This document shows, one piece after another, positions 1 through 35,739 of a stretch of DNA of 35,739 nucleotides. Below the pieces are notes generated by a model. It worked only from the letters and a program-made list of their open reading frames with translations, was not told the DNA's origin and searched no databases. Numbering within the stretch: the first letter of the stretch is position 1; each line of letters opens with the position of its first letter. Position numbers and translations under genes: made by a program. The DNA comes from a virus: the IMG/VR virus record IMGVR_UViG_3300047157_000009, positions 1-35,739 of that record. The stretch is one strand, 5' to 3'.

Positions 1-243
1 TCAGACCCATCACACTTCGGTACAACGTGGGATGCAGTCAAGGCTAAGAAGGATGCCCTTGTAGCAGCAGAACCCATGAGGCTACTGCGTGAGGAGCGTA
101 ACCGTAAAATAGCAGAGACAGACTGGTGGGCATCAAGTGACCTAACCCTGACTGATGCACAGAAGAAGTATAGAACTGACTTGCGTGACATAACCAAAAG
201 CGCAACGTCATTAGATGATGTAACTTGGCCTACAAAACCCTAG
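1..243 (+). CDS. Tail assembly chaperone-like protein (5' partial)
   Basis: The reading frame is open from base 1 to a TAG at 241-243, giving the last 80 residues of a protein whose start lies outside the window. It contains the segment AETDWWASSDLTLTDAQKKY followed by YRTDLRDI and ends TWPTKP. A TDWW...YR..LRD pattern is typical of the Phage_tail_APC type of tail assembly chaperone. The gene lies directly before the fibre genes, as expected for such a factor. Family assignment rests on this motif alone, and the N-terminal part cannot be judged. Confidence 0.7.
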   Translation, partial: SDPSHFGTTWDAVKAKKDALVAAEPMRLLREERNRKIAETDWWASSDLTLTDAQKKYRTDLRDITKSATSLDDVTWPTKP

Positions 244-252
244 GAGATTAAA

Positions 253-495
253 ATGGCAGAGATTAAAGTAACAGTAACCGACACAGAACTAAAGTGTCTT
301 GAATATGCAGCAGCATCCCCACAAGACTGGGCTGACAATGCTTTGACTAACAGAGCTAGGATAGCCAAGGATGAGATCATTGCTGCTCTTGTAGCACACT
401 GCAATGCTAACTCAGTAGCACTAGCTGTTGGTGAAGACAAGCAGGTAGCACAAGCGTTTGACTTGAAGGTTGTTAAGAAAGCCTCAGAAGAGTAA
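253..495 (+). CDS. Small hypothetical phage protein (80 aa)
   Basis: This 80-residue protein is not recognised as a named family. AGGAGATTAAA upstream is a good ribosome binding site for the ATG at 253. The sequence is soluble and alanine-rich, begins MAEIKVTVTDTELKCLEYAA, has no membrane segment and ends KKASEE. It sits between the tail chaperone-like gene and the first fibre gene, so a role in tail or fibre production is possible but unproven. A long frame on the opposite strand over the same bases is judged a shadow. Confidence 0.75.
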   Translation: MAEIKVTVTDTELKCLEYAAASPQDWADNALTNRARIAKDEIIAALVAHCNANSVALAVGEDKQVAQAFDLKVVKKASEE

Positions 496-504
496 GGAAT
501 AGCA

Positions 505-1662
505 ATGTCATACATTGGCACTGAACCTAAAGACATAAGATCATTTGGTAGAACTAAGTTTGACTACACTGCTACGCAGGGTCAGACAGCGTTTACTGGT
601 GCTGATGATGACGGTAAGGTATTAGCTTTTACTGTTGGACAGATAGAGGTATACGTCAACGGTATCCTCATGGATGATAGTGACTTCACCACAACTGGCA
701 CTGGTACAGTCACACTAGCATCTGCAGCTAATCTGAATGACGTTGTTAATGTTGTATCGTTTGAGTCAAACATACCAGACAATGATTATGTACCTGCTTC
801 AGGTGGTACGTTTACTGGTAACGTAACTCACAGTGGTACAGTAACTAATAGTAGTACAGTAACTAATAGTGGTAATGTAACCGTAGGTGGTACGCTAGGT
901 GTTACTGGTGTAACGACTATGACAGGTGACCTTACTGTAGATACTAACACGCTTCACGTTGACGTAGCAGATAATAGAGTGGGTATAGGAACGACAGCAC
1001 CAACAAATAACCTTACAATTGTAGATGGTGGTGGAAGCGCTTATGGAGCAGACGCTACTCTTTTATTAGACATGAAAAGAAATACCACAAATAGTGGTGC
1101 AACAAATGCAGTTGGACTTAGATTAGCAAATAATTCTAATGGGTTTAGTATTAAATATGGTGGTGCTTCAGATACATTAAACATAAGTGGCGGTAGTGGA
1201 AACACAATGGCTACTTTTAGGAATGATGGTGGTATGACATTACCCTATCAGCCTATGTTTGATGCTTATTTAACAGCTAATTCAAATCATACTTCTGGTG
1301 TCTATAATTTGTCAACTGGGGATAGCTGGGCAACTAGAGCTAATATTGGCAACCATTTTAGTTCAGGTACTTTTACTGCACCAGTAGCTGGTCGATACTT
1401 ATTTACAGCTAATATAACTGCTAGTGGTAGTGTCGGTTCTATGACCTACTTTGGTTCAGAGTTTCAAATTAATGGCTCCAGAAGATATATTCATTGGTGG
1501 GGTAAAGGTGGTAGTGGTGGCAGTTATTTTGCAGCAAACAACGCAGCTATTATGAATTTAGCTGCTAATGATGTCGTAAGATTGGCTAGTGAAAAAGCCC
1601 AAGCAACTACTATTCTTGGTGGTGCTGGATACACATCTTTTACTGGAATCTTAATAGGTTAG
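505..1662 (+). CDS. Tail fibre / receptor-binding protein with C1q-like tip
   Basis: A 385-residue fibre protein. The N-terminal ~95 residues (TQGQTAF... IEVYVNGILMDD ... LNDVVNVVSF) resemble the N-terminal module of the next gene and probably attach the fibre to the tail. Residues ~107-130 come from four 18-base repeats and read as alternating V/T/S/G strands, as in a beta-helical shaft. A segment DNRVGIGTTAPTNNLTI is common in marine phage fibres. Residues ~245-385 look like a C1q/TNF-type trimeric head: GTFTAPVAGRYLFTANI near the middle and FTGILIG at the end. The receptor is unknown. The TAG stop is inside the ribosome binding site of the next gene. Confidence 0.8.
   Translation: MSYIGTEPKDIRSFGRTKFDYTATQGQTAFTGADDDGKVLAFTVGQIEVYVNGILMDDSDFTTTGTGTVTLASAANLNDVVNVVSFESNIPDNDYVPASGGTFTGNVTHSGTVTNSSTVTNSGNVTVGGTLGVTGVTTMTGDLTVDTNTLHVDVADNRVGIGTTAPTNNLTIVDGGGSAYGADATLLLDMKRNTTNSGATNAVGLRLANNSNGFSIKYGGASDTLNISGGSGNTMATFRNDGGMTLPYQPMFDAYLTANSNHTSGVYNLSTGDSWATRANIGNHFSSGTFTAPVAGRYLFTANITASGSVGSMTYFGSEFQINGSRRYIHWWGKGGSGGSYFAANNAAIMNLAANDVVRLASEKAQATTILGGAGYTSFTGILIG
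823..894 (+). repeat. Four tandem 18-base units in fibre shaft
   Basis: Four consecutive 18-base units start at 823, 841, 859 and 877 (for example gtaactaatagtagtaca). They are imperfect but in frame, each encoding six residues of the type VTNSGT/VTNSST. They lie inside the shaft of the first fibre gene and could let shaft length change by slippage. Confidence 0.75.
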
Positions 1663-1675
1663 GAGGAACACATGA
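1660..1675 (+). repeat. Fibre cassette junction repeat, copy 1
   Basis: The 16 bases taggaggaacacatga hold the stop codon of the first fibre gene, the ribosome binding site and the start codon of the second. An identical copy occurs at the next fibre junction (2617-2632). Confidence 0.8.
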
Positions 1676-2619
1676 CAAGAGCAAGAGATGTAGCTAACCT
1701 CATAGGTTCTGGCAACTACAGTAGCACCACGTTCACAGCTACTGCAGGTCAGACTGTGTTTAGTATAGCACACACACAGAACTTTGTGCAGGTGTTTATG
1801 AATGGCTTGCTCTTAGACTTAACTGTAGACTACACAAGCAACGGATCAGCAGTAACACTTACATCAGGTGCAGCAGCAGGTGATGAGATAGAAGTTGTTG
1901 CATACAATACGTTCAGCGTTGGTGATGCACTCAACCAAGCAGCAGCCGATGCACGGTATGTTAATACTGCTGGCGATACGATGACAGGTAATTTACAGTC
2001 TACCGAACTTGTCGCCAACAATGCAGGAAATAATACAAATATAAGAGTACAAAACACTGCTTCTGGCTCTGGTTCTTCAGATGGTTTTGTAATTCAAAAT
2101 GCAACCAACAGTAAAGTTTATCTTTGGAATTATGAAAACTCAGATGTATTATTTGGCACTAACAGCATAGAGCGTCTAAAAATAGACAGCGCAGGACGTG
2201 TAACAACGCCTAATCAGCCAGCTTTCTCAACTAGAGGCACTAACTACACTCAAGCTAATAGTTGGACAATAGTCAAACCAGCTACTACAGAACTAAATGT
2301 TGGCAGTCACTACAATAGTTCTACTGGTGTTTGGACTGTTCCTGTTGCAGGAAACTATATTGTAGCAGCAAATGGTTTAGCATACCCATCAGGAACAAGT
2401 GGTTCTGGACCAGTATTTAATACTGGTTGGTATAAAAATGGGGCAATATGGGAAGATATACAAAACGGAGAATTTTATAGTAACCATACTAATTTTATTA
2501 ACACTGCTATTATACCTTGTGCAGCAAATGATACATTAGATTTTAGATTTTATCGTGGCAGTGGTACTGTCCTTGCATATACAAGTCAGTTTAATATGTA
2601 TGGCTATTTACTAGGATAG
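1672..2619 (+). CDS. Second tail fibre protein with C1q-like tip
   Basis: A 315-residue fibre protein. Residues 1-95 (TRARDVANLIG, then TATAGQTVF, VQVFMNGLLLD, GDEIEVVAYN) match the N-terminal module of the preceding fibre in pattern, suggesting a shared tail-docking domain. A middle part reads DARYVNTAGDTMTGNL, a common fibre linker. The C-terminal ~135 residues (QPAFSTRG ... GVWTVPVAGNYIVAA ... FNMYGYLLG) follow the same C1q-like pattern as the first fibre, but with different surface sequence. AGGAGGAACAC gives a strong ribosome binding site. It is probably a paralogous or alternative receptor-binding protein. The fold is inferred from pattern. Confidence 0.8.
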   Translation: MTRARDVANLIGSGNYSSTTFTATAGQTVFSIAHTQNFVQVFMNGLLLDLTVDYTSNGSAVTLTSGAAAGDEIEVVAYNTFSVGDALNQAAADARYVNTAGDTMTGNLQSTELVANNAGNNTNIRVQNTASGSGSSDGFVIQNATNSKVYLWNYENSDVLFGTNSIERLKIDSAGRVTTPNQPAFSTRGTNYTQANSWTIVKPATTELNVGSHYNSSTGVWTVPVAGNYIVAANGLAYPSGTSGSGPVFNTGWYKNGAIWEDIQNGEFYSNHTNFINTAIIPCAANDTLDFRFYRGSGTVLAYTSQFNMYGYLLG

Positions 2620-2632
2620 GAGGAACACATGA
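2617..2632 (+). repeat. Fibre cassette junction repeat, copy 2
   Basis: This is a second identical copy of taggaggaacacatga (first at 1660-1675), joining the second and third fibre genes. It contains stop codon, ribosome binding site and start codon. Confidence 0.8.
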
Positions 2633-3684
2633 GCAACGCAAGAAAACTAGCAGATAATCTTCCTACTGAGGGCAGTCTCTCTGGACGCAATCTTATAGTC
2701 AACGGTTCAATGAATGTGGCACAGAGAAGTACCTCAGTAACAGGGTTAGGTGCTAATGCAACTGGGTACTATACTGTTGATAGATGGCAGATTGAAACAG
2801 GAGGATCAAACTCAGGTAGATTTACAATGAGTCAATCATCTGATGCTCCAAGTGGTTTTGGGAATAGTTTAAAGTTAGATTGCACAACGGCTGATACATC
2901 AATAGCTGCTGGTGAATACCTTCTTCTTGAGTATCATATAGAAGGTCAAGATTTACAAAGAATTAAAAAAGGTACTTCAGATGCAGAAGAAGTTACAATT
3001 AGTTTTTATGTAAAAGCTAATGCTGCATTTAATTTTGTATTAGAATTTTATGATAACGACAATAACAGAACTTGCAGTAAATTATTCTCTACTACAACGA
3101 GTTGGAATAGGGTAGAGCTTACTTACCCTGCCGACACTACAGGAGCATTTGGTGATGATAATGCCTCAAGTGTTAGATTATTTTTTTGGATTCATGCAGG
3201 TTCCACCTATACTGGTGGTACATTAAATTCAAGTGCATTCAATACTCAAAGTTCTGCCAATAGAGCGCCAGGAATAAGTAGTTTTTATAGTAGTACAAAT
3301 AATGAGCTTTACATTACTGGCGTTCAAATGGAAGTTGGGCCGCAAAGTACGCCGTTTGAGCATGAACCAGTGGGAGTTACTTTAAGCAAGTGCCAAAGGT
3401 ATTTCGCCAAAATGTATTATGGCGCAACTGCAGCAAACGCTGGATACGGAAATTCTTATGGGTCTTACTTTCCAACTCCAGCTATAATGAGGGTAACCCC
3501 TACTGCTTCAGTAAATACTACTTTTGCACAATACCCGGGAGCTACCCATATAACACCAACTATAAATGTCACTGGAGGACCGGGAGCAGCCAACGGTGAA
3601 CAGACTTTTATAAGACCGTATCATGTTGGAAGTAATAGTTCAGATTATCTAGAAGGTACAATTAATGTAGATGCGGAGTTATGA
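2629..3684 (+). CDS. Third tail fibre-like protein, carbohydrate-binding type
   Basis: A 351-residue protein starting MSNARKLADNLPTEGSL, an N-terminal peptide related to the one at the start of the second fibre. The segment GRNLIVNGSMNVAQRST is typical of phage fibre and appendage proteins. Residues ~60-235 look like a jelly-roll carbohydrate-binding domain: YYTVDRWQIE, then YHIEGQDLQRIKKG, VTISFYVKAN and VQMEVGPQSTPFEHEP are all frequent in such modules. The C-terminal ~100 residues show no recognised motif. It is likely a sugar-binding appendage on the tail. Its TGA overlaps the next ATG (ATGA at 3681), so the two are translationally coupled. Confidence 0.75.
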   Translation: MSNARKLADNLPTEGSLSGRNLIVNGSMNVAQRSTSVTGLGANATGYYTVDRWQIETGGSNSGRFTMSQSSDAPSGFGNSLKLDCTTADTSIAAGEYLLLEYHIEGQDLQRIKKGTSDAEEVTISFYVKANAAFNFVLEFYDNDNNRTCSKLFSTTTSWNRVELTYPADTTGAFGDDNASSVRLFFWIHAGSTYTGGTLNSSAFNTQSSANRAPGISSFYSSTNNELYITGVQMEVGPQSTPFEHEPVGVTLSKCQRYFAKMYYGATAANAGYGNSYGSYFPTPAIMRVTPTASVNTTFAQYPGATHITPTINVTGGPGAANGEQTFIRPYHVGSNSSDYLEGTINVDAEL

Positions 3685-3857
3685 ATATGAATATTACATC
3701 AGCGAAATATACAAAAGATGACTTTAATATTAAAAACATTAAAGCTACAGTAGATGGACAGGAAATGTTTATACCAATAAACGCTACTGACAACCGCCAC
3801 TGGATAGCCATACAGAAATGGGTGGCAGAGGGTAACACCATAGCAGAGGCCGACTAA
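3681..3857 (+). CDS. Short coupled protein (58 aa), possible fibre assembly factor
   Basis: A 58-residue gene between the third fibre gene and the cupredoxin-domain gene. It starts in an ATGA overlap and ends in a TAATG overlap. The protein begins MNMNITSAKYTKDDFN and ends with TDNRHWIAIQKWVAEGNTIA plus EAD. Very similar DNRHW..IQ.W...GN.I..AD tails occur in short marine phage proteins next to fibre genes, as far as I recall, where a chaperone or attachment role is suspected. That role is inference. The second ATG at 3687 is an alternative start. Confidence 0.75.
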   Translation: MNMNITSAKYTKDDFNIKNIKATVDGQEMFIPINATDNRHWIAIQKWVAEGNTIAEAD

Positions 3858-5218
3858 TGTTTGGCTTCGCAGCAGTAGCAGAGACACCACTCTCAGCGGA
3901 ACTTACTAAGTACACCATAGGTGTTGTTCCTGCTTCCGTATCTGCAGCTTCTGCGTTAAACGCTCCCCAGTTCTCTGGTGGTGTTAATCTTCCTGCTTTA
4001 ACAGGGGTTTCTGCTACATTAACTAACACTGCACTTGACATTGACGGTAAAGCAAATATAACTACTGCTAACGTAGCAAGCACTACAAGCATAGCAGCAC
4101 TAACAATCTCAGGTAAAGCAAACGTTACGCACCCTTCACTACTAGGAACGTTTACACCTAACGTACCAAGCATAACAGGTATAGCTAATACAAACCTACC
4201 ATCACAAGGTGCTATCTCTGGTGCAGTCTTTGGTGACAATGTACAACCAACAGGACACAACTATACAGTAACAGTAGCTAATAGCGGAAGTGGTAACAAG
4301 TATTACATAGATGGTGTAGAGGCTGCAGCACTAACACTAACAAGAGGATTAACATACGTCTTTGATGTAAGTGACAACACTAACAGTGGACACCCATTTA
4401 GATTTAAAGATGCTTCTGGTAATACACTAACTACAGGAATAACTATAAGCGGAACAGCAGGACAGGCAGGGGCAACAGTAACTTACGTAGTTCCTGCTAC
4501 AGGCACACAGCCAGCATTGTATTACTGTACTGTACACGGCAACGGTATGGGCAATACTGTAACCACAGTAGCAAGCACCACAGCCTTTGTTGTAACTGTA
4601 GTAAATAGCGGTGGTAATAAGTTTGCTATAAATGGTGTCACTGCACCAACGCTACAACTTGTAAGAGGAACAACATACACATTTGATCTTAGTGATGCAT
4701 CTGTGTCTGGACACCCACTAGCCTTTAAGAGTGGCAACAATAGCTACACAGATGGTGTAACAAGCAGTGGTACTCCTGGTCAGTCTGGGGCAAGTGTAAC
4801 CTTTGCAGTACCAACCTCTGCACCTGGAATAGGACTAAGATACTACTGTACTGTACACGGTAACGGAATGGGTAACAGTATAACTACTAGCGGAGTACCT
4901 ATATCATTATCAGCGCAAGGTAAAGCTACACATACTCCTGCCTCTATATCTGCTGTAATAGATAAAGTAGTACCAAGCATAAGAGGATTAGCGTTCTTTA
5001 CATTACCTGATGTAAATGCTACTATAGCCCAGAACTTAGATGATCCTATTGGTGTACTCTTTCCATTTGATGACTTTGCAGATACATTTAGTAGAGGCAG
5101 AACGGTAGTAATAATAGCACCTACTATAGGTAATAGAACTGTATACATAGCTGCTGAAAATAGAACTGTAGTTATACGTCCTGTAAGAAGAGACAACGTA
5201 GTATACATAACTAATTAA
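3857..5218 (+). CDS. Virion protein with two cupredoxin-like domains
   Basis: A 453-residue protein. The N-terminal ~130 residues are A/S/T-rich with repeated (S/G)KAN(I/V)T elements. Two similar domains follow, residues ~133-240 and ~243-347. Each has a glycine-rich first strand (NKYYIDG, NKFAING), a SGHP loop and the ending YYCTVHGNGMGN. The positions match type 1 copper ligands: H179, C224, H227, M231 in the first and H286, C331, H334, M338 in the second, with 45 residues from His to Cys in both. The C-terminal ~60 residues are basic with repeated RTVxI motifs. The gene lies between fibre and tail-tube genes, so it is probably a tail or decoration protein. Whether it binds copper is unknown. 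Confidence 0.7.
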   Translation: MFGFAAVAETPLSAELTKYTIGVVPASVSAASALNAPQFSGGVNLPALTGVSATLTNTALDIDGKANITTANVASTTSIAALTISGKANVTHPSLLGTFTPNVPSITGIANTNLPSQGAISGAVFGDNVQPTGHNYTVTVANSGSGNKYYIDGVEAAALTLTRGLTYVFDVSDNTNSGHPFRFKDASGNTLTTGITISGTAGQAGATVTYVVPATGTQPALYYCTVHGNGMGNTVTTVASTTAFVVTVVNSGGNKFAINGVTAPTLQLVRGTTYTFDLSDASVSGHPLAFKSGNNSYTDGVTSSGTPGQSGASVTFAVPTSAPGIGLRYYCTVHGNGMGNSITTSGVPISLSAQGKATHTPASISAVIDKVVPSIRGLAFFTLPDVNATIAQNLDDPIGVLFPFDDFADTFSRGRTVVIIAPTIGNRTVYIAAENRTVVIRPVRRDNVVYITN

Positions 5219-5227
5219 GGATAAGAT

Positions 5228-5545
5228 ATGTCTTACAAATGGCCTGAAAAAGATCCTGATGAAACAGCAGACTTTAGTGTAGACTGGTCTAGGTTTCTAG
5301 GGTCTGACTCTATTGTATCGTCTACCTTTTTTGTTGATGATGCAAATGGAACAAAGACAGAAGTATCAACTGCACAATTTGTAAATGGGTTACAGTTCAT
5401 TGCAGGTACTCTTGCTGGTAATGTAGCCACTTCACGTTTTGGCGGTGGTCTAAATAATGTAAGGTATAACATTACATGTCGTATTAATACTACTCAAGGA
5501 CTTACATACGAGCGTTCTGTAACATTACCAATTAGGAATAGATAA
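5228..5545 (+). CDS. Small phage structural protein (105 aa), unnamed
   Basis: A 105-residue protein beginning MSYKWPEKDPDETADFSVDW. The W..KDPDE...F..DW opening recurs in small proteins of many podo- and siphoviruses, where it is usually annotated hypothetical. The rest has the alternating pattern of a beta sandwich and ends RSVTLPIRNR. It directly precedes the tail adaptor and nozzle genes, so a place in the neck or tail is likely. No enzyme motif is seen. The ribosome binding site AAGGATAAG supports the start. Confidence 0.7.
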   Translation: MSYKWPEKDPDETADFSVDWSRFLGSDSIVSSTFFVDDANGTKTEVSTAQFVNGLQFIAGTLAGNVATSRFGGGLNNVRYNITCRINTTQGLTYERSVTLPIRNR

Positions 5546-5546
5546 A

Positions 5547-6236
5547 ATGGCTTATGATTTTATTGGTTTAGTCAATGATGTTAATCATAGATTAAACGAA
5601 GTTGCTTTAGTAGAAGCAAATTTTACCGCATCTACAGGTTATTACAGTATAGCTAAAGACGCTGTTAACTCTGCAATAAGACATATTAATCAAGAAGAGT
5701 TTGAGTGGCCTTGGAATCATATACAAAGTGAATTGGTTTTAGCTGCAGGTGGTATGAAGTATTACTATCCTACAGATGCCAAAACAATAAACATGAACTC
5801 GTTCCGTATAAAGAGAGAAGATAGTCTTGGTACAGGAACGGTAAAATTAAAGTCGCTAGTATATGAAGAATGGCTAGAGAAGTATGCTGATGATGAGTTT
5901 AACACAGACACAAGTATACGTGGTGTTCCTAAATTTATTGTGCGTACACCTAGTAGGGAACTAATTTGTCATCCTGTACCTGACAAAGCATACACTATAG
6001 TTTACGAATACTACTCAATGGGATACGATTTAGAGAACCCTTTAGATGTACCATCTCTACCACAGCAGTACAGGTTTGCTATTGTTGATGGTGCAATGTA
6101 CTACGCATTTCAATTTAGAGGTGATACACAGGCTGCAGACGTAGCTCTTAGAAAGTTTGAGAAACAAATAAAAGATTTACGTGTAATAAATATAAACAGA
6201 ACACCATACCTAAGAGATAGAAGAGTTACTTTTTAA
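5547..6236 (+). CDS. Tail tube adaptor-like protein (T7 gp11 / P22 gp4 role)
   Basis: A 229-residue protein with an alpha-helical N-terminal part (YDFIGLVNDVNHRLNEVAL, AKDAVNSAIRHINQEEFEWP) and a mixed middle, followed by a helical end with LPQQYRFAIVDGAMYYAFQF and ADVALRKFEKQIKDLR. Helix-rich proteins of this size placed directly before the nozzle gene are the portal-tail adaptors in T7 (gp11) and P22 (gp4). The stop overlaps the next ATG (TAATG at 6234). Function is inferred from order, size and pattern, not from a catalytic motif. Confidence 0.7.
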   Translation: MAYDFIGLVNDVNHRLNEVALVEANFTASTGYYSIAKDAVNSAIRHINQEEFEWPWNHIQSELVLAAGGMKYYYPTDAKTINMNSFRIKREDSLGTGTVKLKSLVYEEWLEKYADDEFNTDTSIRGVPKFIVRTPSRELICHPVPDKAYTIVYEYYSMGYDLENPLDVPSLPQQYRFAIVDGAMYYAFQFRGDTQAADVALRKFEKQIKDLRVININRTPYLRDRRVTF

Positions 6237-9016
6237 TGCCAGTACAATGGACAACTTTCCCTATGGAGTTCAAAGGTGGGTTAATCTCCAACCTTACTCC
6301 ATTACAACAGGGTACTAATGCTATAGGATCTGCTACTATACTACAGAACTTTGAGTCTGATAGAGAAGGAGGCTATAGCAAACTAAAAGGTTATAGTAAG
6401 TTTAGCGAAACGTTAGTTCCAGGTGCTGGTGAAGTTCTTGCTATGAAAGTTGTATCTTCTGGCAGAGTTGTAACAGCTAGGAAGATGGACAATGCTACTG
6501 TAACGGAATACCAGACAGCTACGTCTACTGTTAATGGTGCAGTATCTAGTGCTACAGCAGTGTCTCTTGATAATAACACAGCTACAGCTATAGTAAATGG
6601 TGCTATTACTTCAAAGACTACAGTAGTCGTAGATAGAGTACGTGCCTTTACAGGTTTAACAGGTACAGCCTCTGCTACTGGTGCAAGTGGTACATTTGAT
6701 ATTACAAATACAAACGGCACGTATACAGCAGCAGTAAATGCAGCAGGTACAGGATATGCAGTTAACGAAACAGTAACAGTAGTAGGTGCAAACTTAGGCG
6801 GTGCTACTACAGCAAACAACGCTACTGTTACAGTAAGTAGCATAGCCCCTACTACACACACTACCCCAGCAAATACTTACAATGGATCAGCAGGTACTGG
6901 TCTTACTTTTAATGTTACTAGAACTGGTGCTGTTTATAGTGTAGCTATTGTCAGTGCAGGTACAGGTGGGTATAAAGTTGGAGAAACTGTTACTGTAGCT
7001 GGTGCAGCGTTAGGCGGTGCTACCACTGCCAATAATGCAACGATTACAGTAGGTAGTATAAACAATGTTGCTGTTACATACACTAATCCAACGCAGTCTG
7101 CTTATAGTGGTTCTGGTAGTAGTGCTACATTCAATGTAATTAAAACAGGTGCTACGTATACCGTAGCTATTACTGCAGCAGGTTCAGGTTATACAGCTAG
7201 TGAAACAATTAAAGTAGTAGGTACACAGTTAAACGGTGCTACTACAGCCAACGATGCAACCATAACAATAACTACAGTAGATGGATCAGGTGGTATAACA
7301 GGAGCCACCATAGCAGGTACAGGTTTAGCTGAAGGCACTGTAGCAACTGCGGTTATCACTGGTACTGCCATAAATACTGGTCCTATAACAGGTGTTACTG
7401 TTGCTGGTACTGGCGCATCCTTTGGAACTATTACTAGAGGTATGCTTGTAACAGGCACTGGTATCACTGGCGCTGTAACAGTAAAGACAGTAACAAGTCA
7501 GAATAGTATTATACTGGACACAGCCGTATCTATAGCCGATAACATTGTACTTAGTTTTGTTACTAATATAAAAGCTGGTATGTTTGTTACAGGTGCAGGA
7601 ATATCTGGTACTGTAAAAGTAGCATCATTAACAAACCAAAATAGTATTGTACTTGATTCAGCTCAATCATTAGCAAATAATACTGTTCTTACTTTTGGTA
7701 CATTTCACGGTACTCAAGTTAATAAAACATTATACTTTCACGGTACAGGAACTACTTGGGCGCACATAGGTACAAGCTCGTCTACAAACACATTAAAATC
7801 TAGGTTTACTGACTTTAACTTTACACAAGAAGACAAAACTATATTTGTAGATAGTAAAAGTTTTCCAATAGTATATAATGCTAGTGGTAATACTATGGTA
7901 TCACTAACATCGTCAAACAGTTCGGATGTACAAGGCGCAGAGAATGTTGTACTTTTTAAGAACCACGCTTTCTATTCTAAAGGTAGTAAGATATTCTTTA
8001 CAGCACCAAACACAGTAGATGATTTTGCTACAGGCAATGGTGCTGGTACAATAAATGTTGGATATGATGTAACAGGTATGATAGGCTTTCGTGAACAGCT
8101 TATCATTTTTACTACAGACACAATTAAAAAACTTGTAGGAACTACTTCCTCCGACTTTAAACTAGAGCCTATATCAGACAAGATTGGTTGTATTAACCCT
8201 GATACAATAAAAGAGTTTGGTGGTGATGTAGTATATCTATCTCCTGATGGTGTACGTTTACTTGGTGCTACAGACCGTATTGGTGACTTTGCTCTTGACG
8301 TTGCCTCAGATCAGATATATAAAGATGCTCAAGAGTTTATAGCACAGACAGATACGTTTTGTTCTGTTTTAATTAGAGGTAAATCTCAGTACAGAATATT
8401 TGCATATATACCTACTGTACAGGCACCTGCTGCTGGAGGTTTAATAGCAACAAAGTTTATTGCACAAGGTGGTAGTGGTATAGCTTGGTCTAGAACTAAA
8501 GGACTAAAAGTAAACGTAGCAGACAGTACCTATTCAGGTGCAACAGAAACGGTACTGTTTGGTAATGATGATGGCTTCTGTTATAAGATGGACTCAGGTA
8601 ATTCTTTTGATGGCGATCCTATTGAGGCTATATATGAGTCTCCCTTTATGCCAATTACAGATCCACAAATAAGAAAAACAATGTATAAGCTTACGTTGTA
8701 TGCACAGCCTCAAGGAACTATGAACCTTGACGTAGGCTTTTCAATAGACTTCGACTCTAAGAATGATCCTGGAATAATACAGCCTCCTGTTATACAAATA
8801 GGTGCATCTGGTGGTGGCGTAAGTTTATATGGTGCATCTACTTCGATATATGGTAATGCAAACACTAAGTATGGTGGTAACCTAGACAAAATATATAAAG
8901 AAAATTTAGTAGGCTCTTTTAAAACAGTAGCTATGAGAATAACAGATAACTCAATAAACCCAACCTTCACTCTTGACACAGCGGTGCTTGAGTACAGAGA
9001 ACATGATAGGCAGTAA
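6236..9016 (+). CDS. Tail nozzle / stabilisation protein with inserted repeats
   Basis: A 926-residue protein. Residues 1-95 (MPVQWTTFPMEFKGGLISNL, then TILQNFESDREGGYSKLKGY) and the part after ~495 (KTLYFHGTG, FTDFNFTQEDKTIFVDS, VYLSPDGVRLLGATDRIGDF) resemble the beta-propeller nozzle proteins of short tails (T7 gp12, P22 gp10). Between them lies a low-charge insertion of about 400 residues. It holds three ~72-residue repeats starting at residues 154, 225 and 299 (AGTGY... ETVTV ... GGATTANNATVTV), then two ~46-residue repeats from 399 and 445 (GMLVTGTGI ... QNSIILD). The nozzle closes the DNA channel after the adaptor. The insertion probably decorates its outside, which is inference. Confidence 0.75.
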   Translation: MPVQWTTFPMEFKGGLISNLTPLQQGTNAIGSATILQNFESDREGGYSKLKGYSKFSETLVPGAGEVLAMKVVSSGRVVTARKMDNATVTEYQTATSTVNGAVSSATAVSLDNNTATAIVNGAITSKTTVVVDRVRAFTGLTGTASATGASGTFDITNTNGTYTAAVNAAGTGYAVNETVTVVGANLGGATTANNATVTVSSIAPTTHTTPANTYNGSAGTGLTFNVTRTGAVYSVAIVSAGTGGYKVGETVTVAGAALGGATTANNATITVGSINNVAVTYTNPTQSAYSGSGSSATFNVIKTGATYTVAITAAGSGYTASETIKVVGTQLNGATTANDATITITTVDGSGGITGATIAGTGLAEGTVATAVITGTAINTGPITGVTVAGTGASFGTITRGMLVTGTGITGAVTVKTVTSQNSIILDTAVSIADNIVLSFVTNIKAGMFVTGAGISGTVKVASLTNQNSIVLDSAQSLANNTVLTFGTFHGTQVNKTLYFHGTGTTWAHIGTSSSTNTLKSRFTDFNFTQEDKTIFVDSKSFPIVYNASGNTMVSLTSSNSSDVQGAENVVLFKNHAFYSKGSKIFFTAPNTVDDFATGNGAGTINVGYDVTGMIGFREQLIIFTTDTIKKLVGTTSSDFKLEPISDKIGCINPDTIKEFGGDVVYLSPDGVRLLGATDRIGDFALDVASDQIYKDAQEFIAQTDTFCSVLIRGKSQYRIFAYIPTVQAPAAGGLIATKFIAQGGSGIAWSRTKGLKVNVADSTYSGATETVLFGNDDGFCYKMDSGNSFDGDPIEAIYESPFMPITDPQIRKTMYKLTLYAQPQGTMNLDVGFSIDFDSKNDPGIIQPPVIQIGASGGGVSLYGASTSIYGNANTKYGGNLDKIYKENLVGSFKTVAMRITDNSINPTFTLDTAVLEYREHDRQ
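6695..7351 (+). repeat. Three ~72-residue repeats inside nozzle gene
   Basis: The repeats start at 6695, 6908 and 7130 (spacing 213 and 222 bases) and are kept in frame. Each carries a Y-x-x-x-(I/V)-x-x-AGTGY segment, an ET(V/I)xVxG strand and GGATTANNAT or NGATTANDAT. Confidence 0.8.
7430..7705 (+). repeat. Two ~46-residue repeats inside nozzle gene
   Basis: Two in-frame units start at 7430 and 7568, each with GM(L/F)VTG(T/A)GI, a V(K/A) strand, (S/N)QNSI(I/V)LD and a final hydrophobic strand. They follow the three longer repeats directly. Confidence 0.7.
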
Positions 9017-9018
9017 CA

Positions 9019-9867
9019 ATGGCAGGTTATACAAGACAAGCAGCAGCTAATATAGTCACAGGTAGCGTTGTTGACGCTGACGACTTTAATGATGAGTACA
9101 ATCAGATACAGTCAGCATTCAATGCTAGTACTGGTCACACACATGATGGTACAGCAGCAGAGGGCGCACCTATTGAAACTATAGGACCATCTCAAGATAT
9201 AGTTGCTACAGCAGCAGCACTTAGACCTAAGACTACTAACGCTGTAGATTTAGGTACAACAGCACTACAATACAAAGATGCTTACTTTGATGGTGCAGTA
9301 AAAACAGATACACTTACTGTGGATGAGAGTGCTACTATAGCAGGTAACTTAACTGTTAGCGGAACCTTTACTGATGGAGGAAGCGGTACACAAACTGTAG
9401 CAAGGCAGTCAATATCTGGTGGTACTGGTATAACATATAACAACAGTACTGGTGTTATTAATTGTGATATTAATACACCTGCAGAAGTGGGGTTATCTTC
9501 TTTATCAAGTAATGGAAATTCTTTGTCAGGTAACTTTTCTGTTTCAGGAGCAATTACTGCAACAGGTAACGTAACAGCTTTTTCAGATGAAAGACTTAAA
9601 GAAAACGTAGAAACTATTGAAGGTGCGCTAGATAAAGTGTTACAGATGCGTGGCGTAACTTTTAACTACAAAAGCGAACTCAATGATGGTCAACGTGGCA
9701 CAGGTGTTATAGCTCAAGAGATGCAGCAAGTTATGCCAGAGGTTGTAGAAGAAGGTGAGTATCTATCTGTAGCATATGGTAACATAGTAGGTGTACTAAT
9801 TGAAGCTGTAAAAGAATTAAAAGAAGAACTAGCTAATTGCAAGTGTAAAAAGTGTGAGTGTGAGTAA
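9019..9867 (+). CDS. Tail fibre with C-terminal S74 self-cleaving chaperone
   Basis: A 282-residue fibre. The N-terminal part (VVDADDFNDEYNQIQSAF, HTHDGTAAEGAP) resembles the start of podovirus fibres. Residues ~85-185 have shaft-like repeats (DTLTVDESATIAGNLTVSGT). The C-terminal ~94 residues form an intramolecular chaperone of the peptidase S74 type: SDERLKEN at residue 189, then GVIAQEMQQVMPEVV and a final helix LIEAVKELKEELA. In this family the fibre trimerises and the chaperone cuts itself off just before the Ser, using a Ser-Lys pair (here Ser189 and Lys194). The tail ends in a cysteine-rich CKCKKCECE. The stop overlaps the next start. Confidence 0.85.
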   Translation: MAGYTRQAAANIVTGSVVDADDFNDEYNQIQSAFNASTGHTHDGTAAEGAPIETIGPSQDIVATAAALRPKTTNAVDLGTTALQYKDAYFDGAVKTDTLTVDESATIAGNLTVSGTFTDGGSGTQTVARQSISGGTGITYNNSTGVINCDINTPAEVGLSSLSSNGNSLSGNFSVSGAITATGNVTAFSDERLKENVETIEGALDKVLQMRGVTFNYKSELNDGQRGTGVIAQEMQQVMPEVVEEGEYLSVAYGNIVGVLIEAVKELKEELANCKCKKCECE

Positions 9868-11057
9868 TGGCTCTTCAGACTAGTGGTGCTATTAGTCTAA
9901 ATGATATACACGTAGAAGTTGGTGGTACTAGTGGCACTAACTGCTCTCTTAATGATGCAGATTTTCGTTCACTAATAGGTGTAAGTGATCAGGCTAACCA
10001 AAGTTTACTACTATACTATGGTCAGTCTAATGAAATACCTCTAACTTCTGCTGGTAATGTAAACGGACAAGCACAAAGAAAACAAATCTCAGCTTCTAGT
10101 TTTATATCTTCTGGAGGAACTCTAAGTATACCATCAAATATGTGGGTTTGGTCAGATGATAGAACAGTAGCAGCATTGACTGTAGATATTCCTTGCACTA
10201 TTATAAATAACGGTAAAATAATAGGTAAAGGTGGTCAGGGCGGCTCTGGTCTTAGAGTAAAAAACTTACCGCATCCAACCACTAGTGCTTACAACGCTGG
10301 TTACGGCACAGTTAATTTAGGTACTGGCTCAGATGGTGGTCCTGCTATTAACGTTACATCTTCAGGAGTAACTATTATAAACAAATCAGGTGCTTATATT
10401 GCTGGTGGCGGTGGCGGTGGTGGCGCTGGTGGTGTTGAACCAATGAATACCGCTGCAGGTGGTGGTGGTGGCGCTGGTGGTGCAGAAGGTGGTTACAGAG
10501 TTGGACCAGGTTCTTTTACTGATGGTCAAGGTTCTGGATGGCCTAACTATACTACAAACGGACCTCAATATTCTCAGTTTGGTATATACGGAACAGGTAA
10601 TGGGAATGGACCTTCACTTGGTTATGGTGGAGAACTTAACCAAAGAGGATGGTACGTTTCCGTATCGAACTCTCCCAACTACGGAACTTGGTCAAAAAGT
10701 TATACTCATGGTTATGCTGGTGGTCCAGGTGGACCTGCTTCAGGCGAGGATCAAGCATCTATGTCTGGACAGGGTGGTGGTAGAATACTTCCAGGCTCTA
10801 GGGCAAACTCTCCTAATTATGGCTCTAGTGCTACTACTTCTTACGGTGGCGCAGGAGGAGAAGCTGGTGGTAATGGCAACTCCGCTGGTGGTTATGGAGG
10901 TTCTTCTGGCGGTGGTGGTGGCTGGGGTGCAGCAGGTGGTAGAGGATACAGAGGTGCTTTTACAAGTGTACAATGTCAAGGCGGCAACGCAGGAGCAGCT
11001 ATAACAGGCACGTCAAGAACACTTAGCAATAGCGGCACAATTTATGGTGGAACATAA
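9867..11057 (+). CDS. Glycine-rich tail adhesin, copy A
   Basis: A 396-residue protein. Residues 1-115 hold a conserved head (MALQTSGAISLNDIHVEVGG, VNGQAQRKQISASSFISSGG, SNMWVWSD, VDIPCTIINNGKIIG). Residues ~115-370 are very rich in glycine with GGGGGGGAGG runs, and the end reads GTSRTLSNSGTIYGGT. The next gene shares the head and the last 20 residues but differs in between. Gly-rich loops on a polyglycine core are the receptor-binding part of T-even gp38-type adhesins, so host recognition is likely. The similarity is in composition, not a proven homology. Start and stop overlap the neighbours by one base. Confidence 0.75.
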   Translation: MALQTSGAISLNDIHVEVGGTSGTNCSLNDADFRSLIGVSDQANQSLLLYYGQSNEIPLTSAGNVNGQAQRKQISASSFISSGGTLSIPSNMWVWSDDRTVAALTVDIPCTIINNGKIIGKGGQGGSGLRVKNLPHPTTSAYNAGYGTVNLGTGSDGGPAINVTSSGVTIINKSGAYIAGGGGGGGAGGVEPMNTAAGGGGGAGGAEGGYRVGPGSFTDGQGSGWPNYTTNGPQYSQFGIYGTGNGNGPSLGYGGELNQRGWYVSVSNSPNYGTWSKSYTHGYAGGPGGPASGEDQASMSGQGGGRILPGSRANSPNYGSSATTSYGGAGGEAGGNGNSAGGYGGSSGGGGGWGAAGGRGYRGAFTSVQCQGGNAGAAITGTSRTLSNSGTIYGGT

Positions 11058-12142
11058 TGGCACTACAAACTAGCGGTCCTATTAGTTTAAACGACATGCA
11101 CGTAGAGGTAGGTGGCAGTAGTAATAGTTTATGTTCTGTAAATGATGCAGACATTCGTGATCTAATTAGTAGGGGTGCTAACACTTCACAAAACTTTCAA
11201 GAGTACTATGGTAAATCAGCAGAGACATCATTACCCACTGGTGGTAGTACAGTAAACGGACAAGCACAACTGAAACGTATAAATGCATCAAGTTATATTT
11301 CATCTGGTGGTACACTAAGGATTCCTTCTAATATGTGGGTATGGTCAGACAGTACGTCACATGCTGCATTAACTATAGACATACCATGTACTGTTATAAA
11401 TGATGGTAAAGTTATAGGTTGTGGTGGTAGGGGTGGAAATGCTGGTTATAATAGTAGTAGCTTTGCTGGTGTTGCAGGTGGAGCAGCCATAAATGTTACA
11501 TCTAGTGGTGTTACAATTACTAATTCATCTGGTGCTTACATAGCAGGGGGTGGCGGTGGAGGCTCTACTAGTGCTGTAAGACACACTTCAGGCACGTACC
11601 AGATGGGAGGCGGTGGCGCTGGAGGAGGCGCAGGAGGCGGTAATGGTGGTTCAGGAGGCGTACGTTCAGGTAATTCTACTTCAGGAGGCAGTAATGCTGC
11701 AGGAGGAGCGTTAAACGCAACAGGAGCTAACGGTTCATATTCTGATCCTTATACGGGTGGAGGCGATTCATATGCTAGTGCTGGAACAGGTGGTGGTGCT
11801 GGTGGTGGTGCAGGAGGTGCTGGAGGACAGCAACAATACCTAGCAGATGGCGGTGCAGGAGGGCGTATATTGCCAGGATCAGGAGGCTCTGGTGGTGGTG
11901 CAGGAGGTAGCAGGGCAGTAGCTGGTACTTCAGGCGGTAGCGGAGGTAATGCAGGAGTAAACAATACAAGTTATAAATACTCAGATAGTCAACCTGGATA
12001 TGGCGCTGGTGGAGGCGGTGGCTGGGGAGCCAGTGGAGGTTCAGGACATGCAGGTTATAATGCAGGAGGATCTGGAGGAGCAGCAATATCAGGAACTTCA
12101 AGAACACTAGGTAATAGTGGCACAATATACGGATCAACATAA
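11057..12142 (+). CDS. Glycine-rich tail adhesin, copy B (paralogue)
   Basis: A 361-residue paralogue of the preceding gene. The first ~120 residues (MALQTSGPISLNDMHVEVGG, VNGQAQLKRINASSYISSGG, RIPSNMWVWSD) and the last 20 (GTSRTLGNSGTIYGST) match closely. The glycine-rich centre (~125-340) differs in sequence and length and contains many GGAGGG(A/S) runs. Some TGG codons of glycine runs on the opposite strand produce Pro/Leu-rich open frames, which are shadows. This copy likely has a different receptor specificity. It overlaps both neighbours by TAATG. Confidence 0.75.
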   Translation: MALQTSGPISLNDMHVEVGGSSNSLCSVNDADIRDLISRGANTSQNFQEYYGKSAETSLPTGGSTVNGQAQLKRINASSYISSGGTLRIPSNMWVWSDSTSHAALTIDIPCTVINDGKVIGCGGRGGNAGYNSSSFAGVAGGAAINVTSSGVTITNSSGAYIAGGGGGGSTSAVRHTSGTYQMGGGGAGGGAGGGNGGSGGVRSGNSTSGGSNAAGGALNATGANGSYSDPYTGGGDSYASAGTGGGAGGGAGGAGGQQQYLADGGAGGRILPGSGGSGGGAGGSRAVAGTSGGSGGNAGVNNTSYKYSDSQPGYGAGGGGGWGASGGSGHAGYNAGGSGGAAISGTSRTLGNSGTIYGST

Positions 12143-12555
12143 TGAGCAGATATACTTACGCAGGGCAAACACATGGTACTTTAACAGAGCTTGAAACTTC
12201 TGTTACAAACATGAAAGCAACATTAGATGGACGGCCTACAACTTGGTGTGTCGTTAAACCTATGATAAACCCTAGAACGATAAACATATATAGTGGTGAT
12301 GTAATTGGTTATGAATCAGGTGAACCTTTAACAGATATAGAAATAAACGAATTAAGTAGTTCTGATAATGTATATAATGTTTATTCTATTAATGACGGAG
12401 ATAACTTTACACAAATACCAGAAGCTGACGTTGCTGGAAAAGTAAGAGCAATGAGAACATCTTATGCTAGATGGTTAATAGTAAATAAATATTATGATAA
12501 TGAAAATGAATCAGTAATGAACATAACAAACGAGGACATGTCAGGTTATGTCTAA
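12142..12555 (+). CDS. Hypothetical protein after adhesins (137 aa)
   Basis: A 137-residue soluble protein, not recognised. It starts MSRYTYAGQTHGTLTELETS and contains TWCVVKPMINPRTINIYSGD and AKVRAMRTSYARWLIVNKYY-like helical stretches near the end. Its ATG overlaps the stop of the second adhesin gene (TAATG), and a short protein coupled to an adhesin gene is often its assembly chaperone. That role is a guess from position. It overlaps the next gene by eight bases. Confidence 0.7.
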   Translation: MSRYTYAGQTHGTLTELETSVTNMKATLDGRPTTWCVVKPMINPRTINIYSGDVIGYESGEPLTDIEINELSSSDNVYNVYSINDGDNFTQIPEADVAGKVRAMRTSYARWLIVNKYYDNENESVMNITNEDMSGYV

Positions 12556-12796
12556 CATCACACCAGAAGAATTAGAAGCTATGCTAGATCGTGCAGCAAA
12601 GCGTGGTGCTAAGATGGCATTGCGTGAAGTAGGACTACATGATGACGATGCTCGTAAAGACATAACAGAAATGCGTAACTTACTAGAAGCATGGCGTGAC
12701 ACACGTAAAGGTGTGTGGTCAACTATGGTCAAGATGTCAACTGTAGCAGTAATAACATTCATTGCCGCATCACTTTGGATGCAAATAGGGAAATAA
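12548..12796 (+). CDS. DUF6127-like one-helix membrane protein
   Basis: An 82-residue protein: NITPEELEAMLDRAAKRGAK, then LREVGLHDDDARKDITEMRN and LLEAWRDTRKGVW, followed by one hydrophobic helix (residues ~58-78) and a short K-ending tail. The AA.RGA..AL...GLHD.DA..DI.E.R.LL.AWRD pattern matches what I know as DUF6127, mostly found in alphaproteobacteria and their phages. With a cytoplasmic N-terminus and a single membrane helix it could be a holin-like or lysis-control protein, but direct evidence is lacking. It overlaps the previous gene by eight bases. Confidence 0.7.
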   Translation: MSNITPEELEAMLDRAAKRGAKMALREVGLHDDDARKDITEMRNLLEAWRDTRKGVWSTMVKMSTVAVITFIAASLWMQIGK

Positions 12797-12799
12797 GAT

Positions 12800-14983
12800 A
12801 TGGCTAATAAATTCGCAGGATTCACTAATGAGTCAATGGAAAAGAAGATACTCCCATCACTGGGCTACACAGGGGCAATGGATAGAGATTCCATAAATAA
12901 GTTTCTTGCAGCTAGTCCTGCAGCAGCAGCACAAATGGGTAAGTACACTATGGCAGCTAGGCAGATGGTTGAGGGTAAGCGTCTTAATAAATTTTTAGGT
13001 GGTCCTGCTTTTGGTTCACAGGAGTATAAAGACCTGACAGCAAAGACACATGCTGCTGCACTACAAAGACAGGCAGATAAAAAAACTATGGAATCGGGTG
13101 ATGTAGGGCAAAGGATGGCTGTTTTACAAAGACAACAGAACGCTCCAAGCCCTGATCCATTAGCAACACAATACTCACAGAACGATGTTATTAGAGGAGT
13201 TAACTCAGGCGGTTCAAGTAGTAGTGCAGCATCAGCATCACAACCAGTAGCAATGCCTAGTACACCTAACGTTTCTGGGGGTAGTGCTACTACTAATACA
13301 ACAGGTGCTGATCAGGCTACTAGTCAACAAGGCTCGTTTCAAACAACAGGCGCTATGGGTATGCCAAGTGGCGGTAACATGACTGCTCAAATAGCAGCAG
13401 ACCCTACTGCTCCTACAACTGTAGCTGCTGTACAATCTAATAATAACCCAGCAGCTAATATAGCTGAGAACACTGGACAGGCAGGAACAGCTACACAAGC
13501 TGGTGTAACTACAGCAGGAACAGCAGCACAGGCAGCAGCACCTACAACAACACCTGCTGCTCAAATGACAGCAGCCCAATCACAAGGTGCTGTAGGTCAG
13601 GCTTTGCAGGGTATGGCTGGCGAACAAGGACAAGTAAGCCCAGAGTCATTAATGAATGCGGCACAAATGGACCCTAATTCTGCTGCATCTCTACAACTAC
13701 AAGCAGCACAGCTAGGACAAGCACAAACAGTGCAAGCACCTACACCTTTACAGGTTACACAAGATCAACTCATAGATGGCTCTTCTGTAAAGCAAGGACA
13801 GGTAGATGCTACCCTAGCAAAAGCTGAAGCTGCTCTTGTACAGGATGAGATGGCTGATTTGATGCAAGACTTTCAGGGTGGTAACACACCTGTATGGGCA
13901 GCAGGGGCCATGAGAGCAGCTAACTCAGCAATGGCTGCACGTGGATTGTCTTCCTCTAGTATGGCAGGTATGGCTATTGTACAGGCAAGCATGGAAGCAG
14001 CACTACCTATTGCACAGATGGATGCATCTAACAAGCAGCAAATGGCAATGATGAAAGCAGAGCAACGTGCCAAGTTTATGGGCATGGAGTTTGACCAGAA
14101 CTTCCAAACTAAAGTTAAGAATGCTGCACGTATATCTGAGATAGCTAACATAAACTTTAGTGCAGAACAAACTATAGCCTTAGAGAACGCTCGTATGGCT
14201 CAGACAGTAGACCTAGCTAACCTGTCGAACAGACAAGCAAAGGTTATGGCTGATGCAGCCACCATGACGCAGATAGATATGGCTAACTTAGATAACAGAC
14301 AGCAAGCAGCAGTACAGAATGCACAGGCTTTCTTGCAGATGGACATGGCAAACTTAGATAATACACAACAGATGACTATGTTTAAGGCACAGGAAACTAC
14401 AAACTCCATACTTAGTGATACTGCTGCCCTGAATGCATCAAGACAATTTAATGCCTCTTCTCAAAACCAAACAGATCAGTTCTTTGCGTCACTTGGATCA
14501 CAGGTATCACAGTTTAATGCAGAACAAAACAACGCTATAAAACGTTTCAATGCAGGTGAAACAAATGCACTAGCTCAGTTTAATACAGCACAGAACAATG
14601 CACGTGAACAGTTCAACGCACAGAACCATCTTGTAATTGCACAGGCTAATGCTCAGTGGGCGCAGAACATTACCACAGCAGAGAATGCAGCAGTCAATCA
14701 AGCTAATCGTGACGCAGCTATAGCAGCCAATAACTTAACCATGACAGGCTACAACAATGCTATACAACGTGAGCGTGACATACTAGCATGGGCATGGGAA
14801 GCAGGACAGAATCAGAAAGACAGAGACAAAGCTATTGCTGTAGCAACTATTGAAGCTACTGATGGTGAGTCTTCAGGTAACTTGATAGCAGATTCAGCAG
14901 GTAACTTATTATCAAAGATAGTAAACTCAGCTATTGATTCTTTTGTACCAGACATTGTAGACGCAATAAACCCATTTAACTAA
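12800..14983 (+). CDS. Internal virion protein with hendecad repeats
   Basis: A 727-residue protein. The start (FAGFTNESMEKKILPSLGYT ... KFLAASPAAAAQMGKY) is helical. Residues ~130-320 are low-complexity in A, Q, T and S. From ~350 the protein is helical with many M and Q residues. Residues 470-535 are three 22-residue repeats (VDLANLSNRQAKV, IDMANLDNRQQAA, MDMANLDNTQQMT), and 571-625 are five 11-residue repeats (QFNAEQNNAIK, RFNAGETNALA, QFNTAQNNARE and so on). Repeats of 11 residues favour a right-handed coiled coil. It lies before the lysis and large virion genes, where ejection proteins occur, so a capsid-internal or ejected role is likely. No enzyme motif is visible. Confidence 0.7.
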   Translation: MANKFAGFTNESMEKKILPSLGYTGAMDRDSINKFLAASPAAAAQMGKYTMAARQMVEGKRLNKFLGGPAFGSQEYKDLTAKTHAAALQRQADKKTMESGDVGQRMAVLQRQQNAPSPDPLATQYSQNDVIRGVNSGGSSSSAASASQPVAMPSTPNVSGGSATTNTTGADQATSQQGSFQTTGAMGMPSGGNMTAQIAADPTAPTTVAAVQSNNNPAANIAENTGQAGTATQAGVTTAGTAAQAAAPTTTPAAQMTAAQSQGAVGQALQGMAGEQGQVSPESLMNAAQMDPNSAASLQLQAAQLGQAQTVQAPTPLQVTQDQLIDGSSVKQGQVDATLAKAEAALVQDEMADLMQDFQGGNTPVWAAGAMRAANSAMAARGLSSSSMAGMAIVQASMEAALPIAQMDASNKQQMAMMKAEQRAKFMGMEFDQNFQTKVKNAARISEIANINFSAEQTIALENARMAQTVDLANLSNRQAKVMADAATMTQIDMANLDNRQQAAVQNAQAFLQMDMANLDNTQQMTMFKAQETTNSILSDTAALNASRQFNASSQNQTDQFFASLGSQVSQFNAEQNNAIKRFNAGETNALAQFNTAQNNAREQFNAQNHLVIAQANAQWAQNITTAENAAVNQANRDAAIAANNLTMTGYNNAIQRERDILAWAWEAGQNQKDRDKAIAVATIEATDGESSGNLIADSAGNLLSKIVNSAIDSFVPDIVDAINPFN
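14207..14404 (+). repeat. Three 22-residue (2x11) repeats
   Basis: Three consecutive in-frame 66-base units begin at 14207, 14273 and 14339. Each encodes (V/I/M)D(L/M)ANL(S/D)N(R/T)Q followed by a variable helical half. They are part of the internal virion protein. Confidence 0.8.
14510..14674 (+). repeat. Five 11-residue (hendecad) repeats
   Basis: Five consecutive in-frame 33-base units begin at 14510. Each encodes 11 residues of the pattern (Q/R)(F/A)NAxxxNAxx, and the last units are more diverged. They lie near the C-terminal third of the internal virion protein. Confidence 0.75.
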
Positions 14984-14995
14984 GAGAGATTTATA

Positions 14996-16717
14996 ATGGC
15001 GTATAATCCTAATTCATATTTTAATTATGAGGCTGGACGTGGGAGTATATATAGCTCTCCACCAAAGAGTAAACCTAAGAATGCTAACCAACAAGCTGCT
15101 AAATCAATGGGGTCTGCAGGTATAGGTGGCCTTGGTGGTAAGCCTACTACAACTGCTGCACAAAAGATTCAAGATAATTTTAGAGAACAGACACAGAAAG
15201 ATAGTGGTAGTACCTATGATGAAATAGCTTTACCTACTGAAGCAGAAGTAGATAAAGGAATTAAAAAAGGATTAGGCTCTCCCGACAAATCAGATGATGA
15301 CAATAAAGATCAGACACCTTTAAGTAGAATAAAAAGTACCTTTGATAGTGTGTCAGAAATGATGGGTCTAGGCAAACCTGAGAAACCAAAAAGAGCAGCA
15401 TACACACCAGAGAAAATCTATAGTACTGCTGCGTTTAGAGCTAGGTCTAATGACCCTATTGATCTGGACGCACAGAACAGAAGGATAAATGCTGCAGTAG
15501 ACTTTGGAAACAGAGCGCCTATGGCATACTTACCTGTTGGTGGTACTTACGATGAGATAACAAAACAAAGGGGCGCTGATGAGCGTAGTCAACAGAAAAT
15601 GGCAGAATCTATAAACGCTACAATAGAACAACTCTACGCTGCTAATGATCCTGCAAGACAGTTCTATCAGTCTGGCGTACCTATGGAGCAGAGACTGTTT
15701 GCACCAGAGCTAGGGTATGATGAAATAGCTTTACCCTCTGAGGCAACAGTAGACAAAAAGATTAAAGGCTTGGGAGCTAGACCAGATGTCACTGTCACTG
15801 AGCTTGATGCAACAACACCAACTACACTTACAACAGCGCAAAGAACAGCTTTGTCTGACATGGGTTCTGACATAGCAAGAACAAACCTACAAAATATTAC
15901 TAATGCACAAGGTAATTATTCTCAAACAGCTTTAACAAATGCTCTAGATAAAGGCATTAGAAATAAAATTAAAAAGGCTTTACTAAAAGGGTCTTCTCAA
16001 ACTGAAGTAGGGGAGGCAGGACCAGTAACAGAAGCTGGCTATGGAATTAATAACTTAGCAGGTTTTACAGGTCAATGGAGAAATAGATCTATTGCAGCAG
16101 GTCTATTAGATGCAGAAGGAAATGTTACTCAATTAGCTAGAAATCTTAATTCCCAAAATAGATTATCAGAAACTATTTTTAATGTTCAGTACGCAGATAG
16201 AATGGGTAATGGAGACATAGCGTCTGGGGATGGTAGCACATACAAGGGAAGAGGGCTGGTCCAAATTACTGGCAAAGGAACGTATCAAGCGGTAGAAGAC
16301 ATACTAGAAAGCAATGGCATAAATATTGATCTTGTAGATAATCCAGAGCTTGCTAATGATACTAGATATGCCTTACCTATAGCTCTAGCTTATCTTGAGT
16401 ATGCAGGATTAGATGAAACTGCTGCTGCTAATAGCTCTGCCAAGGATTTAAATAATAGAGTAAACTCAGGTGCGGATGCAGGAACAGCAGAAGAGAGATG
16501 GGAAAATGTTGTATCAAATCTTAGTGGAGATGAAGCTACTAGGATGGAAAATAGAAATGAGTATGCAGCACAAAGAACAGTAGGCACAACTATAGACGGT
16601 GCTATTGGGCCTAACAGCAGGGCTGCTATGACAGCATGGCTTACTGAAAGAAATATAACCATACCACCAAATGCAACTGATATAGATTTAGTTGTACTAG
16701 TAAATGAGAACTCATAA
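14996..16717 (+). CDS. GH19 lysozyme-like protein with peptidoglycan-binding tail
   Basis: A 573-residue protein. The first ~330 residues are polar and disordered-looking, with a motif YDEIALP(T/S)EAxVDKxIK at residues 74 and 241 and a partial copy YDEIT at 185. Residues ~330-520 resemble GH19 chitinase/lysozyme endolysins: YADRMGNGDIASGDG followed by YKGRGLVQITGKGTY is the best hallmark. E337 and E346 (TEVGEAGPVTEAGYGINNL) line up by eye with the catalytic and neighbouring Glu of such endolysins. The end, TIDGAIGPNSRAAMTAWL, resembles a PG_binding_1 repeat. The role would be cutting peptidoglycan, either as endolysin or as a virion enzyme at DNA entry. The long N-terminal region and virion neighbours favour a virion-associated enzyme, while the adjacent holin-like gene favours lysis. 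Confidence 0.75.
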   Translation: MAYNPNSYFNYEAGRGSIYSSPPKSKPKNANQQAAKSMGSAGIGGLGGKPTTTAAQKIQDNFREQTQKDSGSTYDEIALPTEAEVDKGIKKGLGSPDKSDDDNKDQTPLSRIKSTFDSVSEMMGLGKPEKPKRAAYTPEKIYSTAAFRARSNDPIDLDAQNRRINAAVDFGNRAPMAYLPVGGTYDEITKQRGADERSQQKMAESINATIEQLYAANDPARQFYQSGVPMEQRLFAPELGYDEIALPSEATVDKKIKGLGARPDVTVTELDATTPTTLTTAQRTALSDMGSDIARTNLQNITNAQGNYSQTALTNALDKGIRNKIKKALLKGSSQTEVGEAGPVTEAGYGINNLAGFTGQWRNRSIAAGLLDAEGNVTQLARNLNSQNRLSETIFNVQYADRMGNGDIASGDGSTYKGRGLVQITGKGTYQAVEDILESNGINIDLVDNPELANDTRYALPIALAYLEYAGLDETAAANSSAKDLNNRVNSGADAGTAEERWENVVSNLSGDEATRMENRNEYAAQRTVGTTIDGAIGPNSRAAMTAWLTERNITIPPNATDIDLVVLVNENS

Positions 16718-17139
16718 TGTTTGGACTCCCACTAGAACTTATAACAATGCTTTTCTCTACTGTACTAGGTGGAGTTATGTCTTTAATAGGACAGAATGCT
16801 AAGAATAAAGCTGAACAACAAAAGGCTTTAATAGGTGCAGTCAACGAAGCCAGAGAGCATGGCAGTAAAGATATACACTTTGCATGGACACGTAGGATTA
16901 TAGCTTTATCTGCAGTCTTTGCTATTATTGTCTTGCCAAAGATGGTAGCTGTATGGTATCCTGACGTAAGCGTTATCGTAGGCTACACAGAAGTACATGG
17001 CGGTTTATTTAACTGGCTATTTGGTGGTGACGGTACAGTACAATGGCAAGCTGCACGAGGTTTCGTTATCACACCACTAGACACGCACATAGTATCTGCT
17101 ATAGTAGGCTTATACTTTGGTGCAGGATTTACTAAATAG
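16717..17139 (+). CDS. Holin-like membrane protein (140 aa)
   Basis: A 140-residue protein with three likely membrane helices at about residues 5-24, 61-80 and 120-138, separated by a polar helix (QNAKNKAEQQKALIGAVNEA) and a W/G-rich loop (NWLFGGDGTVQW). The ATG overlaps the stop of the lysozyme-like gene (TAATG). A three-helix protein coupled to a peptidoglycan hydrolase fits a class I holin, which would form membrane holes at lysis. At 140 residues it is longer than many holins. Function is inferred from topology and neighbour. Confidence 0.65.
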   Translation: MFGLPLELITMLFSTVLGGVMSLIGQNAKNKAEQQKALIGAVNEAREHGSKDIHFAWTRRIIALSAVFAIIVLPKMVAVWYPDVSVIVGYTEVHGGLFNWLFGGDGTVQWQAARGFVITPLDTHIVSAIVGLYFGAGFTK

Positions 17140-17148
17140 GAAAACAAA

Positions 17149-17676
17149 ATGGAAATAGAAATATCTAAATTTGATAGACCAATTCCAGGGCAGTCTTTAA
17201 CAGGCGAACCTAAGAACAACCCTTGGGAGAACCCTGCAGAAATGTCTGACTTGGGAGAAATTACTGCGTACTATGTAAAGAGATTGGCTAACGATGAGAT
17301 CATGGATGACATCGGTGCTTTGATGCAAGCAGGAATATCTATACAGCCTGTGGTACAGAGCCTTATAACTTCTGGCAACATGAGAGGGATACACAGCGTA
17401 GACTCAGGTATGCTGGTAGCACCTGTGATACATCAGTTTATCAAGAAAGCTCTAGAAGCTATGGGCATAGAGTCTAAAGACGACAGTATAGACTACGAAA
17501 AAGAAGCAAATCAGAAAGAGTTAGATAGATTTAAAGTATTAGCTGGACAAATGTTAAACGGAAACGTTGATATGGATGATCCAGGAAAAGAGTTGTTGAG
17601 TGAGTTGGTTGAGGATCAGCCAGAGGAAGAAGACACACCAGAAGAAAAGCCTATGGGCTTAATGGCGAAAGGGTAG
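17149..17676 (+). CDS. Hypothetical virion-associated protein (175 aa)
   Basis: A 175-residue protein opening MEIEISKFDRPIPGQSLTGE, then PKNNPWENP. The motif F.RP.PGQSLT.EP.N.PWE.P is common in small proteins near the end of marine phage structural blocks. The middle is helical (IMDDIGALMQAGISIQPVVQ), and the end is very acidic (EDQPEEEDTPEEK) before MGLMAKG. GGAAAACAAA upstream is an acceptable ribosome binding site. The presence of a G-P-x-S motif suggests a structural or assembly role, but no function is known to me. Confidence 0.7.
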   Translation: MEIEISKFDRPIPGQSLTGEPKNNPWENPAEMSDLGEITAYYVKRLANDEIMDDIGALMQAGISIQPVVQSLITSGNMRGIHSVDSGMLVAPVIHQFIKKALEAMGIESKDDSIDYEKEANQKELDRFKVLAGQMLNGNVDMDDPGKELLSELVEDQPEEEDTPEEKPMGLMAKG

Positions 17677-17680
17677 AGCT

Positions 17681-19108
17681 ATGTCATTTTTACAATCATT
17701 CGGGTCTAGCTTCCTAGATGGTCTAGGCAAGGGCATTGATGAAAGACAAAAGAAAGCGGAAGACTACGAAGAGCGTAGAAGAGAGATGGCTGCACGTAAC
17801 GCTCCTTTATTTAGAGCAAGAATGAAAAACGCCAACAATGCCTACACTTTAGCAAATCAAGCTATGACTTTAGGAGCTAAACGTTATCAGGTAGAGGCTG
17901 CTATGTCATCTGGGTATAGAGGTATTGAAGATTTTTATAACCAACTAAAAGATACGGCTAATGAAAGAGGCGTAAGAACTTTAAGTGATGATGACATTGA
18001 GGGTATGATAAACTTACCTAGTACAATGCCTACCATTAATGACAGCTATGTAGACTACAGCTTACAAGAGTTTGCTAATAGAACATATGGTGTTGATCCT
18101 GCTAGTACTTCACAAATGGAAGACACAGGTGGTAGCTTTAGTTTAGGTAATCTGTTCCGTGTAAACGATATGAAGAAAGCTAGGAATAGACTAAGACAAG
18201 AACAGTATATGGGTGACTTGAGTATAGCAGATATAAACGATCTAGCAGCACAGTCTGAGTACACGTCTATATTTCCAGAGCTAGGTATGTCTTTGCTTGA
18301 TGTAGAATTTTATGGCCCTGAAGATACGAGTGAATTTATAAAAGACTTTACTGATGCAGCAGCCACCTCTCAAGTAGGTAACAGAGCAGCAGATGATATA
18401 GTACAACTTGCAAAGAATGCAGCTATTGAAGCGGCAGGAGATGAAGAACTTTCCCCAGAAATTTTAGCAGAAGTAGAGAGAGAAGCTAGAAGAAGGGTGG
18501 CAAAAGATGCTGTAACGCCACTAGTAATAGGCGCTATTGGTAAGTACGGTAGAGGAGGTTTCTTTGATAGTAAAGTTTCTGTAGATTTAGTTGAAAAGAT
18601 ATTAGGAAAAGATTTTATAGCAGAGCAAAGATCTATATTTAAAGATGACGATGATGATGAACAGGTAGAAGGAGAACCTATTGTCCCAACGCAAGAAGAA
18701 CAATCAATACAACTTGGAATGGACGAATTTGAAAGAAGATCTAAACCAGCAGACAGAATTGCAGACAGTCAGTTCCAAGAAAGTCCCGAAGCGGAAGCGC
18801 CCAATACAGAAACTCAAAAAGAAACGTTACTTGCTAAAACTTTCCCAACAAGAAAAAGTCAACGTGGTCTAGCTTCTAGAGGATTGTGGGATAGAAAGTA
18901 TGAAGGTAAGGTAAATCCTGAGACAGGTAAAGTTATTATTGCACCACCAAAACCTCCTGCAGGGGGAGAAAAAACTAAAGAGATACCGATAAGAGTTGGA
19001 GCATTAGGATCTAGAACAGGTAAGACAAGAAAAGTTACTGAGGCTGAATGGTGGGATATTACATACGGAAAAACCCATGACGTTAACGGCATACCAAAAG
19101 GTTTATAA
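17681..19108 (+). CDS. Probable internal virion protein (475 aa)
   Basis: A 475-residue protein starting MSFLQSFGSSFLDGLGKGID, then helical and charged (ERQKKAEDYEERRREMAARN). Residues ~150-290 stay helical and contain ADINDLAAQSEYTSIFPELG. An acidic stretch (FKDDDDDEQVEGE) lies near residue 325, and the C-terminal ~150 residues are rich in K, P and R with repeated short K-rich segments. The position between a small structural gene and the largest virion gene fits an ejection or scaffold-like protein. No named domain is recognised. A Lys-rich overlapping frame at 18681-18872 is a shadow. Confidence 0.65.
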   Translation: MSFLQSFGSSFLDGLGKGIDERQKKAEDYEERRREMAARNAPLFRARMKNANNAYTLANQAMTLGAKRYQVEAAMSSGYRGIEDFYNQLKDTANERGVRTLSDDDIEGMINLPSTMPTINDSYVDYSLQEFANRTYGVDPASTSQMEDTGGSFSLGNLFRVNDMKKARNRLRQEQYMGDLSIADINDLAAQSEYTSIFPELGMSLLDVEFYGPEDTSEFIKDFTDAAATSQVGNRAADDIVQLAKNAAIEAAGDEELSPEILAEVEREARRRVAKDAVTPLVIGAIGKYGRGGFFDSKVSVDLVEKILGKDFIAEQRSIFKDDDDDEQVEGEPIVPTQEEQSIQLGMDEFERRSKPADRIADSQFQESPEAEAPNTETQKETLLAKTFPTRKSQRGLASRGLWDRKYEGKVNPETGKVIIAPPKPPAGGEKTKEIPIRVGALGSRTGKTRKVTEAEWWDITYGKTHDVNGIPKGL

Positions 19109-19113
19109 TCAGC

Positions 19114-22100
19114 ATGGATTATTTTGAAGATAACGATCCTTTAAAGAAGGATGATCTAAAGAAGTATCAATACATATCGCCAATACGTGACTACATGATA
19201 GAACGTAAGGGGGTAGATTATCGCAAGGCATCAGACGATGAAGTTGTAGATGATTTTGTACAACATATGAGATACTTCAATGCAAACACTGTATCTACTA
19301 CAGGTGAACTTAGGTTTATCAATAAGGCAAGCGAAAAGCAAAAGGCTAAAGCAGCCAAAGCCTATCAAATATATGACCAACTAGGTAACGTCTTTCAAAA
19401 TGATGGCGCTATGGGTGCTGTTGATGGTATAAAAGATTACATCTTTGCTGCTGCTAAAGATCCTACTAACTATCTAGGTATAGCTACAGGTGGTATTGGA
19501 CGTGCGATTACAGGTGGTGTATCTCTGACAGGTAAGCAGGTGGTAAGGGGTGCTGTTCGTGAGGCAGGTAAAGCTGCACTAAGGGATGGTGCTACTAGAA
19601 CTGCAGCTTCAGAGGCAGCAGTAAGAGCAGGAGCGCAAGCTGCACAGAGAGCTATCAAGTCTGGTGTATCAAAGAAGAACGCAGATGCAGTAGCAGATAG
19701 TGTAGCAAATGAGGTACAAAAAGAAGGACGTAGAGCATTAGCAAGAAATGCAATGCGACAGAAGCAATCAGAACTATTTGATGTAGCAGGTAAACGAGCA
19801 GTAAAACAAACAACAGCAATAGATGCAGGTGCTTCTATGTTGCAAGATGTTTTAGCACAGCAGACATACATAGAAGCTGGCGCACAGGAAGAGTTTAGTA
19901 AAACTCAAACAGCTTTCTCCTCACTTCTAGGTGGCGTAGCAGGAGCAGCACAGCTAGGCTTTGGTAAGTTTCGTGGGGCTTCAGGGTTTGAAGACACAGG
20001 AGAAACACTAGAGAGTATAGCTAATACTGTTATAGAGAACAACACAGCTAAGTTAAGCAAGAAAGATTCTAAAGCTGTAGCCAAGAAAATGAAAGAAGAT
20101 ATACTGTCTTGGAATGAAAAGGTAGAGCGTGGTAAAGAGTTAAACCCTGCCAATATGCCAGCAGACTTAGTAAAAACTATAGTGCTTGGACAGGATGGTA
20201 AGAGTGGCCTAGCTAAAATACTACATGATAAGGGTGAAAGAATACACAGCAAAAAGAAAGTAGCTGACTTAATATCTAACGTAGCTAGATTTATACCTGA
20301 AGAAGATCTTGTTGAAATAAACAAAGCTATGGGTAAGTACACAGACATACAACTGGGAGAGCTTACACAGGATGGTAAACTTAACCTCAGAGACTTGATA
20401 GCTAAAGAAGCAAGTGAAGCAGGTAAGTCACTAGCTGTATTTTCCCAAGCAAAACGATTAGTAAACACAGGTATTGTTGCTGCTGGTGGTAAGAATAAAA
20501 AGTCTATTGAAGAAGAGATGGAAGAAGCTCTAGGCCAAGTAGAAAAGCTAAAGAAGTCTGAGCCTCTCAAGTATGGTCAGTCTGTGTGGAAGCGTTTACT
20601 TGTTTCATCTCCTGCTACTACAGCTATCAACGTGGCTGGCTTCTCACAGTACTACGTAGGTCAAACTATGGCTGACTTGTTTAACTCTGGTATGTTAGGT
20701 ATGAAAGCTATGGCTCAGATGGCGTATAGCCCTGAAGCAGCTAGAGCTACAATGAGACAGGCACGTGCATTGACTGCAGTACAGGCACAGAAGATGCGTA
20801 ACTTGTTAGATCCATACACTACACATGATGCATACTTAAAGTTCTTAGATACAAATGAAAGCGCACGTAAGTCTTTGTTTGAAACTATGGCAGGTGGTGT
20901 TGAAGCTACAGCAGATAGATATAACATAAACCCTGACAGTAAAGTGTTTAAGAATGCAGAAGCATTTGCTACAGCAGCCAGTCAGGTAACAGGTGTACGT
21001 ATACAGGACAGCTTTACTAAGTCACAGATGTTTATGACTGAGATGGATAAGTATTTAAGAGTTAACAAAGGTGTAACTTTGAAAGAAGCATTCCAAGAGG
21101 GTGATGATTTTATTGATGAAGAGATTATACAGGGTGCATTAGATGGAACACTCAAGTCAGTGTTTGCTAAAGACTACACAACAAAAGAACAGCCAGAGTT
21201 ACTAAGGTCAGCAGCTAAGTTTGCTGAGACATTCTCCAACACGCCTGGATTAGGTACGCTTCTACCGTTTGGTAGGTTCTTCAACAACGTTGTAGCTACA
21301 GCATACCAGTGGTCACCACTAGCTGCACCTCAACAGTTTATTAAGTTTGGTAGAAACCTTGTAAAGAAAGAACCTGACGTAACAGACAGGGATGCTTTTG
21401 CTCGTATGGTTGTAGGTAGCACTGCACTACGTTTATCTATGGACTATGATAACGAGAGAAGAGATAAAGGTTTAGGTGTGTATGAGGTAGACGTGGGCGG
21501 TGGAACTATTATAGACGCTAAGAACACGTTCCCTTTCTCCTTGTGGTTAGCTGCAGGTAGAGTACTAAACCTAAGAAGAAATGGTGAGCAAGTACCACCA
21601 GAGCTACAGCAAGAGCTAGGCACACAGCTAGTCGTGGGTCAGCTTGCACGTGACGCACAGTTTGCTAATGACATAAACAATCTACTAGATGTTATTACTA
21701 ATGTTGATGATGGTGCAAGGGAAGCAAGTGTAGATGGTTTCTACAAGGTGGGTGGTAACTTTATCTCAGGCTTTGCACGTCCTCTAGATGCACTCAACAA
21801 AGCGGTAGGTTTTGCTATGGGTACGGATACAGCTAAAGATGTACGTCAAGCAGAAGGTGTAAACGTATTCACTCAGTCTGCTACAAAGTATGTAGACAAT
21901 ATCATAGAGGCTTTCATAGATAAGACTGATGCCATAACAGGTGAGGAGTTAGAAGTAGCTACTAGATCAGGTGAGATATATGATGCTAATCCTTTTGCAC
22001 GTATCTTTGGTTTAACAATAAAGCCTGGCAGGACAGCTACAGAAAAGGCTTACTCTATGGCAGAGATGCATCCTTGGAGAGCTAATGAAAGAACTAAGAT

Positions 22101-22485
22101 ACCTGCTTATGATAAAGCTTTCAACGGAATGATTGCTCCCTTCCTAGAAGTATATACTCAGGATCTACTAAATGATCCTACGTTTGAGAAAGCAAACCTA
22201 GCAGGAAAGCGTGGTATGTTAAAGAAAAGACTATCAGATGTTAAGAAGATAGTAAGAAATAGAATGGAGCAGGGCTACGGTGGTTCTGACAATATGGTAT
22301 TACGTAGAGCAGCAAAGGCTGCACAGAGATACAACAAAGAAACTACAAGAGAAGCATTGAGATTAATGAAAGATCAGATGGGTATAACAGGTACTATAGA
22401 AGATCTAAACTACAAAGAACTAGAAATGTTTATGACCTATGCAGATTATGTAGAGGGAATACAAAAAGAAGTAGGTAGTATATAA
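19114..22485 (+). CDS. Large internal virion / ejection protein (1123 aa)
   Basis: The largest gene in the window, 1123 residues. The start (DYFEDNDPLKKDDLKKYQYI) is charged. Around residue 115 a glycine-rich, mildly hydrophobic segment follows (YIFAAAKDPTNYLGIATGGI, then GRAITGGVSLTGK), and residues ~145-240 are A/R-rich helical. From ~490 onward long helices alternate with SSPATTAINVAGFSQYYVGQ and TLLPFGRFFNNVVATAYQWS, which look membrane-active. The last helix ends KEVGSI. Size, position at the end of the late block and helix content fit the large ejection proteins of short-tailed phages (the role of T7 gp16), which extend the tail across the cell wall. No lytic transglycosylase motif is seen here, so cell-wall cutting may rest with the GH19-like protein. 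Confidence 0.65.
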   Translation: MDYFEDNDPLKKDDLKKYQYISPIRDYMIERKGVDYRKASDDEVVDDFVQHMRYFNANTVSTTGELRFINKASEKQKAKAAKAYQIYDQLGNVFQNDGAMGAVDGIKDYIFAAAKDPTNYLGIATGGIGRAITGGVSLTGKQVVRGAVREAGKAALRDGATRTAASEAAVRAGAQAAQRAIKSGVSKKNADAVADSVANEVQKEGRRALARNAMRQKQSELFDVAGKRAVKQTTAIDAGASMLQDVLAQQTYIEAGAQEEFSKTQTAFSSLLGGVAGAAQLGFGKFRGASGFEDTGETLESIANTVIENNTAKLSKKDSKAVAKKMKEDILSWNEKVERGKELNPANMPADLVKTIVLGQDGKSGLAKILHDKGERIHSKKKVADLISNVARFIPEEDLVEINKAMGKYTDIQLGELTQDGKLNLRDLIAKEASEAGKSLAVFSQAKRLVNTGIVAAGGKNKKSIEEEMEEALGQVEKLKKSEPLKYGQSVWKRLLVSSPATTAINVAGFSQYYVGQTMADLFNSGMLGMKAMAQMAYSPEAARATMRQARALTAVQAQKMRNLLDPYTTHDAYLKFLDTNESARKSLFETMAGGVEATADRYNINPDSKVFKNAEAFATAASQVTGVRIQDSFTKSQMFMTEMDKYLRVNKGVTLKEAFQEGDDFIDEEIIQGALDGTLKSVFAKDYTTKEQPELLRSAAKFAETFSNTPGLGTLLPFGRFFNNVVATAYQWSPLAAPQQFIKFGRNLVKKEPDVTDRDAFARMVVGSTALRLSMDYDNERRDKGLGVYEVDVGGGTIIDAKNTFPFSLWLAAGRVLNLRRNGEQVPPELQQELGTQLVVGQLARDAQFANDINNLLDVITNVDDGAREASVDGFYKVGGNFISGFARPLDALNKAVGFAMGTDTAKDVRQAEGVNVFTQSATKYVDNIIEAFIDKTDAITGEELEVATRSGEIYDANPFARIFGLTIKPGRTATEKAYSMAEMHPWRANERTKIPAYDKAFNGMIAPFLEVYTQDLLNDPTFEKANLAGKRGMLKKRLSDVKKIVRNRMEQGYGGSDNMVLRRAAKAAQRYNKETTREALRLMKDQMGITGTIEDLNYKELEMFMTYADYVEGIQKEVGSI

Positions 22486-22488
22486 GAG

Positions 22489-22515
22489 AAGGGGCCGCAT
22501 TTAGCGGCCCTTTTC
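22489..22515 (+). terminator. Rho-independent terminator of late block
   Basis: A seven-pair GC stem GGGCCGC / GCGGCCC (22492-22498 and 22504-22510) with a five-base loop is followed by TTTT. AAG upstream pairs further with the T run. It lies four bases after the stop of the last rightward gene. The T run follows the stem only on the + strand, so it mainly stops rightward transcription. Confidence 0.9.
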
Positions 22516-22693
22516 ATTTCCAGTATAACAGTAAGAATGTATCACAAGTATTGCAACTAAAGTTGCTACATATAAAATCATCTTCTGCATCGTGATCACC
22601 ACCCTGTATCATTTCGGTGTCACACTTAGGGCATATCATTTTTCCTCTACGCTTCGCTTCCATGTACTCCTTCGCTTCACGTTCTAGGTTCAT
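22514..22693 (-). CDS. Small zinc-ribbon protein (59 aa)
   Basis: A 59-residue protein read leftward from the ATG at 22693. It begins MNLEREAKEYMEAKRRGKMI and carries CPKC at residues 21-24, then C42, C47 and C50 (CSNFSCNTC), the spacing of a zinc ribbon, and ends FLLLYWK. GAGAGG upstream is a fair ribosome binding site, and the start lies one base after the endonuclease VII-like stop. Its TGA (22516-22514) touches the T run of the terminator. A nucleic acid-binding or protein-contact role is likely; none is shown. It is the last gene of the leftward block. Confidence 0.75.
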   Translation of the reverse strand: MNLEREAKEYMEAKRRGKMICPKCDTEMIQGGDHDAEDDFICSNFSCNTCDTFLLLYWK

Positions 22694-22694
22694 T

Positions 22695-23081
22695 TTACCT
22701 CTCTAAATATTGCAGTGCTTTCTTTACACCTTGTAAGTTATCACCAAGCTTGCCAATTCCCATATTGCATTGTTCACACAGCCATCCTCTAAACTTTAAT
22801 GTTTCATGGCAATGATCTAATACTAAACTTTTTTGTGACCTTTGTCCACAACAATCACAGAAGGGTGTCTTTTTATGTTCGTGTACTTTTCTTAATTCGC
22901 TTCTTAGTTTACTTTGTTTTTTTATACAACCCTTACATCTCCTATCATATCCTGACAGATTGTTTATGTGAAAAGGAAAAAGGTGTAAGGGTTTTTCTTT
23001 TTGACAGACCTTGCATGTTTGAAACTCATCTCCTTCAAGTACGTTATACTGTTCCTCAAGAACAAACAAGTCTAGTTGCAT
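22695..23081 (-). CDS. T4 endonuclease VII-like recombination endonuclease
   Basis: A 128-residue nuclease. An N-terminal zinc finger has C23, C26, C49 and C52 (CKVC ... CKGC). The endonuclease VII core has C75/C78, D89, H90, H92, C102, C105 and N106 (FCDCCG, LVLDHCHET, LCEQCN), followed by MGIGKLGDNLQGVKKALQYL, typical of this HNH-like family. T4 endonuclease VII uses Asp40, His41 and Asn62 next to a zinc held by four Cys, and the same set is present here. The enzyme cuts branched DNA such as Holliday junctions before packaging. AAGGAGGT upstream is a near-perfect ribosome binding site. Confidence 0.88.
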   Translation of the reverse strand: MQLDLFVLEEQYNVLEGDEFQTCKVCQKEKPLHLFPFHINNLSGYDRRCKGCIKKQSKLRSELRKVHEHKKTPFCDCCGQRSQKSLVLDHCHETLKFRGWLCEQCNMGIGKLGDNLQGVKKALQYLER

Positions 23082-23278
23082 TATACCTCCTTTGGTACTT
23101 GGCTACACCATACCCAGTAGTCTGCTTCCCACATAGACTTAGGTCTAGTAGCCTCTAAGTATTTGGTACGTGCAGACACAGCCGCATTACACTTTTCTCT
23201 ACTTTCATATAAGATGTTGTCGCTCATAATCAATGGCTCTCCATTAAATATAAAGAGTGCTACTAAAACCCAAGCCAT
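23081..23278 (-). CDS. Small exported-looking protein (65 aa)
   Basis: A 65-residue protein with a short hydrophobic start (MAWVLVALFIFNGEPLIM) and two cysteines (C30 and C58, the latter in YWVWCSQV). The layout matches that of another small protein at the right edge (35417-35644): a hydrophobic N-terminus, G-x-P, then two Cys. Because the hydrophobic stretch is short and lacks a clear cleavage site, export is a hypothesis. The stop overlaps the next ATG (TAATG). Function unknown. Confidence 0.6.
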   Translation of the reverse strand: MAWVLVALFIFNGEPLIMSDNILYESREKCNAAVSARTKYLEATRPKSMWEADYWVWCSQVPKEV

Positions 23279-23281
23279 GTG

Positions 23282-23398
23282 CTATTCCTTTGCTTCGTAA
23301 TACTGTTCTACTTTATCATTGACCCAAGGTTCAAGATACTTCTCTGCTATTGCGCCTACTGCAAAGTAAGCTATTACTGCTGATACTATTACTTCCAT
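23282..23398 (-). CDS. Very small membrane peptide (38 aa)
   Basis: A 38-residue frame from the ATG at 23398 to the TAG at 23282: a hydrophobic N-terminal half (MEVIVSAVIAYFAVGAIAEK) and a charged end (YLEPWVNDKVEQYYEAKE). It fills the gap between the reductase and the small 65-residue gene, ending three bases before its start, and AGGAG lies upstream in GGAGTTATC. The layout is that of a single-pass membrane peptide. It is too short for certainty. Confidence 0.55.
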   Translation of the reverse strand: MEVIVSAVIAYFAVGAIAEKYLEPWVNDKVEQYYEAKE

Positions 23399-23406
23399 GA
23401 TAACTC

Positions 23407-25305
23407 CTATGTTATATCTACTACTTCACACACGTCACCAGAGCAAGCAAATGTTTGACTGGACTTCGTGTTGTCTTCTTGTTCATACTCTGAAAGCTTA
23501 GTCCAGTCAATCTTTTTCGGCATGGTCTTGAGTAATTCTTTATACTCTTCCTTGCTGCAATCTTGATATGGAGCTTGCTGATAGGTATGGTCTGAGTGTG
23601 GTAGAAAAGATACACCTGACATTTCATCAAAGTGTTTATAGACAAAGGCTCCTACCTCAAGCCATTCATCATCACGCACTGATATTGTTACACTAGGTTT
23701 ATGTTCACACCAATAGCGTTGGTACATGATCCATGTTTCTAGCTGCTCAATAGCAGTCATGTCGTTGCGTGTTACAGCATTCTCTGGTGATTGTACAGGA
23801 AAGCTAAACACAGTTGTAGTGTCACCCTTAAATACACACGGCTCATTTGGTACACCGTTGTCCATCATAAACTGTGTGAGGGGATCTTTATTATCACCTC
23901 GTACAGTACGGATGTAATATGGAGAGTGACGAGCATGTATACCACTGGCACTGTCCACCAACTGCGAGACAGTACCCGAAGGTTTGACGCAGGTAATAGC
24001 AGCAGACTGAGGTATACCAAGCAAGTCAGAGTATTCATGATTAGTAGCCAGTGCGACATTTCGTAAGTCATCTAGTACTCCTGCAAGTTTGCTATTAACT
24101 GAGGTCATCAATGGGTTGTCCATGATACCTGTCAGAGACACACCAAGCAATCTCTCTTCTTCGGTATTACGTTGCCACACTTTTCGCAAGTACGGAAACT
24201 TTGTGTACGAGCTTTGGATTGTCCCAAGTATTGTGGCGAGTTTGACTTTACGTTTAAGGTCTTCCAACGTATCAGTGGCACGTACCACAACCTCCGTAAG
24301 ATTGCAAAACTGGTAGGGTCTAAGTATGATCTCACTGCATGGATTAGTTCCGAACTGCCAGTCAGGGTCACGCCTACCATACTTAGCAGCTTGTGCTTTA
24401 GATGCTTCACGATTAAATATTCCCCTCTCTCCTGACTTACTCTCTACTAATGCTGTCCACTCACGCATGAATGTTTCTATGTCTGGCTTCTCTGTGTATG
24501 ATACAGAGTTGTTAGCTAATGCTCTGTGTGGTGCTGTCTCCCACCACTGTCCTGATTTAGCGTGACGCATACGGTCATCACTTAAATTAGATAGGGAGAT
24601 CATAGCACTACGTCTTACGCCACCTACTACAACTATCTGACCAATGAAGCACATCAAGTCATGGCATTCCATAGAGGTAAGCTTACGTCCTTGTGCATGT
24701 TTGAATGTGTTGACTGAGAAGTTAAACAACTCAACAAGAGGTCCAGGTCCACTGGCTCTACCACCAAACGTCTTGAGCCTAGCACCTGCAGGACGTACAC
24801 GAGTAACATCCCACTTAGGTATCTCACCTGCCCATAGCAATGCTAGTAGTTGTCTGAACGACTTAGCCCAACCTTCTTTGCTATCCTTAACTACAATGGT
24901 AGTCTCACTATCAAACAACTCAGGTACTTCAGGTAGCTGCTGTACAAACTGACGCTCAACACTGAAGCCCACACCTGTACCACACAACAGTATAAACATA
25001 GCCTCATCAAATGACTTAGGGTCATCCACTGGTAGATAGCTACAGTTATACCCTGCTGTGTTATCTCTCTCCAACGCAGCGCCACTAGTCATCATGGCTC
25101 TCATGCTTGGCATTACATCTAGTCCTATGATAGCCTGTTCTATCTGGTTAACCCATGAGTCGTTGCCTAGCTTCGGACGTACCACGTTATCAACGTAGCG
25201 TCCTACTGTCTCAGCCCATGACTCACGGCCTTTGCCATCTACATACTTAGCGTAGCGTGACTGGTGTATAAAACTTTGATAGTCTGTTGGTAGTAAGTTA
25301 CTCAT
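23407..25305 (-). CDS. nrdJ: Class II (B12-dependent) ribonucleotide reductase
   Basis: A 632-residue monomeric reductase that makes dNTPs from ribonucleotides using adenosylcobalamin. It has the active-site cysteines of the Lactobacillus leichmannii type: C88 in GYNCSY, C323 (radical carrier) and E325 in NPCSE, and C334 in QFCNLTEV. The C-terminal redox pair is C621/C626 in TFACSGDVCE. VEAIDIMP-like and CGTGVGFSVERQF, GGVRRSAMISL and ITCVKPSGTVSQLVDS segments support the assignment. The relative is about 100 residues longer, so this is a compact form. Class II enzymes need no oxygen and no second subunit but need host B12. It is coupled to the upstream small gene by an ATGA overlap and belongs with MazG in a nucleotide cluster. 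Confidence 0.92.
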   Translation of the reverse strand: MSNLLPTDYQSFIHQSRYAKYVDGKGRESWAETVGRYVDNVVRPKLGNDSWVNQIEQAIIGLDVMPSMRAMMTSGAALERDNTAGYNCSYLPVDDPKSFDEAMFILLCGTGVGFSVERQFVQQLPEVPELFDSETTIVVKDSKEGWAKSFRQLLALLWAGEIPKWDVTRVRPAGARLKTFGGRASGPGPLVELFNFSVNTFKHAQGRKLTSMECHDLMCFIGQIVVVGGVRRSAMISLSNLSDDRMRHAKSGQWWETAPHRALANNSVSYTEKPDIETFMREWTALVESKSGERGIFNREASKAQAAKYGRRDPDWQFGTNPCSEIILRPYQFCNLTEVVVRATDTLEDLKRKVKLATILGTIQSSYTKFPYLRKVWQRNTEEERLLGVSLTGIMDNPLMTSVNSKLAGVLDDLRNVALATNHEYSDLLGIPQSAAITCVKPSGTVSQLVDSASGIHARHSPYYIRTVRGDNKDPLTQFMMDNGVPNEPCVFKGDTTTVFSFPVQSPENAVTRNDMTAIEQLETWIMYQRYWCEHKPSVTISVRDDEWLEVGAFVYKHFDEMSGVSFLPHSDHTYQQAPYQDCSKEEYKELLKTMPKKIDWTKLSEYEQEDNTKSSQTFACSGDVCEVVDIT

Positions 25306-25511
25306 TTGTCTTCCCCTATATTTGTTGGTGCGTACACCTCTCCATTATATTTACTTCCTGTTGCACCTTTACCTGTCTCCACTCCGTTATTGCAGCCTAC
25401 CACAACTACTAATAAAAAAGCTGTAAAAAAGTATAGTGTTCTCTTTGACCAAAGTATAAACAGTTCAAATGTTTTCTTTGCTTCTATCTCTGCTGATTCC
25501 CTTGGTGTCAC
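25302..25511 (-). CDS. Small membrane or lipoprotein-like protein (69 aa)
   Basis: A 69-residue protein starting at a GTG (25511) in a GTGA overlap with the upstream peptide. One hydrophobic segment, FFTAFLLVVVVGC, lies at residues ~28-40, followed by a polar tail (NNGVETGKGATGSKYNGEVY). VVGC resembles a lipobox, but the ~27 charged residues before it are long for a signal peptide. It may be a membrane-anchored protein instead. Function unknown; an outer-membrane spanin component is possible but speculative. It ends in the ATGA that starts the reductase. Confidence 0.6.
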   Translation of the reverse strand: MTPRESAEIEAKKTFELFILWSKRTLYFFTAFLLVVVVGCNNGVETGKGATGSKYNGEVYAPTNIGEDK

Positions 25512-25594
25512 TTGTAGTACCTATTCCATATGATCATCACAACTATCCAAAGAATTATGGTCATACCTAAATGTATCTGTGTCATGTCAGTCAT
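25508..25594 (-). CDS. Tiny membrane peptide (28 aa)
   Basis: A 28-residue frame MTDMTQIHLGMTIILWIVVM ending IIWNRYYK, with a hydrophobic helix in the middle. The ATG at 25594 overlaps the MazG stop (ATGA) and its TGA overlaps the GTG of the next gene. The exact coupling at both ends is the main reason to believe it is expressed. It could be a single-pass membrane peptide; function unknown. Confidence 0.5.
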   Translation of the reverse strand: MTDMTQIHLGMTIILWIVVMIIWNRYYK

Positions 25595-25947
25595 CTGTTA
25601 TCCCCACTTCCTTGTATAGTTCCTCGTTCTTTTCTACTCTTTAACTTAGCTAGGTTATTTAACGCTACCTCTGCCATGTCTATCTCTAAGTCACGACACA
25701 GTGCAGCAATGTACCATAGCACATCACCTATCTCTGCTGCTATGTCTTCTTTGTTAAACGTATCATCACGCAACATCTTCTTGATCTTACCTTGTACTTC
25801 ACCTGCTTCATTACCCAAGCCCAACGCAGGGTAGATGATAGGGTCAGTATAGATAGCAGTCTTTACTGCTTCCTTTTGGTAGTACCCCATGTCCATAATG
25901 GGTGATTGCATGTCTGCGAAATGGTCTATGTCTTCCTGTGTTATCAT
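25591..25947 (-). CDS. MazG-like nucleotide pyrophosphohydrolase
   Basis: A 118-residue all-helical protein. The metal-binding motif is GNEAGEVQGKIKK (E47 and E50) followed by EIGDVLWYIAALC (E72 and D75), the E..E ... E..D arrangement of MazG/dUTPase-type enzymes that split NTPs or dNTPs into monophosphate and pyrophosphate. The end, LAKLKSRKERGTIQGSGDNR, is also typical. In phages, MazG homologues have been proposed to adjust nucleotide or ppGpp pools. It lies two short genes from the reductase, which suggests a shared role in nucleotide supply. Start by ATGA overlap. Confidence 0.85.
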   Translation of the reverse strand: MITQEDIDHFADMQSPIMDMGYYQKEAVKTAIYTDPIIYPALGLGNEAGEVQGKIKKMLRDDTFNKEDIAAEIGDVLWYIAALCRDLEIDMAEVALNNLAKLKSRKERGTIQGSGDNR

Positions 25948-26114
25948 TGTCTCTCCTTCACTACTAGGTTCTGTATCTTTACATCATCTACATCATGCAT
26001 GACATTACTTACTAAATCATACACGTCTTCCTTATGACCTTCTTGGTGGGAGGATAAGAAGTTATTCTCTTCGTCTACCTCCATCATATATGTAACACTA
26101 AACTTACGTTTCAT
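25944..26114 (-). CDS. Small acidic hypothetical protein (56 aa)
   Basis: A 56-residue protein from the ATG at 26114 to the TGA at 25944: MKRKFSVTYMMEVDEENNFL, then SSHQEGHKEDVYDLVSNVMH and DVDDVKIQNLVVKERQ. Both ends show the ATGA overlap found throughout this block. It is acidic and has alternating hydrophobic residues that could form a small alpha/beta fold. No family recognised. Confidence 0.65.
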   Translation of the reverse strand: MKRKFSVTYMMEVDEENNFLSSHQEGHKEDVYDLVSNVMHDVDDVKIQNLVVKERQ

Positions 26115-26419
26115 TTATGCTTCTCTTTGTATACCTCTATGAGTTTGTTTAAATACCATTGTGCCTTTTGCAAATCCTCTAGGCCACCCTTGTATTCATA
26201 TCTCCATACGTACTTCAGTATGTTACCTTGTAGGTATCCTTCTTTGTTGTGGTTAGTTGCAGCAAGGATAGCATCAATACATTCTATACCTGCTTGGTTA
26301 TAATGTGGTGGGTTGTTTACTAAGTCACTCACTTTCACTTCCTTTAATTCTTCTATGTCATCAATGTCCTTAAACAAATCATCTATCTCAAAGTCTATTT
26401 CAAACTCTTCTTCTGTCAT
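26111..26419 (-). CDS. DUF3310 protein (T7 gp1.7 family)
   Basis: A 102-residue protein. Residues 1-30 are very acidic (EEEFEIDFEIDDLFKDIDDI). The core has NNPPHYNQAGIECIDAI, then YLQGNILKYVWRYEYKGGLE and DLQKAQWYLNKLIE, the signature of DUF3310. T7 gp1.7, in the same family, is a nucleotide kinase active on dTMP, so a role in nucleotide metabolism is reasonable here, beside MazG and the reductase. Enzyme activity for this member is inferred. Start and stop both use ATGA overlaps. Confidence 0.85.
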   Translation of the reverse strand: MTEEEFEIDFEIDDLFKDIDDIEELKEVKVSDLVNNPPHYNQAGIECIDAILAATNHNKEGYLQGNILKYVWRYEYKGGLEDLQKAQWYLNKLIEVYKEKHK

Positions 26420-26772
26420 GCTTCACCTAACGTCTTTGTCCACTTGGTTAACTTGATTACGTTACCTTCTGTTTCATAATCCATTTCTTTAGAAAGTTCA
26501 ACCTGTGTTTCAGCATATTGTTTAGGAAACATTTCCTTTAACAGTTCATGCCTTGCATCATCAAAGTATTCTATCAGATCAGGATACTCTTCCAGTACCT
26601 CAGATGCTGCTGCCATAGTCAGTGCATAATCCATAGCTGCTCTCATAGCTATAGGGTGTTGCTCATCACCAAAGATTAAACCTGTCTTTAGTATACCTGT
26701 CCATGATCCATCTTCTTCTGTCTCAGGGCTGATGATTATAGCAACGTCACCATCCTTTAGTTCGTAACCCAT
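26416..26772 (-). CDS. Hypothetical acidic protein (118 aa)
   Basis: A 118-residue acidic protein: MGYELKDGDVAIIISPETEE, then DGSWTGILKTGLIFGDEQHP and AMDYALTMAAASEVLEEYPD. The beta-rich first part and helical second part suggest a small two-layer domain, but no named family is recognised. AAAGGAGAACCTA gives a good ribosome binding site. It lies between the endonuclease I-like gene (TAATG overlap) and the DUF3310 gene (ATGA overlap), so it is expressed with replication genes. Confidence 0.7.
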   Translation of the reverse strand: MGYELKDGDVAIIISPETEEDGSWTGILKTGLIFGDEQHPIAMRAAMDYALTMAAASEVLEEYPDLIEYFDDARHELLKEMFPKQYAETQVELSKEMDYETEGNVIKLTKWTKTLGEA

Positions 26773-27206
26773 TAGGTTCTCCTTTTAACTATGACACGCT
26801 GCACTTTCATGCGGTTGCCTTTTTCTAGTAGCCACCCTTCAGGTATAACACGATGCGCCCACTTGAAGTTCTTCTGTTCACACCAGTCACAGTACCTAGA
26901 CTTAGCTCCTTTATATAATCTTTGTTTAGCGTTGCTGAATACAAACCTGATGTCTAGCTTTGGATGCTGTCTCTGTATTTCTATATGTTTGCGTCTATCT
27001 GCTGCACTAAATATTCCTTTGGTTTCTATTATGATACCGTTGTCTAACTCAAAGTCAGGAGTGTACGTTCTATAGCGTAAGTCTTCCCACTCTATCTTTA
27101 TCTTCTCATACTCTACTGTCTTCTGTCTAGTCTTTAGAAACGTAGCAGCCTCTTGTTCAAGACCGCTACGGTATAACATTTTGTTATGTCTACGTGGCAA
27201 GGCCAT
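26772..27206 (-). CDS. T7 endonuclease I-like Holliday junction resolvase
   Basis: A 144-residue nuclease. E17 (SGLEQE), D51 (YTPDF), E61 and K63 (IIETKG) match the catalytic E20, D55, E65 and K67 of T7 gp3, and RFVFSNAKQRLYKGAKSRYC followed by DWCEQKNFKWAHR, VIPEGWL is typical of the Phage_endo_I family. The protein would cut branched DNA and, in T7, helps degrade host DNA. The ATG at 27206 is chosen; a GTG three bases upstream would add one residue. It overlaps the exonuclease gene by about 17 bases and ends in a TAATG overlap. Confidence 0.88.
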   Translation of the reverse strand: MALPRRHNKMLYRSGLEQEAATFLKTRQKTVEYEKIKIEWEDLRYRTYTPDFELDNGIIIETKGIFSAADRRKHIEIQRQHPKLDIRFVFSNAKQRLYKGAKSRYCDWCEQKNFKWAHRVIPEGWLLEKGNRMKVQRVIVKRRT

Positions 27207-28053
27207 CACCTATTAAAACGTAGTCAACTTGCGGTGGGTTCTTAGCCTTAGATACTCTTGATGGTATTGTCTTTAAAGTATCCCAACACTTATGCTTGAA
27301 GCTACAAAATCTACAGGAACTATTGAGTACCATGTTACCTGTTTGCTTCTTGTAGAATGTCTCAGGCACAGGCTTGAAGCATCTTTCAAACGGTTCATCT
27401 TTCTCTATATAATTTACCGTTTCCTGGATGTCCTGAATTACCTGCTCAGAGTCAACCTCCGAAGCACTGACATACTTAAACTCACCGTTTGCTTTGTTGA
27501 CCACCCACCAACCGCCTACTTCCTTTCCTGCAGCCTTTGAGTAACCTACTAATTGTGGTATGTATCCGAAGCCATCATCACTATTTAGAGACTCAAAAGA
27601 TTCGAATTTATTTTGGTAAGAGTAGGGTGATGCAGACTTAACATCATCTATCTTGCCATCCATTTCCATGTCGTACTCACCCTTGATCTCCTGTCCATCA
27701 GGTAGCTTGAGTGTAACAGTATCATTGTCTTTGAACTCAGCACCTGCTGCACGTAGTAACCCTTTGAACACAGCTTCAACTAGATCACCTAGTATCATGT
27801 TAATCAGGAAGTGTGGAGGCAAAGGTAACTTATCTTCAGGGTCATTCTTTTCAAACCACAACTGGCACTTAGGTCTGCCTATGTTAGACATACGTAGTCT
27901 GAACGCATCACGTGGTGGTGAATTAAACTGCTTGTTCATAGCAGCCTTAACATCGGAGGCAACCAAGTCGGTCACCTCCTCTGTCATTGTAGCTTCACCC
28001 TTCATAGCCTTTTGCAAGTAGCTAAAGACCTGTAGTTCAGCAGGGTGATTCAT
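27190..28053 (-). CDS. Cas4/RecB-like PD-(D/E)XK exonuclease with Fe-S cysteines
   Basis: A 287-residue nuclease. Motifs in order: E93 in GDLVEAVFKGLL, D128 in GEYDMEMDG, D137-V-K139 (DVKSA) and Q167...Y171 (PQLVGYSKA). Four cysteines, C63 (GRPKCQLWF) and C247, C250 and C256 (SCRFCSFKHKCW), have the one-plus-three spacing of the iron-sulfur cluster in Cas4/AddB-type nucleases. In the T7-like layout this position is filled by the gp6 5'-3' exonuclease, so DNA end processing or host DNA degradation is likely. Cluster binding is inferred from spacing. The ATG overlaps the upstream stop (TAATG). Confidence 0.82.
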   Translation of the reverse strand: MNHPAELQVFSYLQKAMKGEATMTEEVTDLVASDVKAAMNKQFNSPPRDAFRLRMSNIGRPKCQLWFEKNDPEDKLPLPPHFLINMILGDLVEAVFKGLLRAAGAEFKDNDTVTLKLPDGQEIKGEYDMEMDGKIDDVKSASPYSYQNKFESFESLNSDDGFGYIPQLVGYSKAAGKEVGGWWVVNKANGEFKYVSASEVDSEQVIQDIQETVNYIEKDEPFERCFKPVPETFYKKQTGNMVLNSSCRFCSFKHKCWDTLKTIPSRVSKAKNPPQVDYVLIGDGLAT

Positions 28054-28928
28054 TACTCAGCCACCTCTACGAAGTCATTGTTGAGGATCTCACCGACAAG
28101 TTCTGCATCACTATCTGTACCCATCTTGGCACGTTCATGGTGTAGATCTAGTATCTTACCGTTGCTAAACTCAATAAGTTCTAAGAAGTCTTTGAGTGTG
28201 TCGTTGTCTTCCTTGGCAAGATCAACACCGTCACCTGTGCTTGCTTGTATCTTACCAAACTTAGCACCAGTAGGTATGCTATCTTCGATACCTTCTAGCT
28301 TGATGGTAGACATGATAGGTAACATGTTCTTCTTCTTGAAGTTACTCATCACACCATTGATACTCTTCAGGCTGTCACGGTTCTTTACATCCATGACAAA
28401 CGGTATAGTTGCTGCAGCATCCACTGGCTCACCCTTCTCATTCATAGGGCTGTCCAAAGACACAGTACCATAGTACACCATGACACGCTTGACTGAGCGC
28501 ATCAGTTGTTTGGTTGCATCAGGTAGTGAGTTGAAGTCTTCGATGTAACCTGATGGTCTACCTAAGTTGAAGCCACCAATACTATCCTTCAAGTCACCGT
28601 TGAGAGAGTTAGACATCACAGACTTCTCCATCTCTTCTGTCTCACTGTTCCATCTCTGCCATTGATTGCGTTGGGCAAAGACACGAACTGTAGCACCATT
28701 ACTGTAGACTATATCATCCCCTGTCTTGAGGGTGAATGCACCTACTGGTACTACCTCTGTCTTTATCTTCTTACCATTGAGATCTACCTCACCCATGATA
28801 GGTTGATGTAACATTCCTAAACGTGATATGGATGGCAGGAAGTCTGCGTTACTTGTCTTGACAGACACTCCCATTAGTTCAGCCATTGATTGACCACGTT
28901 CATTTGCTACTGCTAGTTCATTACTCAT
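28053..28928 (-). CDS. Possible ssDNA-binding / replication accessory protein (291 aa)
   Basis: A 291-residue protein, unnamed. It starts MSNELAVANERGQSMAELMG and has a strand-rich middle (GAFTLKTGDDIVYSNGATVR, VFAQRNQWQRWN) that could be an OB-fold, then acidic residues near the end (DDFVEVAE-like tail: ILNNDFVEVAE). Between polymerase and exonuclease, the position matches ssDNA-binding proteins in related phages, and an acidic aromatic tail is usual for them. This is a proposal from position and composition. AAGGATATAGA is a good ribosome binding site. Confidence 0.6.
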   Translation of the reverse strand: MSNELAVANERGQSMAELMGVSVKTSNADFLPSISRLGMLHQPIMGEVDLNGKKIKTEVVPVGAFTLKTGDDIVYSNGATVRVFAQRNQWQRWNSETEEMEKSVMSNSLNGDLKDSIGGFNLGRPSGYIEDFNSLPDATKQLMRSVKRVMVYYGTVSLDSPMNEKGEPVDAAATIPFVMDVKNRDSLKSINGVMSNFKKKNMLPIMSTIKLEGIEDSIPTGAKFGKIQASTGDGVDLAKEDNDTLKDFLELIEFSNGKILDLHHERAKMGTDSDAELVGEILNNDFVEVAE

Positions 28929-28971
28929 TCTATATCCTTTTTTATAGAGTCAAAGAGATCTTAGTTATACA

Positions 28972-31023
28972 CTAAACATCCACTGTGTCAAGCCAATTCT
29001 CTCCTATCTTTGCTTCTAAAAGCATTGGTACATTCATCTTTATTCCATATGTCTCCTCTATTATATTGTTTAAGTCTTGGTTCATAGTCCATACCATTGA
29101 CAATACTAAGTCTTTCTCATCAGGATGGACATCAACCACCATAGAATCGTGTACAGTATTGACTAAACACGACTTCATGTGTCGCAAACGTTCATGCATT
29201 TCATTCAGCACCACTGGCACTACATCACCAGTAGCAAAGCCTTGCACTGGATAGTTCTTTATCATAGTGAAGTGCGTTGGTACACCACTGTGACGTCTTG
29301 TCACATCAGGAAAAGCGTACTGCCTACCAGATATGTTTGTTATCTTGAGGAAGCGTAGTGCCTCATCAGCCAGGTTCTTGTGCCAGTTAGCTATGCCTTT
29401 GTACTTATTGTTGAAGTGAGTGTAGTACGTAGCCTCTGCTTTTGTACGTCCGTAACCGCTTGCTCCAAAGAGTGGTGCAAACGTGTGTTCTTTAGCTGCT
29501 TGACGTGATGTTGGTTGCCCTGCCTCAGTAATAACTTTTGCTGTGTAAGCATGTACATCGAAGCCAGTTGAAATTTCTTGCATCGCTGTTTCATCCTGTG
29601 CCAAGAACGCTGCTGTCCTAAATTCGAGTTGTGCAAAGTCTGCCTCCATAATTAATCCGTTGTCAAATCTTGATACAAATACTTTCTTTACTGGGAATGT
29701 ACCTCCTCTTGGCATGTTCTGCATGTTGGGATTTCTTCCACTGAAACGGCCTGTGGCTGTAATGTGTTGGGTAAGTCCAACGTGCAGGAATCCATTGTCT
29801 TTTGTGTAGGCTCGTATTCCGTTGACAAAAGCAGATAGATAAGAAGAGATAGCATTGTGACGTTTAAGATCAGAAAGGAAACTGATAGCTTCGTCCATTC
29901 TATTTTGTTTAGCAGTTGAAGATAGTACATCTAGTTCATCCTTCCCCGTGTTAAATCCATTGGCACTGACCCACTTCTTACTAGGTGCAGTGAAGCGTAG
30001 CCCTGCTACTTGTTGTGTGTTCTTTAGTTTGTACCCTTGTGCATCACAATCCTTGCATCTATTAGCTCTTGCAAACTTTGTTCCATCTTTCTTAGTTCTG
30101 AATATCTTACCCTGCCCTTCGCAACTTGTGCAGGTGTAAGCCGTTGTCCTGTAGATCGGTGAGGAGTTGGCTGCAACGGCATCCTTAAACTCTTCTTGTG
30201 TTTGTGTGAACTCGAAGAGATCAGCCCATTCCTTCTTGTCATGTACCCTTCTGCTGAAGAGGACTTGTGACTTCTGTTCAGGTGACCGAAGGTTAATCGG
30301 AGTGTCGCCCATAACTTCCCTGACTTTCTTTTGCAGACGTGTTTCGATCTCAGCTTTCTCATGCTCGTACTCCTTTGCTACTCTGTCCAACTCTTGAAGA
30401 TTGACTTTGAATCCAGCCATATAGATTTCTGTAAGGGTTTTACAGGTGTTGAAGGTAACACGTCTAACGGTATTGAGAGAGGCGGCATCGGGTTGGCTGT
30501 ATTCTTTTTCTTGGGCATGGAACAACTCGCAAGTAGTAAGCAAATCATACTTGAGATAATCACAAAGCTCCTCATAAGGTATTTCATTTGTGTTCTTTCC
30601 TTCCTTAAAGTATTTCTTTAGTGTGTCTTGCTTCTTAAATGTTAACTGCCTACGTTCCGCACAAGCCTCAAGGCTTAGACCTCTTCTCTGTCCACGATCT
30701 AGTATATACTCACCAAGCATAGTGTCATAGATGTCACCATCATATTTGTAACCACACTCCCACAACCACATCAAGTCATGCTGTGCGTTGTGCATTATCA
30801 GTAGCTTAGTATTATCTAGTGTCCACTGTATCTCTAGTCTTTCAAATCCTATATCATCTTTTGATTCGTTATGATCTAGTGTTCTAATAGAGAGTGTAGC
30901 TTCAGGATCATCAGCATCAAGATAGCCTACCTGTACTAGATAGTTGTCAGCCTCAAATGGGTCCATGTGTAACTTATCGTCACGCTTTGTTGTCGTATTC
31001 TCTACGTCTAACACTAATCTCAT
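28972..31023 (-). CDS. polA: Family A DNA polymerase with DnaJ-like zinc insertion
   Basis: A 683-residue replicative polymerase. The 3'-5' proofreading domain has D6 and E8 (LDVENT), NAQHDLMWL, and Y156...D160 (YLKYDLL). The polymerase domain has motif A with D462 and E467 (ADFAQLEFR), motif B with R507, K511 and F515 (RQAAKEHTF, then APLFGASGYG), and motif C with H625, D626 and S627 (VNTVHDSMVV). Between them, residues ~296-333 carry C298/C301 (CTSCEGQG) and C323/C326 (CKDCDAQG), a DnaJ-type zinc module, absent from T7 polymerase. I recall the same feature in phage HMO-2011. F515 matches E. coli Phe762, and F519 occupies the Tyr766 place. It is coupled to the helicase by ATGA. Confidence 0.93.
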   Translation of the reverse strand: MRLVLDVENTTTKRDDKLHMDPFEADNYLVQVGYLDADDPEATLSIRTLDHNESKDDIGFERLEIQWTLDNTKLLIMHNAQHDLMWLWECGYKYDGDIYDTMLGEYILDRGQRRGLSLEACAERRQLTFKKQDTLKKYFKEGKNTNEIPYEELCDYLKYDLLTTCELFHAQEKEYSQPDAASLNTVRRVTFNTCKTLTEIYMAGFKVNLQELDRVAKEYEHEKAEIETRLQKKVREVMGDTPINLRSPEQKSQVLFSRRVHDKKEWADLFEFTQTQEEFKDAVAANSSPIYRTTAYTCTSCEGQGKIFRTKKDGTKFARANRCKDCDAQGYKLKNTQQVAGLRFTAPSKKWVSANGFNTGKDELDVLSSTAKQNRMDEAISFLSDLKRHNAISSYLSAFVNGIRAYTKDNGFLHVGLTQHITATGRFSGRNPNMQNMPRGGTFPVKKVFVSRFDNGLIMEADFAQLEFRTAAFLAQDETAMQEISTGFDVHAYTAKVITEAGQPTSRQAAKEHTFAPLFGASGYGRTKAEATYYTHFNNKYKGIANWHKNLADEALRFLKITNISGRQYAFPDVTRRHSGVPTHFTMIKNYPVQGFATGDVVPVVLNEMHERLRHMKSCLVNTVHDSMVVDVHPDEKDLVLSMVWTMNQDLNNIIEETYGIKMNVPMLLEAKIGENWLDTVDV

Positions 31024-32240
31024 GCTGAGTACACAGATCTGGAACCGTCAAGCACACAAGTAATCTTACCTTGGAAGCCATTCAGTTTGTTCTTGGCTAT
31101 GTTTAAGTATCTTATAGGATCATCCTCTTCTCCTTCTGCTTGTTGTGTCTTACCTATTAGTACCATGAGGTCAGCCTCTGCTGCCTTGCCTGTCTTACTA
31201 CCTTCCATCATAGCTTGGTTCAGGTCAGCCCTGCCCTCTGCTTCTGCTGATAGCTGAGACATCCATATCACAGAGCAGTCATACTGCTTGGCTATGTTAC
31301 GAGCATGGATAGCTGCTGCCTTGAGAGTTATGTCTGAGCGTTCTGACCTGATGTCTGCAAACTTATCACCCATATCCAGGATAAGTATATCAGGACGTTC
31401 ATACTTTACTACTGACTCAACCCAGTCCATACCCTTACCTGTGCTATCCTTGAACTGTATGTTCTCTGACACAGGGTGGTATCTCTTGTTAGCCAGTGCT
31501 TTGTTGGTACGTACCTCAGTCATTGTCATGTTAGATGAGGCACTGATGTATCGTGCAGCTACACGTGTGTAAGCTTCCTCATTGCACAGCACTGTAACCT
31601 TTGCACCTTGTTGTGCGAAGCCTCCGTCTGCTGCTACAAGTGAGGCGTGAAAGCTAGTCTTACCAGTATTAGGACGAGCGCCAACCAAGATAAGATGACC
31701 GCCACTGATACCCTCCACCCTACGAGCCAGACTGGATATGTTAAACTTCCATTTCGATTCAAGTGCCGTTGCATCAAGGATAGTATCAAGACTATGATCA
31801 TCCCACTCGACACGAAGATTTGGAGTAAAGTCATCTTTGTATTCCTCTAGTAGTTGACGTAAAGGTTCAAGGCTATTCTCTGCACCATTCACAAAGTCAA
31901 AGCCAAGGTTAGCTACAAGGTCACCAACGTGCTGCTGAAACAACTGAGACAATGTGTCCTCTGCTATCTCACCTTTGATAGGTTCAGCTATCTCAATACG
32001 CTTGAAGAGATCTTCATAAGCAGTACGTGTAGCGGTGGTCATGCTTGCATTGATACGGTTGAACACAGCCTGTAAGTCAGACACAGATAGGTCACCACCA
32101 TACGTATCCATAGCTGCATCTAGTGCTTGCTTTATCTTACGCACATCCTTGGTAAAGATTTTGTCAGGGCATCGTATGCCTTTGTGTTGATCGTAAAACT
32201 CTTTACTGAGTAGCGTCTTTAGTAGTGCTAGTTCCATCAT
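31020..32240 (-). CDS. DnaB-like replicative helicase
   Basis: A 406-residue helicase of superfamily 4. Walker A is GARPNTGKT (residues 187-195), a likely catalytic Glu lies in CNEEAY (220-224), Walker B ends at D289 (ILILDMGD), and the sensor Q329 is in IWMSQLS. MEGSKTGKAAEADLMVLI and the final ITCVLDGSRSVYSA fit the family. The first ~130 residues lack a TOPRIM, and the primase is a separate gene just upstream, unlike the fused T7 gp4. It would unwind DNA ahead of the polymerase. AGAGGAG lies ten bases upstream of the ATG at 32240; a second ATG at 32237 is possible. Stop overlaps the polymerase start. Confidence 0.9.
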   Translation of the reverse strand: MMELALLKTLLSKEFYDQHKGIRCPDKIFTKDVRKIKQALDAAMDTYGGDLSVSDLQAVFNRINASMTTATRTAYEDLFKRIEIAEPIKGEIAEDTLSQLFQQHVGDLVANLGFDFVNGAENSLEPLRQLLEEYKDDFTPNLRVEWDDHSLDTILDATALESKWKFNISSLARRVEGISGGHLILVGARPNTGKTSFHASLVAADGGFAQQGAKVTVLCNEEAYTRVAARYISASSNMTMTEVRTNKALANKRYHPVSENIQFKDSTGKGMDWVESVVKYERPDILILDMGDKFADIRSERSDITLKAAAIHARNIAKQYDCSVIWMSQLSAEAEGRADLNQAMMEGSKTGKAAEADLMVLIGKTQQAEGEEDDPIRYLNIAKNKLNGFQGKITCVLDGSRSVYSA

Positions 32241-32481
32241 CTCGATTCATCTCCTCTCGTTCCATTGATCTTCTTCGTTCCTCATCATCGAAGCTTCTTA
32301 CTATTGGTACAGTTTTATTTGTATCAAAGTCTACTATTATACCAGTGTTCCACTTAGCGCACTCCTCTTGTGCATCCTTTAAGTTGTAGAACAGTTTAGG
32401 TTTGGGGTAGTTCTCAAACACTGCACCCTCTGGTACATACATGATGTCACCATCAACGTCAATCACTATTGCTAATCTCAT
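32203..32481 (-). CDS. Hypothetical protein between primase and helicase (92 aa)
   Basis: A 92-residue protein. The first ~65 residues (MRLAIVIDVDGDIMYVPEGA, FYNLKDAQEECAKWNTGIIV, DFDTNKTVPI) resemble a small alpha/beta domain, and the tail is charged (DDEERRRSMEREEMNRDDGT). AAAGGAGTTATGTA is a strong ribosome binding site. It overlaps the primase by 23 bases and the helicase by 38, which supports a tightly linked set. A regulator or loader of the helicase is possible, but this is only position-based. Confidence 0.7.
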   Translation of the reverse strand: MRLAIVIDVDGDIMYVPEGAVFENYPKPKLFYNLKDAQEECAKWNTGIIVDFDTNKTVPIVRSFDDEERRRSMEREEMNRDDGTSTTKDATQ

Positions 32482-33298
32482 TACATAACTCCTTTAGTTT
32501 CTCTAAATCTTCTTCCATCTTATATTTGATATCATCTTGCAGGTTCATAGCAGTTGTCTTGCGTCCTGTCCACAACTCTATCTCTCTGCGATACTCTACT
32601 GTCTTACCAATAGCATCAGGATCAAGTGCAATGATTACCTTGTCATACTCACCTATCTTCTCAAAATGTTTGGGGTTCATTGACGTACCCAGGATAGCCA
32701 TAGCTGTGATGTATGGCATCTCTTGTACTGCAATCACAGCAGACACAACGTCCTCAACTATGAGCAGGGTAGAGCCAGTACCTATTGTGTAGTAGTCAGC
32801 CTCACCTGTGTAGCGATACCACTTAGGGTTCTGCTTCTTACCTACTGCCCTACCTACAGCATCAACGATCCTACCTTCATGCTTGATAGGAAAGACTACA
32901 CGTTCATCTTTGACATCATACATAGTCTCGCCCAACGCTATGCCCCAACGTCTTATGTAGCGTTGGTGCTTGGTGTGTGTTGCTTTAGGTGTGACTACAT
33001 ACTCAGGTATCTCCATAGTTTCTTTCACTTTCTTTATGTTTGTATATGCACGTTTAAATTGTAACTCATTCATGTGTAGGAATATCTCTGCTGCTGTCAT
33101 ACCAGTGTCGTATATACCACCAACCCTACAGCCTAGCTTGAAACAGTTGTACTTTATGTCACCAAATATATTAGCTACAGTAAATGTATTCTTACCTCGA
33201 CAGTCAGGGGCAGGACAGTCACACCTGTGACGTTCACCATCCTTGAGGTCAAGGCTATTGATAAACTCTCTGATGTTAGTCTTCTTCACGTACACCAT
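32459..33298 (-). CDS. DNA primase (zinc finger plus TOPRIM)
   Basis: A 279-residue primase. The N-terminal zinc-binding region has C26, C28, C33, C52 and C57 (RHRCDCPAPDC ... YNCFKLGC). A TOPRIM domain follows, with E182 (LLIVEDVVSA) and D226/D228 (VIIALDPDAIGK), the metal site of such primases. It would make RNA primers for the helicase-polymerase machine encoded downstream. The ATG at 33298, six bases after GAGGAG, is preferred over a GTG at 33337 with no ribosome binding site, which would add 13 residues. It overlaps the integrase end by 23 bases. Confidence 0.87.
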   Translation of the reverse strand: MVYVKKTNIREFINSLDLKDGERHRCDCPAPDCRGKNTFTVANIFGDIKYNCFKLGCRVGGIYDTGMTAAEIFLHMNELQFKRAYTNIKKVKETMEIPEYVVTPKATHTKHQRYIRRWGIALGETMYDVKDERVVFPIKHEGRIVDAVGRAVGKKQNPKWYRYTGEADYYTIGTGSTLLIVEDVVSAVIAVQEMPYITAMAILGTSMNPKHFEKIGEYDKVIIALDPDAIGKTVEYRREIELWTGRKTTAMNLQDDIKYKMEEDLEKLKELCNEISNSD

Positions 33299-34205
33299 GC
33301 TTAACTCCTCTCGCTGATAGTGCCTTGCTTGCACCACTGAATGTGTTGACCATGTATGGCTTGACTGATGCTGTATTCTGGTGGCCTGTCACCTGCATGA
33401 TACCCACCATATCAACACCACCTTCCATCATCTCAGTCACCGCTGTCCTACGTAGATCCATAGCCGTAAGTTCTTTAGGTAGATTAGCTTCGTCCAGGAT
33501 CTTATTGATATATAACGATACTTCCTCTTTGTCATAGGGTGTATATGCTCCTGCTCTTGGCTTGACTCTTGGTGCTACGTACTCTTGAAAGCCAAACTCC
33601 TCCTTCTGTTGACGTAACATTGAACACAAACCCTGAGAGATAGGGAGGTGTACCTCTGCATTACGTTTGCTCTGAGTCATATCAATACGACAATGGTTTA
33701 GGTCTAAACTATCCCATGTAAGTAGACGTATGTCACCTACACGTTGACCCCAGTCGTATGCCATATGCACAATCAGTCCAATGCTACGCCAACGAAAGTC
33801 ACTGTAAGATGTGTCAAGAAAGATTGACACTTGTTCACGGCTCCAATGTACTCTCCTTGGTTTTTCTGCAACAGTTTGCACCAAAGAGATTGGATTGTGT
33901 ATCATAACATCGTGTCGCATGGCATGTTTCCACGCAGCAGAAAGGACACTGCGTCTGTAGTTGGCGGTGCGAACACCAACGTTTAGCCATTGCTCATATG
34001 CTTGAGTGATGTGTCGAACCTTTAAGTTCTTACAGCGATATGCCCGAAGCATCTTGCCCTCTACCTCAGTAGTTAAGGTAGCACTCAGATGGTTGTCGTA
34101 GTCTTTTTGTGAGGAGGAGGACAACCTACGATACACATCTGAGTTACGGTAGAAGTTTATTACCTCTTCCAATGTGGCACTATGCTTCGGTATATTCTTT
34201 ACCAT
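33276..34205 (-). CDS. int: Tyrosine recombinase (phage integrase)
   Basis: A 309-residue integrase. The N-terminal ~110 residues match a SAM-like core-binding domain (SSSSQKDYDNHLSATL ... TANYRRSVLSAAWKHAM). The catalytic part has R155 (WGQRVGDIRLLTW), K180 (QSKRNAEVHLPI), R252 (MDLRRTAVTEM), H275 (VTGHQNTASV) and Y284 (KPYMV). The usual His in HxxR is Met249. It would insert or excise phage DNA at an att site, or act on concatemers. The ATG at 34205 follows GGTGAGG; an ATG at 34232 would add nine residues. It overlaps the primase gene. Confidence 0.88.
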   Translation of the reverse strand: MVKNIPKHSATLEEVINFYRNSDVYRRLSSSSQKDYDNHLSATLTTEVEGKMLRAYRCKNLKVRHITQAYEQWLNVGVRTANYRRSVLSAAWKHAMRHDVMIHNPISLVQTVAEKPRRVHWSREQVSIFLDTSYSDFRWRSIGLIVHMAYDWGQRVGDIRLLTWDSLDLNHCRIDMTQSKRNAEVHLPISQGLCSMLRQQKEEFGFQEYVAPRVKPRAGAYTPYDKEEVSLYINKILDEANLPKELTAMDLRRTAVTEMMEGGVDMVGIMQVTGHQNTASVKPYMVNTFSGASKALSARGVKHGVREED

Positions 34206-34289
34206 TTTTTCCTCACCTTCCAGTAAGCCCATGACCTACTACAATGTCCATCCCCTAGCAATGCGTCTAATGGACGCACTACATTAGGT
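34206..34289 (-). other. Short untranslated leader with inverted repeat before integrase
   Basis: These 84 bases between the 60-residue gene and the integrase start are the longest likely gap in the leftward block. They contain an inverted repeat gcgtc-taatg-gacgc (34263-34277) but no T run after it. It could hold an integrase promoter, operator or att core. None is proven, and a weak frame (34199-34459) crosses it. Confidence 0.35.
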
Positions 34290-34472
34290 TTATTGTTTCT
34301 CTTCCAGTCCCAGTTTCTTGCGGAGAAAGTTTGATTTAGTCTTCCTCCTAGTATTACGTTTGTTAGTACGCTCATCGCTATCAGTATCCTTACGAGGTAG
34401 GTTACCCACCCAGTGTGTGACATCATCGAAAGGCGTGTTCGGATTTTCTCCATCTTCACTTTCCACTTGCAT
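34290..34472 (-). CDS. Hypothetical charged protein (60 aa)
   Basis: A 60-residue hydrophilic protein: MQVESEDGENPNTPFDDVTH, then WVGNLPRKDTDSDERTNKRN, and a basic end (TRRKTKSNFLRKKLGLEEKQ). The codons strongly favour G or A in the first position (GAT, GAA, GTG, AAC), the pattern of a real gene, whereas an overlapping 86-residue frame (34199-34459, GTG start) looks like a shadow. It overlaps the 33-residue gene by 17 bases and has no clear ribosome binding site, so it may depend on translational coupling. The basic end suggests nucleic acid binding. Confidence 0.55.
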   Translation of the reverse strand: MQVESEDGENPNTPFDDVTHWVGNLPRKDTDSDERTNKRNTRRKTKSNFLRKKLGLEEKQ

Positions 34473-34557
34473 GTTTATACCATAAGTAAATCAATGCAGC
34501 AATGTTTACACCTGTAAATAGTAAAGGAAATGCTGCTGCTAAAAGTTCGGAACCCAT
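34456..34557 (-). CDS. Very small membrane peptide (33 aa)
   Basis: A 33-residue frame MGSELLAAAFPLLFTGVNIA followed by ALIYLWYKHASGK, one clear hydrophobic helix with a basic end. GGAGGGCATACT before the ATG at 34557 is a strong ribosome binding site, which supports translation. It overlaps both neighbours. It fits a single-pass inner membrane peptide; function unknown. Confidence 0.6.
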   Translation of the reverse strand: MGSELLAAAFPLLFTGVNIAALIYLWYKHASGK

Positions 34558-34709
34558 AGTATGCCCTCCTGTTTATCTTGTTCATATAGTTTTACTTCTT
34601 GCTCATGTAGCTTGGCTTCATCATCTTTGCCATCCCACCAAGCATCATCTGCCCTACGTCTACACTCGTTGAGTACCCTGTCTATGGGTATGACCTTACT
34701 GATCCTCAT
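34539..34709 (-). CDS. Small hypothetical protein (56 aa)
   Basis: A 56-residue soluble protein MRISKVIPIDRVLNECRRRA, then DDAWWDGKDDEAKLHEQEVK and LYEQDKQEGILWVPNF. GGAGGAGAGAGC before the ATG at 34709 is a strong ribosome binding site. The middle is a charged helix. It overlaps the neighbouring small genes by 14 and 19 bases. No family recognised. Confidence 0.65.
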   Translation of the reverse strand: MRISKVIPIDRVLNECRRRADDAWWDGKDDEAKLHEQEVKLYEQDKQEGILWVPNF

Positions 34710-34851
34710 GCTCTCTCCTCCTTATCTCTACAGTTAAGTCTTTGAATATATTTAGATACTTCAGTTCACAGGCAACCGCTTCCATGCGGTACTTGAATGA
34801 GTGGTAACCAAACCAATTACCATCCTTACCAAACCATACTTCATATGACAT
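34696..34851 (-). CDS. Small hypothetical protein (51 aa)
   Basis: A 51-residue protein MSYEVWFGKDGNWFGYHSFK, then YRMEAVACELKYLNIFKDLT and VEIRRREHEDQ. AAGGAGAAGTGCTG before the ATG at 34851 is a strong ribosome binding site, and the ATG shares a base with the TGA of the upstream gene. The sequence suggests a small beta-beta-alpha fold. Function unknown. Confidence 0.65.
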   Translation of the reverse strand: MSYEVWFGKDGNWFGYHSFKYRMEAVACELKYLNIFKDLTVEIRRREHEDQ

Positions 34852-35138
34852 CAGCACTTCTCCTTTTTAACTTTGTCAGCTCCTATGTAATAAGTTTTAC
34901 TCGATCCCCAACAAACGTCAAGAGGTTTTATTCTACCGTTAGGTAATGCCATGCCTGGGTACTTGTAGTGAGGGTTAGCTTTAAGGAACTCTCGTAAATC
35001 TTCTACCTCCATCTTGCGTTGGGCATGTTGTAACTCTTGGACACACGCTGCTCTGCCTGTCCAGTGATCATGCTTGGACATGCAATACTTGTGGATAGGG
35101 TTCTGTTCTTCAATCACTGCTATTAGTAGCTCTATCAT
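34851..35138 (-). CDS. Hypothetical protein (95 aa)
   Basis: A 95-residue protein. A helical start (MIELLIAVIEEQNPIHKYCM) is followed by SKHDHWTGRAACVQELQHAQ and NPHYKYPGMALPNGRIKPLD, and it ends KVKKEKC. AAGGATTGATAG is a good ribosome binding site. Four cysteines are present (C19, C32, C76 and C95), but the spacing fits no zinc site I know. It overlaps the upstream gene by 29 bases. Function unknown. Confidence 0.65.
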   Translation of the reverse strand: MIELLIAVIEEQNPIHKYCMSKHDHWTGRAACVQELQHAQRKMEVEDLREFLKANPHYKYPGMALPNGRIKPLDVCWGSSKTYYIGADKVKKEKC

Positions 35139-35439
35139 CTATCAATCCTTTCCTTAACATTTCTTTTGCATCATCATACTGGCCTCGACACATACATCTT
35201 GTGTCATGCGCCCACCTAAACCATGACATTGCTTTCTTATCCATATGTATTAGGTTCATCTCTCCATAGTCTTCCTTACCGTTACTAGTATAGGAGGCAA
35301 CCTGATGGAGGTTAAGGAACTTCAGCAGGTTAGGCTTGTCCACTGGTACATCCACAGTACTGTAGTCTTTGCCACACATCTTACGTGCGTCAGCTTGTGT
35401 ACCTGCCCATACACCATTAGAGTTTTTGTATAGTTTCAT
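35110..35439 (-). CDS. Hypothetical protein (109 aa)
   Basis: A 109-residue protein beginning MKLYKNSNGVWAGTQADARK. The opening resembles small early proteins of marine phages that start M(K/R)LY.N..G.W.GTQ, with DVPVDKPNLLKFLN after it. The rest is mixed helix and strand and ends DDRATNSSD. AGGAGAGGAAGAGAC is a good ribosome binding site. It overlaps the neighbours at both ends. No function is known to me. Confidence 0.65.
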   Translation of the reverse strand: MKLYKNSNGVWAGTQADARKMCGKDYSTVDVPVDKPNLLKFLNLHQVASYTSNGKEDYGEMNLIHMDKKAMSWFRWAHDTRCMCRGQYDDAKEMLRKGLIDDRATNSSD

Positions 35440-35644
35440 GTCTCTTCCTCTCCTGTGTTGTCACACAATATACTCCTGCGACTTTCACATTGAAACCTGC
35501 ATGAGCTATAACCTCTACAGCAAGTTCGTCTGCGTTACTCAAGTCACTTACATACTGCACACAACCATCCTCCGTGTCAAATGATTTATTAGGTATGGTA
35601 AAAGGATTACCCTGTGTCAGTGCTATTAGTATGAGCCATTTCAT
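35417..35644 (-). CDS. Small exported-looking protein (75 aa)
   Basis: A 75-residue protein with a short hydrophobic start (MKWLILIALTQGNPFTIPNK), an acidic middle (FDTEDGCVQYVSDLSNADEL) and two cysteines (C28 and C59). It has the same plan as the 65-residue gene at 23081-23278. AAGGAGAGTACAA is a strong ribosome binding site. A periplasmic or membrane location is possible, since the hydrophobic stretch is only about nine residues. Function unknown. Confidence 0.6.
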   Translation of the reverse strand: MKWLILIALTQGNPFTIPNKSFDTEDGCVQYVSDLSNADELAVEVIAHAGFNVKVAGVYCVTTQERKRHETIQKL

Positions 35645-35739
35645 TTGTACTCTCCTTAAATTTATCTCTAGCTACACCTGTATCCTTAGATAGTTTATCA
35701 GCTATGGCCTTTGCAATTTCTTTATCATCACAATCAATA
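35607..35739 (-). CDS. Hypothetical protein, 5' end cut by window edge
   Basis: A leftward frame that stays open from base 35738 to the TAA at 35609-35607, giving the last 44 residues: IDCDDKEIAKAIADKLSKDT, then GVARDKFKESTNEMAHTNST and DTG. The start lies outside the window. It overlaps the next gene by 38 bases. The charged, helical sequence gives no family clue, and its reality rests mainly on frame and the tight packing of this block. Confidence 0.45.
   Translation of the reverse strand, partial: IDCDDKEIAKAIADKLSKDTGVARDKFKESTNEMAHTNSTDTG

Follow-up and report, generated by a model that had tools for sequence, protein, structure and literature searches.

Results

Small Genes Upstream of the Integrase Gene

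The stretch of DNA under study (hereafter the window) is a linear fragment of 35,739 bases. At its right end lies a tightly packed series of leftward genes, which leads into a gene for a tyrosine integrase (33276..34232, minus strand; PF00589, E 5.8e-20), a primase gene and the rest of the leftward block. The likely start codon of the integrase gene is ATG 34205, which has GGTGAGG on its 5' side. The integrase shares 73% identity with that of CRP-207, 60% with that of CRP-603, 58% with that of CRP-2 and 43% with that of HMO-2011 and, judging from its identity to the first and the last of these, we take the window to be a fragment of an HMO-2011-type phage. Its integrase gene, homologous to those of the group, lies upstream of the primase and replication module, as is the case for the HMO-2011-type group in the available text of PMC9038755, which describes it; a DNA polymerase with a partial DnaJ domain is a feature of the group according to the available text of PMC6918029. 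CRP-207, CRP-603, CRP-2 and HMO-2011 all share with the window the order small genes, integrase, primase. In the cultured relatives some 4–5 kb of mostly small genes precede the integrase gene, and a methyltransferase gene is among them in CRP-2, CRP-207 and CRP-603.

The original prediction, which was made from the letters of the window, called eight small frames in this region, and all eight (A to H) were found, with A cut by the end of the window. It also placed them at the early, upstream end of the block. That position does not hold, since the window is a fragment and, in a piece of a 57-kb relative (L081), the first frames of the operon are found some 3.7 kb upstream of C. Early transcription is plausible from the order of the genes, but a search of positions 32000–35739 returned five promoter-like sites against 8.1 expected by shuffling, none of them beyond chance.

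Homologs were sought in relatives of the window, namely the best 80 of 87 from an integrase search of IMG/VR. Frame A (35607..35738; minus strand, as are all of the frames that follow) is the 3' part of a small gene and has homologs, reading MEIIIDC or MEIIIDA..DKFKE.., in five relatives only. The product of B (35417..35644), whose start is preceded by GGAG, has 75 residues with two invariant Cys and is matched in 30 relatives. C (35110..35439; 109 residues, homologs in 47 relatives) is conserved in its N-terminal half and has a TPR-like stretch toward its C-terminus; as a profile it matched designed TPR proteins in the PDB (best E 3e-7 for the whole sequence, no single stretch passing alone), and its AlphaFold model is of low confidence (pLDDT 61). 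D (34851..35138; 95 residues, homologs in 52 relatives) has four invariant Cys, at residues 19, 32, 76 and 95, and gave a weak WhiB-like match to PHROGs in 37 of 38 members (best E 0.005; 0.012 for the window); its AlphaFold model (pLDDT 72.5) found no fold match in the PDB at E≤0.001. E (34696..34851; 48 relatives) has 51 residues from ATG 34851, a start that overlaps the stop of D. F (34539..34709; 56 residues ending in G..W.P.F) was matched at 66 loci and is also found in CRP-2, CRP-603 and CRP-207; D21, D22, W25, G49, W52 and F56 are invariant among 26 aligned sequences, and its PHROG matches are scattered and to single members, down to E 0.005. Finally, G (34456..34557; 40 relatives) would encode a hydrophobic microprotein of 33 residues with one predicted membrane span (mean hydropathy 2.14 over 19 residues).

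The original prediction staked itself on conservation of the frames across relatives, and they are conserved. For homologs of at least 55% identity and similar length, pN/pS was 0.33 for B, 0.38 for C, 0.18 for D, 0.34 for E, 0.30 for F and 0.47 for G (the last from seven sequences only), as compared with 0.29 for the integrase. In the shifted sense frames of the same genes it was 0.92–1.57, and one of the three reverse frames was also low (0.33–0.66), as expected of a shadow. B to G are under purifying selection. At loci with at least 80% integrase identity and enough upstream DNA, F (52/52), D (48/48), C (43/43), H (53/53) and the gene described below as I (53/53) were always present, E nearly so (48/51), and G (38/52) and B (27/40) less regularly. 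Below 80% identity only I (15 of 17 loci) and F (13 of 15) were common; H was found at 3 of 17 and G at 2 of 16, and E (0/13), D (0/10), C (0/7) and B (0/7) were found at none. Homologs of B to I keep the same order in the relatives, apart from a few rearrangements.

A ribosome binding site or an overlapping start had been claimed for each frame; Shine–Dalgarno-like sequences do stand before B to G, as judged by eye, but none stands upstream of H, whose start falls inside G. The view that none of the products is recognizable fared well for B to H, which belong to no described family: searches of B to H returned nothing from NCBIfam at E≤1 and chance-level matches only from Pfam, and the alignments of C, D and F gave only weak matches to PHROGs. 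It did not extend to I, which was not on the list. B to I matched nothing at E≤1 in PADLOC, a collection that covers defense proteins rather than their inhibitors, and profiles of D and I matched nothing convincing in the PDB. A to G are ordinary conserved small genes of the pre-integrase region.

Two Genes on the Same DNA

Gene I (34199..34459) encodes 84–86 residues, from ATG 34453 or GTG 34459. It was missing from the first list of frames, where the out-of-frame H had hidden it. Its product has one membrane span, predicted by hydropathy, and a C-terminal part reading NQTFSARN..HC...W..W, and it matches phrog_3342, a PHROG of unknown function, with E 5.3e-14 (residues 19–86 against positions 8–80 of a 90-position profile), which makes it the only member of a described family in the block. 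Relatives in SIO1, P12053L, ICBM1, ICBM2 and CRP-9 share the membrane span and the NQTFSARN..HC...W core; unlike the copy in the window, these carry no overlapping H motif. The copy in ICBM2 (73 residues) is labeled tRNA pseudouridine synthase D, a label that its length does not support. With a pN/pS of 0.28 over 54 sequences, I is by computation a conserved small protein with a predicted membrane span.

Frame H (34290..34472) encodes 60 residues and is out of frame with I, which, from ATG 34453, overlaps it by 164 nucleotides in the +1 frame. The first 26 residues of H have a net charge of −6 and the rest a net charge of +7. Within the acidic part, P14 to P26 (PFDDVTHWVGNLP; 34395..34433) form a motif whose DNA is read in both frames. 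Neither Pfam (E≤10) nor NCBIfam and PHROGs (E≤1) yielded a family for H, and a 26-residue form of the motif matched none in Pfam, the PDB or PHROGs (E≤10). In two cultured relatives one frame of the pair is annotated and its overlapping partner is not: gp17 of CRP-603 is the H frame, and gp18 of CRP-2 is the I frame.

Taken whole, H looks neutral (pN/pS 0.96), and the same DNA read in the frame of I has a value of 0.29. The picture changes when H is divided into segments (49 sequences). Over the 11 codons of DDVTHWVGNLP omega was 0.37 in the H frame and 0.57 in the I frame; over the six codons before the motif it was 0.84, a weak signal, and 0.45; over the membrane-span segment 2.0 and 0.32; and over the NQTFSARN stretch, which is the tail of H, 4.7 and 0.06. 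On a tree built from 72 distinct sequences, parsimony placed events in the motif at H codon positions 1, 2 and 3 in the numbers 28:7:50, whereas DNA that belongs to I alone gave 164:58:37 in the same phases, that is, an excess at position 3 of I (Fisher p 6e-13; with other parts of I as the reference, 2e-15 and 2e-16). The same test on the six codons before the motif gave p 4e-5. The segment omegas and the excess of position-3 events mean that the H motif is real coding sequence, constrained at the protein level in its own frame, and that the last 34 or so residues of H are an unconstrained shadow of I. At the motif both frames are constrained. The distance from the motif to the NQTFSARN of I is exactly 91 nucleotides in all 59 sequences that have both (75 have the anchor).

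The two frames also occur apart. H is present without I in four contigs (L236, L237, L238 and L240; three distinct sequences), and 16 of 75 sequences have I and lack the motif (SIO1, P12053L, ICBM1, ICBM2, CRP-9, L057–L059, L062 and L074–L080). In L074–L080 the H frame is open and the THW core is lost. In CRP-9 I and H lie at different places, the H-like frame having 38 residues and a TTG start and overlapping both gp19, at its end, and gp20, at its beginning. Because each occurs without the other, H and I appear, from their distribution, to be two different genes written in different frames of the same DNA.

Two readings would make of H and I something other than a pair of genes. One is that they are a single protein made by programmed +1 frameshifting, in which an acidic leader from H is joined to the span of I; where the membrane span begins, constraint does leave the H frame and pass to that of I, as it does in frameshift genes. 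In such a gene the downstream frame needs the upstream one, which is not what the 16 sequences of I without the motif indicate: in L057, SIO1, ICBM1, ICBM2 and P12053L, I starts at the span. H is likewise found without I, inspection by eye showed no shared slippery site, and we regard this reading as very improbable. The other, strongly disfavored and in our estimation a shade less probable still, is that H is not a gene at all, being open largely because the hydrophobic codons of I cannot make stops in it, with the motif as a by-product. The neutral value for the whole of H would suit it, as would random recoding of I with its protein kept, in which H stayed open in 2.9% of cases (openness alone is therefore weak evidence for a gene) and the motif was present in 0.4%. 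Against it, the position-3 excess is seen in the motif, more weakly in the six codons before it and not further on, and the same peptide is found in settings that lack I.

The Motif in Other Phages

We searched IMG/VR for the motif with three DNA pattern scans and one profile scan and recovered 128 distinct instances, 66 of them over I and 62 not; one of the latter, in L263, is probably there by chance. The consensus is D-D-P-C/H-D-D-V-T-H-W-I/L-G-x-I/L, a near-invariant peptide of about 14 residues with a fixed part of 12–14, usually at the C-terminus of microproteins mostly 15–28 residues long. The smallest forms are MDDPCDDVTHWIGYI (L300) and MSQCDDPHDDVTHWIGKL (CRP-6). Two traits were taken to mark the proposed family, a D-D-x-T-H-W-x-G core conserved at the protein level and a stop two residues after the Gly. 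The core is so conserved; in H of the window 37 residues, overlapping I, follow the Gly. In a scan that fixed nothing downstream of the Trp, 86 stretches were reported and 80 were read, among which Gly stood two residues after the Trp in 71 and was missing in nine, and in 34 of 55 stretches not over I the fifth codon past the Trp is the stop.

The instances occupy at least six gene settings in unrelated marine phages. Among these are a place before the integrase gene without I; genes of 15–28 codons in contigs with a topoisomerase II large subunit, an SbcC-like exonuclease and a tail sheath, families from which the contigs appear to be T4-like; a place before a gene annotated as a cell wall hydrolase, in CRP-6; and a place between helicase-primase and DNA polymerase, including that in the Cobavirus CRP-4. 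In this last setting a change of constrained frame is seen again: in 15 sequences the variable columns, which over the helicase are distributed 2:18:2, shift toward motif position 3 (4:4:9). The usual nearest in-frame start, an ATG in all 15 and in CRP-4, was 45 codons upstream; the start is nearer in L285 (18 codons) and L290 (25 codons), and L366 and L370 differ.

In CRP-6, which the available text of PMC6918029 treats as a separate mosaic group, an unannotated micro-gene (MK613348.1, 1242–1298) encodes MSQCDDPHDDVTHWIGKL, 18 residues with the same motif as H. Its start overlaps the preceding stop and its stop overlaps the next start; unlike H of the window, it has no tail and no long overlap with a second gene. 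Late-promoter-like sequences of the type AATAAATA precede 6 of the 62 instances not over I, and on this ground some forms of the motif may be late.

The scan patterns fixed the residues D, V, T and H and left their codons free, and the 62 instances not over I use four codons for T, four for V, four for G and two each for D and H. It is unlikely that the motif is part of an attachment site, since it occurs where no integrase gene adjoins it and its third codon positions vary. No mention of the motif strings was found in the literature searched.

Carriers and Hosts

When 50,697 phage records were searched by tblastn with a joined query, the matches were CRP-9, CRP-6, CRP-603, CRP-2 and CRP-4 (E 1e-4 to 9), and other queries returned subsets of the same five. 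All five of these GenBank carriers infect FZCC pelagic roseobacters, a host pattern that may be a sampling effect, since the shortness of the query makes tblastn insensitive. A weak match in EBPR siphovirus 1 (47% over 19 residues) was taken as chance. Among 15 phages of FZCC strains that were read directly, the motif is present in five and absent from ten, and from the latter the motif is dispensable. By host strain, in small counts, it was found in none of five phages of FZCC0040, three of five of FZCC0023, one of three of FZCC0042, the one of FZCC0012 and not in the one of FZCC0089; CRP-4, from FZCC0023, has it, whereas CRP-5, from FZCC0040, does not. According to the available text of PMC9038755 and PMC6918029, FZCC0040 and FZCC0042 are RCA roseobacters and FZCC0012 is close to HIMB11.

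By pattern, the motif is absent from HMO-2011, SIO1, P12053L, ICBM1 and ICBM2, and CRP-207 likewise lacks it, unlike the window. One of the patterns used on cultured phages demanded more of the residues after the Trp than the other and does not detect CRP-603, whose motif was found by direct reading; matches in CRP-2 (at 51733), in CRP-1, in CRP-13 and at a second place in CRP-4 were judged not to be the motif from six residues alone. The possibility that the motif occurs as the tail of a host protein found no match when 84,980 prokaryote genomes were searched with two patterns, the second of which needs a stop at a fixed place and so misses diverged tails. Plasmids in PLSDB gave no match to the motif.

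Discussion

The explanation that we favor, and to which we would give about an even chance of being right, is that H and I are two genes and that the peptide of H is a short linear binding motif, carried in different wrappers and probably directed at a host protein. A fixed part of only 12–14 residues, found in unrelated phages at the end of some chains and within others, suggests a motif of this kind. With its acidic residues and its His–Trp pair, the peptide would dock on a single conserved protein, most probably one of the host bacterium, and docking would inhibit or redirect the bound protein. If only about 14 residues are needed, a phage could encode them either in a micro-gene of their own, coupled to the gene that follows, or as an out-of-frame passenger overprinted on another gene. 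Counting against this explanation are the missing Shine–Dalgarno-like sequence of H, the distant start in the helicase–polymerase setting, the loss of the THW core in L074–L080, the nine stretches that lack the Gly and the ten FZCC phages that lack the motif. Rz and Rz1 are an overlapping viral gene pair in which, as in H and I, a small membrane protein is overlapped out of frame; H and I differ from that pair in that the motif part also lives alone.

The strongest rival, which we think unlikely although it deserves weight, is that the partner of the motif is a protein of the phage itself, such as one of the replication machinery. The motif often lies beside replication or recombination genes (polymerase in CRP-4, topoisomerase II large subunit, integrase), but the replication genes of its carriers differ, being a T4-like topoisomerase, an L241-type helicase-primase or of the HMO-2011 type, and what the cultured carriers have in common is their host group; it is from these two observations that a host protein would seem the better candidate for the partner. 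Of the host takeover and anti-defense functions that the original prediction associated with this position in other phages, the host pattern of the motif would lend indirect support to a host-directed role for H alone. Next comes the reading, somewhat less probable again, that the peptide is a leader that regulates the following gene by ribosome arrest or by plain translational coupling. Of 27 copies that have a terminal motif and a frame after it, 16 have a stop that overlaps the next start by one base, in a sample of 30 copies of which several are near-identical and six are CRP-6-like. The following genes, however, are of different kinds (the annotated cell wall hydrolase in CRP-6, topoisomerase II large subunit, and frames that by eye are polymerase-like and Nudix-like), the tails after the motif vary in length between 2 and more than 25 residues, at odds with arrest at one fixed codon, and I of the window can start upstream of the motif. 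A plain mosaic of small unknown genes that share no theme is an adequate description of A to G, which are conserved and variable by allele, but it leaves the occurrence of the H motif in unrelated phages unexplained, and as an account of the whole we consider it improbable.

Returning to a short linear motif aimed at the host, we put forward more tentatively a specific form of the idea: that the peptide is a plug-in of about 14 residues that binds one host protein and has become dispersed among unrelated groups of pelagic roseobacter phages (the HMO-2011-type, the Cobavirus, the CRP-6-type and probably the T4-like ones), and that it can be overprinted, is mostly unannotated and is retained in a manner that depends on the host strain.

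Small genes are abundant in phages and seldom yield a testable lead, and annotation can miss conserved viral genes of 15–60 codons. In the present case a synthetic peptide of about 14 residues could be immobilized to fish for its partner in cultured roseobacters and, should that partner belong to the host, it would point to a vulnerability of bacteria that are abundant in the ocean.

One of the leftward small genes that precede the tyrosine integrase gene, gene D (34851-35138), encodes a product with four invariant cysteines. A WhiB-like profile was matched weakly by 37 of the 38 members (best E 0.005), and gene D may, judging from its sequence, encode a small metal-binding regulator. A homologue of D (47%) is found in the related locus L065 (positions 714-989), where it lies between the small membrane gene I and the integrase gene and not upstream of the small gene E. 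The gene order in L065 is therefore rearranged.

Other relatives differ from the window in their spacing. Gaps larger than those of the window, measuring between a few hundred bases and about 1000, were seen between C and D (L041, L046, L048, and L052), between I and the integrase gene (L027 and L062), and between F and I (L013). These junctions thus appear to be prone to insertion, and the widened gaps perhaps harbor extra small genes. As for the integrase gene of the window, its first ATG is at 34232, and the ATG at 34205 is preceded by a good ribosome site; the predicted start is probably 34205 rather than the first ATG.

We also note several features of annotation in named phages. The 73-residue homologue of gene I (phrog_3342) in Lentibacter phage ICBM2 (L086, 2224-2445) is labeled tRNA pseudouridine synthase D, almost certainly wrongly, and the homologue in SIO1 carries no annotation at all. 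Likewise unannotated is a frame in Roseobacter phage CRP-207 (L089, about 4360-4460) for a membrane microprotein (MVPNFLMHLLPLTLCVAYLGGGFYLWYRH..) resembling that of gene G, which overlaps the end of gp14.

Finally, late-promoter-like sequences of the AATAAATA type lie upstream of some motif microproteins, short frames with the H peptide, in L260, L280, L309, L331, L345, and L351, hinting that the microproteins so preceded would be expressed late.
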